53,196 nt of DNA. Origin: a virus. Positions 1 through 53,196 of this stretch are shown here, piece after piece; the stretch's first letter is position 1; every line of letters begins with the position of its first letter. A program made the translations under genes and the position numbers. The stretch is from the IMG/VR virus record IMGVR_UViG_3300036985_003763, positions 1-53,196 of that record; one strand, given 5' to 3'. The notes under the pieces were generated by a model. The model made no database searches. It saw only the letters and a list, made by a program, of their open reading frames with translations, and was not told where the DNA came from.

Positions 1-11
1 TGGTTAAAACT

Positions 12-1391
12 ATGAAATTCGCACCACATAACTATCAACACAAGGCCATCAAGTTCATGCTTGAACGAGCCTGCGCGGGTCTGTTCCTAGACCCTGGTAT
101 GGGTAAGACATCCATCACGCTGGCTGCCATCAAAGTACTACGTTCGATGCGCTTGGTTCAAAAGACTTTAATCATCGCACCTTTGCGAGTGTGTTACTCA
201 ACATGGCCTGCGGAGATACAAAAGTGGGACGATTTTAATCATTTTCGTATTGAAATACTGCACGGTAGCAAAAAAGACGCTAAACTAGAGACTGACGCGG
301 ATATCTATATTACGAATCCTGAGTCGCTTCCTTGGCTGGTGGCAGCTACGGCAGGGAAACCTTTTCCCTTTGACGTCTTAGTGGTTGACGAGAGCTCGAA
401 GTTCAAGTCACCAACCTCAAAAAGATTCAGATTAATCAAGAAGTTACTGGACAAGTTCCGTCGACGTTACATTTTGACTGGCTCGCCTGCGCCTAATGGA
501 CTGCTCGACTTGTTTGGACAAGTGTACATCATGGACCAAGGTGCGACGTTCGGACCATACATAACCCACTACCGCGAGAACTACTTCTACCCATCAGGTT
601 TTGGTGGTTACGATTGGAAGCTCAAGGAAGGCTCAGAACAGAAGATACACAAGCTACTGCAACCACGCGTCATGCGTCTTGCTGCGGCGGATTACCTAGA
701 GTTACCGCCATTGATTGAGGTGAACATACCCGTACACCTACCGCCTGAGGCAATGGTTAAGTACCTTGCCATGGAGAAGAATTTAAAGACCGAAGTAGAA
801 GAAGGTCACGTGACTGCTGCTAACGCGGCGGTGGCGACGCTCAAGTGCCGTCAGATTGCGAACGGTGGTATCTACACCAATGCAGACGCAGGTGAGTGGG
901 AGAACATCCACAACGCGAAGATAGACGCTGTAGTAGACTTGGTGGATGAGCTGGAGGGGCAGCCAGCTTTAATTGCTTACGATTTTCAGCACGACTTAGA
1001 GAGACTCAAGCATGCTTTTGGTAAAGACACACCGCACATTGGTTCTGGAGTAAGCCCTACAAAAAGTAAAGAAATAGTAGATGCATGGAACCGGGGTGAC
1101 ATACCAGTATTATTAGGACATTGCCAATCAATGGCGCACGGGTTAAACATGCAGGAAGCTGGTCGCGCTGTAATATGGCACAGCCTTACATGGAATTTAG
1201 AAGACCGCGAACAGTTCATTCGCCGCGTATGGAGGCAAGGTCAACAAGGCCGTGTCTTTGTTTACAATATCATCGCACAAAATACGATTGACCATGCCAT
1301 TATGCGGGCAATTACACAGAAAGATAAAAACCAAAAGGCTTTGTTAGGCGCCCTACGCGATTACTGGGCAGAGCAAAATAACAAAATTTAA
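12..1391 (+). CDS. SNF2-family DEAD/DEAH-box helicase
   Basis: A 459-aa superfamily 2 ATPase of the SNF2/RapA type common in phage replication modules; it probably remodels or unwinds DNA-protein complexes during replication or recombination. Visible motifs are a Q-motif-like start (PHNYQ, residues 5-9), Walker A DPGMGKTS (27-34), Walker B DESS (126-129), motif III LTGSPAPNG (155-163), and a C-terminal helicase lobe ending in RRVWRQGQQG (around 397-406), the arginine-finger motif VI. The ATG at 12 puts the Q motif at the usual distance from the N terminus, so the start looks genuine although no Shine-Dalgarno is visible in the 11 bases before it. It heads a + strand replication group with the next two genes. 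Confidence 0.93.
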   Translation: MKFAPHNYQHKAIKFMLERACAGLFLDPGMGKTSITLAAIKVLRSMRLVQKTLIIAPLRVCYSTWPAEIQKWDDFNHFRIEILHGSKKDAKLETDADIYITNPESLPWLVAATAGKPFPFDVLVVDESSKFKSPTSKRFRLIKKLLDKFRRRYILTGSPAPNGLLDLFGQVYIMDQGATFGPYITHYRENYFYPSGFGGYDWKLKEGSEQKIHKLLQPRVMRLAAADYLELPPLIEVNIPVHLPPEAMVKYLAMEKNLKTEVEEGHVTAANAAVATLKCRQIANGGIYTNADAGEWENIHNAKIDAVVDLVDELEGQPALIAYDFQHDLERLKHAFGKDTPHIGSGVSPTKSKEIVDAWNRGDIPVLLGHCQSMAHGLNMQEAGRAVIWHSLTWNLEDREQFIRRVWRQGQQGRVFVYNIIAQNTIDHAIMRAITQKDKNQKALLGALRDYWAEQNNKI

Positions 1392-1402
1392 GGATTTTTA
1401 GT

Positions 1403-1774
1403 ATGCCGTCATTGACAATTGAACTGCCGCAGGATATTTTAGAGGCTCTAGACATCGCCACGCGTAAAAAGTTTGAAGAGGCGGTCACAAATGATGCTTT
1501 AGGTGGCATCAGCAAGTTAGAGTGGATACAAAACCACCCTGATGGTAAGAAATTTATGACAGAATGTCATCGTATGAAATACGGACATCTGACTAGTAAA
1601 GAGTTACAATTACTAACCGACGCAAGATACCGTGCTTCACTAGGTATTACCGAACGTAAAAAGTTAACTGAACGAAATATACGAAACGACCTTATTGCGC
1701 AGATACTGCGTGAGGGTCTTTTTCCTTCTCTGAAGGACGAGACCAATGTCGTTAACTTTAGACAACAAAAATAA
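1403..1774 (+). CDS. hypothetical protein between helicase and primase
   Basis: A 123-aa protein that I do not recognise. It starts with a beta-strand-like segment (MPSLTIELPQDI), followed by predicted helices rich in Lys, Glu and Arg, with no Cys clusters or membrane segment. It starts 11 nt after the helicase stop, with GGA overlapping that stop as a weak ribosome site, and ends 15 nt before the primase-helicase, so it is co-transcribed with both. A replication accessory role (loader or DNA-binding subunit) is suggested only by position. Confidence 0.75.
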   Translation: MPSLTIELPQDILEALDIATRKKFEEAVTNDALGGISKLEWIQNHPDGKKFMTECHRMKYGHLTSKELQLLTDARYRASLGITERKKLTERNIRNDLIAQILREGLFPSLKDETNVVNFRQQK

Positions 1775-1789
1775 TTCAAGGCGTGATCC

Positions 1790-3835
1790 ATGAAAAGTAA
1801 ACAAGAGGCCGCAGGCCTCATTTCCGCCCCCGCTATCTTTACAGACAAGCTCGCCAGCTCAGGTCTGACACTAGAAGACGCCGAAGCACTTGGTATGAAG
1901 TTCTTAGACGATTGCTCTAAGATAGACCCACAGTTTTTAAAAGTGCGCGGTATCCTAATCCCATACTTTGGCATTGATGGTAAGCAGACAGACTTCTACC
2001 GCATACGTTACCTAGACAAGCCTAGTGGGTTTGCAGGTCAAGTTGCAAAGCCCCAACGTTACGCACAAGCTGCAGGTACATTGAACGAGGCTTACCTCGC
2101 CCCCTTAGCGCCTTGGGAGTCCATTGCGCTGCGCCCGGACATTGACATCTTAATTACAGAAGGCGAGCTTAAAGGCGCCAAAGGTACGAAGTGCGGAGTG
2201 CCATGTATTGCGCTCGGCGGTGTGAACACCTGGTCAAGCTCGAAACGTAACATCGACTTGCTTGAGCCGTTGCCTCAAATCAATTGGAAAGGCCGTACGG
2301 TTACTATTGTGTTTGATAGTGACGCGGCGAGTAATCCTAACGTTGCCTTAGCGCAGGTGTCCTTGGCAAAAAAGCTCCTCGCACTTGGCGCTTTGCCCCG
2401 TATCGCGTCCCTACCTACTACAAGTTCAGGTGAAAAACAGGGTTTAGACGACTATTTGGTCGCTGGCGGCGAGATTGAGGAAATCTTAAAAGACACTAGG
2501 GGCTTGGCGCTAGGTGAGAGGCTCTCAGAGCTGAATTCACGTTTTGCCTATGTCATAGATCAAGACCTCATCGTTGAACGCGTTAACGGGCGCCGTATAA
2601 GACGCGAATCTTTCTGCAACGGTCACTTTGCCAATAATAACATCACAGAGTACCTAACTTCAGGAAATGGTAACGTTAAGAAGGTAGAAGTAAAGGTTCC
2701 GATGGAATGGCTCCGTTGGACTGCCCGAACAGACGTTAAGACCATGACATTCAAACCCGGCAAACCGTCTATTGAGGATGGTGAGTACAACACTTGGGCA
2801 GGCTGGGCAGTCGAGCCTAAAAAGGGCAACATCAAACCATGGGCTGAGTTGCTAAGTCATATCTTCGGCGACGAGATAATGGCGCGGGACTGGTTCGAGC
2901 AATGGATTGCCTACCCTATGCAGAACCCTGGTGCGAAGATGTTCACCAGCGTAGTGATATGGGGTCCGGAACAAGGTACAGGTAAGTCGTTACTAGGTTA
3001 CACGATTGGCTCTATCTATGGCGACAACTTCACCGAGATTGGTAACGCTGAGTTGCACAGCACCTTTAACGAGTGGGCTATCAACAGGCAGTTCGTGATG
3101 GGCGATGAGATTACGGGCAGTGACCGCCGTACGGAGGCCGATAAAATTAAGGCGATGATTACGCAGAAGTTGCTACGCATCAACATGAAGAACCTGCCCA
3201 CCTACACGGTGCCTGACTGCATCAACTACTACTTTACGTCGAACCATCCTGCTGCGTTCTTCTTGGATGACCAAGACCGTCGCTTCATGATACATCGCAC
3301 TGCGCAGAAGAAAGCGGAGTCCGTTGAGTTCTACGACAACTACATTAGATGGAAGGACAATGGCGGCACAGAGGCGCTGTTCGACTACTTCCTGAACCTA
3401 GACTTGTCATCGTTCAACCCTACAGCTAGAGCACCAACAACAGCAAGTAAATTAGAGTTGATTGACCACGGTCGCTCAGACTTGAACCAATGGGTGTACT
3501 TCTTTATGGAGAATTTAGACCTAGAATTGCCACGTTTGGCGGAGTACTTGGGTGTGCCTGAAACAGACCTTGACCTTGTGCTCAACAAGCACTTGAAGTG
3601 GTTATATGACCCTAACGACAATAAGCGTGTGACATCTAATGGCATTGGTCGTGAGATGAGCCGTTGCGGTGCCAAGACACTGCCACAGACACGGACAGAT
3701 ACGTTCGGCAAACAACGCTTCTACGTACTTCGTAACGAGGAGAAGTGGTTGAACGCTAAGCCTGACACAGTGCGCGAACACGTAGATAAAGTATTCGCGG
3801 TTTCCGAGGCAATGGCTAAGGTTTCTAAGTTCTAA
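1790..3835 (+). CDS. primase-helicase, TOPRIM (DUF3854-like) plus D5/DUF5906-like ATPase
   Basis: A 681-aa fusion of a primase-type TOPRIM domain and a superfamily 3-like helicase, likely the replicative primase-helicase. The N-terminal third has ILITEGELKGAK (around 118-129) and VFDSDAAS (around 174-181), the acidic metal-binding signatures of TOPRIM domains, then a GLDDYL segment. The C-terminal half has Walker A GPEQGTGKS (392-400), Walker B FVMGDE (435-440), a sensor-1-like FTSNHP and an arginine-finger-like DQDRRF. This order matches the DUF3854 plus DUF5906 proteins of phages and plasmids. AAGGCG precedes the ATG. Its stop overlaps by 4 nt the stop of the convergent late gene at 3832, with no terminator between them. 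Confidence 0.92.
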   Translation: MKSKQEAAGLISAPAIFTDKLASSGLTLEDAEALGMKFLDDCSKIDPQFLKVRGILIPYFGIDGKQTDFYRIRYLDKPSGFAGQVAKPQRYAQAAGTLNEAYLAPLAPWESIALRPDIDILITEGELKGAKGTKCGVPCIALGGVNTWSSSKRNIDLLEPLPQINWKGRTVTIVFDSDAASNPNVALAQVSLAKKLLALGALPRIASLPTTSSGEKQGLDDYLVAGGEIEEILKDTRGLALGERLSELNSRFAYVIDQDLIVERVNGRRIRRESFCNGHFANNNITEYLTSGNGNVKKVEVKVPMEWLRWTARTDVKTMTFKPGKPSIEDGEYNTWAGWAVEPKKGNIKPWAELLSHIFGDEIMARDWFEQWIAYPMQNPGAKMFTSVVIWGPEQGTGKSLLGYTIGSIYGDNFTEIGNAELHSTFNEWAINRQFVMGDEITGSDRRTEADKIKAMITQKLLRINMKNLPTYTVPDCINYYFTSNHPAAFFLDDQDRRFMIHRTAQKKAESVEFYDNYIRWKDNGGTEALFDYFLNLDLSSFNPTARAPTTASKLELIDHGRSDLNQWVYFFMENLDLELPRLAEYLGVPETDLDLVLNKHLKWLYDPNDNKRVTSNGIGREMSRCGAKTLPQTRTDTFGKQRFYVLRNEEKWLNAKPDTVREHVDKVFAVSEAMAKVSKF

Positions 3836-4341
3836 AACTTGTTAACGATGGGGTCACGGACTGAAGCTAGTCCGCCTTGATAGTACATTTCTAGTATGTC
3901 GGCTTCGTCTTCTACAGGCAACACGTCTGTAGGGGCGGTACCAAAGTCATTCTCTTTGGCATACTTAGCGGCAAGGTCTATCAATTCTTGCTGTGTGTAT
4001 TTCTTACCCTTAGCGGCCTTGATACCAGCCAAGTCTTGTTGCATGTTGTCCCGCGCATTCTTAGAAAGACCGTGGTTTAGCAATTGGTAGATAATTGCCA
4101 AAGCGCTGTCCGTAGTTTCGCCGAACGGAGAACGTTGTGCCCAGTCCATAGCACCAGCATACTCAGCAGCAGTGTCACGTGGTGAACCCACAGCGCGAGC
4201 ACGACCTAGTTCGGGGTACTTAGCACTTAGTTCTAAGGGCATCGCCTCGTTGTACCAGGTCTTGTGCTTATCAAACTCTTTAGCCGCTTTTTTAGGTTTG
4301 GCTACGACTTCGGTAACTTTCTTAATTATCTCTAGTGCCAT
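3832..4341 (-). CDS. hypothetical protein, last gene of the late arm
   Basis: A 169-aa soluble protein of unknown function with no Cys clusters or membrane segments. The N-terminal 30 residues are Lys-rich (KKVTEVVAKPKKAAKEFDKH); the rest is predicted helical. Its ATG overlaps the stop of the preceding virion protein in a TAATG arrangement, which implies translational coupling and membership of the late operon, so a minor virion or ejection role is plausible. Residues around 35-48 (LELSAKYPELGRAR) are encoded by a short stretch with 7-nt G..C phasing, described separately. Confidence 0.8.
   Translation of the reverse strand: MALEIIKKVTEVVAKPKKAAKEFDKHKTWYNEAMPLELSAKYPELGRARAVGSPRDTAAEYAGAMDWAQRSPFGETTDSALAIIYQLLNHGLSKNARDNMQQDLAGIKAAKGKKYTQQELIDLAAKYAKENDFGTAPTDVLPVEDEADILEMYYQGGLASVRDPIVNKF
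4199..4243. repeat. short heptad-phased G-N-N-C run inside the 169-aa gene
   Basis: From 4209, five consecutive 7-nt units fit GNNC+NNN on the + strand (GTTCGGG at 4209, GTACTTA at 4216, GCACTTA at 4223, GTTCTAA at 4230, GGGCATC at 4237). They are preceded by GCACGAC at 4199 and a 3-nt interruption. The words match those of the long arrays at 43.6-45.7 kb. The run is short and coding, so coincidence is possible. Confidence 0.4.
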
Positions 4342-6305
4342 TATTCTTCTTCGCTTTGTTGTGCCCCAACTGCAGCCGCTGTACCTGCTGGGATAGTTTT
4401 AAGTACTTTCTGTAAGATTTGACGGTCGGCTGGTTGTGCGCGGCGCATTACTTCAGCCAACTTAACTGGATCCATCATTAACTCTGATAAGCTGTTAATA
4501 GTACGTTGAGTACCTACACCCTCAAAGCCTTTAAGTATTGATCTAGCAATTACCCATGCGCGATCAAGGAATTGAGGCGTGGAAATTGAATCACCAAACT
4601 TGTAGATTTCATCACGTGCTTTTTGAGCACCAGCACTTGCTAGACCTGCTTCAGTTAAGTCGCGTTTTAGCTCACCACCAATGCCTTGTACAACATTAAG
4701 TTGCTCAGGCGCCAAAGCTTCTTCTAGCGAGCCGTAGCGCGGTGCGCCCGATGCTTTTTTAAGGAAGGCTTCTTCACCAGAACCTAAGATGTTAAGGAAT
4801 GGGCCAACACGTTCCGCGCCGCCTGGACCTTCTAGTACTTGCTGTGCGCGGGCTAGAAGTTCAGCTTGGTTGACAGGCTTAGACATTTCAGAGTAAGTTT
4901 GACGTGCTTGACCGTAGGACGGTACTTTCTCTTCTAAGGCAGCAAGGTAGTCATCAACCACACTACGTGAAGCGGCTTGCGCATCGCGCCCCGCACCTGT
5001 TGCGGCAGTAGGGCCAAACGCTTTGTCTGATAACGCACGTTTAATATCGTGCAATGCTGCGCCACTGATTTCAGGGAATTCTTCCGCAGTAGTAGTAACA
5101 CCCATTAAAGAATTTGGGGTTTCTGTTGCAGGTTTATATTGTCCCATTATGAATGGACGATTCTCCATACGGGCAATGTCTTTAGCAGATGACACAGTAC
5201 CGCGTGGCATACGACCAAGCAACTCACCCAATTGAGGGTCAAGTTGTACAACAGACTGCTCTGCTTCTTTGTATAACGGACTAGTTGCGGAAGCACGTGC
5301 CATCTTAGCTTCGTCAAGATTAGGTGTAATGTTGGCTAGACGAGCCCTACGTGCAGCTTCTTGTTTGGCTTCAATAGCAGCATACTCGCTTGGGCGATAT
5401 TTTTTCATGATGTCTTGGGCGGCAGACCATTCTGCACTAGCTGCGGGTACTGCGGCTTGGCCAGCAGTTTCACCTGATTTAGCTTTCCCTAACAACGCCA
5501 TAATATCGTCGACTTTCTCGCCAGCTAATTCACGTGCTAGGCGCCCAGCATTACGCACTGAGCCACCTGGTAGGTAAGGCCGTACAATGTTACCAATAGC
5601 CTTACCACCCCAAGCAATAGGTTTGGCTGCAAGATTGATAACATCAGGAAGTATTATATTGGCTGCGGCGCCGTATCCTGCGTTTTCAACGGTTGGGTCA
5701 ATTGCGGCAGTGGACGCTGCACCTGTAATACCTTTACCTAAAAGTTGAGTACCCACATCAGCTAAGCCGCCTGAGAAATTTAAGCCTTTAGTGCTGGCTA
5801 ACGCAGTACCAAGTTTCTGAGCACCAAGCGTTTTAGCACCTGCACCCAATAAACCGCCGATAGGGGCTGTAGCTGCAATGTTACCTGCAATACGTCCGCC
5901 TTTGAAAGCTGGGTCTTCAGGGTCAATACCACCTTCTAAATTCTCTTTTAGAAATTGGGCGCGGTTTTGTGCTGGTGTAAGTTTAGTCACACCTAGTTTA
6001 TTACCCGCGTATAGGAAAGGTGACTCTATAGTAGCTAAGACGTCCTCAGCACCTTGTTTGGCGCCTCGCATAATTGGGGTTCTAGCCAATGCCTTACCTG
6101 CTTTAATTACAGTAGGCGCGCCTATTAAGCTTGTCGCATCACTTAAAACCTGACCTACACCACCAGTAGATTGTTTTTTCTCGTAGTATTGCTTAGCAGC
6201 ATACGCCAAAATCTCATCATTTGAGGCACCTATAGGTGCTCTAACAGTAGACTTTGTGCCGTCTGGGTTTTTTATAGTGACTTCACGATAGTTTTTTTCA
6301 GCCAT
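4341..6305 (-). CDS. putative internal virion / DNA-ejection protein
   Basis: A 654-aa protein with an N-terminal segment (VTIKNPDGT then GASNDEILAYAAKQYY, residues 8-41) of a kind often seen at the start of podovirus internal virion proteins. Next comes a long Ala/Gly-rich stretch (about 130-260) that could become membrane-active, then long predicted helices and an Ala-rich C terminus. It lies directly after the transglycosylase gene and is coupled by TAATG to the 169-aa gene, as expected for an ejection cassette. Assignment rests on composition, size and context; no catalytic motif is visible. Confidence 0.7.
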   Translation of the reverse strand: MAEKNYREVTIKNPDGTKSTVRAPIGASNDEILAYAAKQYYEKKQSTGGVGQVLSDATSLIGAPTVIKAGKALARTPIMRGAKQGAEDVLATIESPFLYAGNKLGVTKLTPAQNRAQFLKENLEGGIDPEDPAFKGGRIAGNIAATAPIGGLLGAGAKTLGAQKLGTALASTKGLNFSGGLADVGTQLLGKGITGAASTAAIDPTVENAGYGAAANIILPDVINLAAKPIAWGGKAIGNIVRPYLPGGSVRNAGRLARELAGEKVDDIMALLGKAKSGETAGQAAVPAASAEWSAAQDIMKKYRPSEYAAIEAKQEAARRARLANITPNLDEAKMARASATSPLYKEAEQSVVQLDPQLGELLGRMPRGTVSSAKDIARMENRPFIMGQYKPATETPNSLMGVTTTAEEFPEISGAALHDIKRALSDKAFGPTAATGAGRDAQAASRSVVDDYLAALEEKVPSYGQARQTYSEMSKPVNQAELLARAQQVLEGPGGAERVGPFLNILGSGEEAFLKKASGAPRYGSLEEALAPEQLNVVQGIGGELKRDLTEAGLASAGAQKARDEIYKFGDSISTPQFLDRAWVIARSILKGFEGVGTQRTINSLSELMMDPVKLAEVMRRAQPADRQILQKVLKTIPAGTAAAVGAQQSEEE

Positions 6306-6316
6306 TTAAGTCTACC

Positions 6317-8335
6317 TTACTTTTGTTCATTAACAATTGAGAATTGGCTTTGCACAGCCTTGTTTACAGGTGCTTTCTTAGCAAACCCTTTACTACGTGG
6401 AGTAGGCTTAACTTGCGCATCTATTTGAGACCTGAAATTTTCAGGAACTGGTTTACCAGCCTGTTTGTAACTTTTTTCAAGTGCTGAGTAAGTAATCTCT
6501 TTTAGCTCATCTAAAGCAGTTTGGAATTCAGCTTCGCTAGTCCAGTTGTTAAGACGGTTAATTGCATTAGTAGCTTTTATACCTTCAACTTCTGTAATTT
6601 GACCACCACCTCTAAGTGACTCAAAGGCTTGTAAGAAGGATTTATCTTTTGTTTGTGAAAGTTTAGTCATAAAACCACCCGCTTCAGTAAACGGAAGTTT
6701 TTGCATTAGGAACATAGCAGATTTACCAACGGCTTGGGCTTTACCAGGATGTTGATCTATTTCTAAAATTGTTTTTAAAGTATCCTTAGCAGCAGACTCT
6801 GCTTTAGGTAAGTTAGCAACTGCCTCTCCCTCAGCTTTACCGATAGCAGTGGCTTTCTCTTTAACAGCCGCTTCTTGAGCTGGCGTAATAAATGGTCTTG
6901 CGCTTGGTTTTGCGGTAGTTGTTAAAGACGGTGCAACTGATGGGGCTGTCGCTGTCTGAACTGTAGCAGATGGTGCCGCTGCTGGTGTACTTGGTGCACC
7001 TGCGGCGTTCAACTCAACAAAATTAGGACCCGCTAACTTACGAACACGGTCAATGTAATTTTTGGTTTCTGTAGGTAATTTATCAAGGTTTGCACCCTCT
7101 TTAACCCATTTATCAACATTGCCTGGACCCCAATTATAGGCAGCCAAAGCGTAGACATCGTTACCGTATTTAGCACGAAGACCTGACAAGTATTTCTCAC
7201 CCCCAGCCGCGTTCTCTACTGGGTTAGTTGGGTCAACACCTAAATCTTTAGCGGTGCCTGGCATTAATTGCATGGAGCCTTGTGCACCTTTAGGGCTGAC
7301 AGCTTTAGTATTGCCACCGCTTTCAGCTTGTTGAACTGCTGCTGACACGCCAGCACCCGGTACGACGTTCGGAGCACTTGGTGCTTGGTTCATAGGGCTA
7401 GGTGGTGGGATAATGCCCGGAGCACTTGGTTCGGAGCGCGGAGCACCTGGCACTAAGTTCGACGCACCTGCACCCATACCTATATAACGTTGTTGAAGAG
7501 CATCAAGTTTTGCTTGACGATCTGCTTCCCATTGCGCGGCGCCATTAGGACCGTACGCTGCACGTGTAGAGGCATTATCAAACTCATCTTCAACTTGTTT
7601 TTTCTCTTGGATGTACTGTGGGTTAGTGGCAAGCGCAACAATACGTGGGTCACCTGAAGCAATTGTTTTTCCTGAAGCACTACCATATAAGTAGTTCATT
7701 ACTTCTCTAGCTTTAACTTCATACTCTGGCGTACCTGGTTGTAGATTTGGGTACAAATCACGCATAGTTTTACCAAAAGTACTCTTACTATCTGAACCCA
7801 TCCCTTTAATTTGCTCTTGCATGAGCAATTTTTGGATGTCGCGTTTTTGGGTCAAGCTCTCGTTGTAAGCTTCATCTGCAGCCGCATAGCCCATCTCCAT
7901 CGCTTTTAGACGGTAAGCTTGTTTTAATTGTTCTTGTTTAGAAACAACTGGCGCAACTAGCCCAGCAGCATTCGCTACACTAGCAGCAATAGATGATTGA
8001 CCGCCGCCGCGAGGAACACGACCTAATAAACCTTGGCCAATGGCTAGGAATTTTTCAGCGTCGCTAGGTTGGAACTCGTTGTAAAATTTTTGAAGTTTTT
8101 CGCGTTCTTTTTTACGTTCATCAGCCAGTTGCTTGAGGCTACCGATGTCATCTTCCTCACCAGTTAGACGCGCAATCTCATTCTCTAAAATGCTTTTAGT
8201 TTGGCTAGTAGAAGGCTTGACCGGAGGTAGGCCACCTTGAGGTGCCTGTTGCATAGGTTGCTGTTGCCCGGATTGACCGCGACCTAGGCTTTCAATTCCT
8301 GCAGCATTCAAAATATCTAATGGGGATTGTGCCAT
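6317..8335 (-). CDS. internal virion protein with SLT lytic transglycosylase domain
   Basis: A 672-aa protein with a soluble lytic transglycosylase (GH23-like) domain at about 328-440: AVQQAESGGN with the probable catalytic Glu338, GSMQLMPGTA, NPVENAAGGEKYL and ALAAYNWGPGNV. In podoviruses such domains in ejected virion proteins cut peptidoglycan locally during genome entry. The N-terminal part is Gln-rich and helical. A Pro/Ser/Ala linker (about 292-328) joins it to the enzyme, followed by a second linker of Pro/Ala/Thr and a helical C terminus. The first linker is encoded by a 7-nt-phased repeat array (7353-7470). It lies between two other large virion genes. Confidence 0.88.
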   Translation of the reverse strand: MAQSPLDILNAAGIESLGRGQSGQQQPMQQAPQGGLPPVKPSTSQTKSILENEIARLTGEEDDIGSLKQLADERKKEREKLQKFYNEFQPSDAEKFLAIGQGLLGRVPRGGGQSSIAASVANAAGLVAPVVSKQEQLKQAYRLKAMEMGYAAADEAYNESLTQKRDIQKLLMQEQIKGMGSDSKSTFGKTMRDLYPNLQPGTPEYEVKAREVMNYLYGSASGKTIASGDPRIVALATNPQYIQEKKQVEDEFDNASTRAAYGPNGAAQWEADRQAKLDALQQRYIGMGAGASNLVPGAPRSEPSAPGIIPPPSPMNQAPSAPNVVPGAGVSAAVQQAESGGNTKAVSPKGAQGSMQLMPGTAKDLGVDPTNPVENAAGGEKYLSGLRAKYGNDVYALAAYNWGPGNVDKWVKEGANLDKLPTETKNYIDRVRKLAGPNFVELNAAGAPSTPAAAPSATVQTATAPSVAPSLTTTAKPSARPFITPAQEAAVKEKATAIGKAEGEAVANLPKAESAAKDTLKTILEIDQHPGKAQAVGKSAMFLMQKLPFTEAGGFMTKLSQTKDKSFLQAFESLRGGGQITEVEGIKATNAINRLNNWTSEAEFQTALDELKEITYSALEKSYKQAGKPVPENFRSQIDAQVKPTPRSKGFAKKAPVNKAVQSQFSIVNEQK
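7353..7470. repeat. heptad array (G-N-N-C-N-N-N) coding for a protein linker
   Basis: About 16 units of 7 nt run through the coding sequence of the transglycosylase, for example GCACCCG at 7353, GTACGAC at 7360, GCACTTG at 7374, GTGCTTG at 7381, GGGCTAG at 7395, GCACTTG at 7422, GCGCGGA at 7436, GCACTAA at 7450 and GTTCGAC at 7457. There is one 6-nt unit (7416-7421), and two units (7402-7415) lack C at position 4. Because 21 nt is seven codons, the array gives a roughly seven-residue protein periodicity (VPGAP, EPSAP, QAPSAP). The words match those of the non-coding arrays near 44 kb. Confidence 0.7.
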
Positions 8336-8344
8336 GGTTTTGCC

Positions 8345-9184
8345 TTATTTATTAAATGTACCGTATATGCTTGCTGCGGTGCCTAACGCTTGCATTAATG
8401 GCGAAGCCGCCATAGTGTTATCATACATCGGTGATGAGGTAGCTGCTGGCATTTTCTGACCGTTTACTAAATCGCTATACCAGCTTAATTGTTGTGCTGG
8501 GTAGTCACGTTGATTTTTAAAGTCACCGTAAGCTAAGTCGTAGCTTCTTTGTGTTTGGTTTTGGTTTTGAGTACCAACAGCATTTAAGTTATTTGAAGCT
8601 GTAGAACCCAAGTTAGCACCTGTCACTGCATTACCTAATGCATTTTGATGCCATGTACGATACTCATCTAGCGCACTATTATAACCTGACTCAAGCGCCT
8701 TTGCTTGTTGACCAAGCAAGTTGTAGTTCTCGTTTTGAATGGCTTGATTAGTAAAGTCCGCATTACGGGTAGAGCCGAACTGACCTGCACCCGCAAAAGT
8801 AGTGTTTACTTGCGGTAGAGTAGACTGCATTAAGTTTAAGTTACTTACACGGCGCATTTCGTCCACTACGTTTTTAGTGTACGGGGACATGTACTTGTTA
8901 ATTTGCTCAGGATCAAAACCACTTAGACCATACTGAACAGCGCTTGCCAACGCATCCTTGTTAGGCGTTATACCAGCCGCAATGTCGCGTTGCATTTGTT
9001 GGGCATTTAATGAGTCTGCTGTTAGGTCCGAAAGACGTGGACCTGCGTAGCCTTGGTATGGTGCACCAGCAATTGCTGCACCTTGACCCGCAACAGTTCG
9101 CAACGCCTGCATTTGAAAGTCAGGCGTAATTGGTGCTGTACCCAAGTCTGTTAGGGCTGCATTAGTTCCTGTAGTAATTGCCAT
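8345..9184 (-). CDS. putative virion-associated protein, 279 aa
   Basis: A soluble protein rich in Ala, Asn, Gln and Thr with long Asn/Gln-rich helices (residues about 110-220, for example QNENYNLLGQQAKALESGYN). No catalytic motif is visible. Its ATG overlaps the stop of the 1000-aa gene (TAATG) and it is followed 9 nt later by the transglycosylase gene, so it belongs to the tail/ejection block of the late operon. Composition and location fit a minor internal virion or tail-hub protein; I cannot assign a specific role. Confidence 0.7.
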   Translation of the reverse strand: MAITTGTNAALTDLGTAPITPDFQMQALRTVAGQGAAIAGAPYQGYAGPRLSDLTADSLNAQQMQRDIAAGITPNKDALASAVQYGLSGFDPEQINKYMSPYTKNVVDEMRRVSNLNLMQSTLPQVNTTFAGAGQFGSTRNADFTNQAIQNENYNLLGQQAKALESGYNSALDEYRTWHQNALGNAVTGANLGSTASNNLNAVGTQNQNQTQRSYDLAYGDFKNQRDYPAQQLSWYSDLVNGQKMPAATSSPMYDNTMAASPLMQALGTAASIYGTFNK

Positions 9185-12100
9185 TATTTACGACCTCTCG
9201 TAGTTTTCTTAATATACTCCAAAGGGTGTTTAGCCTTAGAAGGGATTTTGTTAATAGGTGCTGCGCGATTATCTTTACGGATTGCTTCACGCATTTGATC
9301 TAGTGCTGCAGCCCCTGCTTTGGTAGAACCGTTACCTAAGGCCGCCACAACGTCGGCATCGATAACATACTCACCATCACTTAATTGTGCGGCAATCAAA
9401 TCTTCTTGACCGTGACCGTCCCCATTGATATGCCCGTTCATACGTGGGCGCTCAGGTGGTGGTATTTTACCGCCTCGAGCATACGAGAACTCAGTGCCTG
9501 GTATGGTGTTCCTAGCTGATGCCCATGCTGCACCACCGTTAGCAAACGCTTGGGTAGTTGCAGTAGTTGGCGTTGTTGTTGCCGCTGGAGGTACGTAGTT
9601 CCATGGCATGAAGCCTAGGGTAGCTGGTGTTGCCGCAGGGGTTGTTGCTGGTGTAGTTGCTGGAGTAGTTGTTGCAGCAGGAGGGATGTACTGAGTACCT
9701 CGCGCTACGTTCTCTGCAAACGTACCTGTTGAAGGTGTTGGTGTAGCTGGTGTTGTAGGTGTTAGACCTGTCCAAGTATCTTTCGGTTGGTTAGCACCAG
9801 TAATAGATGGGTCATAAATACCGCCTGGGATGTCTACCAATGGATTGCTAATATTAAAGAACTGATGCTCACCACCTGCACCTGGGCGACCGTAACGAGC
9901 AAAGTCACCAGTATATAGGTTTTGAGAACGCGGTATTGCTGCGGCTGCGTTACCTTCAGTAGTTGTACCAGTACCTGTAGAGGTTGGTGTTTCGGCAGGC
10001 ATTTCATAACCTGTAGGAACGCCTAATGCTGACTTACCATCTGCATACAAGGTAGTATACGAACCATCATCATTTTTAGTAACTTTAACAGCGTAGTTTG
10101 TAGGATTGTAACGTTCCATTTGGTAGGTCGTTGTTAAACCTACGTGCGCACCTGTGTAGTTTTTAGCCGCAGCCAATACATTTTCACGACCGCCGTATTT
10201 TGCAAACTCTGATTCTGGGATACTAGCGCCAGTTTGTTCTTTAGCTAATAACTCCCAAGCATTTGCAGGTGTAATAGCTGCATACTCTTTAACACCTGGT
10301 GCGTAGGTAATATTACCTTTAGCATCTTTATAACCAGTTAAACCTGTTTTAGGGTCGGTATATAATGTATAACCTGTAGGCAATACTTGGTTAGATGAGA
10401 TTACTGTAGTGCCTTTTAGGGTGCCAGAGTACACATTGTTTGCTACGGCATTAGCATTCTCAATACCACCAACTGCTTGTATGATTGCCTTGTTATCCGC
10501 TGATAAAGAATTAGGATCTTTAAAATAAGCGGCTGCAGCATTGGCAACGTCGGTTGCTGTGTATGCGCTTTTTGCAGCGGTTCCTGCTTGAGAAGCTGTG
10601 TAAGCACTCTCACCAGCAGAAGCATTTTTAAACTTCTCTACTTCAGAAATGGAGATAACACCATCGAGTAATAATTGGCTGCCCCAATATTTTTTTTCGT
10701 CTTCTGTAGGGTCACGACCTAGGAAAGTTTTATAGAGGGTGCCTACATCTTTAAATGTAGATGATGACGTACCTTGGCTTTGTAATAGAGTTTCGCGTGA
10801 TTTAGCATTCGCTAAAGTTTCAGTGGCTTTAGCAGCCGCATCAGCAGGCAACGCACCGCCATACGAAGCAATTAGCGTCTGTAATTCATCATCCGTCATG
10901 GTAGCTGTAATCTTACCAAGCAAATCAGCACGATTATTTATTGTACTTATACCTGTTGAACGGTCTGAATTTAAGTCGGATAAAAGCGATGTTTTAATAT
11001 TAGCTGGTAAGTTAGCCGCGCCGTATTTTTTAATAACAGCATCAATCTCAGCTGGTGTAGACGCACTGGTAATTTCGGTTAACGCTTGTGTGTAGTTGGC
11101 TTCTTTGACTAAATTTGTTAGTTTTGTAATAGCGTCTTTAGGAAGATTTGCAGTACCTACGGTATTGGCCAAATTTTTAACATTGGTACCTGCTGCAACT
11201 TGGGTAGTTAAAGACTCTAAGTTAAGAGGTTTTACAATCTCGGTTAACTTAGTAACTGCGTCTGATGGGAGTAAAAGACCACTATCTTTTACCAAGGATT
11301 TAACATTTGTCCCAGCCACAACATTATCAGATAAAGAATTTAAGTTAACTGTCTTTGCTGTATTAAGTAATGCTGTACTTGCGCCAGAGGGGAGTGAAGA
11401 GGCTGGTACTGTCCTATATAAGGCAGTAACGGCTGCTTGCGTCATACCAGGCGTAATTTGATCTTTTAGATTTTCTAAGTTTGCTGTTTTTTGCGCTGTA
11501 GTAAGCTTTACTGTGCCACCGGTAGCGTAGTTTTGAACTAACCCACCGTTTGCGTAGTTGTGTATTAACCCACCGTGCATTGCCGCTTTAACTGGTGTTG
11601 TTGGTGCTGCTGGGGGAGGTATGAATGTACCAGTAGCGTCTGTACGCATACGGTCAATAGGCTTGATGTTATTGATTGGGCTGTATAGGTCAACCATTTG
11701 GCCGTTGATTTTAACTGGCTTGTGCAAAATATCGTACATTGCTTTGTACTGTTCAGCCGCTGACTCGCCCGCTGATTTTTCTTTAGCACCGTTAGCTTGT
11801 AAGAACGCAGCAAGGCCACCCGCACCAGCAAGCACTTTTGACCAGTTGTTACCAGCCATCAACCAATCTAGCGCACCGCTTGCAAGGGAGCCTAAATCAA
11901 AAGACCCCGCTGCTTTTTGTACGATATCGGTAACGCTTGTTGGTTTAGCTGTAGCTTCAAACCCAAAGTTGGGGGTATACGTAGCTACAGAGGCATCTGA
12001 ACCGCCTGAACCGCTGTAGTTTGTACCTATTGAAGTATTTGTGGGAGTGTACCCATTTGTAGAACCGCCGTAATCAGCAGGATTACCACCCCAGTCGTTC

Positions 12101-12186
12101 CAGTCAAAGGTGTTATCTGGTAGGGGGTCATAGGACACTGTTTGTCCTGTGTCAGAATCGTAATACGTGTAATCGCTATCAGCCAT
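9184..12186 (-). CDS. large modular virion protein with ~42-aa repeats and DUF4214-like segment
   Basis: A 1000-aa protein in clear modules: an acidic Asp/Tyr/Gly-rich N terminus; Gly-rich NYANGGLVQNYATGG (about 205-222); about five degenerate repeats of 41-45 residues (about 230-470) with recurring LT..VAAGTNVK and LP.DA.TKL; a DUF4214-like segment (LYKTFLGRDPTEDEKKYW, about 482-500); Thr/Pro/Ala linkers (about 800-885); and a conserved-looking C-terminal domain (GDGHGQEDLIAAQLSDGEYV onward, about 910-965). The C-terminal domain recurs in large structural proteins of aquatic podoviruses. A tail or ejection-channel component is the best guess; no enzyme motif is seen. A TAATG overlap couples it to the next gene. 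Confidence 0.75.
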   Translation of the reverse strand: MADSDYTYYDSDTGQTVSYDPLPDNTFDWNDWGGNPADYGGSTNGYTPTNTSIGTNYSGSGGSDASVATYTPNFGFEATAKPTSVTDIVQKAAGSFDLGSLASGALDWLMAGNNWSKVLAGAGGLAAFLQANGAKEKSAGESAAEQYKAMYDILHKPVKINGQMVDLYSPINNIKPIDRMRTDATGTFIPPPAAPTTPVKAAMHGGLIHNYANGGLVQNYATGGTVKLTTAQKTANLENLKDQITPGMTQAAVTALYRTVPASSLPSGASTALLNTAKTVNLNSLSDNVVAGTNVKSLVKDSGLLLPSDAVTKLTEIVKPLNLESLTTQVAAGTNVKNLANTVGTANLPKDAITKLTNLVKEANYTQALTEITSASTPAEIDAVIKKYGAANLPANIKTSLLSDLNSDRSTGISTINNRADLLGKITATMTDDELQTLIASYGGALPADAAAKATETLANAKSRETLLQSQGTSSSTFKDVGTLYKTFLGRDPTEDEKKYWGSQLLLDGVISISEVEKFKNASAGESAYTASQAGTAAKSAYTATDVANAAAAYFKDPNSLSADNKAIIQAVGGIENANAVANNVYSGTLKGTTVISSNQVLPTGYTLYTDPKTGLTGYKDAKGNITYAPGVKEYAAITPANAWELLAKEQTGASIPESEFAKYGGRENVLAAAKNYTGAHVGLTTTYQMERYNPTNYAVKVTKNDDGSYTTLYADGKSALGVPTGYEMPAETPTSTGTGTTTEGNAAAAIPRSQNLYTGDFARYGRPGAGGEHQFFNISNPLVDIPGGIYDPSITGANQPKDTWTGLTPTTPATPTPSTGTFAENVARGTQYIPPAATTTPATTPATTPAATPATLGFMPWNYVPPAATTTPTTATTQAFANGGAAWASARNTIPGTEFSYARGGKIPPPERPRMNGHINGDGHGQEDLIAAQLSDGEYVIDADVVAALGNGSTKAGAAALDQMREAIRKDNRAAPINKIPSKAKHPLEYIKKTTRGRK

Positions 12187-12199
12187 TGCTTTGAATCCT

Positions 12200-13963
12200 T
12201 TATGATCTTACGTCGCCAGCTTCTAAATGCAGAAGCACCTTACCCATTTCGTAATGACCGCCCTGAACATTGGATTCAAACCGCAGACGTATCTCACGTC
12301 TTTGTTCACGCATGTCTATTTTATCTGTATTTGCAGTAAATGTATAGGGGGCACTCGTTGTGTACGTCCCTTGCGCAAATTCATAACCATTTACAGTTAC
12401 TTGCATATTGCCTTCTAATATAAAGTCAGGCTCAATACGCGTCAAGCGAGTCCAACGGTTAACACCTTGTAAAGACTCACCTGTTGCACCACCAGTTGGT
12501 AGGCCAAAATCACTTGTCTCAAAGTATGACGGAATTGCTTCTTGCAAATTACCCGAAATCTTATCATAACCTGTCTCATGAATCCACAAGGTGTAGGTAC
12601 CAGACTCTTCTGGCTCCGTACTTGTCATCACAGGATAGCGGAATACTTGTGAATAGTACCCTGCACTACGGTCTAAAGCGGTATCATACCATGTTTGTGA
12701 ACGTATATTGTAAATCACTGCTTGATTACATTCCGTTGCATCACCTGATGGGTAGAACCACCATACTTCACCAAAGCGAGGCACTTTCATGGCCCATATC
12801 TTTTGTTTCTGATCGTAGTTCAAATTATCAAAGAAGTAGTTCTGATTCATGTCGTTCGGAAGCTCTTTAACTGAGCCATCGAACATCATGAAACGGTCAA
12901 TACCAATCCAAAAGAAAGTACCATCATACTCAATGACGCTGTTAGACGCCAAAATTGACGACTGCGCTGACAAAGTATCAAACTTAAATATAGCATTACC
13001 GCCTACCCAATACATGCGCAACACGGAGTCCAATGACCAGAACATTGCCGCTGGCGCCTGGCCTTGACCACGTATTGGTAGACCTTTAACAATCTTAGCA
13101 CCTGTAACCCGCGCAGCACCAGAATCACCTGAGTAGAAGTTCAACGGCTCGTTAGCGTTTGACCACTTGATGTTACCATCCGCACCATACAAAATAAGGT
13201 AAGGCGCTGTAGCCACCACACCACCGGAGACAGATTGCCCAATGGCTTCTAAAGGTGTGTTTGTAGATATATCACCAATGTACACAGGTGTATTAGTAGC
13301 ATCATCAATGTTAACTAAGTTGTTAGCACGGTGCGCAATGATGATGGTCTTGTTACTGTTGGCTGCCGCATCGTACATACTGTCTATTTGCCATAGCGAC
13401 GTAGGGTTGTCCGCCATGGTTGTGGATGTGTAAGTGCCTGACGTACCTGTTGCAATAGTCGTGCCTGCCGCAGTAAAGGTTAACGCTTCTGCCGCACTGA
13501 ACGTACCTGTTACGTAGCAAAGTGTTAAGGTTAGCGTTGGTGCTGTGCCTGCCACGTTAGCCACAACACCTGTTGCGAGCGAGGTTGTGCCAGTTACTAA
13601 GTAGTTTACCTCAACTGGACCCACGACCTCTGTGATGGCAGTAGTAGTAAGTATGCGTGTTACTGGCGTACGGTTTGTCACCACCGCACCCACACCGTTT
13701 TGGTCTACGTTTGTAACCTGTATGCTGCTTGACGAGAACGTGAAAATACTGTTGAACGACTGCTTACCCCACACGTACACAGCGCGGATAGGGCCAATCA
13801 AGGTTTGCACAATGGCTTTGTAACCACCCATTTTCTTAGGGCGGCCACGCTGGAAGCGCACGTGTTGACCATCGTTAAAGTAGTTAGCGTCTAGACTAGT
13901 ACCGTCGCGTTGAATGCCCGCTTTGGTGCTAAACTGGTAGACATATTTTTCTTCATTCGCCAT
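12200..13963 (-). CDS. tail / DNA-stabilisation-like structural protein
   Basis: A 587-aa protein, predominantly beta-rich, starting MANEEKYVYQFSTKAG. The early segment FNDGQHVRFQRGRPKKMGGY (about 30-49) is the signature of phage tail/stabilisation proteins that begin with an R..RGRP..GG loop, as in P22 gp10-like families. The ATG at 13963 is preferred over an upstream in-frame TTG (13978), because it makes the TAATG overlap with the previous stop that recurs in this operon. It probably forms part of the tail tube, nozzle or needle assembly. The family link is from motif memory, not a search. Confidence 0.78.
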   Translation of the reverse strand: MANEEKYVYQFSTKAGIQRDGTSLDANYFNDGQHVRFQRGRPKKMGGYKAIVQTLIGPIRAVYVWGKQSFNSIFTFSSSSIQVTNVDQNGVGAVVTNRTPVTRILTTTAITEVVGPVEVNYLVTGTTSLATGVVANVAGTAPTLTLTLCYVTGTFSAAEALTFTAAGTTIATGTSGTYTSTTMADNPTSLWQIDSMYDAAANSNKTIIIAHRANNLVNIDDATNTPVYIGDISTNTPLEAIGQSVSGGVVATAPYLILYGADGNIKWSNANEPLNFYSGDSGAARVTGAKIVKGLPIRGQGQAPAAMFWSLDSVLRMYWVGGNAIFKFDTLSAQSSILASNSVIEYDGTFFWIGIDRFMMFDGSVKELPNDMNQNYFFDNLNYDQKQKIWAMKVPRFGEVWWFYPSGDATECNQAVIYNIRSQTWYDTALDRSAGYYSQVFRYPVMTSTEPEESGTYTLWIHETGYDKISGNLQEAIPSYFETSDFGLPTGGATGESLQGVNRWTRLTRIEPDFILEGNMQVTVNGYEFAQGTYTTSAPYTFTANTDKIDMREQRREIRLRFESNVQGGHYEMGKVLLHLEAGDVRS

Positions 13964-15924
13964 TATGCAGGTACCCAAACGCCGTTAGTGTATGTGTATT
14001 CTACTCCGCCAGCCATTTTAGTAGCGCCTTCTTTTGCTGGTGTTGTAGTTGATGTAGTTGTTGTAGGCCTTGGTTGTTGAGACCCGCCTGATGACCCAAT
14101 GTCGAACGGTAGTATATTACCGCCTTGCGCTGTACGGGCTAGGGCATTAGCAGTTTGTGATGTGATGAACTTACGCAAGTCTGGGTTCGTTACCACGCCA
14201 CGTAATTGCGCATCAATTGCACTTGAAACCAACGGCATACTGCCACCAGCCAACATCGCGCCCCACACATTACCACCGTTCACGCCTGCATTAACGCCAC
14301 TGATACCCGCGTTCACCGCAGTGTTCGACAACATTTGAGCAAAGTTGGAAGGCGTCATGTTAAATTTAGCAGCCATGTCCGCAAGCTCGGTCGGGAAGTT
14401 GTTCATTAACGATTCGCCTAGGCTGTTCGTAATTTGACCAGTTAGACCTGTTGCACCAGCCATACCGGTGATACCACCAACAATATTGCCTTCAGAGAAT
14501 GAGTTCAGTGCACTTAACACGCGAGCAGTCGTACCAATTGGGCCAGGTATGAACGACGCTATTTGCGCAATCTTGCCCAACGTACCACCTAGGAAGCCTG
14601 AGTCTTTCTCAAGCGCACCCTTATAAACCTTACCTGCGTCGTAGCCCAAGTCTTCAGGGTTTACACCCGCATTGACAGCCTGGTTGTAGCGAGTTAACGC
14701 TGCGTTTGGTGCGTAGGAGTAGCCTTTAGGTACTGCTAACTTCTGTGACTTGAACAGGTCGTAGTAGCTACCACCGGATTTATCAATTTGATCTTGCGTG
14801 TACTTAGTTGGGTCTAACCATGGTTTTAGTAAGTCAGATTGCGCATTGTATGCACTGGCTGCGGCAGATATCTGTTCAGGCGTGGCATTTAGCGCAGTAA
14901 CGCCAGACGGTAAGAAGTCTTCCCAGCCTGTGTATTTGTAAGCATTGGCTTTCATGCCAGATGTCTTGTAGCTGCCCAATTGCTCAGGGCGCCCATGAAG
15001 TGCGAAGTACTCAGCGCTAAGTGCTGGGTTCTCACCTAACTGGGCATTGAGATTGTCAAAATACGTGTTACCGTCTGCGTCTTTCTTACCTTTAAGACCT
15101 GACCACTTTTGAACACCGGTGGTTACGTCTTTACCCCATGGGGAGGCTGTGACGTCTTGCCAGTTAGCACTGACAGGATCGTAATATTGGTTCAACGCAC
15201 GTTGCAACTGCGTGTCTTTGGATATGATGTCGTCTACGTCAACGTTGTACTTTTCCGCAATTTGTTGCAGTATCTTTTGCTCATCGGTACCGCCATAAGC
15301 TTCCAATGGGGACAAGCCCATGACACCGATGTCAGGTAGGCCATACTTCTTACCTTTTTCGTTTGTAAGACCCGCATTATTTAGCAACGCAACATCTAAG
15401 TTTGTGTTGTTAAGCGACGTGGTGCCGCCCATGATGTTGGAGGAGTACAACTTGCTGTTAATCTTTTTACGGGCTTCGTCAATAATCTGATTCCAACCCT
15501 CATCCGCAAAGGCAATTGGGCTGCCTACTGCACCTTTCTTGTTTGGGTCAACGTATAGCGGAGCAGATCCGTCTGTTGGGTTAGGGCCGTATACGCCGCC
15601 TATCCCACCCATACCACCAATACCATTACTAGTAGCTGCGGCTGAGCCGTATCCTATGAAAGGGCCACCTAAGGTATTACCTGAACGAGCCCCGTACATC
15701 GTACTAAGCACTTTGTTGTAGTCCACGCCGCCACGGTAAGTGAACGGTGAGTAGTCCATAGTGTTAGGAATCGTGCGGTCTAACGTTGTCCACGCACTTA
15801 TTTTGGTAGGGTTGGTTACTGTAGGCGTTGCGGTATCTGCAGTAGTAGTGCTCGCAGAAGTATCTGCTTCAACAGTGTCTACTGGGACGTTAATACCTTG
15901 TGCATTTCTAACGAATACTGTCAT
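13963..15924 (-). CDS. large structural protein, unknown specific role
   Basis: A 653-aa protein with a Thr/Ala-rich N terminus, a Gly-rich stretch (GIGGMGGIGGVYG, about 104-116), a mixed central region with several Tyr/Asp-rich segments, an Ala/Gly-rich hydrophobic part (about 480-560) and a short C-terminal beta motif (GGVEYTYTNGVWVPA) common as an end cap in phage tail proteins. It sits between two evident tail proteins and is coupled to the gene after it. An ejected virion protein or tail component is likely. Five heptad units occur at 15000-15034 in its coding sequence. Confidence 0.72.
   Translation of the reverse strand: MTVFVRNAQGINVPVDTVEADTSASTTTADTATPTVTNPTKISAWTTLDRTIPNTMDYSPFTYRGGVDYNKVLSTMYGARSGNTLGGPFIGYGSAAATSNGIGGMGGIGGVYGPNPTDGSAPLYVDPNKKGAVGSPIAFADEGWNQIIDEARKKINSKLYSSNIMGGTTSLNNTNLDVALLNNAGLTNEKGKKYGLPDIGVMGLSPLEAYGGTDEQKILQQIAEKYNVDVDDIISKDTQLQRALNQYYDPVSANWQDVTASPWGKDVTTGVQKWSGLKGKKDADGNTYFDNLNAQLGENPALSAEYFALHGRPEQLGSYKTSGMKANAYKYTGWEDFLPSGVTALNATPEQISAAASAYNAQSDLLKPWLDPTKYTQDQIDKSGGSYYDLFKSQKLAVPKGYSYAPNAALTRYNQAVNAGVNPEDLGYDAGKVYKGALEKDSGFLGGTLGKIAQIASFIPGPIGTTARVLSALNSFSEGNIVGGITGMAGATGLTGQITNSLGESLMNNFPTELADMAAKFNMTPSNFAQMLSNTAVNAGISGVNAGVNGGNVWGAMLAGGSMPLVSSAIDAQLRGVVTNPDLRKFITSQTANALARTAQGGNILPFDIGSSGGSQQPRPTTTTSTTTPAKEGATKMAGGVEYTYTNGVWVPA
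15000..15034. repeat. five-unit heptad run inside the 653-aa gene
   Basis: Consecutive units GTGCGAA (15000), GTACTCA (15007), GCGCTAA (15014), GTGCTGG (15021) and GTTCTCA (15028) fit GNNC+NNN in perfect 7-nt phase and share words with the arrays at 43.6-45.7 kb. The run is in coding sequence and short, but the exact phase and vocabulary make it notable. Confidence 0.5.
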
Positions 15925-15925
15925 A

Positions 15926-17158
15926 TTATTGTGTTAAATCGTAAAAGGAGAGTGACGCTACTGCATCACCAGTTGTTGATCCTGACACCGTTCTAATTTG
16001 AATAGTATAGACATCGCTTACACCTGCTAATGAAGCCCCTATTTGTAAATCCCAGTTGTAGCCTGTTGGCGCTACTAAATTACCCACACCGCCACTACCG
16101 CTTGTTGTTACATAATCCGTTTGCACAATCGTACCGCCTGTTATTGCTGTGGCGGCTACGTCAAATTCTACAATATTATCTGTTGGTACTGTAGACCATG
16201 AAGCGCCTGTTAACGTAGCGTTCTTAACTAGCGCTACTTCGTAGTTTTGATTTGTTGTTGGCAACACTTGCAATCTGTTTGGTAAGACTACCGCACCTAA
16301 AGCAGTTGACTTGAGACGGATAGATACTAAAGGTAAAAAGGTTGTGCCAATTGTACCTAAAAGAGTTGTGCGGCGAGCAACGTGATCAACTGATGATTGC
16401 TCGTAGCCACCTTCGGAGATGACGGTAGAACATGTCTGCTTTAATGATGAGCTTGAGGCGGTTGCGCCTGTGTTAGTAATTTCAAGACGTAGCGGTAAAA
16501 TGGCTGTCGTCATGTAGACAGTCGTTAGAATGTTAGCGGTGTAGAAAACATTGCACACAATGAATTGACCGTTGATAATGAAGCCACAACGTACGTTACC
16601 CATACCTAACCATTCAAAGTCCATCCACATAATTTGATCTTTAGTCAAATCAAGTGTAAGACCGCTTGGACCTGCGCCGTTTAGTTTATCCACGTTCCAC
16701 GCACTTTGCGCTGCGAACCGTGCGTCGCTTACGGAACCACTGGTTGATGTGCGCAATACAAAGCGAGGCTCAGTAGTACCATTAAGCTCTAGGAAGACGC
16801 CGTTGGCAGTACCAAAGTAACCTACGCGTTGACGTAAGTTTGCCTTAGGTGCGTTCATGACAAACGTAGACATTACCAGTAAACTTTTGCCTGGTTGATA
16901 CGCAAATGAGCGGAAAGTCTGGCGCACAACTTCTGAGCCGCTGGCAGCGGTAACATCTAAGCTTACAGATGACTCGTTGGGAAGGTAAGTAGTTGCACCG
17001 CCTGAAGCAGTACTGGTGTCGAACTGATTGTCAATACCGTAGCGGTTTTGACTGTCGAACATGGTGTATGGATTGCCTACGCGTAGACGACCAAAAGCAT
17101 CAAGGCTAGTATTAGTAACACTGTTGCTAAATGTAATCTGTCCTGGCACGTAACTCAT
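15926..17158 (-). CDS. conserved virion protein (DAFGRLRV family)
   Basis: A 410-aa beta-rich protein that begins with the hallmark AFGRLRVGNPYTMFDSQ (about 21-37 from the chosen start) shared by a widespread family of phage structural proteins found from podoviruses to large myoviruses, usually annotated only as structural or virion-surface protein. Start choice: ATG at 17158 makes an ATGA overlap with the preceding gene and lies 11-12 nt after GGAGGA, whereas the upstream ATG at 17170 directly abuts that ribosome site. It lies between a small beta protein and the 653-aa protein. Confidence 0.8.
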   Translation of the reverse strand: MSYVPGQITFSNSVTNTSLDAFGRLRVGNPYTMFDSQNRYGIDNQFDTSTASGGATTYLPNESSVSLDVTAASGSEVVRQTFRSFAYQPGKSLLVMSTFVMNAPKANLRQRVGYFGTANGVFLELNGTTEPRFVLRTSTSGSVSDARFAAQSAWNVDKLNGAGPSGLTLDLTKDQIMWMDFEWLGMGNVRCGFIINGQFIVCNVFYTANILTTVYMTTAILPLRLEITNTGATASSSSLKQTCSTVISEGGYEQSSVDHVARRTTLLGTIGTTFLPLVSIRLKSTALGAVVLPNRLQVLPTTNQNYEVALVKNATLTGASWSTVPTDNIVEFDVAATAITGGTIVQTDYVTTSGSGGVGNLVAPTGYNWDLQIGASLAGVSDVYTIQIRTVSGSTTGDAVASLSFYDLTQ

Positions 17159-17529
17159 ATTAAAATCCATCCTCCGGCAATAGCCTTAAATCTGAGGGCA
17201 GTCCATTGCTCGTAGACTATCACAGAAGTATCACCCACCAGAGTGTCCGTGCCTGTGGGTAGTATTATAATATAATTTCCGTTAAACAGCTTAATTACTT
17301 CAACCTCGTTGCCGTTTTTTGCGGGTGGCAGCGTGACTGTACAAATACCGTTGCACAGTATGTAGTCGTCGTCTTCTGTGACAATGTAAGTGCTGTTAGT
17401 TGGGTATACCTGTTTAGCAATAGCCTGCAAGCCATTGAGCGTATCGTGATTAGGGATACGGTCTGATGAATGGTAATGAAGCGGACAGTCCGCTCCATTT
17501 AACATTAAGGCTTCTTGTTGGGGTAACAT
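17155..17529 (-). CDS. small beta-rich virion-associated protein
   Basis: A 124-aa protein with alternating beta strands (DDYILCNGICTVTLP, VEVIKLFNGNYIIILP, ALRFKAIAGGWILI), resembling the small C-terminal sandwich domains of tail-fibre and decoration proteins. Its first codon overlaps the lysozyme stop by one base (TAATG) and its stop overlaps the next ATG. A fibre-tip or decoration role is possible but unproven. Confidence 0.72.
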   Translation of the reverse strand: MLPQQEALMLNGADCPLHYHSSDRIPNHDTLNGLQAIAKQVYPTNSTYIVTEDDDYILCNGICTVTLPPAKNGNEVEVIKLFNGNYIIILPTGTDTLVGDTSVIVYEQWTALRFKAIAGGWILI

Positions 17530-18026
17530 TAAGTTTCTTTTCTAAATAAAGCCGCTTCGTCTTTACGGCGATTGTCTAGCCCTTTTAGGACTTTACCACC
17601 CGCTTTATTATACTTGAGAAGGCTCGTAATAGCACCCTCTTTATCCCCGCGCAAAAGCGCCTGACGGAGGGTTGACCGCTGAAATGTACCAAGACCAAGA
17701 TTAAAGCAGAAGCTAAGAATAGCATCGTATTCATTCTGTGAAAGTCGTATAGGTAGGAAACGTTCAAGCCCTCTTTCAAATCGGGCGACATCCTTAGCCA
17801 GTAATTTGTCAACTTCTTCCTCACTCCATTTACGGTTGTCTTCAGGTTTTAGTGGCCAAGCTTTACGCCTAGCCATGCCTTCTATGCTTGAGGGTATCTT
17901 TGCTTGCTCTGGGTACATCACGCTACCCACACCAATTGTCCAAAGCCTTGCGGGGCATTGGTACGGTTTGTATCGGCAACCTTCATGATGATGCAACATT
18001 TTAAATAATTCTTTACTTGCTTTCAT
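17529..18026 (-). CDS. endolysin, GH24 phage lysozyme with Glu-Cys-Thr triad
   Basis: A 165-aa T4/P1-type lysozyme that hydrolyses the MurNAc-GlcNAc bond of peptidoglycan at lysis. The catalytic signature Glu-8aa-Cys-5aa-Thr is seen at E15, C24 and T30 (HHEGCRYKPYQC then TIGVGS); the usual Asp is replaced by Cys, a variant also known in P1 Lyz-like enzymes. The C-terminal half has FCFNLGLGTFQRSTLRQAL and GLDNRR, typical of the family. The ATG at 18026 has AGGTG about 9 nt upstream and overlaps the preceding endonuclease by 14 nt. An upstream in-frame GTG (18074) would add a short hydrophobic N terminus but lies deep in the endonuclease gene. No signal peptide is visible from the chosen start, so holin release is expected. 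Confidence 0.92.
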   Translation of the reverse strand: MKASKELFKMLHHHEGCRYKPYQCPARLWTIGVGSVMYPEQAKIPSSIEGMARRKAWPLKPEDNRKWSEEEVDKLLAKDVARFERGLERFLPIRLSQNEYDAILSFCFNLGLGTFQRSTLRQALLRGDKEGAITSLLKYNKAGGKVLKGLDNRRKDEAALFRKET

Positions 18027-18558
18027 TTTTTTTACACCTATCAAAATGCCATAAATGCATTGAGCCAGCGCCACCTTGTTTGTTGCAATGAGGACAAGTT
18101 ACTAGTGGTCGTTTTTTACCAACAGCATATAAGTGTGGTTTGCCTTTGGCTGCTATTGATAATTTTGCTTTATGCTCTTCACTAAAGGTTATATTTTTAC
18201 CGTACATTGGATTTTTATTTCCAAGTTTAGCTTTAGATATATTTTCGCAATATTCTTTACTTCTTATTTTACCTTTTGGACTAGGTGGTATTCCACCACC
18301 TTTAGCTATATTCCATCCAATATTTGCAGCAGGTCTTAACTCTTCTTCTATAAAACAAGCAAACTCTTTATCTATGTTTGATATAAGAATATCACATACA
18401 ATTAAGTCTTTATACTTTTTAAAGGCATTTTGTAAATGTTGATTTGTTTTACTGCGTTGCCAATGATGCTGCTCAAATCTAAGCGCAGGATTTTTTGAAA
18501 TACCAATATATCCAGTTTTTAAATCTTTATTTATGTTTATATGATAAACGCTATACAT
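18013..18558 (-). CDS. GIY-YIG homing endonuclease with NUMOD3 motif
   Basis: A 181-aa free-standing endonuclease. The GIY-YIG core is MYSVYHI then TGYIGIS (residues 1-20), followed by helical ALRFEQHHW and the catalytic-Glu region FIEEELRP (about 69-76). NUMOD3-like DNA-binding repeats follow (GNKNPMYGK, about 113-121), then a C-terminal CPHCNKQGG and HFDRCKK zinc-finger-like end. The gene is AT-rich compared with its neighbours and splits holin from lysozyme, overlapping the lysozyme start by 14 nt and beginning on the last base of the holin gene. It is probably a selfish insertion in the lysis cluster. Confidence 0.92.
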   Translation of the reverse strand: MYSVYHININKDLKTGYIGISKNPALRFEQHHWQRSKTNQHLQNAFKKYKDLIVCDILISNIDKEFACFIEEELRPAANIGWNIAKGGGIPPSPKGKIRSKEYCENISKAKLGNKNPMYGKNITFSEEHKAKLSIAAKGKPHLYAVGKKRPLVTCPHCNKQGGAGSMHLWHFDRCKKNESK

Positions 18559-19055
18559 TACTTGCCTTCACGATGTTTTTCCCATTGACGTGAACCAAAG
18601 TAGAAGCCAATAATTGAGCTTACAATCGCCATTTCGTCATCAGAAAACACTAAATTCATTGCCGTAGTAAACTCTACACCAGTATAAATAGCCCAAGCAA
18701 GGCCAGCAACATCAACTAGGACTAGCAAGCCAACAAAGGTAAAGGCAATGTATGGACGAACTTTAGCGTTCAAGTCTACAACACCTTGAGAAGCTTTGTC
18801 CATCATCTTCATGTCGTGAGAGTACAACGCCTCACGTTCTTGTGCGTAAGTTTGCACTTCAATTTCGTCTAGCTTGATAGCTTCAATCTTCTCTTGTGAT
18901 GCAAAGCCCGCAGCAGCCATAGCTGCTTCACGTTCTGTTTGCAAACGAGCCATAGCCATTTCATGCTTTTGGTCGCCTTTTTGTTGGAAGAAGCTTAATA
19001 GACTTGGTAGGGCTGATGAGCCGATACCTAATAAACCTGATATGATAGATAACAT
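18558..19055 (-). CDS. holin, 3-TM gene-transfer-release type
   Basis: A 165-aa membrane protein with an N-terminal amphipathic or hydrophobic segment (1-23), a charged coiled-coil middle (27-95) and hydrophobic helices at about 104-131 and 142-155, ending IIGFYFGSRQWEKHREGK. This layout and ending match the 3-TM holin family (PF11351-like) that permeabilises the inner membrane for endolysin release. It lies next to the lysozyme, separated only by the inserted GIY-YIG gene, and is followed upstream in the same operon by a coiled-coil membrane protein. Confidence 0.85.
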   Translation of the reverse strand: MLSIISGLLGIGSSALPSLLSFFQQKGDQKHEMAMARLQTEREAAMAAAGFASQEKIEAIKLDEIEVQTYAQEREALYSHDMKMMDKASQGVVDLNAKVRPYIAFTFVGLLVLVDVAGLAWAIYTGVEFTTAMNLVFSDDEMAIVSSIIGFYFGSRQWEKHREGK

Positions 19056-19057
19056 AA

Positions 19058-19528
19058 TTAATTTCCTAATGGGTTCGATGTGGCACGTTTGAGTGCTTTA
19101 AGTTGAGATTCAATGCCCTCACGGGTAGCTTTCATTTCTTCACGCACACCCATTAAAGACGCTGCTGTTTCACGAACGTTACCGTTAGTGATGGCCTTAG
19201 CTTCATTGGCTGTACCGATAGCGCTAGACACTTTTTCTTGCATAGACACAAGCTGGTTTGATGTCGTCACCATGCTGTCTTTAACTGTGTTGACTGACTG
19301 TTGTTGTGCAGCCAATTGCACTTTTAGCGCGTTTACTTCAGCTTTTAGTTCAGCATCGTCATAAGGCTTGTTAGCCTCAATCATCTCAGTCGCCGCTATA
19401 ACTCGGTTGTAAGTCGTTATTCCTACGTAGGCTGTCCCACCTATCATTGGCAAGATTATTGAAAGCGTCAGAAATATTGCTTTCGGTGATAAGTTGGAGT
19501 AAGACTCCTTGATTTCCTCTAAGCTCAT
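19058..19528 (-). CDS. single-TM coiled-coil protein of the lysis cluster, spanin-like
   Basis: A 156-aa protein with one N-terminal membrane segment (about 14-37, IFLTLSIILPMIGG) followed by a long periplasmic-type coiled coil (about 45-150). This is the topology of an inner-membrane spanin (Rz) or a lysis accessory factor. An excellent ribosome site (AGGAG, 7 nt spacer) fixes the ATG at 19528, even though this places 143 nt of the gene inside the 3' end of the upstream 543-aa gene. It is 2 nt from the holin. No lipoprotein partner is evident, so spanin function is inferred. Confidence 0.75.
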   Translation of the reverse strand: MSLEEIKESYSNLSPKAIFLTLSIILPMIGGTAYVGITTYNRVIAATEMIEANKPYDDAELKAEVNALKVQLAAQQQSVNTVKDSMVTTSNQLVSMQEKVSSAIGTANEAKAITNGNVRETAASLMGVREEMKATREGIESQLKALKRATSNPLGN

Positions 19529-21017
19529 ATGGTAACTCCTGTTGGTATGCCAGTGCGTCGTTCAACTGAATCTGCTGCGTTTGCATCGGCTTGTTTAAAA
19601 TTTCTAGGCTCATCACTACCCCGAACCCCGGTACAATCTCTTTGCCCTTCGGCACTTGTGGCTGCGATGTAGTCTGTGTAGTCCCGCTCGACGACGTTAC
19701 TGGTACTGGTGTACTTGGTGTCGTTGTTGCCGTTGTTGCCGTTGATGACGATGTACTTGTGCTTCCTGACGAGGCCGCTGGTGCTGCTTGCGTCGTGGTC
19801 TCTGCAGTGGGTGCAGGGGAAGCTGGTATGGGCGGAGCTTCTGCTGGCGCTTCCACAGGCGGTGGTTCCGCTGGTGGTTCTGGCGCAGGTGCAGGTGGCA
19901 TTGCTTCCGGGGTCACAGTCGCACTTAGCGGGCTCGCAGGATTGACTGGGCTGCTCATGTTCGTTGGATTGGTTGCGCTCTTTACGCAACTGTCCTGTGC
20001 TGTAACCCAATCGCCCCATACAGGCTCGCTGTAAGGTGTCGAGCAACTTGATACCCTGTTTTCCGTTACTGAACCAACGAAGCCATCTTGACATGCTACC
20101 GACCTAACTTGCGTAGATACTGCGCACGTTGCAGGATCTGGTGTACACGTATTTGTTGTAACTACGTAACCACTCCATGACTGACTGCCGTAAGGATCGG
20201 AACACGTTGCTGTATTTGTCTCTACTATGCTGCCACTGAAGTTTTGTGGGCAAGATGACCCCCTTGATATCGATGTTGCAGTACATGTAGGCGGGTCTTG
20301 CGTACATGAATTGGTCACCGTTACCCATGAACCTGCTACAGGCGAGCCATACGGGTCGGGACAAGCGTTGACCTTGCTCTGCTGTATTGCTCCTGAGTGG
20401 TTGGCTGGGCATGCTAAGGTTTGGTTTTCAACAGTTGCTTGACACGTTGGAGGAGCTGCTTGGCATGACCTAGCAATTTCAAACCAACCGGAGTCGACTG
20501 GGCTTCCGTAGGCGTCTGGGCAGTTTTGTTCCCTTTTGTACGTGACCGAGCCGATTTGGTTATTCCCACAGGTTTGCCTTTCTTCGGTGACGACGCTGTA
20601 GGAACAGGTGGGCGGATTGTCTGTACAATTGTTTGAAGTAGTGACCCAATCTGTGTAAGACTGGCTTTGACACTGATATGTGCGGCTTTGATTGATTGCA
20701 CCGCTTTGGTTAGGGCCACAGCTAAGGGATTGGACTTCAACAGTGTTAGAGCAAGGTGGAGGCTCTGGCGTAGCAGGTTGACCGCACTCTGGAATGCCTG
20801 GGTAATACTGACACGCAATTTGCTGACAAGCAGCAAGAGTTGTGCCTTGACCAACGTATAGACTGCTGTAAACAGGGCCATAAGACGACCACTGACTTGC
20901 GTAACAATTTGCATAAACATAATTACTCCCCAATAGTAGATAGCTAAAGTTTATTGCTTTTAACAAGGTTTTCTTTTGCCGGAATAACTTGAAGATTCCA
21001 AGGCACATGGAGTCCAT
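19386..21017 (-). CDS. exported Cys-rich repeat protein with Pro/Thr linker
   Basis: A 543-aa protein with a signal-peptide-like N terminus (basic KLFRQKK, hydrophobic FSYLLLG, probable cleavage after YVYA at 36). Five tandem repeats of about 50 residues follow (about 85-345), each starting PPTC or similar with four Cys and a W...T.N.C end, resembling thrombospondin-type disulphide repeats. Then come a Pro/Glu/Ala linker, a Ser/Thr linker and a 90-aa C-terminal domain. The ATG at 21017 has AAGGA 10 nt upstream but overlaps the HNH gene by 74 nt; a TTG at 20966 would still keep a signal peptide. The end overlaps the next gene by 143 nt. Function unknown; an envelope or surface-exposed role is likely. 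Confidence 0.72.
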   Translation of the reverse strand: MDSMCLGIFKLFRQKKTLLKAINFSYLLLGSNYVYANCYASQWSSYGPVYSSLYVGQGTTLAACQQIACQYYPGIPECGQPATPEPPPCSNTVEVQSLSCGPNQSGAINQSRTYQCQSQSYTDWVTTSNNCTDNPPTCSYSVVTEERQTCGNNQIGSVTYKREQNCPDAYGSPVDSGWFEIARSCQAAPPTCQATVENQTLACPANHSGAIQQSKVNACPDPYGSPVAGSWVTVTNSCTQDPPTCTATSISRGSSCPQNFSGSIVETNTATCSDPYGSQSWSGYVVTTNTCTPDPATCAVSTQVRSVACQDGFVGSVTENRVSSCSTPYSEPVWGDWVTAQDSCVKSATNPTNMSSPVNPASPLSATVTPEAMPPAPAPEPPAEPPPVEAPAEAPPIPASPAPTAETTTQAAPAASSGSTSTSSSTATTATTTPSTPVPVTSSSGTTQTTSQPQVPKGKEIVPGFGVVMSLEILNKPMQTQQIQLNDALAYQQELPYELRGNQGVLLQLITESNISDAFNNLANDRWDSLRRNNDLQPSYSGD

Positions 21018-21498
21018 TTACTGTTTTTCCTTTTAACGGAATGATGTGGTCAACATGGTACTTTTCACCTGTATATATAGCAAACATTTCAGCGCATATA
21101 TAAAACTCGCTTATTCTATTTAATTCCTCTTTAGATAGCCAAGAAGGCGTTGCTTTTAACAAATCACCTCTTCTTTTTGCAGTCCAAGCATATACTTTAC
21201 ATTTATTTAAAGATTTCCATTCTCTGAAGTACTTATTAATTTTTTGTTTATTTTTAATAACCCAGTTTTTTTTATTTTCATTGGCTTGTTCTTTATTTTC
21301 TGCAACCCAATTTTTTGCTTTTATTTTGTATAATTCTTTATTATCTTTATAGTGTTGTTTTTTATTTTCTTTAGAATTTTTGCAAATGCGTTCTTTATTA
21401 TTTTCATAATATAGTTTAGCTTTAGCAAGAATTTTTTGTTTATTTTTTTGATAGTACCTTGCTTCTTTGCTGATTATTTTTTGTTCATTATTATTCAT
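20944..21498 (-). CDS. HNH homing endonuclease
   Basis: A 184-aa, strongly AT-rich, Lys/Asn-rich protein. The N-terminal half is made of repeated YY..NK..I..K-like helical units, as in other phage HNH proteins. The C terminus has the HNH core: YHVDHIIPLKG (about 147-157), then VNGLHVPWNLQVIPAKENLVKSN. It starts 8 nt inside the 3' end of the upstream exported protein gene and ends 74 nt inside the presumed start of the Cys-rich protein gene, the pattern of a tightly inserted free-standing homing gene. Confidence 0.92.
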   Translation of the reverse strand: MNNNEQKIISKEARYYQKNKQKILAKAKLYYENNKERICKNSKENKKQHYKDNKELYKIKAKNWVAENKEQANENKKNWVIKNKQKINKYFREWKSLNKCKVYAWTAKRRGDLLKATPSWLSKEELNRISEFYICAEMFAIYTGEKYHVDHIIPLKGKTVNGLHVPWNLQVIPAKENLVKSNKL

Positions 21499-21967
21499 CT
21501 GTTTTTATAGGCGTTATTAAAACAAAATCTTTTCCATAAATCTCCATAAACCATTCAGGGTGTAAGTCATACCAAGCTTTCCTTGCAGCATCACCAATTG
21601 CGCCACCTATAGGACAGGGGCTACCGCTCATTTCCATTGCCACCCAGTTTTCGTGAGTAGCTGCGCAAGCTAATGACACAGCCGCAACTTTTAGTCCACT
21701 GTCACTTAGAAACTTCGCCCAACGTAAGCGGACGCAATTATTGTCCGTAATCATTGTGCCGCCAGCTACAGAAAATACACCCCCGTTAACAGCGCCGCTG
21801 ACACCAATGCCGCAAACATCTTGAGAGAAAGCTGACATTGAAGGAGCCATAGCACTGGCGACAGGTTGACCTTTATAATTAATTGTTGTTTGATCCGCGT
21901 AGCATAAATCATATGCTAGTAGCCCCCCAATTAGTAACCCTACTATGAAAAGTATTGTGCGTTTCAT
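21491..21967 (-). CDS. exported hypothetical protein
   Basis: A 158-aa protein with a clear signal peptide (MKRTILFIVGLLIGGLLAYDLCYA, cleavage near residue 24). Mature-region segments GVFSVAGGTM, DNNCVRLRWAKFLSDSGLKVAAVSLAC and GSPCPIGGAIGDAARKAW recall a phage family near tail and lysis genes whose function I do not know. Several Cys suggest disulphides in the periplasm or virion. It overlaps its neighbours by 4 nt (start side) and 8 nt (HNH side). Confidence 0.78.
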   Translation of the reverse strand: MKRTILFIVGLLIGGLLAYDLCYADQTTINYKGQPVASAMAPSMSAFSQDVCGIGVSGAVNGGVFSVAGGTMITDNNCVRLRWAKFLSDSGLKVAAVSLACAATHENWVAMEMSGSPCPIGGAIGDAARKAWYDLHPEWFMEIYGKDFVLITPIKTDE

Positions 21968-22332
21968 TTTAGATTGTTTAGCTTGTAAAGGGTTGATAGG
22001 AAAAGACTCACAATCTCATCAACAATGTTCTGAAGCGGTGTGTCTTCTTTTTTAATGGCGTCGTAGCGTTCTTTCTCAATCAAGTCCAAAATCTCTTGGA
22101 GTTTCTCCGCTGGAGTTGCTTTGGTGGAGCCGCTTACTTCATTAAAGATAGGGATGTCATCAATGATACCGTGACGACCTTGGTAGGCCTCTGTTAAGGA
22201 GTCTGCCAAGTCGGTGACTTCATCGTAGAACGCACCAAGCGCTACGTGCTGTGAGTAGCTTTTTGTTTTTAGGTGCTCACGATGGGCTACATCACGGCTT
22301 AAAAACAATACGCCAATAAATTTACCAATCAT
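21964..22332 (-). CDS. helical phage protein, ferritin-like/DUF5856-like
   Basis: A 122-aa, all-helical, acidic protein. The region SRDVAHREHLKTKSYSQHVAL (about 12-32), then FYDEVTDLADSLTEAYQG, with regularly spaced His, Glu and Asp, resembles small phage proteins I associate with DUF5856 and Dps/ferritin-like four-helix folds; this is from memory. A function in DNA protection or metal binding is possible but unproven. It overlaps the next gene by 4 nt. Confidence 0.7.
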   Translation of the reverse strand: MIGKFIGVLFLSRDVAHREHLKTKSYSQHVALGAFYDEVTDLADSLTEAYQGRHGIIDDIPIFNEVSGSTKATPAEKLQEILDLIEKERYDAIKKEDTPLQNIVDEIVSLFLSTLYKLNNLK

Positions 22333-22340
22333 GGCTTATC

Positions 22341-22502
22341 CTATTTTAAAAATTGCGTTAGTAGAAAAATAATAATAAACCCAGCAGTGCCAAGTAATAT
22401 CTGTTCTAGACGTTTAAGCCTAGCATTAATTGTTTCATATCTAAACGCACACACTGCTTCGTGCGAGTTTAATCGCGCTGCGGTTTCATCAATGTCTGAC
22501 AT
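22341..22502 (-). CDS. small C-terminal-anchored membrane protein
   Basis: A 53-aa protein starting MSDIDETAARLNSHEAVCAF, with a heptad-like soluble helix (about 21-33) and one C-terminal membrane segment (about 35-52, ILLGTAGFIIIFLL). The layout resembles haemolysin XhlA-like or holin-accessory proteins of tail and lysis regions. AAGGA lies 5 nt before the ATG at 22502; another in-frame ATG at 22508 is too close to it. A lysis-accessory role is inferred only from topology. Confidence 0.68.
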   Translation of the reverse strand: MSDIDETAARLNSHEAVCAFRYETINARLKRLEQILLGTAGFIIIFLLTQFLK

Positions 22503-22510
22503 ATACATCC

Positions 22511-22705
22511 TTATGCTACAGGCTTATCAAATGTTACTGTACCATCTTCATTTTTAGTAACTGTATAACCTTCAGCTACGTCTGTGTTTATATCAGCACC
22601 AAACTGTTCATGGTTTTCTAAATTGCACGTTACGCTACCACCTGCTGCATATACCGTGCTTACTGACTTTACTACTCCATCTACTGCAAAAATAATTTTA
22701 TTCAT
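22511..22705 (-). CDS. hypothetical protein, 64 aa
   Basis: A small acidic protein, probably beta-hairpin rich (MNKIIFAVDGVVKSV, then VTKNEDGTVTFDKPVA). AGGAG sits 6 nt before the ATG. It lies between the membrane protein and the two paralogous small fibre-associated proteins and is probably a minor structural or accessory product. I do not recognise a family. Confidence 0.65.
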   Translation of the reverse strand: MNKIIFAVDGVVKSVSTVYAAGGSVTCNLENHEQFGADINTDVAEGYTVTKNEDGTVTFDKPVA

Positions 22706-22708
22706 TTG

Positions 22709-22987
22709 CTACTCCTCGTATGCTGATATAAATGCAGAAAAACTTGAAGGCGTTGTAACTATAATTTGTTGTCCTGCACCTAGATAAAAACTTTGTGTTG
22801 CTGTTTGTGGGTCAGTTGATACTACACCTGTGCCAGATGGCTGGTTAAATCTCATAAAATTGATTCCATTTAAATCAATAGACCCATTTGGTGTTTGTGC
22901 TGTTACTGTTATGCTTACTTTACAAGTACTTGGTGAAGTAAATGAAAATGACGAACTACTGCCTATTGCTCCAATTAATCCAATCAT
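22709..22987 (-). CDS. small beta protein, paralogue A
   Basis: A 92-aa Thr/Ser-rich beta protein. It shares a pattern with the adjacent 87-aa product: M..GLI.A.G...SF at the start, a Leu-Asn-Gly-hydrophobic-(D/N)-phenylalanine-like middle (IDLNGINF here, IFLNGLDIF there), and YL.AGQ.I..TTP.S...IS.YEE at the end. The pair is a tandem duplication. Position just after the large fibre-like genes suggests a tail-tip, decoration or chaperone role. Confidence 0.72.
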   Translation of the reverse strand: MIGLIGAIGSSSSFSFTSPSTCKVSITVTAQTPNGSIDLNGINFMRFNQPSGTGVVSTDPQTATQSFYLGAGQQIIVTTPSSFSAFISAYEE

Positions 22988-22992
22988 TTTAC

Positions 22993-23256
22993 TTACTCCT
23001 CATAACTTGAAATTAACACATAACCTGAAGTTGGTGTGGTTATTGTTATAGTTTGACCAGCAGCAAGATACAAAGGTATTTGCGTAAATGTTTGCGTTGT
23101 ATTCCCACCAAGCGTTCTAAATATATCTAATCCATTTAAAAAAATACCTTGGCTAGTACTAGATAATGTTGTATTAAGTATCAATTTGCAATTTGTTGGA
23201 GGTGTATATATAAAACTTGTACCAGTTCCAACTGCTGCTATTAAACCTGTTGCCAT
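22993..23256 (-). CDS. small beta protein, paralogue B
   Basis: An 87-aa beta-rich protein that is a diverged tandem copy of the 92-aa protein after it, ending in the same SYEE-type tail (GYVLISSYEE). The 104-aa product upstream of the 839-aa gene has a similar size and composition and may be a third relative. A ribosome site (GGAG) precedes the ATG. Likely fibre-associated; specific function unknown. Confidence 0.72.
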   Translation of the reverse strand: MATGLIAAVGTGTSFIYTPPTNCKLILNTTLSSTSQGIFLNGLDIFRTLGGNTTQTFTQIPLYLAAGQTITITTPTSGYVLISSYEE

Positions 23257-23265
23257 AATAATCTC

Positions 23266-25785
23266 CTATGCTAAATTATTACGTTGACGAGTTAATTCAG
23301 CAGTAAGACCAGTTACTAATCCTTTAACACCAGCAGGATTTGCACCAAAAGCACTTAATGTAACTGGTGCGTAAGATTTATTTAATGTTGTTACCCCATC
23401 CACAATAACATCAATCTCAGTATTGGTTGCAGCACTTTCGCCAGCAACTCCTACAATAGTATAGCCTTGACTAAGAGTAATGTACGTAATTTGAGGTGTA
23501 TTGTTTTGCCCACCAATGATTACAATATTATCATTAGCTTGTGGAACTAGTACAAGATTACCACTTGCGGTGGCAAGGTAATAGCTTTGTCCAGTTGTTG
23601 TAGTAGATGTTGCATTAAGTACTACACCATTAAGATTTATTTTATAAAGTTGATATGTATTGCCTGATGTTGAACATTGTGCAACAAGATAATTATTTAA
23701 TGGGCAATAAGTTATTCTTAACGGTGTATTGTTTTGAACAGTTCCAGAAGGAGTTAAACCTATTTGCCATTCTTGTACACCTGCTGCATTTTGTTTAGAA
23801 ACATAAACTTGAGATGTAGTACCATTAAATATTATGACATAGCCATTATCAGGAGTGCCTACAACATTAACTGTTGAACCGTTTCCTGATCCACCAAGCC
23901 CATTAGTAGTACCAATTAATGTTCCAGTTGCACTATATTTAGCATACTGATAACCAGATGCAGCAGTAGCACCAGCAATAGCAAAACCACCATCAACCGT
24001 ACCAGCAATATCAAGTGTATCTGAGTTAGCTTGATATGTTAAACCCGTAACTGTTGCAGCTAAAACTGTTGCGCCAGTATTAGAATAAATAGCATATTTA
24101 ACACTACCACTAGTACCATATACAACAGCAAACCCACCACCAGTTAGTCCAGTAACATTACAACAACTACCAGCTACACTTTCAACACGAACTGCGTTTA
24201 CAAAATTTGCTGACGCATCATAAATATAAGAAAATACACCACAAGTTGCAGTACCTGTAATAGTAGTTATTACAAAACCACCATTAGTTAATGCCGCAAT
24301 ACTAATTTGATTAAAAGAACCACCACCATTTACTATTACCCATTTTTGGAATTTAATTCTGCCATCTGAACCCATTATTGTTAAAAAGCAGCCAGTATTA
24401 TATGAACTATTATAAGAAACAGTTGCAATATCACCAGAATTTAATGTGCAACCCTCAAAGTATCCTTTACTAGAATTAACAGAATACATTGTGTTTAAAC
24501 AATTAGATAAAGTTGGCGATGAGAGTAGATTATTTGTTGGTGTAATTATTGCTGGTGTTGTTAAAGTATTAGTTGTTGCGCTAAACCTTACAAACAATGG
24601 TAGGCCAAATGAGTTGTAATAAGTAATAACAGTATCATTACCATTTGATGCAATTCCTCTTGCAGCAAATGTTGCTGTTTGGCCTTGTAATGATACAAAA
24701 TCTCCTATTTGCAACCCTTGATTATCAAAACGATAGTAATAAGATGTTGTGTTATTTGTAAACACCATAGTACCACCACCCGTTACACTATTTGGCGCAA
24801 CTTGAACTTGTGCACCAGAAGTTAAACTAAAGGGTATATTAAGCGCAGTTCTTCCAGTAGCTGTAGCTGTACTTACTGCTGTATCTTGTTGAAATGGTGT
24901 CATAACACCAGCAGATGAAACAACTCTATTTTGAATATATGTAGAATAAGCAACACAAAGAACGTATGATCCGCCAGTTGTTGGGCATATTCTTGGCCAT
25001 GTTTGAGTAGTGTTTGCCGTAAATGCAAGTGTATCTGTTACTGAAATTGCGCCACTTGTATTAATGTGCGCATAACGCACTTGACCATTGGCTAGTCCGT
25101 AACATACAGCAACTTGACCATCGCTTAAAGATCCTGCATCAACAGTATTAGCTGAAGAATAATCTCCTGTTGCTAATGTTGTTAATGAACCTTGCAGTAC
25201 GCCAGCTATGTTGTAATTACCGTATCGTATATTTGTAGAAGTATTGTTATAAATAACAACAAAGCCACCACCTGTCATGGGCGCAGCAACAACTGAAGAA
25301 GCATTTACTGCCTCAACAACAAACGGTGCTACTAATTGTGTGCCAGTTGAACCATATACAGCAGCCTTAACGCTTGTTCCACCATTGTCGTAAGCAACAA
25401 CAAAGTTACCACTAGCTAATGCTGAGATACTTAAAGATTCAATAGTACCTACTGTTTCAATTGTTGTTAAGCTACCTTGCGCTACACCGCTTGAGTTATA
25501 TCGTTGAAATGTTGGTGCATTGTTTGAAGATGTGTAAGCAATAACATAATCGCCAGTTGTTAAATATGCAACTTTAATAGCATTAGTGGCTGATGCTGCA
25601 CCTGCTACAGTATTATATGTTGTTATTGGCGTATCTGTGTAAGTTGTAAATGTTGGTGTTTGAGCTGCGTATGGCCTTACGTTTGGATTGGTTGCTGTAG
25701 CGTATAACACATCCCCTGTTGTCACAGATGCCCCAGTAGTCATTTTAAATGTTGACTTAACACTTTGGTCTACGATGCGTCCCAT
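23266..25785 (-). CDS. large beta-propeller-like tail fibre or receptor-binding protein
   Basis: An 839-aa Thr/Ser/Asn/Gly-rich protein built from some fifteen blocks with the recurring pattern (L/M)..GGFV(V/I).Y, then a short gap and V..A.Y...G, for example LASGNFVVAYDNG, MTGGGFVVIYNN, LTGGGFAVVYG and TPDNGYVIIFNG. Such regularly spaced blades suggest one or more beta propellers, or a long beta-solenoid, exposed on the virion. The N terminus (MGRIVDQSVKSTFKMTTGASVTTGDVLYA) may be the attachment module. It sits next to the recognised tail fibre and is the best candidate for host recognition. Confidence 0.75.
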   Translation of the reverse strand: MGRIVDQSVKSTFKMTTGASVTTGDVLYATATNPNVRPYAAQTPTFTTYTDTPITTYNTVAGAASATNAIKVAYLTTGDYVIAYTSSNNAPTFQRYNSSGVAQGSLTTIETVGTIESLSISALASGNFVVAYDNGGTSVKAAVYGSTGTQLVAPFVVEAVNASSVVAAPMTGGGFVVIYNNTSTNIRYGNYNIAGVLQGSLTTLATGDYSSANTVDAGSLSDGQVAVCYGLANGQVRYAHINTSGAISVTDTLAFTANTTQTWPRICPTTGGSYVLCVAYSTYIQNRVVSSAGVMTPFQQDTAVSTATATGRTALNIPFSLTSGAQVQVAPNSVTGGGTMVFTNNTTSYYYRFDNQGLQIGDFVSLQGQTATFAARGIASNGNDTVITYYNSFGLPLFVRFSATTNTLTTPAIITPTNNLLSSPTLSNCLNTMYSVNSSKGYFEGCTLNSGDIATVSYNSSYNTGCFLTIMGSDGRIKFQKWVIVNGGGSFNQISIAALTNGGFVITTITGTATCGVFSYIYDASANFVNAVRVESVAGSCCNVTGLTGGGFAVVYGTSGSVKYAIYSNTGATVLAATVTGLTYQANSDTLDIAGTVDGGFAIAGATAASGYQYAKYSATGTLIGTTNGLGGSGNGSTVNVVGTPDNGYVIIFNGTTSQVYVSKQNAAGVQEWQIGLTPSGTVQNNTPLRITYCPLNNYLVAQCSTSGNTYQLYKINLNGVVLNATSTTTTGQSYYLATASGNLVLVPQANDNIVIIGGQNNTPQITYITLSQGYTIVGVAGESAATNTEIDVIVDGVTTLNKSYAPVTLSAFGANPAGVKGLVTGLTAELTRQRNNLA

Positions 25786-25786
25786 A

Positions 25787-26101
25787 TTAGTTCTCCACTC
25801 CCCATACCATTACCGTTACGTTAGGCGTATCTGAAAACGCCACTATGTTAGTTCCTGTTGCTACAACAATACCTGTTCGTTCTAATACAGCATTAGCGTT
25901 AACATTGGTATTATACTCAAAGTAATCAGTAGCTGCTGGAGAACCAGTTGCTGAAGCTGCTAATTGAATTCGTGCGGTACCTGACGTACCTAAGTTGCAC
26001 ACACTAATGTTTAATGTTGTTGTAGTTGCGGCAGGGACCGTATACAAAGTTGTATTGGTTGATGCGGCTAAACTTGCTTTACCTAAAATTCCAGATGCCA
26101 T
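25787..26101 (-). CDS. small beta-sandwich virion protein, 104 aa
   Basis: A Thr/Ala-rich beta protein (MASGILGKASLAASTNTTLY, then TTLNISVCNLGTSGTARIQL) ending TVMVWGVEN. It lies between the two long fibre-like genes with only 1-9 nt on either side, suggesting a fibre adaptor, decoration or tip protein. Similar in scale and composition to the 87- and 92-aa paralogues. Confidence 0.7.
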   Translation of the reverse strand: MASGILGKASLAASTNTTLYTVPAATTTTLNISVCNLGTSGTARIQLAASATGSPAATDYFEYNTNVNANAVLERTGIVVATGTNIVAFSDTPNVTVMVWGVEN

Positions 26102-26110
26102 GATAATTCC

Positions 26111-28117
26111 TTAAATTTGCGCTAAAAAATATGATGTAGCGTTAATAACTGGGGGTACGGTTACTGTATTAAAACTTAACACACCAGCACCGTTTGTTGC
26201 TAAAACTTGTCCAGTAGTACCGTCTGCTCCTGGTAATTGCCAAGTTACGTTAGCCGCTATTGTATCAGGTGCTTTTAAAGATACATAATTTGTACCGTTG
26301 TCTGTATCTTCATACAGTTTTATATTCGCACCTGCCGCTGAAGTACCTAGTATGTCTAGATACCCTGTAACTGTATTTAAAGATATTGCGGCCCAACTTG
26401 CAGTTGTTCCATCTGTTGTTAGAAATTCCCCATTATGGGTTGCTTGTGGTGGTACTTGTGAAACAGGCGCCCAACTTGCATTAGCCCCATCTGTAGTTAC
26501 GAACTTACCTGCATTTCCTGCTTGCCCTGGTAATACTGTAGAGAACGCAGTAGATGTTACAAACGCAGTTGTTGCAAGTTTTGTAGTAGAGTCTCCTACA
26601 GTTTGCGTTGGTGCGGTTGGTGTGCCTGTAAATGCTGGGGATGCTAGTAATGCATAGTCTGCAGCAAGTACACCACCTAATCTTAAGGAGTTATCTGCTG
26701 TACCTGTAAAGGTACCTGAAAAAGCTGTTGCTGTTAACGTACCAGTTGAAGGGTTAAATGTAAGTTTAGTGCTGCTGACTTTTTCTGGTAGGTTGCCAGT
26801 AGTAGCCGTAACCCATGTAGGGTAGACCGTTGCTGCAGTAGCTACATCATCTGTAACACCTACATTTACTGTATTAGTTGCGTTTGTTGCTGACGTTGCT
26901 GTCGTTGCATTACCCGTTAAATTACCTGTAACGTTAGCATACAAGCCACCTACATCAAAGTAAGCTGCTTGAACACCACCTGCCGCAATAGCAAGTTGAT
27001 TAGTATTCTTGCGGTAAATACCTGTATCAGTATCTAGTGAGAAATTTAATGATGGGCTTGCTGCACTACCGTCTACTAAACTTAAAGTTGATGTTACTGC
27101 AACTGTTTGTGCCGCCGTGATGTTTGTACCATCGCAATAGATGATGTATGACTGATTAGACGTTAATCCTACTGTGGCGCCACTGCCCGTAGTAAATGTG
27201 AGGGTGTACCCGCCAATCGCACCAACGCGCAAGAAGTATACACTGGCTACCGATGGGATAGTCACAGTCATACTGCTTACTGGGGCATTGAAGAAATACC
27301 AAAGTTTATTTTGCGCTTGAGTAGGGGTAACTGTGTAAGATGATAAGCCAGTCAAGTCTACTGTTAACTGTGTCCACACATAGGTATTGCTACGACCGTA
27401 ACCAGCAGTGTAATACAACACGCCGTCGGTAGTTACAATACATGACTCGCCGGGTTGTAAATCTTTAGTTAAACTACCGTCAATTGTAACAGACGCAGAT
27501 GGGTCTAGCGTGACAGTTCCAGAGCCTTCATTAATAAAAATGAAGAAGTAACCATTGTATAGTGATGATGGGCTTGGTAATGCTAGTGTAGCTGTACCTG
27601 ATTTGTATACTAATGTTGTTGCATTGTCTGATGCACTAATAACATACGATGCGCCAATAGAGTTGTTTTCAACAATGTTATCAATTGCATCACCATCAAC
27701 ACGGTGACCTGCACCAGCCAATATACCAGCATCAGCACTAGAGGTACCAGTACCAAAAGTAGTGATATCGTATACACCTGCAGCAGTGTTATTGTTTGTC
27801 AGTACAAAATACTTTGCTACACCTGCAGTAATAGTAGTTAATGTATTACCCGCGTTGTCTTTTACTTCAAAGCTATTAGACCCTGCATTTTTAACAATAA
27901 AATCTTCACCAGTTGATACCTCTGTGGCATCTGGTAAAGTAATTGCTAGGCTGGCAGCTGAAGCAGTAATGTCATTGTTTTTGGCTAATACAAGGCCTGT
28001 ACCAGCATAGTTGTATGGCCAGTACGCCGTGGTATTGCTTGATATGGTGGTGGCTTGGTAGCCGTATTCTGATGGTGGCGTGACTTGACCACCAAAAACA
28101 TCAACAAAATTCGTCAT
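26111..28117 (-). CDS. tail fibre protein
   Basis: A 668-aa fibre. The C-terminal half has the classic phage fibre repeat LLASPAFTGTPTAPTQ followed by TKLATTAFV (about 495-525), and shaft segments of repeated short beta strands (GTVTLDPSASVTIDGS and similar). The N-terminal portion (VDVFGGQVTPPSEYGYQATT) is the probable attachment domain. Its ATG overlaps the adaptor gene stop by 4 nt, linking fibre and connector expression. The assignment of fibre is firm; receptor specificity cannot be read from sequence. Confidence 0.87.
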   Translation of the reverse strand: MTNFVDVFGGQVTPPSEYGYQATTISSNTTAYWPYNYAGTGLVLAKNNDITASAASLAITLPDATEVSTGEDFIVKNAGSNSFEVKDNAGNTLTTITAGVAKYFVLTNNNTAAGVYDITTFGTGTSSADAGILAGAGHRVDGDAIDNIVENNSIGASYVISASDNATTLVYKSGTATLALPSPSSLYNGYFFIFINEGSGTVTLDPSASVTIDGSLTKDLQPGESCIVTTDGVLYYTAGYGRSNTYVWTQLTVDLTGLSSYTVTPTQAQNKLWYFFNAPVSSMTVTIPSVASVYFLRVGAIGGYTLTFTTGSGATVGLTSNQSYIIYCDGTNITAAQTVAVTSTLSLVDGSAASPSLNFSLDTDTGIYRKNTNQLAIAAGGVQAAYFDVGGLYANVTGNLTGNATTATSATNATNTVNVGVTDDVATAATVYPTWVTATTGNLPEKVSSTKLTFNPSTGTLTATAFSGTFTGTADNSLRLGGVLAADYALLASPAFTGTPTAPTQTVGDSTTKLATTAFVTSTAFSTVLPGQAGNAGKFVTTDGANASWAPVSQVPPQATHNGEFLTTDGTTASWAAISLNTVTGYLDILGTSAAGANIKLYEDTDNGTNYVSLKAPDTIAANVTWQLPGADGTTGQVLATNGAGVLSFNTVTVPPVINATSYFLAQI

Positions 28118-28749
28118 GCTTCAGTCCTTAAATTTGCTTGGTCAATCGCACGACGCTGCGATTCTTGTTGGAAGTTTCTCACTGCCTCGTCATAGAACCC
28201 TTTAAATTCAGCAATACGTTCTGGTAATTTCAAGAACGGTTGTGCTTCTAGCAAAGCACCGTACAGAAGTAGCTGAGGGCAATAACGCGTAACCCAATTT
28301 GTTTGTGTTACTGTGTCCAATGGTTGTGGACGCTCGTAATAACTCAATTCAAAATTATACGCTAAATCAGGCGTAGCTGCTAAAAAGAAATGTTCGTAAT
28401 CGTAGTTTGCATAGTATTTTGGCACACTTGCTTCATTCGGGTTAGGCCAGTATGTACGGCAGTATTCATAACCACGCTCAAACAAGTATTGGCGTTGTGT
28501 GCCTACCATAATACTGAATGACGCTGTTTCACGCCATCTAACTGGTTTTTGATAAGTTGATTGGTTAGGTAATAACGTTCCCGACACAATTTTTAGCATG
28601 CCTAAACCGCGCAAGCTTGACGCAAGGCGGTTCTCAGCCATCATAATGAAACGTGGGATTTGATCAATAAATGGTTGATCATTACGTTCTGCGTATGTTT
28701 TGATGTCTTCTACGAGACTATCATAGGTCATTGCTGCTGCAGTTGTCAT
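28114..28749 (-). CDS. head-tail adaptor protein, SU10-like
   Basis: A 211-aa helical protein of the podovirus adaptor family: TYDSLVEDIKTYAERND and FIDQIPRFIMMAENRLA (about 8-45) are its typical opening, with RYCPQLLLYGALLEAQPFL (about 160-178) toward the C terminus. It would form the dodecameric ring beneath the portal. It overlaps the zinc-ribbon gene and the fibre gene by 4 nt each. Fits the SU10-like portal found upstream. Confidence 0.85.
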   Translation of the reverse strand: MTTAAAMTYDSLVEDIKTYAERNDQPFIDQIPRFIMMAENRLASSLRGLGMLKIVSGTLLPNQSTYQKPVRWRETASFSIMVGTQRQYLFERGYEYCRTYWPNPNEASVPKYYANYDYEHFFLAATPDLAYNFELSYYERPQPLDTVTQTNWVTRYCPQLLLYGALLEAQPFLKLPERIAEFKGFYDEAVRNFQQESQRRAIDQANLRTEA

Positions 28750-28979
28750 ATTTTAGTCGCTATGTCAGTGTCAGGTCTTGGGTATTTAACAGTAATATTC
28801 TCAGTTTTACGTGCTGGTAGACGCCATGGATCTTTAACATCCCAGCAATCTGGGCATACACGTAAGCCTGGGCTATTGCCGTCTGCTTTTAAATCATCTA
28901 GGTACATTTTAACATTGCAACGGTCACAGACCGCAATTGCCATTGTACCTTTATTCTTAGCCGGTAAATAAACTGGCAT
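28746..28979 (-). CDS. small zinc-ribbon protein
   Basis: A 77-aa protein with two Cys pairs, CDRC (about 18-21) and CPDC (about 42-45), separated by about 20 residues: a zinc-ribbon fold, followed by a basic tail. AGG lies 6-8 nt before the ATG. It is embedded in the connector block between the adaptor and the next connector protein, a position where small zinc proteins are often conserved in podoviruses. Role unknown. Confidence 0.78.
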   Translation of the reverse strand: MPVYLPAKNKGTMAIAVCDRCNVKMYLDDLKADGNSPGLRVCPDCWDVKDPWRLPARKTENITVKYPRPDTDIATKI

Positions 28980-28982
28980 AGG

Positions 28983-29975
28983 CTACCTATTGTATACACC
29001 AATGCCAGGCGTAAAGTATATTGGCGAGCCGTCTGTCTCACCGCCTTCAGTAACAGACATCCATTTATCATTTTCAGCAAGCACCATTTGTGCTTTATTA
29101 GCATCAATTTGCGGTATCTCAAAACATAAACGTGCCGCAAGTTGCCAAATAATGGCTTCATACCAACGTGATGGTAGCTCCATTGTTTCTGCTAGTGAGC
29201 CCACATCTTGTGGCTGACGATAGCGCCAAACAACTATCATATCTGTAGAGTTGTTGGATACTGGCCACACGCTAAATTGCGGATTGACCAATTTTTCGTA
29301 GTAGAAGTTTACTGATGGACGGCCTTGAATGTATTTATTAGGCAATGCTGCATAGTCGTCGCGGTTCATTTGCGGGACGGGTAACTCACTAATCATGTTG
29401 ATTAGCAGTAATTGCGTTGCTGTAAATGTTGCGCCAGACGCATATAGACGCCAGTATGTTGCGCCATTTGCATTACTTGTACCCACATCAAAATAAGCCA
29501 GCTGATTAACTGCTGGGAATAATGTGGTATCAATTGTGGTTGTTGTAGTCCAAGTTACACCATCTGAACTCGATTGTACGAGCAAATCAGAGGTTGGTAG
29601 GGCTGTTAACGTAAAACCGACGCGCACAATCGCCGTAGGAGACGCTAATTGTACTTGGTAGGTAGTAGCACTTGCACTATTCGTTCCCGTTTGATACGTG
29701 CACGTAGCGTAAGCCATATTGAGAATGTCGATAGTTCCAGGCGGCATTGGGTATACAACTTGGCCTGCAACTACTGGAATAATCTGTTTATCTACTGTCC
29801 AAAGATTAATACCCTTGGCGGATAGATTAAGTAAGAGTAAAAATAAGTTGTCTAGCGCTAGGCTAACAATTTCAGGGGTTTGCGCAGTGGCAGATATACC
29901 GCAACGACGCAAAGCGTGTTCAAGTACTTTCCTTGTTTCTACGGTGGTCCCACCGATTATCCCTGATGTTGTCAT
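28983..29975 (-). CDS. head-tail connector / tail protein with inserted beta domain
   Basis: A 330-aa protein. The first 85 residues (LRRCGISA, LFLLLLNLSAKGINLWTVDKQ, YPMPPGTIDILNM) and the last 130 (NRDDYAALPNKY, VVWRYRQPQDVGS, ELPSRWYEAIIWQLAARL) match a conserved podovirus connector/tail protein. About residues 95-190 form a Thr/Ser-rich insertion (LLVQSSSDGVTW, YWRLYASGA) resembling an F5/8-type C carbohydrate-binding sandwich. It probably lies in the neck/tail ring with the insertion exposed. Assignment from sequence feel and gene order. Confidence 0.78.
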   Translation of the reverse strand: MTTSGIIGGTTVETRKVLEHALRRCGISATAQTPEIVSLALDNLFLLLLNLSAKGINLWTVDKQIIPVVAGQVVYPMPPGTIDILNMAYATCTYQTGTNSASATTYQVQLASPTAIVRVGFTLTALPTSDLLVQSSSDGVTWTTTTTIDTTLFPAVNQLAYFDVGTSNANGATYWRLYASGATFTATQLLLINMISELPVPQMNRDDYAALPNKYIQGRPSVNFYYEKLVNPQFSVWPVSNNSTDMIVVWRYRQPQDVGSLAETMELPSRWYEAIIWQLAARLCFEIPQIDANKAQMVLAENDKWMSVTEGGETDGSPIYFTPGIGVYNR

Positions 29976-30133
29976 TTACTTTTTCCGTTTAGGTAACTTC
30001 CTTTTCCCTGCAGCTTTATCCGCCGCCACAAAGTCTTTACCGACTTCCATTGGGATGCCTACTTTTTTAGAAAACTTTTCTGAATGCGCTACGGCGTCCA
30101 TTAGCTTTTTTGTGCTTTAGATTTGCTAGGCAT
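29976..30133 (-). pseudogene. small basic phage protein split by a one-base frame change
   Basis: Starting at ATG 30133 the frame reads MPSKSKAQKS then stops. The -1 frame continues through ATG 30101 as MDAVAHSEKFSKKVGIPMEV and a Lys-rich end, closing at 29976. Joined across the run of six A (30106-30111 on the complement) they give a ~52-aa product that I recall as a common small basic protein (MPSKSKAQ..LM.AVA... .KKVGIP..VGKDF..ADK) beside phage connector genes. Either one A was lost (real or sequencing error), or a -1 ribosomal slip on A6 joins the parts, or only the 41-aa C-terminal ORF is made. Confidence 0.7.
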
Positions 30134-30134
30134 T

Positions 30135-30419
30135 TTACACGTATAAAATGTTTACAGTGGCTGTACCACCGCATACAACATACAAACCATTTTTAGCTGC
30201 TATGCCTGGACCACCAAAGTGAATGACTTCGCCTACTGCTAATGATGATTTTGTAAACAATACTACACCTGAAGCTGCTGTATTATCGTAAACAGTTACT
30301 GTGCCTGACGTTGAAGCGGTTACCGTTAATCCATAAAACCCTGCTGGGCTACCTTTAACAAGTACGCCTGCCGCTTGTGTAACGACTGCATACCCTAACC
30401 TAGGTGAGATTGCGCTCAT
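30135..30419 (-). CDS. small beta-rich head/decoration protein
   Basis: A 94-aa protein of short beta strands (GFYGLTVTASTSGTVTVYDN, then VGEVIHFGGPGIAAKNGLYVVCGG), the composition of small head-decoration or fibre-tip proteins. AAAGGA precedes the ATG. It follows a 249-aa structural protein after a 60-nt gap that is G-rich on the minus strand but has no convincing hairpin. Function inferred from fold impression and place. Confidence 0.7.
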   Translation of the reverse strand: MSAISPRLGYAVVTQAAGVLVKGSPAGFYGLTVTASTSGTVTVYDNTAASGVVLFTKSSLAVGEVIHFGGPGIAAKNGLYVVCGGTATVNILYV

Positions 30420-30479
30420 ATCTTTATCCTTTACTGATAATTAGGAAGCCCCAGGTTACCCTAGAGCCCCCAATCATAG

Positions 30480-31229
30480 TTATGCTGAGTACTGAGTTAA
30501 GCCTAATGCGCCAACACGTGTTGCGCTAGGACCTGAAGCAATACCTGCAAGAGCTAGAGCTACAACCACACGTTTAACACCGTCTGCTGCTGAAGGTAGA
30601 GTTAAGCGACCGCGTACATCACCTGTTGTTGCAGATACTGTTGTTGCGTCAGCTACTGTGAATGCTGATAAAGCAACTGCTGTGGCATTGAAGTTAGCAC
30701 CAACTACATAATCACGAACTGGTAAGCGGTATGGTAGACCTAATACATCGCCATAACCAGCAGTAATGCTTGTTGATGTGGCTGATTGAGTGATAGAGAT
30801 TACATACTTGTATGTTTTAACGCTTGTTACAGTTGCAGAACCAGCTGGGCCAGTAATTGTTTCTGTCATTTTTTGACCGTATTGGTCAAAACCAGTAATT
30901 GTGTATGTAACGCCAGCATTACTTGTGCCTGATGCTGAAGTCAATGTAACAACGCGAGGCACGTCTAATGTGTAACGGGTAACACCGCTTGGATCGTTAG
31001 TAATGGCTGTAACGCCTGTACCAGCTGTTAATGTTAAGCTAGTAGCACCAGTTGGTGATTGTGAAGCAGCTAAACCTGCTGTTTGTAATGTTAAAGGCAC
31101 AACATCCCAAATATAAACGCGACCCATAGGGCCTACGCCTAATTCCATTGGTGATGGACCTGCTGTATTTGAAGCGCCGTTAGTACCAGTAAAAACTGGA
31201 CCCAGCATTAAATCATCTGAAATTTGCAT
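30480..31229 (-). CDS. structural protein, probable decoration or head protein
   Basis: A 249-aa Thr/Ser/Ala-rich beta protein starting MQISDDLMLGPVFTG, with a middle VTYTITGFDQYGQKMTETITG of Ig-like character and GVKRVVVALALAGIASG near the end. It is the first gene after the capsid-module terminator and the inserted endonuclease, and probably has its own promoter at 31293-31322. The 69-nt leader contains two adjacent or overlapping small hairpins (31254-31269 and 31268-31282). Family not recognised with certainty. Confidence 0.75.
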   Translation of the reverse strand: MQISDDLMLGPVFTGTNGASNTAGPSPMELGVGPMGRVYIWDVVPLTLQTAGLAASQSPTGATSLTLTAGTGVTAITNDPSGVTRYTLDVPRVVTLTSASGTSNAGVTYTITGFDQYGQKMTETITGPAGSATVTSVKTYKYVISITQSATSTSITAGYGDVLGLPYRLPVRDYVVGANFNATAVALSAFTVADATTVSATTGDVRGRLTLPSAADGVKRVVVALALAGIASGPSATRVGALGLTQYSA

Positions 31230-31292
31230 TTTATTTTTTCCTTATGGCTTGAACCACTCAGGTTAGTGGGCGGTACACGCCCGAATACATGC

Positions 31293-31322
31293 TTTATATC
31301 ACACATCGCCAGTCTTCAGCAA
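31293..31322 (-). promoter_or_regulatory. putative extended -10 promoter for the 249-aa gene
   Basis: On the minus strand TTGCTG (31317-31322) and TATAAA (31293-31298) are 18 nt apart, and TGA directly before TATAAA supplies the TGN of an extended -10. It overlaps the end of the endonuclease gene, which would restore expression of downstream structural genes after the capsid terminator. Confidence 0.5.
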
Positions 31323-31997
31323 GTAGTTTATCGCTGATTTTAAAAGTTTTTCGTCGTGTTTTAGCAGCCCAATTGCAGTGTTACATGCTGAACATAAAAG
31401 ACCTCTAATTTCATTAGTTTCATGACAATGGTCTACTGATAATGCAAATGTAACCCCTTTATTTTTATTTGTTTCTTCTTTCTTACATATTGCGCAAACT
31501 TTATTTTGTGTTGTAAGCATTTGCGTGTAATCTTCTAAAGTTATCCCGTATTTTTTTTGAAGTTCCTTATCTTTAAAATATTCAGGATTGTGTGTTCTAT
31601 ATGTTTTTTGGTTGTTTGCATTACTTTGCCTGCTAGTTAAATCTCTATTTTTAAGTGCCCAGCGCACATTGTCTTTTGCATATTTTTTTAAAGTGTCTAT
31701 TCTTTTTAAGGCATATGCATCTTGTGGTTTTTCACCTGCATCCTTTATAAAATTTTCAAACTTTTTCCATTCGTCACAAATCAACAATCCTTTATTTAAT
31801 CGCGTAATACTTCTCCAAGTATTATATAAAGGATGCTTACTTATATTTTCATCATTAATTATTTTTTTACCTACTTCATCTGATGTAGTGCCATGTCTTT
31901 TTAATCTTTTATAATGCTTTTCGCATAATTGTTTTGCACACTGTGGTGCGTTACAACTTATTACGCTACATTTTGGTTGCGTTGGAAAATTGCTCAT
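31299..31997 (-). CDS. recombination endonuclease VII-type homing nuclease
   Basis: A 232-aa AT-rich gene. Its C terminus matches the endonuclease VII family: YGITLEDYTQMLTTQNKVC, CAICKKEE, SVDHCHETNEIRGLLCSACN and AIGLLKHDEKLL. The pairs CAIC and CSAC bind zinc and DHCH is catalytic. The N terminus has a further Cys-rich finger (CSVISCNAPQCAKQLC). It starts immediately after the terminator of the capsid gene, and its ribosome site (AAGGG) lies inside the terminator stem. A free-standing mobile endonuclease is more likely than a packaging resolvase, given the insertion pattern. Confidence 0.9.
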   Translation of the reverse strand: MSNFPTQPKCSVISCNAPQCAKQLCEKHYKRLKRHGTTSDEVGKKIINDENISKHPLYNTWRSITRLNKGLLICDEWKKFENFIKDAGEKPQDAYALKRIDTLKKYAKDNVRWALKNRDLTSRQSNANNQKTYRTHNPEYFKDKELQKKYGITLEDYTQMLTTQNKVCAICKKEETNKNKGVTFALSVDHCHETNEIRGLLCSACNTAIGLLKHDEKLLKSAINYLLKTGDV

Positions 31998-32036
31998 AAA
32001 AAAATACCCTTACCTAGTTAAAAGTAAGGGTATTTT
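31998..32036 (-). terminator. intrinsic terminator after the major capsid gene
   Basis: A perfect 13-bp stem (arms 32001-32013 and 32024-32036, AAAATACCCTTAC on the + strand) with a 10-nt loop; on the minus strand it runs into seven T (32004-31998). It lies 42 nt after the capsid stop. The downstream arm contains the ribosome site of the endonuclease gene that begins at 31997. Confidence 0.9.
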
Positions 32037-32078
32037 ATACTACATTAGACTAGTTTACAACTAGTCTGGACAACTTGG

Positions 32079-33008
32079 CTACGTACCTGGTGTTCCAAAG
32101 ACTGTTCTCCAGTCGGTCCATCCAGAGCCAAAACGCATTGTTGTTTTGTAGCGCATAGAGTCAGTCTCGAAGTCACCTTCCATAGATTTCTCTAATTTAC
32201 GACGCCATAAAACTTTCAAGCCGTTTTGTGCATCAGTTGTAACCCACCATGCTGTACCTGATGTTAGACGTGATAGAACTACAACACCGCTTAACAAGTT
32301 CATTGATTGAACTGGGTTAAGGTCGTTGTTGTTAGTACCAGCGCGTAACACTGATTTCAACAATACTTCAGCTTGCAACATGTTTGCTGGTGCAACTGTA
32401 AGTTTTTGTGGAGTTAATGTGATCTTTTTGCCACGTGGATCAGCTGCTTGGCGGATTTGAATCAACATTTGTTCTAGAGATGTTTGAGACAAAGCTGCAG
32501 AAGTAGCTAATAAGTTAGAGGCTGAAGGATCACCAGCTGGAACTGCTAAAGCAGCTTGGTGGTTGTTAACGCACAATGCAGAGCCGTCACCGCCAGTGTA
32601 TGAAGCGTTAAATGCACGGTTCAAGTGGTTAGCTGTAACAGTTTCTAACGTTTCTGTCATTGATTGAGCCAAGTGTTTAGAGAAAATAGAACCAATACGT
32701 ACATGGTCACCATCTTCAACTAAAACTTTAGTCAATGCAAAGCCCATACCATATACATCGTATGGGTAACGTTTAATGAACAATTGACCGCCTTGATCAT
32801 AAGGAACGCGAGTGCCGTCCGGCATAACTGGGGCTGAGCCCATACCGTACAACATTGGTTCTTCATGGTAAGAACGTGCAATACCATTTTCTTCACTGAA
32901 AATTTGTGAATATTCGTCTTTACGTTGGTCGTATACACCGTCGAACACTTGGTTCAGAATCGGTTCTACAACGGCACGAAAGTCCGTACTTCTCATTGGA
33001 ATAGCCAT
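32079..33008 (-). CDS. major capsid protein
   Basis: A 309-aa protein with the layout of an HK97-fold capsid subunit: a helical N arm (FRAVVEPILNQVFDGVYDQ), the run KRYPYDVYGMGFALTKVLVEDG, then QAADPRGKKITLTPQKLTVAP and a C-terminal RYKTTMRFGSGWTDWRTVFG. This end recurs in capsid proteins of the SU10/Mu-gpT-like group. A strong ribosome site (AGGAG, 9 nt) and a dedicated terminator mark it as a highly expressed product. No propeptide protease gene is visible nearby. It follows the scaffold and decoration genes. Confidence 0.85.
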   Translation of the reverse strand: MAIPMRSTDFRAVVEPILNQVFDGVYDQRKDEYSQIFSEENGIARSYHEEPMLYGMGSAPVMPDGTRVPYDQGGQLFIKRYPYDVYGMGFALTKVLVEDGDHVRIGSIFSKHLAQSMTETLETVTANHLNRAFNASYTGGDGSALCVNNHQAALAVPAGDPSASNLLATSAALSQTSLEQMLIQIRQAADPRGKKITLTPQKLTVAPANMLQAEVLLKSVLRAGTNNNDLNPVQSMNLLSGVVVLSRLTSGTAWWVTTDAQNGLKVLWRRKLEKSMEGDFETDSMRYKTTMRFGSGWTDWRTVFGTPGT

Positions 33009-33024
33009 TTAGTTTAGCTCCTTA

Positions 33025-33597
33025 TTAAATAGCGTTAGGTGTGGTGATTACTTGGCTTTGTCCAACTTTTACACGTACGATGGTGAATGCATCACCCCAT
33101 GCGTTATTAGTTTGTTGACCAAGACCTAGAATACGCCATTGTCTAACAGTAGCAGCGCCAGACAGACTAGCTGACAAGCGTGTACCTGTTGTACCTGTAT
33201 TAGTGTTACCAGCAACGATAGTTGCATCGGCAGAATCACCGACAGCAGTAACAGGAATAGAACCAGCAGCTTGAACTTCGAAAATGGTGAATGGATCATC
33301 ATTAACGTAGAACACAATGTTGGTTGCACCAGTAGTAGTACCTGGCCAGTAAGGAGACTCTGTTGGTTTACCATTTGCATCAGTGTATTCACAACCAGCA
33401 AATACGCCAATGATAGCGTCTGAACCAGTTGAAATATTGATAACATCGGTAGTACCAGTTAATTTAACTGGATCGCCACGATAAATCGCAGCTGACGGAC
33501 CGTTTGCAGTTGTCGGTGTGTAAATGCTAACCGGCATGCTTAGGCCAGACGGATGATACACAGGTACAAAGCCCTGTGGAGCAAGTGTTGCTGACAT
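33025..33597 (-). CDS. head decoration-type protein
   Basis: A 190-aa beta-rich protein (MSATLAPQGFVPVYHPSGL, YRGDPVKLTGTTDVINI, YWPGTTTGATNIVFYVNDDP), directly upstream of and co-transcribed with the capsid gene. Size, beta content and location fit a capsid decoration or cement protein. AAAGGA precedes the ATG with an 8-nt AT spacer. Confidence 0.78.
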   Translation of the reverse strand: MSATLAPQGFVPVYHPSGLSMPVSIYTPTTANGPSAAIYRGDPVKLTGTTDVINISTGSDAIIGVFAGCEYTDANGKPTESPYWPGTTTGATNIVFYVNDDPFTIFEVQAAGSIPVTAVGDSADATIVAGNTNTGTTGTRLSASLSGAATVRQWRILGLGQQTNNAWGDAFTIVRVKVGQSQVITTPNAI

Positions 33598-33617
33598 AAT
33601 ATATATCCTTTAAAAAA

Positions 33618-34181
33618 TTAAAATATTGGTGTAGGGCCTGATTTACGACCCAATTTTTCAAAGTCACCTTCTACAATGCCTAGTGAACGACCTGAGCTAT
33701 CTAATTCTTGAGTAGCACTAACGCGATCATAAATCGAGTTCTCTTGCTCATTAGGAATATCATGATGATAAATGGTCATCAAATCTTGATAGACCTCATC
33801 AGGAATCTTAAATAACAACATTTCGTTACAGGCTACACACCCTTCAAATTCACCCTCTGAAGCTGTAAACTGCGAACCAAAACCCGGTACTTCTGTGGAT
33901 TTTACTGGCATATAGCCACGCTGAATACGCTTATATACTGGGTCAGTACTGTTAGTTGTAGACAACCAGCAGCAATGGAACCCCGGAATTTTCGGCGGAG
34001 TAGGAAGCACTTCTTGTACCCAGTCACGACGCAACATCGCACGACGTTCTTCTGCGGATAGGGCACTGCCATCTTTGTTTACGCGGTTAGCATCCGCGTT
34101 ATCACGGGAGCCTCGAACGGCCTCACCATTAGACTTCTTCAAACGTTCGTCTGAACCTAGTACTTTATTGGTATCGCTCAT
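33618..34181 (-). CDS. conserved head-module protein
   Basis: A 187-aa protein with charged N-terminal 50 residues and the motif WVQEVLPTPPKIPGFHCCWL (about 54-73), which I recall from the head modules of related podoviruses without a known function. Further Cys occur at FEGCVACNE (about 113-121). It lies between scaffold and decoration genes. AAGGAG precedes the ATG. Confidence 0.75.
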   Translation of the reverse strand: MSDTNKVLGSDERLKKSNGEAVRGSRDNADANRVNKDGSALSAEERRAMLRRDWVQEVLPTPPKIPGFHCCWLSTTNSTDPVYKRIQRGYMPVKSTEVPGFGSQFTASEGEFEGCVACNEMLLFKIPDEVYQDLMTIYHHDIPNEQENSIYDRVSATQELDSSGRSLGIVEGDFEKLGRKSGPTPIF

Positions 34182-34192
34182 TTCACTGCTCC

Positions 34193-35110
34193 TTATCGCT
34201 GACCGTTAGCACGGTCATATTCTTTAAAACGTTTAATGGCCTCTGCACGTTGCTTAGGATCATCCCACATACCACTATCCTTTAAAGCTGATACACGCTC
34301 AGAGCTCAATTTATATGTGCCACCATTTCCTGACGGCGCGCTTTCGCGGCCAGAGCCAGTGACAACTGATTTAGAACTATTATAATTAGTTTTACCACGG
34401 TGAGGTAAGTTTTTCTTCACACGTGCTTCCAACTCTTCCCAGTATTGCGGTGTAGTTGGAACCCAACCCTCACGCGCTAATTCACGGTCAATTTCAAGTG
34501 CACGACGTGAATCATTATCACCACCATTTGGGTCATACCATTTATTACGCTCCATCCATGCTTTAGCATGATTGACCAAGCGTGGGTCTAGTGGTTGTGG
34601 CTTGTTAGTTTTGCTTTGTTGATACGTTGACTTAACACGGTTAAGGTCTTCATATCGACGTTGCGCCAAAATCATTTTTTCAGTCGCGTCTGCAATGCCT
34701 GCGCCATCATTTTCTTGGGCAGAGATGGTAATTTGGTTTTTAAAGTAGTTATACGCATCCGCCGCTTCTTGAATAGAAGTCTCAATTTGAGCTTCCTCAG
34801 AACCTTGGTGGTGTCGTTCAACTACCGCTACACGACTTTGTAGTTCATTGATAATTTCATCGCGGGCTGCTAATTCACGTTTTAGTGAATCTTCACGCTC
34901 ACGCGCTGCACGTTTTTTATCTTGTCTTTCTTGACGTCTACGGGCACGAATGCTTTCCCTGTCACCGTCGTCATCATTGCTGTCGTCTGAAGAGTCTTGG
35001 TTATCATCACCGTCGTCTACTTCACCACCTTCAGCAAAATCTTGTTCGTCGTCATCTCCAACGTCTATGTCTTTGTCGTCTTCAATTTCGTAGTCTTTAT
35101 CTTCAGCCAT
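34193..35110 (-). CDS. capsid scaffolding protein
   Basis: A 305-aa highly charged protein. The first 50 residues are almost all Asp/Glu/Asn/Ser (GDDDEQDFAEGGEVDDGDD), followed by a basic coiled coil (about 52-110, RARRRQERQDKKRAARERED) and a helical remainder with AMERNKWYDPNGGDNDSRRA. Acidic coiled-coil composition and location just upstream of the capsid genes are typical of scaffolds that guide procapsid assembly and then leave. Confidence 0.84.
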   Translation of the reverse strand: MAEDKDYEIEDDKDIDVGDDDEQDFAEGGEVDDGDDNQDSSDDSNDDDGDRESIRARRRQERQDKKRAAREREDSLKRELAARDEIINELQSRVAVVERHHQGSEEAQIETSIQEAADAYNYFKNQITISAQENDGAGIADATEKMILAQRRYEDLNRVKSTYQQSKTNKPQPLDPRLVNHAKAWMERNKWYDPNGGDNDSRRALEIDRELAREGWVPTTPQYWEELEARVKKNLPHRGKTNYNSSKSVVTGSGRESAPSGNGGTYKLSSERVSALKDSGMWDDPKQRAEAIKRFKEYDRANGQR

Positions 35111-35121
35111 ACTAATTCTCC

Positions 35122-35529
35122 TTACAGAATTTGATCAAATGATTCAAAATTACTATCAATGATCATCTTGACGCTTACGTCATCGAATACACAAAAAATA
35201 GCTTTATCTTCTGAATCTGGGATTGGCACTTCAAAACGAAAGCCTCCCCAACGCGGTGCAATAATAATGTCGCCGATATTGGCCCATGCACCTTCAGTCC
35301 ACAATTCACCTGTTTCGCGATTGCGAAAGGCAATTTGCCCCACTTTAATAACCCGTGATACTTGCGTATTACCATTGTTAAAATCTTGTGTTTCGGAAGA
35401 TAGGATAATGCTGCCTACTTTCCTTTTTATTGTACGCAATTGTACAAGTACTTGCGCCCCGCAAGGTATAACCCCGGGGTCTACTTCAGGGAAGTGTTCC
35501 CTAATGTAGTCTTCTTTCGTTATTGCCAT
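35122..35529 (-). CDS. putative GroES/gp31-like co-chaperonin
   Basis: A 135-aa beta protein with the GroES pattern: DPGVIPCGAQVLVQLRTI (opening strand), GSIILSSETQ (roof-loop area), VSRVIKVGQIAF, and WANIGDIIIAPRWGGFRFEVP near the end, which mirrors the VGD.V......G of co-chaperonins. The stretch around residues 36-55 could be the mobile loop that docks on host GroEL. Its place beside the scaffold and capsid genes fits a role in folding the capsid protein, as T4 gp31 does. Longer than GroES (97 aa). A structure prediction would decide. Confidence 0.65.
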   Translation of the reverse strand: MAITKEDYIREHFPEVDPGVIPCGAQVLVQLRTIKRKVGSIILSSETQDFNNGNTQVSRVIKVGQIAFRNRETGELWTEGAWANIGDIIIAPRWGGFRFEVPIPDSEDKAIFCVFDDVSVKMIIDSNFESFDQIL

Positions 35530-35548
35530 TACTAACCCCTTTCAGAGT

Positions 35549-35749
35549 TTATGAGTTGCGTTCGGCCTCTTCGTCTTTAGATAATACAGCATCAATGATG
35601 CTTAAAGCGTCAAGTAGACCACTATAAATCCCAACCTGCACACCGTGTTCAAACGGGTCTGCTTTAGGAAATTCCATGCTACCATGGGCTTGCTCATCGA
35701 GCTTGCCCTTGATATTCCTTAGAATGTCACCGATTATACGGTCATTCAT
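35549..35749 (-). CDS. hypothetical protein, 66 aa
   Basis: A small acidic helical protein (MNDRIIGDILRNIKGKLDEQ, then GLLDALSIIDAVLSKDEEAE). Its ATG overlaps the stop of the preceding gene (TAATG). It is part of the portal-to-scaffold block and is probably a minor head-assembly factor. No family recognised. Confidence 0.7.
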   Translation of the reverse strand: MNDRIIGDILRNIKGKLDEQAHGSMEFPKADPFEHGVQVGIYSGLLDALSIIDAVLSKDEEAERNS

Positions 35750-35964
35750 TATTTGTCTGCTGCTTCTTCTTCAACTGCTTTTTTAACAGCCGCTACTTTT
35801 TTAGCTGGCGCTTCTACAACTGGAGCAGCAACTTCTTCTAAGGTAGCATACGTTGGGTTTAAACCACCCACGCCAAATTTTGCATCGATGTACTCTTGTA
35901 CAGTACCATCAAACTCAAACTCTTCTACGTTACCTTTTGCGTATGTTAATTTTAACTTAGCCAT
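35749..35964 (-). CDS. hypothetical protein, 71 aa, Ala/Lys-rich tail
   Basis: A small protein beginning with a beta hairpin (MAKLKLTYAKGNVEEFEFDG) and ending in an Ala/Lys/Glu-rich tail (VEAPAKKVAAVKKAVEEEAA), which may interact with nucleic acid or be disordered. Coupled by TAATG overlaps on both sides. Function unknown. Confidence 0.7.
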   Translation of the reverse strand: MAKLKLTYAKGNVEEFEFDGTVQEYIDAKFGVGGLNPTYATLEEVAAPVVEAPAKKVAAVKKAVEEEAADK

Positions 35965-36203
35965 TATTTACAACCTTTCATTAGACCACCACTTTTTTTA
36001 CCCATTGAAGCTTTAGCTTGTAATGCTTTAGCTTGTTTGAGCTCTGTCTTTTCTTGTTTCTCGCCACCAGCGCAAGCTGCCCCACCCTTTTTATACATCT
36101 TTGCTTTTTTGTCGTCGCCTGCGCAAGCAACACCACCGTCTTTGTACATTTTTACGCCAGGTTGTACTTGTCCTGATTGTTTACATTGTGCTAAACGTGC
36201 CAT
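35964..36203 (-). CDS. small Lys/Cys/Gly-rich protein with internal repeat
   Basis: A 79-aa basic protein with a duplicated motif, MYKDGGVACAG (about 19-29) and MYKKGGAACAG (about 36-46), then a Lys/Ala-rich helix and GGLMKGCK at the end. Short proteins with this M-Y-K-x-G-G signature sit next to portal genes in related phages. Possibly metal- or nucleic-acid-binding; unproven. Ribosome site AAGGAG upstream. Confidence 0.72.
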   Translation of the reverse strand: MARLAQCKQSGQVQPGVKMYKDGGVACAGDDKKAKMYKKGGAACAGGEKQEKTELKQAKALQAKASMGKKSGGLMKGCK

Positions 36204-36220
36204 TTCTATCTCCTTAAAAT

Positions 36221-38965
36221 TTATTGTCCCTTGTTTTTAGGGAAAAACCTATCAAAAAACGACTGCTTTTCATCAAAAGCCGATTTAATTTCCAATCTCA
36301 TTTCCTCAATGATTTTTTTAGTCTCATTGTCTTCCTTGTTCTTCAACAATTCGGTAATTTGTTGTTGGCGATTATCTGCGTCATTTTTCATCATTTCAGT
36401 TTGTTGCTGGAGATTTTCGCGCTGTTGTTCAAATGCATAGTTCATTTCAGCTAGACGTTGTTCAAACGCTTGCTGATCTTCTTTGCGTTGCTCCTCCATC
36501 ATTTTCAATTGTTGGTCAGCCAAGGCTTGCTTATGCTCAAACTCTTGTTGTGCTGTCAGACGTTGGTCATCAATTGATTCAAGTTGTTGCTCTGCTGTTA
36601 ATTTTTGTTGGTCAAAAGCTTGTTGCTGTTGTTCTAGCGCTTGTTTAAGTTTTTGCTCTTGGTCTTTAAGCTGTAATGTAGCTTGGTCAAGCTGTGTTTT
36701 ACGTGCAATTTCAGCTTTACCCAACTCCATTGCCACTTGAGATTGTGGGTCCATTTGCGGTGGTGGTGCTAGTTTCTGCGCAATTTGCATTGCTTTCTCT
36801 AGCATAGGCATAATCTCTGCCAACTCTTGCGCAATCTGTTGGTCTGCCAGAGCCACGGCTTTATGCACTTCGCCCTCCTCACTTTGGCCATTCATCTTAG
36901 CTAACTCGCCAAGCGCGGACATAGATGCTTTAGCATGCTGTTGGTAGAACATGATTAAATGCTCTTTACAGTGCTGTACTAACGCTGGCACCGTTGGATT
37001 ACCCATCAATGGGTTCTCGCCAAAGATTGGTGATGTTGCGAATAGTAAGTGCGTTATCATGTGCGCTTTATGGTCTTGGTCCATGTGCGCCGCTAGTGGC
37101 ATGCCTTTAGTAGCCAGTGCATTTTCCTCTACTGGGTCAACATGCTCTGGTTTTGGTGGCAATGGCAATACTTCATCAGCATATGGGAACTTCAATAGCT
37201 TCATACCGATGCGGTAGAGCTGTATACGGTCCCATGGCACTGTTTGGTCTTGTGATAACTGTACAACCGCTTGATACTGCGCGTAACGTTGCGCCTCACT
37301 GAATATGTGAGGGTCTGATACTGGTTGAATGTTATTGTTGTTTGTAAAGTCTTCAGGTGTTAATGGAGACTCTAAGTTGTCATTAACCGCGTTCAACACT
37401 TCTGGGAACGTACGGTTTAGACGTGAGATAATCTCTAGTGACTTGCGTTGTGACGCGTGTAAGCGAGCATGGATGGCTGCGTATGTGCTAGAACCTTGCT
37501 CAATCAACGCCATTGTCGTGCCAACTGGTGTACGGTCGCCTACAGAACTCAAGGCCTCCATACTTGTTGAGACCACACTCTTACCTGCTGTTTCCAAGTA
37601 ACCTAGTAATTGGAACAACACTGATGAAGGTGGGTTGAACGGCATTGGCATCGCAATCTTGCGAACGTCATCAATACCTGCTGGTGCCTCAATCTCACTA
37701 ACTTGCGTGACTTCAACTGATGTATTTTGACCAGTTACGCGACCACCTTTCAATTTCAGCATGGTTGCTGCATTGTTGATGTGTGCTGAGTCCATTAACG
37801 CACGTAATGCGCCTGTTAGAGCTGCTGACAGACCACCAATCAAGTGTGGCAAGCCAATACCGTACGCACCGCGCCATGGTATGAATTTGTACTCTACGAA
37901 CCAGTCTAATTTACCATACTTAGCGTCGCCTTCTTCCCAGTTACGGTAGATAGCCAACACTTCTTCTGTGTATTCGTCAATTGTGACGATGTAAGGTGCT
38001 TTTTTACCTTCTTCTACTAATGGGTCATCAATTTCAAGCCATGTGTAGATCTCTAGGACGCGGCGTAGGCCGTCATCGTTGTAAGCTGAGGCATCATCCT
38101 TACCCTCAATCTTATTATTGGCCTTCTGCGCTGCTGTTTCGTCTGGAAGGGTAGGTTTGTCTAGCTCAAGCTTCTCAATATCACGATACAGACCTGCTTT
38201 TACGCGATTTTGGAACGCAAAACGGGTAATATCTTGCGCATGGGTCACGCGAGGTGAGCGATAGAAGTTACTTGCTGCGAAAGGTAGGTAAACTGTGTCA
38301 ATCGGCACGAACTCAGTGCGAATTTCACCGTCTTCAACCCAGAATTTTTGATATTGACTACCACCCATCGGTGTTTGCGTCAACAATTGCTCTAACTCGT
38401 CGCGGTACTCTGAAATACCTTTAGTTAGCTGCCAGTTCATGCCACGTGCTTTTAATTCAGCGCGTTCGATGACGTCAGGATCGTTTTTGCCCTCAATAAA
38501 CGTCCTTACAGGGCCGTTTGCTGGGAATAATTCTTTGATTGCACGTGCTGAGAAGTCTACACAGGCCTCAGCCAAGATAGGATGCACCACGCGGCTCGCA
38601 CCCTCGAACTGAGCACCACCAGGCGCGTCATCACCAAGCCCAGTACGGCGTAAACCTTCTTCATACTGCTTGTCACGCTTCTCGCGGGCCTCTTTATCCT
38701 TCTCTACAAGCTCTACGTACTCTGTACCAATCTCGTCCAACTCACTCATGGACATGATTTCGGCTAAGTTCTCTAGGAACTCACCACTTTCTAGTGGCAT
38801 TTCATCTTCTAGTAGGGGAATATCGACGGAACCGTCTTCGTTTTCAAGCATGCCGTCCACGTCAAGGTCATCCTCAACCATTTCAGGCTCATTTATTAAA
38901 TTTGGGTCGACAATACCCGGTACTTCGCGTCCAAAGTCTGGGTCTTTATCAAAAATTTGCGCCAT
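36221..38965 (-). CDS. portal protein, SU10-like, with long Gln-rich coiled-coil C terminus
   Basis: A 914-aa portal subunit, the packaging channel at the unique capsid vertex. An acidic N terminus (1-110) is followed by the portal core: FEGASRVVHPILAEACVDFS (about 118-137), ARAIKELFPANGPVRTF, LTQTPMGGSQYQKFW, FIPWRGAYGIGLPHLIGGLS (clip/wing) and MALIEQGSSTYAAIHARLHA. Residues about 740-890 are a Gln/Glu-rich coiled coil (repeated QQ..AEQQLE), likely the barrel or crown. AGGAG sits 6 nt before the ATG, and promoter 39008-39035 directly serves it. Length fits N4/SU10-type portals. Confidence 0.92.
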   Translation of the reverse strand: MAQIFDKDPDFGREVPGIVDPNLINEPEMVEDDLDVDGMLENEDGSVDIPLLEDEMPLESGEFLENLAEIMSMSELDEIGTEYVELVEKDKEAREKRDKQYEEGLRRTGLGDDAPGGAQFEGASRVVHPILAEACVDFSARAIKELFPANGPVRTFIEGKNDPDVIERAELKARGMNWQLTKGISEYRDELEQLLTQTPMGGSQYQKFWVEDGEIRTEFVPIDTVYLPFAASNFYRSPRVTHAQDITRFAFQNRVKAGLYRDIEKLELDKPTLPDETAAQKANNKIEGKDDASAYNDDGLRRVLEIYTWLEIDDPLVEEGKKAPYIVTIDEYTEEVLAIYRNWEEGDAKYGKLDWFVEYKFIPWRGAYGIGLPHLIGGLSAALTGALRALMDSAHINNAATMLKLKGGRVTGQNTSVEVTQVSEIEAPAGIDDVRKIAMPMPFNPPSSVLFQLLGYLETAGKSVVSTSMEALSSVGDRTPVGTTMALIEQGSSTYAAIHARLHASQRKSLEIISRLNRTFPEVLNAVNDNLESPLTPEDFTNNNNIQPVSDPHIFSEAQRYAQYQAVVQLSQDQTVPWDRIQLYRIGMKLLKFPYADEVLPLPPKPEHVDPVEENALATKGMPLAAHMDQDHKAHMITHLLFATSPIFGENPLMGNPTVPALVQHCKEHLIMFYQQHAKASMSALGELAKMNGQSEEGEVHKAVALADQQIAQELAEIMPMLEKAMQIAQKLAPPPQMDPQSQVAMELGKAEIARKTQLDQATLQLKDQEQKLKQALEQQQQAFDQQKLTAEQQLESIDDQRLTAQQEFEHKQALADQQLKMMEEQRKEDQQAFEQRLAEMNYAFEQQRENLQQQTEMMKNDADNRQQQITELLKNKEDNETKKIIEEMRLEIKSAFDEKQSFFDRFFPKNKGQ

Positions 38966-39007
38966 GTAAGGCTCCTGCTGCAGGTGTTTGGATTAACGTG
39001 CTCTATA

Positions 39008-39035
39008 ATTCTAGCATAATACACTGTTTTTGCAA
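39008..39035 (-). promoter_or_regulatory. late promoter upstream of the portal gene
   Basis: Minus-strand TTGCAA (39030-39035), 16-nt spacer, TAGAAT (39008-39013) preceded by TGC, making an extended -10 TGCTAGAAT. It lies directly downstream of a terminator, so portal and downstream head genes form their own transcription unit. Confidence 0.7.
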
Positions 39036-39044
39036 GTGTAGCAC

Positions 39045-39070
39045 AAAAAAAGCCCGTTTTTACTCGGGCT
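39045..39070 (-). terminator. intrinsic terminator between terminase and portal
   Basis: Minus-strand stem AGCCCG/CGGGCT (39065-39070 with 39051-39056) with an 8-nt loop, followed by seven T (39051-39045). It ends the terminase transcript, 62 nt after the large-subunit stop. Confidence 0.88.
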
Positions 39071-39131
39071 AATTAGGAGTTTTACTAATGCCCACTTACT
39101 GTTACACACTTTTATTATTTTTGCAAGCATT

Positions 39132-40691
39132 TTACGCAGCGTAAGGGTTAGTCTTGGGTTTTTCCCAGTACTCTTCTTCCATATCGTCCACTGCTTCGAG
39201 CGTTAGGAAGCCTGAATCCTTCAAATATATCAGCGCTTGCGTTGTACAGTCCACTCTATCGTCGTGCTCGCCCGCTGGGAACTTCTCCATCTCGTCGATA
39301 ACGTCCTTCGCCCAGCTCACAGGCTTGCCTTTGTTCTTTTTACTTTCTATAACGTACACCAACCCTGCGTCTATGATTGGCGCAATCATGTGTGCCCGTG
39401 AGACTTTGTCCGCCCTGCCAGGGTTGTAACCTCGCACTGGGACGTTCGCACGTCGCAAGTCTTGGATTAGCGACTGCCCGCTGGCTTTTTCCTCTATCAG
39501 CACCAAGTCCGTCTTGCGTCCTGGGTTACCGAGGTCGTCTGGATTACCTGCGTAGGAGTCACTGTACTCTGAGATGACCCTGCTTCTTAGGTCTGGGTAA
39601 CCTAGGTGCTCCGCCCAGGCGTCCATCATCAGCGCCACGTTCTCCCCGTGACGTTGCACTATGCCCCAGACCGTGCAGGCACTAGGGTCCCCTGATGTTT
39701 TTTCTGTGAAGGCCGTATCGTACGACTGGATGACATACTGCAATGGTGGAATAGGTTCTTTGGCTGGCCACAACTTAATGTTGTCAATTTTAATAATACC
39801 ACCGCCTGCTGGTGACGGCGATTGTTGCAACTGCCCCGCCGTACCATACTCACCCAGCGCAGCCTTGATTGGCGCCAGTGCTTTCGTATCGTAGAGCTCC
39901 GGCCACAGCAACTCACCTTTTGTCGTTCTAGGGTCGTACTTACCTAGGCTTGTCTTCCTCACCACCCCGTCCCACTCAGCTGGTAGGCACAGGTGCTCGT
40001 AACCACCCACTCTTAGCAGGTGCCCCGTCAGGTCTCGTTCGTGCAACCTTTGCATCACGATAACTTTGCTGCCTGTCTTAGGATTGTTTAGTCGCGTTGA
40101 CATGGCTTGGTCCCACCACTCAATCACGCCTTCTCGTATAACGTCCGACTGCGCTTCCATCGCCGAGTGCGGGTCATCCACCACAATCGCGCTACCACCC
40201 ATACCCGTAGTCGTACCACCCACGGACGTCGCAAACCGGTAGCCATACATGTCGTTCTCGTAGAAGGTCTTGGTGTTCTGGTCCCCAATGAGGCTAAACT
40301 TCTTGCCCCATCGCTCTTGGAACCACGTACTTTGTATCATGCGTCGGCACTTGAGCGAGTCCCGCATTGACAGGTTGCCTGAGTACGACGCGAACAGCCA
40401 TCTAAACTCTGGGTTATTGATCCACGTAAATACTGGCCATGCTACTGCGACCAATATAGACTTACAGTGGCGCGGTGGCATATTAATAATAAGATTACGA
40501 ATTTTACCTTCTGATACTGCTTGAAGATGGTCACAAATTGTTCTTAGATGCCACCCTTCAACAAAGGGAGTACCTGGCTCAATAACATCCCAAGCTTGTT
40601 TCATAAATTCGTATAGCGAAATTTCAGCTTTACGTTTATCTTGTTCAAATTTTACAGCCTTTAACAAGGCATTCGGGTTTACTATCGCCAT
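39132..40691 (-). CDS. terminase large subunit
   Basis: A 519-aa ATP-driven packaging motor with nuclease. Walker A MPPRHCKS (71-78; Cys where Gly or Ser is usual), adenine-pocket region upstream, Walker B IVVDD (169-173), coupling region VMQRLHERDL (213-222), and RNase H-like nuclease acids D325 (SYDTAF), E400/E401 (LIEEKASG) and D477/D478/D481 (HDDRVD). It begins 3 nt after the HNH gene that separates it from the small subunit. No strong ribosome site is seen, so coupling to the upstream gene is possible. Confidence 0.96.
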   Translation of the reverse strand: MAIVNPNALLKAVKFEQDKRKAEISLYEFMKQAWDVIEPGTPFVEGWHLRTICDHLQAVSEGKIRNLIINMPPRHCKSILVAVAWPVFTWINNPEFRWLFASYSGNLSMRDSLKCRRMIQSTWFQERWGKKFSLIGDQNTKTFYENDMYGYRFATSVGGTTTGMGGSAIVVDDPHSAMEAQSDVIREGVIEWWDQAMSTRLNNPKTGSKVIVMQRLHERDLTGHLLRVGGYEHLCLPAEWDGVVRKTSLGKYDPRTTKGELLWPELYDTKALAPIKAALGEYGTAGQLQQSPSPAGGGIIKIDNIKLWPAKEPIPPLQYVIQSYDTAFTEKTSGDPSACTVWGIVQRHGENVALMMDAWAEHLGYPDLRSRVISEYSDSYAGNPDDLGNPGRKTDLVLIEEKASGQSLIQDLRRANVPVRGYNPGRADKVSRAHMIAPIIDAGLVYVIESKKNKGKPVSWAKDVIDEMEKFPAGEHDDRVDCTTQALIYLKDSGFLTLEAVDDMEEEYWEKPKTNPYAA

Positions 40692-40694
40692 TAT

Positions 40695-41231
40695 TTACCC
40701 AAAATTAGCATACTCATCATGGTATATTGTAACAGCTTCACAGTACGCTTTATGAGCTTCTTCTGCTGTTTTGTACGAGCCTACTTTTTTTCTAAGCTTA
40801 TTAACTTTTATTTCTACGTAGTATGCTTTTTCTTTTTTTCTATAATATACACCTTTTAAACCTAGTTTATTAAGTATACTTACTTTCTTATTTTGTGCAT
40901 TTTGCACATGCGTGGCTTCTCTTAAATTCTCAATTCTATTATCTTTTCTATTTGAATTAATATGATCTATCAAATTTAGAGGGTCTACTTTTTTAAATAA
41001 TTTCCATACAATTCTAGATACTTTATATCTGCTACCGTCTATACAAACCCTATAATATCCTTCTCCCGCATCATTATCTACTAATTTACCAGCATACGCG
41101 CTTTTAAAGTGTAATTGTGATTTTTTAGTTTGGAAATGATGTTCAGGTCTATTTTTCCACGTTAGCATGCCTGTTTGTGAGTCATACTCAAAACATTCGT
41201 GTAGGTATTCTTGTGATGGTAGTGGCTTCAT
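40695..41231 (-). CDS. HNH endonuclease with AP2-like DNA-binding domain
   Basis: A 178-aa AT-rich homing-type nuclease. The HNH_3 core IDHINSNRKDNRIENLREAT (about 89-108) is followed by a C-terminal AP2-like domain GVYYRKKEKAYYVEIKVN and KKVGSYKTAEEAHKAY. TGGAG sits 6 nt before the ATG. It separates small and large terminase genes and is preceded by an extended -10 promoter (41322-41330). A related HNH-AP2 gene lies at 42314. Confidence 0.92.
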   Translation of the reverse strand: MKPLPSQEYLHECFEYDSQTGMLTWKNRPEHHFQTKKSQLHFKSAYAGKLVDNDAGEGYYRVCIDGSRYKVSRIVWKLFKKVDPLNLIDHINSNRKDNRIENLREATHVQNAQNKKVSILNKLGLKGVYYRKKEKAYYVEIKVNKLRKKVGSYKTAEEAHKAYCEAVTIYHDEYANFG

Positions 41232-41321
41232 TATAAACTCCAGTTAAGTTTAATCAGTGTTGAAGGTTGTGGCAGGCAATCACTGAAATTGCTTTTTGGG
41301 AGCTACCCTAGCCACAAATGA

Positions 41322-41330
41322 ATTATAGCA
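41322..41330 (-). promoter_or_regulatory. extended -10 promoter upstream of HNH and large terminase
   Basis: The minus strand reads TGCTATAAT, a perfect -10 with TGN extension, just after the small-terminase stop. No clear -35. Transcription would start near 41315, giving an 80-nt leader to the HNH gene and then the large terminase. Confidence 0.6.
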
Positions 41331-41335
41331 TGTTT

Positions 41336-41740
41336 TTAGTTAGTTGCTTCTGGAGCCGCTTTTGCAAGCAGCGTTTGCAATGTTTCTAGTTCTGTGTCCG
41401 ACAAATTGGCTAACGACGACGCGTCTATCTTAATAGCACCACCGTCTTTACCCGATACTTCTAAATTAGTTGGTATGGCTCGCATTGAGTAGGTCATCAA
41501 TGTTTTGGCTGCTGAAATACGCTCGTTAGGGCTGCAGAATGGGTTCACCATCAGTCGACGGAGAATGTCCATCGGGTGCTGCGGCAACTCAGCCACGTAT
41601 TGCGCTTGTATTTTCAAGGCTTCTGGAGACAACGGGTCCACGCCCTTACGTCCGATACCTTCTATGTATGCCAGAAAGTTAGCGGTGTCCGTAGAGTCGG
41701 AAGTGTCTATCGGTAACGTCTCTTTAGAATTGTTTGCCAT
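41336..41740 (-). CDS. putative terminase small subunit
   Basis: A 134-aa mostly helical protein. The segment HPMDILRRLMVNPFCSPNER, then ISAAKTLMTYSMRAIP and GKDGGAIKIDASSLANLSD, resembles a family found just upstream of large terminase in SU10-like and aquatic podoviruses. It would recognise phage DNA for packaging. ATG 41740 is preferred to an upstream in-frame TTG (41776), which coincides with a perfect TTGACA. No ribosome site is obvious. Confidence 0.72.
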   Translation of the reverse strand: MANNSKETLPIDTSDSTDTANFLAYIEGIGRKGVDPLSPEALKIQAQYVAELPQHPMDILRRLMVNPFCSPNERISAAKTLMTYSMRAIPTNLEVSGKDGGAIKIDASSLANLSDTELETLQTLLAKAAPEATN

Positions 41741-41747
41741 GGTTGGG

Positions 41748-41776
41748 TTTTTATCATTATTAAACAGACCTGTCAA
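41748..41776 (-). promoter_or_regulatory. possible promoter at the small terminase start
   Basis: The minus strand has a perfect -35 TTGACA (41771-41776), a 17-nt spacer and a weak -10 TAAAAA (41748-41753). Transcription would begin close to 41741, making the ATG at 41740 nearly leaderless; a later start site is also possible. Confidence 0.35.
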
Positions 41777-41794
41777 TAGTATACCATATATATT

Positions 41795-41822
41795 TTGCCT
41801 ATGGGACCTATTGTGTTATATT
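41795..41822 (+). promoter_or_regulatory. putative + strand promoter for the HNH gene
   Basis: TTGCCT (41795-41800), 16-nt spacer, TATATT (41817-41822), about 28 nt before the ATG at 41850. It faces away from the small-terminase promoter, so this short interval is the divergence point of the two arms. Confidence 0.5.
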
Positions 41823-41849
41823 GTGGAATCTTCGTACTAGGTACTTCGC

Positions 41850-42221
41850 ATGCCGTTCAAGGATCCTGACAAGCGTAAGGAGAGAGGTAAGGTTTACTCC
41901 AAGCGCCATTACGAGGCCAACCGCCCTGCCCAAATAGAGCGCGTTCGCCTGAACAAAATTAAAAAGCGCCTCGAGTGGGAGACTTACAAGTCCACCCTCC
42001 AGTGCGCTAACTGTGGTGAGAACCACCCCTCCGCTTTAGACTTCCACCACGTAGAACCCCATCCCGACAACCGCAAGATTAGTGAACTAGCTCAGAACGG
42101 CGCTTACAAAATGGCCCGTGAGGAAATAGAATCCAAGTGCATCGTACTTTGCGCCAACTGCCACCGCAAGCACCACCCCGAAGAACGCCAACTAAAGGCA
42201 GGTCAGATTACTGAGAAGTAG
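41850..42221 (+). CDS. HNH endonuclease (zinc-type)
   Basis: A 123-aa basic protein with a zinc-bound HNH fold: CANC (51-54), DFHHVEPH (catalytic His pair, about 63-70) and CANCHRKHH (about 100-108). HNH proteins encoded next to terminase genes can stimulate cos or pac cleavage, so a packaging role is possible; a homing nuclease is the alternative. Unlike the other HNH genes it is not AT-rich and reads on the + strand. Confidence 0.88.
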   Translation: MPFKDPDKRKERGKVYSKRHYEANRPAQIERVRLNKIKKRLEWETYKSTLQCANCGENHPSALDFHHVEPHPDNRKISELAQNGAYKMAREEIESKCIVLCANCHRKHHPEERQLKAGQITEK

Positions 42222-42238
42222 GCGTAGATTCGGTAGTT

Positions 42239-42250
42239 GTTACATGTAAC
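42239..42250. other. 12-nt palindrome in a convergent gap
   Basis: GTTACATGTAAC is a perfect palindrome in the 92-nt space between two convergent HNH genes. A 7-bp inverted repeat (AAGCCGA at 42256-42262, TCGGCTT at 42293-42299) follows with a 30-nt loop. No T-run follows, so I do not call a terminator. Possible protein site or remnant of the insertion target. Confidence 0.35.
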
Positions 42251-42313
42251 GCAGAAAGCCGAAAAACTCGTTACTTACTACATCCTCTAGTGTCGGCTTA
42301 ACCGCCTAAAAAC

Positions 42314-42766
42314 TTATTTACCAGTAACAAAGTCTTTAGCGCAAGCTTGTGCTTTAGCTAAGTCTTTAAAGTTTCCAACGTGTATAGATTTGTTGTTTAC
42401 TGTAAAACTAACTTTGTAATAATTTCTGTCTTTCGATACACCATAAATACCCGTATTGCTTGGCATACTTGGTTTATTTAAAGCATTTTCTCTGTAGTTA
42501 ACTAATCGTAAATTTTCAATAGTATTATCAGATTTATTTCTATTAACGTGATCAATCTGTTTATCAGATGGTATTTCACCCTTTAGCAAAGACCATATTA
42601 ATCTATGCGCGTAGTATTTAGTTTTGTTAAACTGTATAGCAATGTAGCCTTCTTTTCTTAAAGTTCCAGCTTTTTTACCAGTTGCTTTCCAATACAAATT
42701 ACCATTGTTATACTTAAATAAATTTAATAACTCATCTAGAACAATAGGCTTTTTAACAATTTTCAT
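42314..42766 (-). CDS. HNH endonuclease with AP2-like domain
   Basis: A 150-aa AT-rich homing-type nuclease: TKYYAHRLIWSLLKGEIPSD then QIDHVNRNKSDNTIENLRLV (HNH_3 core, about 75-90), followed by an AP2-like tail GIYGVSKDRNYYKVSFTVNN and HVGNFKDLAKAQ. AAGG lies 6 nt before the ATG. It faces the opposite way to the surrounding + strand genes, as expected for a recent insertion. Flanking sequence on both sides reads as short open frames without starts, perhaps remnants of an interrupted gene. Confidence 0.92.
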   Translation of the reverse strand: MKIVKKPIVLDELLNLFKYNNGNLYWKATGKKAGTLRKEGYIAIQFNKTKYYAHRLIWSLLKGEIPSDKQIDHVNRNKSDNTIENLRLVNYRENALNKPSMPSNTGIYGVSKDRNYYKVSFTVNNKSIHVGNFKDLAKAQACAKDFVTGK

Positions 42767-42802
42767 ATATTACCTTTCAGTGTAAGGTCCGTAAGAAATT
42801 TA

Positions 42803-42860
42803 AGTACTACCAGACGGTTACTGAAGCCGTGCGTGACCGCTAAGTCACTCTGGTAGTATT
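42803..42860. ncRNA. three-way-junction structured element
   Basis: A closing stem of 12 bp (42803-42814 with 42849-42860, one G-U) encloses two perfect hairpins: CGGTT/AAGCCG-type (42815-42819 with 42825-42829, loop ACTGA) and GTGAC/GTCAC (42833-42837 with 42844-42848, loop CGCTAA), with only three unpaired junction bases (TGC, 42830-42832). It lies in a 368-nt non-coding gap upstream of the control region. It could be an RNA, a DNA-level site or a transcript stabiliser; the transcribed strand is unknown. It lacks hammerhead or tRNA core bases. Confidence 0.5.
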
Positions 42861-42971
42861 ACTAATATATCACAAATATTAACGATTCATAACATATAAA
42901 GTTACTTCAAAACCGAAACGCATTATGGTTGCTGCTGGTGTAGTCCACATGGTAATTCTCCTAGTTAGTAA

Positions 42972-43030
42972 TGTGCAAAAAATGCACATATGTACATATT
43001 TCACTGTTTTTTATACACATCGTGTGTATA
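42972..43030. promoter_or_regulatory. cluster of three inverted repeats, operator-like
   Basis: Three dyads in 59 nt: TGTGCA-5-TGCACA (42972-42988), the 12-nt palindrome ATATGTACATAT (42988-42999) and TATACACA-3-TGTGTATA (43012-43030). All are AT-rich with TGT/ACA ends, like binding sites of a dimeric repressor. They lie upstream of the early promoter at 43085 and probably regulate it. No repressor gene is identified; the winged-helix-like 138-aa protein at 50213 is a candidate. Confidence 0.6.
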
Positions 43031-43084
43031 TGTATAGATTTTGCTCTTTTTTGTACACGTTACAATACAGAAAACCATTATTTA

Positions 43085-43093
43085 TGCTATATT
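43085..43093 (+). promoter_or_regulatory. extended -10 early promoter
   Basis: TGCTATATT (TGN plus TATATT) on the + strand with no good -35, about 42 nt before the ATG at 43135. The surrounding ATGCTATATTT resembles the late ATGCTAGAATT and ATGCTATAATT elements on the other strand. Confidence 0.55.
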
Positions 43094-43134
43094 TATTGTA
43101 CGCAGTTTTTTAATTTACAAGGAAGGTATCCATT

Positions 43135-43293
43135 ATGGCAACAGCTAAGAAAGGTCTGTATGCAAACGTTCATGCTAAACGTAAACGTATTGAAGAAGGC
43201 TCTGGCGAGAAGATGAATAAAGTAGGCTCTAAAAATGCACCTTCTGACAAAGACTTTAAAGACGCAGCTAAGACTAAAAAGAAAGGAAAGTAA
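43135..43293 (+). CDS. small basic protein, 52 aa
   Basis: A Lys-rich protein MATAKKGLYANVHAKRKRIE, then EGSGEKMNKVGSKNAPSDKD and a KKKGK end. I recall closely similar small proteins (GLYANIHAKR.RI..GSGE.MR.PGSKGAP) in many phages; they are of unknown function, probably nucleic-acid binding. An excellent ribosome site AAGGAAGG lies 8 nt before the ATG. It overlaps no gene and is followed after 1 nt by the next small protein. Confidence 0.85.
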   Translation: MATAKKGLYANVHAKRKRIEEGSGEKMNKVGSKNAPSDKDFKDAAKTKKKGK

Positions 43294-43294
43294 T

Positions 43295-43561
43295 ATGCCC
43301 ACGACTAAAGACTCTCGCTTAGAACGCGCTGGTGTGTCCGGCTACAACAAACCTAAGGCAACTCCTGGTCACCCAACTAAGTCCCACGTGGTGGTGGCCA
43401 AAGAAGGTGACCAAGTCAAGACCATTCGCTTTGGTCAGCAAGGCGTCAAGGGTAGCCCCGAAGGTAGCGCTCGTAACGACTCCTTCAAAGCACGTCACGC
43501 CAAGAACATTGCCAAGGGCAAGATGTCTGCTGCGTATTGGGCAGACAAAGTTAAGTGGTAA
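43295..43561 (+). CDS. conserved small basic phage protein, 88 aa
   Basis: Starts MPTTKDSRLERAGVSGYNKP and has SHVVVAKEGDQVKTIRFGQQ and SFKARHAKNIAKGKMSAAYW, ending ADKVKW. This is a widely conserved phage protein whose function is not established to my knowledge; the basic, glycine-rich chain and invariant ends suggest nucleic-acid or virion binding. The start at 43295 is fixed by AAGGAAAG upstream and family length; a longer in-frame start at 43235 lies inside the preceding gene. Confidence 0.88.
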   Translation: MPTTKDSRLERAGVSGYNKPKATPGHPTKSHVVVAKEGDQVKTIRFGQQGVKGSPEGSARNDSFKARHAKNIAKGKMSAAYWADKVKW

Positions 43562-43619
43562 TCCGTAACACTCAAATTCCGTAGTCTGTAACAATCCTCG
43601 TTTTATTCCACACAACCCA

Positions 43620-43759
43620 GTGCGACGTGCCTGGTACTCGGTGCAAGGTGCTGAGTACTTGGTACCTGGTGCTACGTGCTGAGTACTTGGTGCTAGGTAC
43701 TTAGTACTCCGAACCAAGCACTAGGCACCCTGAACCAAGCACCCCGTACTCCGCGCTTC
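43620..43759. repeat. heptad array 1: 20 consecutive G-N-R-C-N-N-N units
   Basis: Every seven bases from 43620 to 43759 begin with G, have a purine at position 3 and C at position 4, with variable positions 5-7: GTGCGAC at 43620, GTGCTGA at 43648 and 43676, GTACTTG at 43655 and 43683, GTGCTAG at 43690, GCACTAG at 43718, GCACCCC at 43739, GCGCTTC at 43753. The 16-nt GTGCTGAGTACTTGGT repeats at 43648 and 43676. It lies in the 568-nt space after the 88-aa gene, where I see no gene. Confidence 0.92.
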
Positions 43760-43897
43760 GTCTCGCCTAGTTAACTTTAAACGTTTAAATTAGCTTCTTT
43801 AATTCTTTGTATTTTTCTGTAGCTACTCGGCACCCCTTAGCCCCTGCATGTCAGAACCGGTTTGGGGGTGCATGGGGTCGCAAAATCAAGAAGCCAA

Positions 43898-44027
43898 GCA
43901 CGACGAAACGGCGTCGCATAGCCCTTTGCGCCTAGCGCCACGCACCTAGCACGGCGTGACGTCGCACCTTAGCGCCTTGCACCTAGCGCCACGGGCTTAG
44001 CACCATGCACCTAGCACGCCGCGCCAG
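43898..44027. repeat. heptad array 2
   Basis: Units of pattern G-N-R-C-N-N-N, mostly GCAC and GCGC: GCGCCTA at 43928, GCGCCAC at 43935 and 43986, GCACCTA at 43942, 43979 and 44007, GCACGGC at 43949, GGGCTTA at 43993, GCACGCC at 44014, GCGCCAG at 44021. About fourteen units are in two phase blocks separated by a 2-nt slip near 43963. It ends 28 nt before the ArdC promoter. A GC-rich stretch with an AACCGGTT core (43855-43862) lies between arrays 1 and 2. Confidence 0.88.
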
Positions 44028-44054
44028 TGTATATATATACATTGCAAATAGTGT

Positions 44055-44108
44055 TTGACATCATTATATATACCTGCGAAAATTCTGTTATCGCGCTGTA
44101 TCGCGCTG
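44055..44108 (+). promoter_or_regulatory. ArdC promoter with tandem 10-bp repeat at the start site
   Basis: Perfect -35 TTGACA (44055-44060), 17-nt spacer, -10 GAAAAT with TGC before it (44075-44083). TATCGCGCTG then occurs twice back to back (44089-44098 and 44099-44108), exactly where transcription should begin, like a tandem operator. The ArdC ribosome site AAGG follows. Confidence 0.65.
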
Positions 44109-44129
44109 ACTATTTGAAAGGTATACATT

Positions 44130-44981
44130 ATGACGCAAGCTATCTATCAACAAGTGACTGACACTATTATCGCTCAGCTTGAGCAAGGCGCGGAAGCATG
44201 GGCTAAATGCTGGGCGGCTAACAGCCAAGCGCCTAGCAATCTAGTAAGCGGCAAGGCATACGGCGGCATTAATAACTTAGTGCTAACACTTGCCGCCAAT
44301 GCGCGTGGCTTCACTAGCAATCAATGGGCGACTTATCAGCAACACGCCGCCGCCGGCTATCAAGTGCAGAAGGGCGAAAAAGCCACCACAATCATTTTTT
44401 ATAAGCCCGTCGCCGGTAAAGTGGACGCGGATACTGGCGACGTCACTAGCGGCTATGCCGTGCTAAAGTCATACAGCGTATTTAACTTAGCTCAAACCGA
44501 CGCGCCGGCGCAACCAGCCGCGCCGCTCGATACTTTCGAAGCCATTGCAGAATGCGAAGCGCGTATCGTGGCGACGGGCGCTGATATTAGACACGGCGGC
44601 GACCGTGCATTTTATCGCCCTGCCGATGATAGTATTACCTTGCCACCTCGCGCCAGCTTCACCACGCCAGCCCATTATTATGCCACTGCCTTTCATGAGC
44701 TAAGCCACTGGACTGGCGCGAAGCATAGACTAGCCCGTGACTTATCCGGACGGTTCGGCAATGAAGCCTACGCCGCCGAGGAACTTATCGCCGAACTAAG
44801 CGCGGCATTTCTTTGCGCGTCGCACGGCGTGACTGGTGACTTGCGCCACGCTGGTTATATTGAAAGCTGGTTGCGCGTGTTGCGCGATGATAACAAGGCT
44901 ATATTTAAAGCGGCGGCATTGGCGCAAAAAGCGGCGGACTATGTGCAAGGCGTCACGCACGCCGAAGCTGTAGCGGCTTAA
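44130..44981 (+). CDS. ardC: ArdC-family antirestriction protein
   Basis: A 283-aa protein with the two-domain ArdC layout. The N-terminal ssDNA-binding domain covers about 1-125 (VTDTIIAQLEQGAEAW, YGGINNLVLTLAA, QVQKGEKATTIIFYKP, VFNLAQTD). The C-terminal zincin-like metalloprotease domain has HELSH (189-193) and EELIAELSAAFL (217-228, Glu as third ligand). Plasmid ArdC protects incoming ssDNA and blunts restriction, so this is probably an early entry-protection gene. It is GC-richer, with more GCC/GGC/GCG codons than the late arm, flanked by heptad arrays, and closed by its own terminator. It looks horizontally acquired. Confidence 0.93.
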   Translation: MTQAIYQQVTDTIIAQLEQGAEAWAKCWAANSQAPSNLVSGKAYGGINNLVLTLAANARGFTSNQWATYQQHAAAGYQVQKGEKATTIIFYKPVAGKVDADTGDVTSGYAVLKSYSVFNLAQTDAPAQPAAPLDTFEAIAECEARIVATGADIRHGGDRAFYRPADDSITLPPRASFTTPAHYYATAFHELSHWTGAKHRLARDLSGRFGNEAYAAEELIAELSAAFLCASHGVTGDLRHAGYIESWLRVLRDDNKAIFKAAALAQKAADYVQGVTHAEAVAA

Positions 44982-45001
44982 ACACTGCCGGCAATACCCA
45001 T

Positions 45002-45031
45002 GCCCTTAGTGCGACGTGCTAGGGGCTTTTT
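45002..45031 (+). terminator. intrinsic terminator after ardC, made from repeat words
   Basis: Stem GCCCTTAG/CTAGGGGC (45002-45009 with 45019-45026, one G-U), a 9-nt loop and five T (45027-45031). The loop and right arm are heptad units (GTGCGAC at 45009, GTGCTAG at 45016). Confidence 0.85.
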
Positions 45032-45050
45032 AATGGGCGCTCAATGCATC

Positions 45051-45163
45051 GCGCTAGGTGCTAGGATACTAAGCGCCACGCACTAGGCACAATGCACTAA
45101 GCGCCACGCACTTGGCACGTCGCACTAAGGGCTAAGCACTTGACACTTTGCGCCACGCAATAC
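45051..45163. repeat. heptad array 3
   Basis: Sixteen units in near-perfect phase: GCGCTAG at 45051, GTGCTAG at 45058, an 8-nt unit at 45065, GCGCCAC at 45073, 45101 and 45150, GCACTAG at 45080, GCACTTG at 45108 and 45136, GCACTAA at 45094 and 45122, GGGCTAA at 45129. All but the last few fit G-N-R-C-N-N-N. It occupies the beginning of the 730-nt non-coding space after ardC. Confidence 0.9.
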
Positions 45164-45180
45164 CAAGCCGCTTTTTGGAA

Positions 45181-45590
45181 TGTGTGACAGTGTGCCGGCA
45201 GGCTGGCATTGCTTCCTAGTCACTCTGTCACACAATAACTTAATAAATTAAAATTTTATAGTAATACCTAGGGTTTTAGGTATTGGCTAATATCACTATT
45301 TAACCTTGTAGAATTGGACGCAAAATTGCAGTTATTTTGTGACGGCTTGCAACCCATTGATTTATATAAAATAAATCTAAGAACTTAATTTTTTAAATCT
45401 GTGATTGTGTGACAGAAAAAGTTGTAAGCTATTGATTATAAACACATTGTAATTTTAAGCTAAAAAGTGCCTAAAAAGTAAGCAAAGTATTATGTTAAAT
45501 TGGCAACAACAATCTTTTACAAAATGGCAATAAGAACAAGTAAAATAAGCATTTACAAAAACAAGCATTTATTTTGCATTTAGGTATTGA
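45181..45590. other. AT-rich, iteron-bearing non-coding region (candidate replication origin)
   Basis: No gene of useful length. TGTGTGACAG occurs at 45181 and 45406 and inverted (CTGTCACACA) at 45225; the first and inverted copies close a hairpin that encloses GCCGGC. A perfect 8-bp dyad AATACCTA-GGGTTT-TAGGTATT lies at 45263-45284, and TTTAGGTATTG recurs at 45275 and 45579. About 350 nt of strongly AT-rich sequence follows the first iterons. Direct and inverted repeats beside an AT-rich block are typical of replication origins, but no initiator binding can be shown. Confidence 0.4.
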
Positions 45591-45615
45591 CAACGTGCGA
45601 AGTGCGGCGTATCGT
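45587..45615 (+). promoter_or_regulatory. putative promoter for the small-gene operon
   Basis: TTGACA (45587-45592), 17-nt spacer, weak -10 TATCGT (45610-45615). The spacer and leader are heptad units. It would transcribe the cluster beginning at 45714. Confidence 0.45.
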
Positions 45616-45672
45616 GGTGCTTAGTGCGAAGTGCAGGGCACCAAGCACCAAGCACCAAGCACCAAGTGCAAC
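45595..45672. repeat. heptad array 4 with four tandem GCACCAA
   Basis: GTGCGAA at 45595 and 45624, GTGCGGC at 45602, an 8-nt unit at 45609, GTGCTTA at 45617, GTGCAGG at 45631, then GCACCAA four times without change (45638-45665), then GTGCAAC at 45666. The identical tandem part is the least diverged stretch of any array, suggesting recent expansion. It lies in the 5' leader of the 66-aa gene. Confidence 0.92.
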
Positions 45673-45713
45673 ACTATCGCGGCTTAGCCGCTGACTATAT
45701 AGGAGTAAACACC

Positions 45714-45914
45714 ATGGCAACATTAGCTTATAACACTTTAACAATGGGCGACATCACCAAGCTGGATATCCGGCAGGGCGATTTTACCGAGGGCGACGGT
45801 TCATATACCGAGCTGGTTATCTCTGACAAGCACGGCAACCGGTTCAGCATCACGCTTTATTCTGACGCCGAGCCGCTGGGCTTAAATATAACACGCTCAC
45901 CCAACAGAATTTAA
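45714..45914 (+). CDS. hypothetical protein, 66 aa
   Basis: A small protein beginning MATLAYNTLTMGDITKLDIR, mostly beta (YTELVISDKHGNRFSITLYS). AGGAG lies 8 nt before the ATG at 45714, which is preferred over a longer in-frame start at 45624 that would translate the heptad array. First gene of the small-protein operon; function unknown. Confidence 0.75.
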   Translation: MATLAYNTLTMGDITKLDIRQGDFTEGDGSYTELVISDKHGNRFSITLYSDAEPLGLNITRSPNRI

Positions 45915-45927
45915 AGGAGTAGACACC

Positions 45928-46344
45928 ATGGCAACAAGGGCTTTATATATCTTTGACGACGGCGTGACTGCCGTCACCGTGTATAAACACTGGGACGGAT
46001 ACCCCGAAATAAAAGGCGCGTATGGCTTTATATTTAAAGCCCTGCCGTATGCTTGGGACTTGCCGCGATATGAGGCGGACGACTTTGCGGCGGCTTTCGT
46101 GGCGGCTAATAAACTTAAAGGCGGCGGCGACGTGCGCGTGTGCAACGAGGCGACGACCAACGGCGACGTGCTAGGCATTGAGTTTACCTACACCGTTAGA
46201 CAATACGGCAATGCGCTAGTGGTAGACACGCACAGCCATTTTCACGCTGACAAGGTTTACGAACTTGTATATATAACAGCAGTGGACGGAGTGCGAGGTG
46301 CGACGCCCGTGCCACTTGATGACAATGACAACCTACCATTATAG
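45928..46344 (+). CDS. conserved phage/plasmid hypothetical protein, 138 aa
   Basis: Starts MATRALYIFDDGVTAVTVYK and has HWDGYPE, ALPYAWDLPRYEADDFAAAF and VRQYGNALVVDTHS. I recall this pattern (RALY.F.D....V..H.DGYP..A...FAWPLPRFEADEFAAAFVAANK) from many accessory-region proteins with no known role. AAAGGAG precedes the ATG by about 8 nt. Three heptad units (46291-46311) are embedded near the 3' end (encoding GVRGATPV). Confidence 0.82.
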   Translation: MATRALYIFDDGVTAVTVYKHWDGYPEIKGAYGFIFKALPYAWDLPRYEADDFAAAFVAANKLKGGGDVRVCNEATTNGDVLGIEFTYTVRQYGNALVVDTHSHFHADKVYELVYITAVDGVRGATPVPLDDNDNLPL

Positions 46345-46355
46345 GAGTGATACCC

Positions 46356-46877
46356 ATGCTTAACTATGAAATTGAAACAGACGACCACAGTTTTAGCCCA
46401 CGCGAATGGGACAATCTAGGCGTAATAGTCACATGGCACAGGCGCTATGGCTTAGGCGACCAACAACCAACCCATGCACCAAGCGAGTGGCTGGACAATC
46501 TAAAAGCGCGTGATCCAAGCGCCATTGTGATACCGGTTTATATGTATGAGCACGGCGGCATAACCATAAGCACGTCGCCCTTTAATTGCCGGTTTGACAG
46601 TGGACAGCTAGGCTACATTTATACAACACTAGACCGCGCTAAGCAATTTAGAGTGCAAGCGTGGAAACGCTGGACTAAAGCGCGACGTGCGGAGTGCGAG
46701 GCTGTATTGCACAGGGAAATTGCGGAGTATGACCAGTTTTTGCGTGGCGACGTTTACAGCTACAAAATACTGGACGACGGCGAAGTGTTGGACAGCGCCG
46801 GCGGATACTATGACCGCGACGAGTGCGAGGCGGACGCGCAAGCGATTATCGACAACCTACTATTAAAGGCGGCGTAA
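46356..46877 (+). CDS. conserved hypothetical protein, 173 aa
   Basis: Starts MLNYEIETDDHSFSPREWDN. Motifs: NLGVIVTWHRRYGLGDQ, VIPVYMYEHGGITISTSPF, DSGQLGYIYTTLDRAK and QFLRGDVYSYKILD, matching an accessory phage protein family of unknown function with invariant W(D/E)NLG, HRRY.LGD and SGQ(V/L)GYIY. The ATG at 46356 after GGAG is preferred over a GTG at 46347. Three heptad units (46680-46700) encode ARRAECEA. Confidence 0.82.
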   Translation: MLNYEIETDDHSFSPREWDNLGVIVTWHRRYGLGDQQPTHAPSEWLDNLKARDPSAIVIPVYMYEHGGITISTSPFNCRFDSGQLGYIYTTLDRAKQFRVQAWKRWTKARRAECEAVLHREIAEYDQFLRGDVYSYKILDDGEVLDSAGGYYDRDECEADAQAIIDNLLLKAA

Positions 46878-46879
46878 TC

Positions 46880-47494
46880 ATGCAAACCATTCAATTCATG
46901 CCTAAGCTTAGCGCGACCGGCAAAATGCCGTGCGCCAGCTTCAGTATACCGGCGCAAGCGTGTAAGACCGGCGGCAAGCTGGTTAAAATTAAGGGTTCAG
47001 TGTGCTCTGACTGTTACGCGCTCAAGGGTTCGTATCGTTACCCTACTGTTATGGCGCACCGAAGCCACAATCTTAATTCAATGGCGAACTTGGACGACTG
47101 GACGGCTAATATGATTAAGCTAATCCACAGCACCAACGAAACGGGATACTTTCGCTGGTTTGATAGTGGCGACGTGCAAAGTGCGAAGCACTTGGAAGCC
47201 ATTATTGATATCGCCGAAGCCCTGCCGGACGTGCGCTTTTGGTTACCGACCAAGGAAGCCGGCATAATTAAGCGCAACAAGCGTGACGTGCCGGACAACC
47301 TAGCCATAAGACTATCAATGCCAATGATTGACCAGCCGCCAACGGGCGCGTGGAAGCTGACCAGCACAGTGCGAAGTGCTAAGGGCGACGTGCAGGGTGC
47401 GCAGTGCAAAGCACCAAGCAACAACGGCAAGTGCGGGACGTGCCGCGACTGCTGGGATACAAGCATAGCTAACATAACTTACATTAAACACTAA
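46880..47494 (+). CDS. Gp88-like protein with Cys clusters
   Basis: A 204-aa protein of the family named after mycobacteriophage gene product 88. Signature Cys are C18 and C28 (KMPCASFSIPAQACKTG), C42/C45 in GSVCSDCYALKGSY, and a C-terminal set in NGKCGTCRDCW (about 184-194). The Cys clusters suggest a metal or iron-sulphur centre; the function is not established. ATG 46880 is only 2 nt after the previous stop. The coding sequence contains heptad runs at 47174-47194 and 47369-47424; the latter encodes SAKGDVQGAQCKAPS just before the C-terminal Cys cluster. Whether this disturbs a conserved loop is an open question. Confidence 0.85.
   Translation: MQTIQFMPKLSATGKMPCASFSIPAQACKTGGKLVKIKGSVCSDCYALKGSYRYPTVMAHRSHNLNSMANLDDWTANMIKLIHSTNETGYFRWFDSGDVQSAKHLEAIIDIAEALPDVRFWLPTKEAGIIKRNKRDVPDNLAIRLSMPMIDQPPTGAWKLTSTVRSAKGDVQGAQCKAPSNNGKCGTCRDCWDTSIANITYIKH
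47369..47424. repeat. heptad run of eight units inside the Gp88-like gene
   Basis: GTGCGAA at 47369, GTGCTAA at 47376, GGGCGAC at 47383, GTGCAGG at 47390, GTGCGCA at 47397, GTGCAAA at 47404, GCACCAA at 47411 and GCAACAA at 47418, all in phase and open in the gene's reading frame. Seven of eight fit GNRC+NNN. The words match arrays 1-4. Confidence 0.8.
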
Positions 47495-47507
47495 GGGAGT
47501 AAACAAC

Positions 47508-47681
47508 ATGGAAATGAAACTAGACAACGTATTGAAAGCATTGGACTACATTATAGACAATGAATATAACCACTATTTAGAGTGCGTGGACGACGACAAC
47601 GAGGCGACCGTGCAAAGCCACATATATTTAACTGCCGTGGACGCCAAAACCGACTTAAACCGCTATTTTAACTTTATGTAA
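47508..47681 (+). CDS. hypothetical acidic protein, 57 aa
   Basis: Acidic helical mini-protein beginning MEMKLDNVLKALDYIIDNEY, preceded by AAGGGAG about 8 nt before the ATG. Part of a chain of short, closely spaced early genes. No family recognised. Confidence 0.65.
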   Translation: MEMKLDNVLKALDYIIDNEYNHYLECVDDDNEATVQSHIYLTAVDAKTDLNRYFNFM

Positions 47682-47695
47682 GGGAGTGACTAACA

Positions 47696-47890
47696 ATGAC
47701 CGACAACGCTAACAAAATAAACAGCATTATTGCCTACAACCTAGACTTATGCCAATCAGACAGCAGTTTTAACGACCAATTTGTATATGACTTGCTAATG
47801 TATGGTTTTAAAGGGCTGGCTAACATGACCGACGCCGAGCTGGACAAGGAACTGGCGCAATGTGACTTTGATACATCAACGGAGGTATAA
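47696..47890 (+). CDS. hypothetical acidic protein, 64 aa
   Basis: Starts MTDNANKINSIIAYNLDLCQ; Asp/Asn-rich and predicted helical, ending TDAELDKELAQCDFDTSTEV. Ribosome site AAGGGAG upstream; the stop lies 2 nt before the next ATG. Function unknown. Confidence 0.65.
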   Translation: MTDNANKINSIIAYNLDLCQSDSSFNDQFVYDLLMYGFKGLANMTDAELDKELAQCDFDTSTEV

Positions 47891-47892
47891 CA

Positions 47893-48084
47893 ATGACATT
47901 ACACGATAACATAAGCTGGTGCGTGAGCCGCCTAGTGGATAATTACGAGTGGCAGGATATTATAGACTATGAGAACTGGCTGGACTTACAAGCTACTTTA
48001 ACTAACGCAATAATGGCGGACACGCGCCTAGCCAATCAAGTTTTAAAGGTATGCCTAGACGAAGGCATAATTGAGGAGGAATAA
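47893..48084 (+). CDS. hypothetical protein, 63 aa
   Basis: Starts MTLHDNISWCVSRLVDNYEW, helical and acidic (IDYENWLDLQATLTNAI). GGAGG lies in the end of the preceding gene. Coupled by 2- and 3-nt gaps to its neighbours. No family recognised. Confidence 0.65.
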   Translation: MTLHDNISWCVSRLVDNYEWQDIIDYENWLDLQATLTNAIMADTRLANQVLKVCLDEGIIEEE

Positions 48085-48087
48085 ATT

Positions 48088-48270
48088 ATGGTTACCAATC
48101 CAGCATTAAACGAAGCATTATCAGACTTAGACCAAGCGCAACGACTACTTGAAAACGTTTACGGTTACGCCCAAGACATAAGGAACGGCGAGCTAGAACG
48201 GCTTATGAGCGTGGCAGACAGTTGCATTATTGACGCAATAAACAGCATAAATAAAATACATTCATCTTAA
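48088..48270 (+). CDS. hypothetical helical protein, 60 aa
   Basis: Starts MVTNPALNEALSDLDQAQRL; a likely two-helix acidic protein (GELERLMSVADSCIIDAINS). Strong GAGGAGG upstream, inside the end of the previous gene. Function unknown. Confidence 0.65.
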   Translation: MVTNPALNEALSDLDQAQRLLENVYGYAQDIRNGELERLMSVADSCIIDAINSINKIHSS

Positions 48271-48283
48271 AGGAGTTTTAATC

Positions 48284-48565
48284 ATGGACTACGGACTATT
48301 TGCAGATAGGTTCAAGCCTATTCAGAACTTTATAGACGCCAGCGCCAGCCTAGACGGTGTTATGTTTGAAACCTACGGCGACGAACTAGACTATGTTAAG
48401 GCGCAACCCGATAACAAAATATGGACGTATTGCGACGACGGTGACAACGGTTACCTATCGCAGGGCTATCATATAGTAAACCGGCTGGGCTATGTTATAT
48501 GTGCCAACCCTTGGACAGACGGCGACGACGAAGTGCACTTATATTCAGAAAAGGACTTTAACTAA
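48284..48565 (+). CDS. hypothetical acidic protein, 93 aa
   Basis: Starts MDYGLFADRFKPIQNFIDAS, with an aromatic and acidic second half (IWTYCDDGDNGYLSQGYHIV, then NRLGYVICANPWTDGDDEVH). AAAGGAG lies 8-9 nt before the ATG. Reminiscent of small accessory phage proteins but not assigned; an acidic DNA-mimic role is a possibility only because of charge. Confidence 0.68.
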   Translation: MDYGLFADRFKPIQNFIDASASLDGVMFETYGDELDYVKAQPDNKIWTYCDDGDNGYLSQGYHIVNRLGYVICANPWTDGDDEVHLYSEKDFN

Positions 48566-48566
48566 A

Positions 48567-48779
48567 ATGAACTTTGAATTTGAGCACCAAGGTTACTTAG
48601 TGACCGCTAATGTTACCGAAACTTACGACGGCTACGGCACTGGCGACAGCCCGACATTGTATGAAGTAAATATCCGTAAGGTTTTGGATTTGGACGGCGA
48701 CAACGTAAAGCAAAGCGAGCTAGGCGACGGCTTTATTGACGAGCTAGAGGACGAAGCTATCAGAGTATATAAAGGATAA
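48567..48779 (+). CDS. small acidic protein, paralogue 1 of a tandem pair
   Basis: A 70-aa protein starting MNFEFEHQGYLVTANVTETY. The neighbouring 71-aa protein (48784) shares FE..GYLVTA.V.E..D.YGTG.S.T.YEV.I.K and an acidic FIDE...EAI.V.K-like end, so the two arose by tandem duplication. ATG 48567 is 1 nt after the previous stop; the longer in-frame start at 48492 lies inside that gene. Unknown function. Confidence 0.7.
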   Translation: MNFEFEHQGYLVTANVTETYDGYGTGDSPTLYEVNIRKVLDLDGDNVKQSELGDGFIDELEDEAIRVYKG

Positions 48780-48783
48780 AACT

Positions 48784-48999
48784 ATGCGAGTAGAATTTGA
48801 AATGGACGGCTACTTAGTGACTGCTACTGTAAAAGAGATTAGCGACCCATACGGCACGGGTAATAGCAAAACTATTTATGAGGTAGACATAACCAAGCTA
48901 GTAGAGCAAAGAACGGGGCGCGTGGTGGACGAAAAAGAACTAAGCGAAGCCCTATTTGACAGCATGATTGACGAAGCGATTGACGTATTTAAGGAGTGA
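48784..48999 (+). CDS. small acidic protein, paralogue 2 of a tandem pair
   Basis: A 71-aa protein starting MRVEFEMDGYLVTATVKEIS; duplicate of the preceding gene, with the YGTGNSKTIYEVDITKL core. AAAGGA precedes the ATG. The paired acidic beta-alpha layout might form dimers, but no function is known. Confidence 0.7.
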   Translation: MRVEFEMDGYLVTATVKEISDPYGTGNSKTIYEVDITKLVEQRTGRVVDEKELSEALFDSMIDEAIDVFKE

Positions 49000-49004
49000 T
49001 TAAA

Positions 49005-49250
49005 ATGACTATGCAACCAATAGGTGCAAGCACCTTAGTAGAGTGGCACGACGGCAACAAAGAAAATGCTTATATATCGTTTGGAACGTGGAACGATGAC
49101 GACGAAAAAGATAGCCATGGGGTATACGATGATAAGATTTTCTTTTACGCCCACGAAGGCGAGCCGGAAATAAAAGCTATGGCGACAGGTTACACGGAAG
49201 GCTTTAATGTGATTGATTATGATTTAGTTTATGACAAAGGCGAGGTATAA
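49005..49250 (+). CDS. hypothetical acidic protein, 81 aa
   Basis: Starts MTMQPIGASTLVEWHDGNKE; an acidic beta protein (NAYISFGTWNDDDEKDSHGV, then DKIFFYAHEGEPEIKAMATG). AAGGAG lies 8 nt before ATG 49005, preferred over a GTG at 48996 that overlaps the upstream stop. Function unknown. Confidence 0.68.
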   Translation: MTMQPIGASTLVEWHDGNKENAYISFGTWNDDDEKDSHGVYDDKIFFYAHEGEPEIKAMATGYTEGFNVIDYDLVYDKGEV

Positions 49251-49252
49251 AA

Positions 49253-49390
49253 ATGTATAAAGTTTACAACCATAACAGAACGTGCCTAGGCACATTTGAC
49301 AACGAAAAGGACGCGCTGGCTTGTGCAGAGGAGTATCGCTATCAGACAGGGAACGCCGCCTATGTTGAAAGGCTAATCAATGTTAAATAA
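49253..49390 (+). CDS. hypothetical protein, 45 aa
   Basis: Starts MYKVYNHNRTCLGTFDNEKD, then ALACAEEYRYQTGNAAYVER: a short beta strand plus helix reminiscent of single-domain accessory proteins. It overlaps the next ORF by 11 nt. GAGG in the preceding gene may serve as ribosome site. Confidence 0.6.
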   Translation: MYKVYNHNRTCLGTFDNEKDALACAEEYRYQTGNAAYVERLINVK

Positions 49391-49544
49391 ACACTATGAA
49401 ATGCTTGGCGACGCAGTGCGACGTGCGAGGAACGAAGTGCTAAGTAGCGAGGAACTGGGCAAGCTAATCATGCAGTATGTGGAACTGTTACAACAGGAAG
49501 CAATGCGCGACGAGCGCGACATAATCAACGGTAAAGGAGTGTAG
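49380..49544 (+). CDS. hypothetical helical protein, 54 aa
   Basis: Starts MLNKHYEMLGDAVRRARNEV; helical, Glu/Leu/Gln-rich (LGKLIMQYVELLQQEAMRDE). Four to five heptad units (49416-49450) lie within it and encode DAVRRARNEVLSSE. It overlaps the previous gene by 11 nt and ends in GGAGTG, serving the next gene. Confidence 0.6.
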   Translation: MLNKHYEMLGDAVRRARNEVLSSEELGKLIMQYVELLQQEAMRDERDIINGKGV

Positions 49545-49545
49545 C

Positions 49546-49713
49546 ATGGCAAACTTAAAGGACTGGGATAAGGAATATCAAGAGATGGTGACCGAGCACC
49601 TATATGGACTGGAAAAGGAAGCCCTAGTAAACTGGCTGATAGAAATTATGCACAATAACGATATAGAGGACATGATTGACATCATAGAGGAATTGAAAAG
49701 GAGTGAGCTATGA
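49546..49713 (+). CDS. hypothetical acidic helical protein, 55 aa
   Basis: Starts MANLKDWDKEYQEMVTEHLY, continuing GLEKEALVNWLIEIMHNNDI with a strongly acidic second helix. AAAGGAG overlaps the previous stop. Coupled to the next gene by an ATGA overlap. Function unknown. Confidence 0.65.
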   Translation: MANLKDWDKEYQEMVTEHLYGLEKEALVNWLIEIMHNNDIEDMIDIIEELKRSEL

Positions 49714-49787
49714 CCGCAGACACAATGGACAAAGTGGTGTTTTGGGTAAGCGTAATGATTGCCTTGTATTTTATTGTAAAGGGATAA
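49710..49787 (+). CDS. single-TM micro-protein, 25 aa
   Basis: Starts MTADTMDKVVFWVSVMIALY: a short polar head and one hydrophobic helix ending in KG. It overlaps the previous stop as ATGA and has AAAAGGAG upstream, so translation is credible despite the size. It could modulate a membrane target. Confidence 0.5.
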   Translation: MTADTMDKVVFWVSVMIALYFIVKG

Positions 49788-49788
49788 T

Positions 49789-49971
49789 ATGAAACGATTT
49801 GATGGTTACAACCGCCACGACTTTTACTACCCACGCAGTAGCCGCGAGGCATTTGGCAGTAATTTTGAAGTGGACGAAGTTGTAAAAGAGGAACATTGGT
49901 GGGATGTGGTGATTTTTGCAGTGGTGCTAGGTGCGCTGATGGTAACGGTGACATACTATGCAAATTCGTAG
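49789..49971 (+). CDS. C-terminal-anchored membrane protein, 60 aa
   Basis: Soluble basic/acidic N terminus (MKRFDGYNRHDFYYPRSSRE) and a C-terminal membrane helix (about 40-57, VVIFAVVLGALMVTVTYY). AAAGGG near the end of the preceding gene serves as ribosome site. It overlaps the next ORF by 14 nt. Probably an early inner-membrane effector; role unknown. Confidence 0.62.
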   Translation: MKRFDGYNRHDFYYPRSSREAFGSNFEVDEVVKEEHWWDVVIFAVVLGALMVTVTYYANS

Positions 49972-50122
49972 GCGGTATGCCAAAACTAGAATGGCGAGCC
50001 ACCGGCGGAACTACCTGCCCAAGTGGTTGAAGTTTAATCGTTACCTAGCCTTTACGACAACCTTGAAATACGGTAAGAAAGCACCGCTAAGCCGATGGCA
50101 CAGGAAAGCAAAATGCGACTGA
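49958..50122 (+). CDS. highly basic small protein, 54 aa
   Basis: Arg/Lys-rich throughout (MQIRRRYAKTRMASHRRNYL, PKWLKFNRYL, KKAPLSRWHRKAKCD). Likely nucleic-acid binding. It overlaps the preceding gene by 14 nt and the next ORF by 10 nt and lacks a clear ribosome site, so translation by coupling is assumed. Confidence 0.5.
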   Translation: MQIRRRYAKTRMASHRRNYLPKWLKFNRYLAFTTTLKYGKKAPLSRWHRKAKCD

Positions 50123-50250
50123 TAATAGAGTATATACAATGTTACTGGCAGAGTTTTGCGCTGGGTATGTTGGCTATGTTTACAGCACTAAAGATAAAGG
50201 AAAGGAAAGCTAATGAAGTTACACCCAATGCACGTCGTAGAGATAAATAA
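50113..50250 (+). CDS. small single-TM protein, 45 aa
   Basis: Starts MRLIIEYIQCYWQSFALGML, continuing AMFTALKIKERKA: one hydrophobic helix then a basic tail. It overlaps both neighbours (10 and 38 nt). No ribosome site is obvious. Plausible member of the membrane micro-protein group. Confidence 0.45.
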   Translation: MRLIIEYIQCYWQSFALGMLAMFTALKIKERKANEVTPNARRRDK

Positions 50251-50629
50251 CAACCGTGATGCAGTCTACAAGTATGTAAGAGATAGGAAAGACACAACAG
50301 CGTCGCAGTGCATGGCAGACCTACAAATAGGCGAGAAGTTGAAAGTTTATTTAGAATGGCTGGCATTACGCGGACACCTTACAAGGGTAAAGCGAACGAT
50401 AGATGGTAGAAGGCAGTATATCTACAATGCTGGGCTGATACCGTATGTAAAAGATACCGTTACCATACCCACGCAAGACGATGTAAAGGCAGCAGACCTG
50501 CTAAGTAGCGTGACAAAAGTGTATAGGCTACTGGACAGACCCGCGCCCGAAGGTGCTAAGCGTGAGAAAAAGGCAAGTGGCTACGCCGGCAATATGCAAA
50601 GTAGTATGCAAACTTTTAACAGTTGGTAA
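50213..50629 (+). CDS. winged-helix-like DNA-binding protein
   Basis: A 138-aa protein. Residues about 14-72 (NRDAVYKYVRDRKDTTASQC, LKVYLEWLALRGHLTRVK and GRRQYIYNAG) look like a winged-helix domain: helix, recognition helix, then a beta wing with RTIDGRRQYIY. Residues about 73-138 are a charged tail. AAGGAAAG lies just upstream of the ATG. A transcriptional regulator of the early operons, or of the palindromes at 42972-43030, is a reasonable guess but unproven. Confidence 0.68.
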   Translation: MKLHPMHVVEINNNRDAVYKYVRDRKDTTASQCMADLQIGEKLKVYLEWLALRGHLTRVKRTIDGRRQYIYNAGLIPYVKDTVTIPTQDDVKAADLLSSVTKVYRLLDRPAPEGAKREKKASGYAGNMQSSMQTFNSW

Positions 50630-50638
50630 GGAGATGAC

Positions 50639-50851
50639 ATGGAAATAAACTTAAAGATAGAAGACAGTGACTTGTTGTGGCAAACCTTGGACGGTGTTGT
50701 GCTAAGCGTATTAAAAGCACTGAAGCAAGACACCGAAAGCGAACTGATGCTACCCGACATGCACCCGCAAGACAAAGAGATGAGCGAGAAAGTGCTGGAA
50801 GCGTGTAAGGTGCTGATTAAGTATTACAGCGTAAACGAGGCAAGCGAGTAG
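50639..50851 (+). CDS. hypothetical acidic protein, 70 aa
   Basis: Starts MEINLKIEDSDLLWQTLDGV; helical and acidic (LSVLKALKQDTESELMLPDM, then EKVLEACKVLIKYYSVNEAS). AAGGAG precedes the ATG. It ends the micro-gene run before a 111-nt gap with a possible promoter. Function unknown. Confidence 0.65.
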   Translation: MEINLKIEDSDLLWQTLDGVVLSVLKALKQDTESELMLPDMHPQDKEMSEKVLEACKVLIKYYSVNEASE

Positions 50852-50864
50852 TAACATTATTAGA

Positions 50865-50894
50865 TTGACAATTCAGTAGATGTAAGCGTAAAGT
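50865..50894 (+). promoter_or_regulatory. possible promoter in a 111-nt gap
   Basis: TTGACA (50865-50870), 18-nt spacer, TAAAGT (50889-50894). Two heptad-like units (GCACAAA 50908, GTGCTTT 50915) form a small inverted repeat just after the -10. It would serve the genes from 50963 on. Confidence 0.4.
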
Positions 50895-50962
50895 AGCAAG
50901 ACATCAAGCACAAAGTGCTTTGATTACAACCACATAACCATGAAACTTGAAGGAGTTTAGAG

Positions 50963-51109
50963 ATGGACACCCTAGAAGACTTACTTGAAGCACTCAGTGC
51001 GATGCGCGAAGAACTTAAAGACGAGAACGATAAGGCAGACGCGACAGAGCGCAACCGTAATTACCAAGCGTTTATGAACATCATGCGTCACGACGAGGAC
51101 TTGTCATGA
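50963..51109 (+). CDS. hypothetical acidic helical protein, 48 aa
   Basis: Starts MDTLEDLLEALSAMREELKD; a single long charged helix. AAGGAG precedes the ATG by 9 nt. It overlaps the next 18-aa ORF by an ATGA. Function unknown. Confidence 0.6.
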   Translation: MDTLEDLLEALSAMREELKDENDKADATERNRNYQAFMNIMRHDEDLS

Positions 51110-51162
51110 TATGGGGCTTGGTGTTGCTAGTAATTTGGATAATTTTGATCGGGGCAGACTAA
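51106..51162 (+). CDS. 18-aa hydrophobic micro-peptide
   Basis: Reads MIWGLVLLVIWIILIGAD, a perfect short transmembrane helix, in an ATGA/TAATG chain between two genes. Such tiny ORFs are doubtful, but the overlaps on both sides and the hydrophobicity argue that it is translated or acts as a coupling leader. Confidence 0.4.
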   Translation: MIWGLVLLVIWIILIGAD

Positions 51163-51329
51163 TGGTAAAGCAAAAATACGACCCACAGGACTTTGACGCG
51201 AGGGATGTGTTTGCCGCCTTAGCATTGGTGGGTTTACTGGCGAACGATAAAGAGTGGACTGACGACGCCTTGTGCGAGTTAGCATACGACTTGGCAGACG
51301 TCATGTTAAAAACTAAAAGGAAAAAATAA
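51162..51329 (+). CDS. hypothetical protein, 55 aa
   Basis: Starts MVKQKYDPQDFDARDVFAAL; helical, ending LADVMLKTKRKK. ATG 51162 overlaps the preceding stop (TAATG). A longer in-frame start at 51111 would add 17 residues but lacks a ribosome site and would overlap the hydrophobic ORF. Function unknown. Confidence 0.62.
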   Translation: MVKQKYDPQDFDARDVFAALALVGLLANDKEWTDDALCELAYDLADVMLKTKRKK

Positions 51330-51330
51330 A

Positions 51331-51498
51331 ATGACAGATAACACACGATGTGCGAAGTGCGATGCACCCTTGTTTGATGACCTTAGAGCCGTGAGTGACC
51401 TAGGCAAAGGCGTTGAGCAAGTATGCGCGGCATGCTGGCTAGAAATCAATGAGCAAGTCTACCTAGAAGACTACCCTGATGACTTGGGGGTTGCCTAA
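51331..51498 (+). CDS. small zinc-ribbon-like protein, 55 aa
   Basis: Two Cys pairs, RCAKCDAP (C7/C10) and VCAACW (C33/C36), the spacing of a zinc ribbon, in an acidic chain. AAGGAAAA precedes the ATG. Three heptad units (51350-51370) directly encode the first Cys pair (CAKCDAP), an instance of the repeat serving a functional motif. Confidence 0.7.
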   Translation: MTDNTRCAKCDAPLFDDLRAVSDLGKGVEQVCAACWLEINEQVYLEDYPDDLGVA

Positions 51499-51517
51499 TT
51501 TTAAGGGGCAAACCGCA

Positions 51518-51706
51518 ATGACTACAGGATTTTTTGAGAGGGGTAAACGGATAGCTAAGTGGGCGGATAATAATATGGCTAAAGATGAAGGCTACTGGTG
51601 CGTAATATGCCAACGCTTTATTGAGGCAGATGACGATGGGTTGATTGTGCATGATGATATACCACATGGTGACATGACGTTTAATGAAGAGGAAAAACCG
51701 CAATGA
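51518..51706 (+). CDS. hypothetical protein, 62 aa
   Basis: Starts MTTGFFERGKRIAKWADNNM, with YWCVICQRFIEADDDGLIVH and a MTFNEEEKP end. I recall this pattern (WCVIC.RFIEAD..G.IVHDD) in small proteins of phages and metagenomes; Cys pair CVIC, no known role. AAGGGG precedes ATG 51518, chosen over an in-frame start at 51479 inside the preceding gene. ATGA overlap with the next gene. Confidence 0.7.
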   Translation: MTTGFFERGKRIAKWADNNMAKDEGYWCVICQRFIEADDDGLIVHDDIPHGDMTFNEEEKPQ

Positions 51707-51879
51707 CTAAAGACGAAGCATTAAAACTTATTGAACAAAAATATATTGAAACATTTAATGATAAGCCTGATGCAAATACTAAAATGATGATGCAAATGTC
51801 ATCACAGCGTGTAGCAGACGGTGAGAAGTTTCAATGGGAAAATAACGGACAATGGAAAGTAATGAGGTTTTTAAAATGA
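51703..51879 (+). CDS. MTKDEAL-type hypothetical protein, 58 aa
   Basis: Starts MTKDEALKLIEQKYIETFND; ends GEKFQWENNGQWKVMRFLK. The first eight residues and their codons recur at the start of three other ORFs here (51879, 52334, 53051), so a common 5' module has been copied. GAGG upstream serves translation. Function unknown. Confidence 0.68.
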   Translation: MTKDEALKLIEQKYIETFNDKPDANTKMMMQMSSQRVADGEKFQWENNGQWKVMRFLK

Positions 51880-52337
51880 TGACTAAAGACGAAGCGTTAA
51901 AGATGGCGATTGAAGCATTTGACAATATTGATATGAGTAATCAAACCAATGAGGAGTGCGCTAGGGCATGGTTTATTGAAGGGTATGTACAAGCGTTAGA
52001 ATGGCCACCAAAAGAAGCATTAGAGCAGCCAAGTGTTGCAGAATTAAATGACGAATACTTACATGATACCTATGTGGAAGGGTTGTCACAGCCAGCACAA
52101 GAACCTGTGGCGTTAAAGTTTCCAACCATGCTTCGCAAGATGTGGTCAGGTGGTGAAGTGCAAGAATGGCTAGACAAACAGCAATCACTTTACACCCAAC
52201 CTGCAACATCATGGCAAGGATTAAGTGATGATGAGATATGGAATATAGCAAATTTTTTAGGTAAAAATAAAGAATGGGATTATCCAGTTATGTTTGCTAA
52301 AACTATTGAAAAATCAATAAAGGAGAAGAACACATGA
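51876..52337 (+). CDS. MTKDEALKMAIEA-type protein, 153 aa
   Basis: An acidic helical protein starting MMTKDEALKMAIEAFDNIDM. A proline-rich joint (EQPSVAELNDEYLHDTYVEG, then SQPAQEPVALKF) leads to segments LRKMWSGGEVQEWLDKQQSL and WQGLSDDEIWNIANFLG, which recur in phage accessory proteins. It overlaps the previous stop as ATGATG and the next ATG as ATGA. Role unknown. Confidence 0.7.
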   Translation: MMTKDEALKMAIEAFDNIDMSNQTNEECARAWFIEGYVQALEWPPKEALEQPSVAELNDEYLHDTYVEGLSQPAQEPVALKFPTMLRKMWSGGEVQEWLDKQQSLYTQPATSWQGLSDDEIWNIANFLGKNKEWDYPVMFAKTIEKSIKEKNT

Positions 52338-52368
52338 CTAAAGACGAAGCATTAAAGATGGCGATTGA
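52334..52368 (+). repeat. 35-bp direct repeat flanking the pentapeptide gene (partner 53051-53085)
   Basis: The 35 nt from 52334 to 52368 match 53051-53085 base for base; 51879-51913 matches with one difference. Recombination between the outer copies would excise or duplicate the 52387-53046 gene exactly. Confidence 0.85.
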
Positions 52369-52390
52369 TGTTAACTTTCGGAGAATATGA
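52334..52390 (+). pseudogene. truncated copy of the MTKDEALKMAI module
   Basis: Reads MTKDEALKMAIDVNFRRI then stops; its first 35 nt are identical to those of the gene at 53051. It looks like the broken end of a third copy, cut off where the pentapeptide-repeat gene begins. ACACATG and AGGAG precede it, so an 18-aa peptide may still be made and may couple translation to the pentapeptide gene. Confidence 0.65.
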
Positions 52391-53046
52391 TGGAAATTAA
52401 ACATAGATATACAGGTGAGGTTTTGCGCACGATTGATGCAGACACCTTGGATGGTGCTAACTTGATGGATGCTAACTTGCGTGGTGCTTACTTGCGTGGT
52501 GCTGACTTGCGTGGTGCTAACTTGAGTGGTGCTAACTTGATGGGTGCTAACTTGATGGGTGCTGACTTGCGTGGTGCTGACTTGATGGGTGCTAACTTAA
52601 GTGGTGCTTACTTGCGTGGTGCTGACTTGATGGATGCTAACTTGCGTAGTGCTGACTTGCGTAGTGCTAACTTGATGGATGCTGACTTGCGTAGTGCTGA
52701 CTTGCGTAGTGCTGACTTGCGTAGTGCTGACTTGAGTGGTGCTGACTTGCGTAGTGCTTACTTGCGTGGTGCTAACTTGAGTGGTGCTAACTTGAGTGGT
52801 GCTAACTTGATGGGTGCTAACTTGAGTGGTGAAATTTTAAAGAAAACACCTATCGTAATCTCAAACTTAACATGGGATGCGTTAATCACTATGGAATACT
52901 TAACTATTGGATGCCAACGCCACACGCATGAAGTATGGGAAGCGTTCACTGATGATGAAATATCTAAAATGCAAAGTAGAGCCAGTGAATTTTGGAAAGC
53001 TAATCGAGAGTGGTTATTAAGTGCTTGTAAATCACATAGGAGTTAA
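52387..53046 (+). CDS. pentapeptide-repeat protein with conserved C-terminal domain
   Basis: A 219-aa protein. About 26 pentapeptides A(N/D/Y)L(x)(G/S/D) occupy residues 21-150, forming a right-handed quadrilateral beta helix; several such proteins mimic DNA and bind gyrase, but the target here is unknown. The DNA is a near-identical 15-bp tandem repeat, so copy number is likely unstable. The C-terminal 65 residues (DALITMEYLTIGCQRHTHEV, WEAFTDDEISKM, FWKANREWLLSACK) recur in phage pentapeptide proteins. GGAG precedes ATG 52387. Confidence 0.93.
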   Translation: MMEIKHRYTGEVLRTIDADTLDGANLMDANLRGAYLRGADLRGANLSGANLMGANLMGADLRGADLMGANLSGAYLRGADLMDANLRSADLRSANLMDADLRSADLRSADLRSADLSGADLRSAYLRGANLSGANLSGANLMGANLSGEILKKTPIVISNLTWDALITMEYLTIGCQRHTHEVWEAFTDDEISKMQSRASEFWKANREWLLSACKSHRS

Positions 53047-53050
53047 ACAA

Positions 53051-53196
53051 ATGACTAAAGACGAAGCATTAAAGATGGCGATTGAAGCGTTGGAAATGCA
53101 CGTTCCTCATTACATAAAAGATAGAGGATGCGAAGCAATCCAAGCCTGTAAAGAAGCATTAGAACAGCCAGCACAAGAACCTGTTGAGCAAAGCCC
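53051..53196 (+). CDS. MTKDEALKMAIEA-type protein, cut by the window end
   Basis: Partial: 48 codons visible, MTKDEALKMAIEALEMHVPH, then GCEAIQACKEALEQPAQEPV. The pattern EAI.ACKEALEQPAQEPV is common in phage accessory proteins. AGGAG precedes the ATG. If the window ends are adjacent in a circular map, it would end two codons later (CCT GGT TAA), giving a 50-aa protein just before the helicase start. Confidence 0.75.
   Translation, partial: MTKDEALKMAIEALEMHVPHYIKDRGCEAIQACKEALEQPAQEPVEQS

Follow-up and report, generated by a model that had tools for sequence, protein, structure and literature searches.

A control region of an uncultured virus carries four arrays of degenerate seven-base units, which together form a lattice of near-palindromes, RGYRCYN, at period 7. 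We read these arrays, with a probability of about 0.45, as a putative protein-binding lattice in an origin and early-promoter control region, whose unit sequence would turn over between lineages by slippage. It is unusual here that the core is fixed yet the units stay degenerate over 20 repeats, that several arrays share one control region, and that kin phages carry arrays with other cores.

Arrays and unit rule in the control region

The window, meaning the whole analysed stretch, comprises 53,196 bases and is the record of an uncultured virus. Its late genes (terminase, portal and capsid) run leftward and its early genes rightward, and the arrays sit at the direction switch. The order is array 1, a conserved core, array 2, a promoter, ardC, a hairpin, array 3, an AT-rich segment of 390 bp, a second promoter, array 4 and the early genes, including a GP88-family gene. 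The features are as follows.

43620..43759, unstranded: array 1, 20 consecutive G-N-R-C-NNN units
43764..43850, unstranded: 87-bp core separating array 1 from array 2, AT-rich to mixed in composition; 91% identity to the sibling phage, versus ~84% for the flank with ardC
43898..44027, unstranded: array 2, a 4-unit run (43928-43955) and an 8-unit run (43972-44027), with register slips
44055..44083, + strand: putative ardC promoter of sigma-70 type, TTGACA-17-GAAAAT, present at the corresponding position in the sibling
44130..44981, + strand: ardC, with ArdcN (PF08401) and MPTase-PolyVal (PF18818) domains and syntenic homologues in relatives
45002..45026, + strand: terminator-like hairpin 3' of ardC, with two units (GTGCGAC GTGCTAG), conserved in the sibling
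45051..45163, unstranded: array 3, with 10 in-register units at 45073-45142
45201..45590, unstranded: AT-rich segment between arrays 3 and 4, GC ~26-32%, with a repeated TTGTGTGACAG-like motif
45587..45615, + strand: second putative sigma-70 promoter, TTGACA-17-TATCGT, which overlaps array 4 at its start; the sibling counterpart is TTGACA-17-TATTGT
45595..45672, unstranded: array 4, 8 units (45617-45672), including 4 identical GCACCAA copies
46880..47494, + strand: GP88-family gene (PF17338), conserved in related array-bearing phages
47369..47417, unstranded: weak run of GYRC units within the GP88 coding sequence, with no insertion relative to relatives

The initial annotation had proposed four arrays of G-N-R-C-NNN units, and these were confirmed where it had placed them, with exactly 20 units in array 1. 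Five runs of at least five units were present in the window versus 0.01 in dinucleotide shuffles, and the four-unit pattern GYRCNNNGYRCNNNGYRCNNNGYRC had 24 matches versus 0 in 100 shuffles. The 7-nt periodicity was present in the autocorrelation, with lag-7 identities of 0.45-0.65 in all four array intervals and values of approximately 0.13-0.38 at other lags, lag 14 excepted. Array 1 consists of GTRC-type units in its first part and GNAC-type units in its second, and the opening 30 nt of array 2 fit the unit rule poorly.

Unit composition was scored over 50 in-register units from the four arrays. G at position 1, R at position 3 and C at position 4 were found in 50/50 units, as first described, but the real rule is tighter: position 2 was Y in 46/50, position 5 was Y in 41/50, and position 6 was A/T in 40/50. 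Read off the sequence with the preceding purine, the unit is RGYRCYN, a six-base near-palindrome followed by one spacer base. The earlier view that the terminator-like hairpin is made partly of units also held, since two of them lie inside 45002-45026. Rfam and tRNA scans returned no matches.

The pattern TTGACA(15-19)[TA]ANNNT has six + strand sites in the window, of which two are located at arrays 2 and 4 and are both kept in the sibling. Array 2 ends 28 bp upstream of the -35 element of the putative ardC promoter, and array 4 is placed between the promoter at 45587..45615 and the start codon at 45714. Judged from its composition, the AT-rich segment at 45201..45590 is a possible unwinding region. 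The TTGTGTGACAG-like motif occurs in both orientations at 45181-45415 between arrays 3 and 4, and the sibling has the motif too. The cumulative GC-skew minimum is at 44825, coinciding with the gene-direction switch, which may itself cause it. The window has no perfect TTATCCACA DnaA box, and its 6 scattered TTWTNCACA sites are at chance level and form no cluster.

Unit turnover and core constraint between siblings

A sibling contig, IMGVR_UViG_3300042292_000529 (loci L004/L013/L066/L133/L465), has approximately 84% nucleotide identity to the window in the array region and carries all arrays at the same places, array 1 being 140 bp in both phages. Whole units have been inserted or deleted between the two in arrays 1 and 3, and the sibling is without two of the GCACCAA units of array 4, which fits the earlier suggestion that this array expanded recently.

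Substitutions were counted over 39 aligned units from arrays 1-3, with unit gaps allowed. At unit positions 1 to 7 the counts were 0, 5, 2, 0, 6, 10 and 10, and most substitutions preserved the R/Y pattern. For G1 and C4, 0/78 cells were substituted versus 33/195 at the other five positions (hypergeometric P 6.4e-6), a comparison confined to one phage pair because the GYRC form occurs in only two phages, and one in which array limits and units were chosen partly by the tested motif. The gain and loss of units together with the unchanged G1 and C4 indicate that slippage happens and that the core is also constrained.

Arrays with other cores in related phages

Such arrays are not confined to this phage: related phages carry heptamer arrays too. 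A motif-independent scan for period-7 information covered the contigs that encode the same GP88 protein. The threshold was exceeded by 21/78 GP88 contigs, among which independent lineages are few since several are close kin, compared with 2-7/78 for other periods; it was also exceeded by 2/24 ArdC loci and 0/12 other loci. The array-bearing relatives and the window have capsid, portal, terminase, SNF2-type helicase and GP88 in common, at approximately 25-63% identity. The GP88 family (PF17338) has 26 invariant positions, including Cys-rich ends, and its structural model is confident (pLDDT 89.5), yet it had no PDB match at E<=0.001.

Three groups illustrate how the core varies. The first comprises the window phage and its sibling, with core GYRC. 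The second (L467/L468/L477/L538) shows the same layout as the window, with terL, ardC (63%) and, further on, GP88 (63%), and carries GRCC/CRYG-core arrays in the terL-ardC gap; the period-7 z-score upstream of ardC was 14-16 in the window phage and its sibling and 8-12 in these four relatives. The third is Pelagibacter phage HTVC027P and its kin, with NNCAAGC arrays before and after GP88. In HTVC027P these arrays occur at no other place in the 57.6 kb and run straight into TTGACA sigma-70 promoters. For the second group, the full records of two uncultured phages, G312 and G315, show the two highest-scoring period-7 windows on either side of all perfect TTATCCACA DnaA boxes (6 in G312, 54 kb; 2 in G315, 61 kb). 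In each of four phages (the window phage, G312, G315 and HTVC027P), this control region holds the strongest period-7 windows of the whole genome; G312, G315 and HTVC027P have no GC-skew minimum at the arrays. Thus, the heptamer architecture is kept at one genomic place while the unit letters change between lineages. In the kin phage 023Pt_psg01 (L569), GAGC/CAAGC repeats of period 4/8 occupy 4100-4280, the site of the HTVC027P period-7 array.

Two side observations concern these and other viral contigs. Several genes at 17529-21967 of the window have 85-93% protein identity to genes of G315 (IMGVR_UViG_3300046005_000771), although the two phages are otherwise only approximately 25-65% alike; this reflects a recent exchange and hence probably shared hosts. 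Another viral contig, L101 (IMGVR_UViG_3300023283_000360), has four degenerate GYRC arrays.

In our preferred reading, the arrays would be degenerate near-palindromic seven-base sites (RGYRCYN) for a protein, serving early-gene control and probably control of a replication origin. Arrays 1 and 2 lie on either side of the conserved core that precedes ardC, arrays 3 and 4 on either side of the AT-rich segment after it, and arrays 2 and 4 abut the putative sigma-70 promoters. A small DNA-binding protein, encoded by phage or host, would touch each unit at its G and its C. Since a unit spans 7 bp (~240 degrees), every third one would lie on the same helix face. Cooperative binding would then wrap the region and set early transcription, replication initiation or both. 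We propose that affinity depends on unit number, so that slippage can add or remove units while G1 and C4 stay fixed.

This protein-binding reading is supported by the contrast between 0/78 and 33/195 substitutions, the control-region position shared with relatives of other cores, the DnaA boxes bracketed in G312 and G315, the promoters kept at arrays 2 and 4, and the skew minimum at 44825. It is weakened by the dependence of the constraint on one pairwise comparison, the lack of a DnaA cluster in the window, the confounded skew, the GYRC runs in coding sequence described below, and the period of 4/8 in 023Pt_psg01. A binding lattice had been among the roles first suggested; the fixed core, conserved position and promoters lend it support, but the putative binder was not found. 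A winged-helix-like ORF at 50213-50629 was set aside as a candidate, having a low-confidence model and weak PadR-like matches only. A broader version, in which an aquatic phage lineage (the window phage, G312/G315 and HTVC027P) keeps a seven-base-pitch lattice, rewrites its unit letters along with the putative binder, and weakly imprints the same core in the same phase on its coding sequence, strikes us as rather unlikely.

If the arrays are such a lattice, they would be a cis-acting element whose recognition depends on its pitch and two bases, not on a constant sequence. Elements of this kind would escape ordinary motif searches and repeat finders, and a period-7 information scan would find others. 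HTVC027P on Candidatus Pelagibacter HTCC1062 would then offer a cultured handle, with a comparable array set abutting strong promoters.

Coding imprint, rival readings and known repeat systems

Beyond the arrays, the genome has 45 GYRC pairs spaced 7 apart versus 13 expected from other distances (P 4e-12), and 33 at distance 14 (P 3e-6). Among eight other cores tested for such pairs, seven were without excess and AYRT was at most marginal, at distance 14 (P 0.04). Three coding genes exceeded synonymous-codon shuffles (0/300, 0/300 and 4/300 shuffles), indicating a DNA-level effect. The run inside GP88 was dropped as independent evidence because 4.5% of synonymous shuffles reach it. Examples of the DNA-level effect come from the transglycosylase gene (6317-8335), where the sequence for a Pro/Ala-rich linker at ~7353-7470 is a degenerate run of GYRC heptamers that includes GTTC variants. 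The genome-wide imprint fits either weak widespread sites or mutational seeding of heptamers in permissive sequence. The mobile micro-repeat first suggested may also be the origin of the arrays, given that short phase-7 GYRC runs occur in coding sequence as well.

This imprint is the strongest point for a neutral explanation, in which heptamers arise and are homogenised by polymerase slippage, or by template switching at palindromic cores, wherever DNA is unconstrained, and survive in intergenic stretches and in disordered linkers. We regard it as the main rival, though as less probable than a binding lattice. According to Mrazek et al. (2007), as reported in PMC4679880, heptanucleotide repeats outnumber other classes in most prokaryotic genomes, and polymerase slippage has been proposed as their cause. 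Units are gained and lost between the siblings, and the core, even the period, differs between relatives. Other palindromic cores are also as common: GYRC had no enrichment over CRYG/GRYC in IMG/VR or in 300 Burkholderiales and was rejected as a special heptamer class, the simple arrays in IMG/VR numbering 99 for GYRC, 113 for CRYG and more than 120 for GRYC. However, neutral units would decay evenly, whereas G1 and C4 are unsubstituted while other positions change; the strongest arrays recur in the same control region; and arrays in other phages mostly consist of near-identical tandem copies, in contrast to those of the window. The slippage product of the initial annotation is accordingly borne out as to the turnover of whole units, but slippage alone leaves the fixed core unexplained. 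If the neutral reading is true, the arrays would be a clean case of heptamer slippage with an unexplained protection of two positions, and the polymerase origin that has been proposed for heptamer repeats in bacteria would become testable.

Simple heptamer arrays are frequent in both bacteria and phages. Bacterial GTRC arrays were mostly low-complexity repeats among the matches listed. Also among the matches listed, some bacterial genomes (L152, Acidobacteria MAG BP6.bin107; L160; L173; L139) hold more than 100 five-unit GYRC array matches with none for the reversed control, and in L205 (Chloroflexaceae) the control core was commoner than GYRC.

An RNA-level element, with the transcribed arrays acting as long hairpins, sites for an RNA-binding protein or an attenuator, is improbable. 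Array 1 as a single strand forms a single long hairpin, folding of arrays 1 and 3 is much stronger than that of dinucleotide shuffles (z -5.8 and -6.3; array 1 of the sibling, -6.9), two units lie in the ardC terminator, and array 4 is in a leader. But array 2 has no such advantage over shuffles in the window phage or its sibling (z +1.1 and +0.8), and structures with permuted unit order, or with only the NNN parts permuted, are equally stable. A specific selected hairpin was rejected, as no specific pairing is kept by compensatory change (2 compensatory pairs versus 8-10 broken pairs). The suggestion that the arrays are a source of hairpins is physically true for arrays 1 and 3, but the hairpins appear emergent, a consequence of the unit being palindromic that requires no selection.

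We give still less credence to a packaging (pac/cos) site, in which the arrays would be contacts for the ring of the terminase small subunit. The region is near terL in relatives, the terL start adjoins the arrays in G312/G315, and the window has a weak TerS-like ORF at 41336-41776; against this, several genes separate terL from the arrays in the window, arrays also lie after ardC and at promoters, and the DnaA boxes that relatives have between their arrays speak for an origin. A decoy role, in which a restriction or methylation enzyme of the host would read RGYRCY-like sites, is very improbable and lacks support, for although palindromic six-base sites cluster around the anti-restriction gene ardC, GYRC tetramers are not clearly avoided elsewhere in the genome (O/E 0.82-1.17, versus the avoided GATC, 0.43, and GGCC, 0.53) and ArdC phages in general are without period-7 arrays. 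A link to ardC alone was likewise rejected, one of the two hits among the 24 ArdC-bearing loci (L026) being AT-rich low complexity on examination. Taken together, the interpretation first offered is supported in part.

Compared with known systems, the protein-binding reading comes close to the iteron origins of plasmids and phages, including DnaA-box/iteron origins. Like these, the window has tandem direct repeats of short sites within one intergenic control region; it also has, nearby, an AT-rich segment with a possible unwinding role. The DnaA boxes beside the repeats are matched in G312/G315 but absent from the window, which differs further in its unit of only 7 bp, its contiguous 7-bp pitch, its fixation of just G and C and its several arrays. 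The NNCAAGC arrays of HTVC027P and kin are likewise degenerate heptamers in one early control region with GP88, 2/7 positions being variable, but they have another core, are fused with the -35 element, and include two downstream arrays inside a short ORF.

Bacterial heptanucleotide long simple sequence repeats resemble the window arrays in being seven-base direct repeats, mostly intergenic and in some cases upstream of start codons, and in the window, too, unit number changes between close relatives. They are near-identical copies, whereas the window arrays vary freely at three of seven positions and do not keep unit identity: arrays 1-3 vary at positions 5-7, and only array 4 has four identical copies. 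Examples are the TAACTGA repeats of Beggiatoaceae (PMC4679880) and the G4 heptamers of Xanthomonas/Nostoc (PMC4692102). A limited literature search found bacterial heptamer repeats and no description of degenerate phage heptamer arrays.

The window encodes a DUF5906/DUF3854 primase-like protein (1790-3835), which suggests replication of the general type of phage P4 alpha. For primase-type replication, the iterons and crr of the P4 alpha protein are the comparison system. A link between the arrays and this primase was rejected, since none of 11 phage records, array-bearing or related and several of them fragments, gave a match to it. Repeats of another kind are found at 52387-53046 of the window, where a pentapeptide-repeat protein gene contains approximately 25 DNA repeats of 15 bp.
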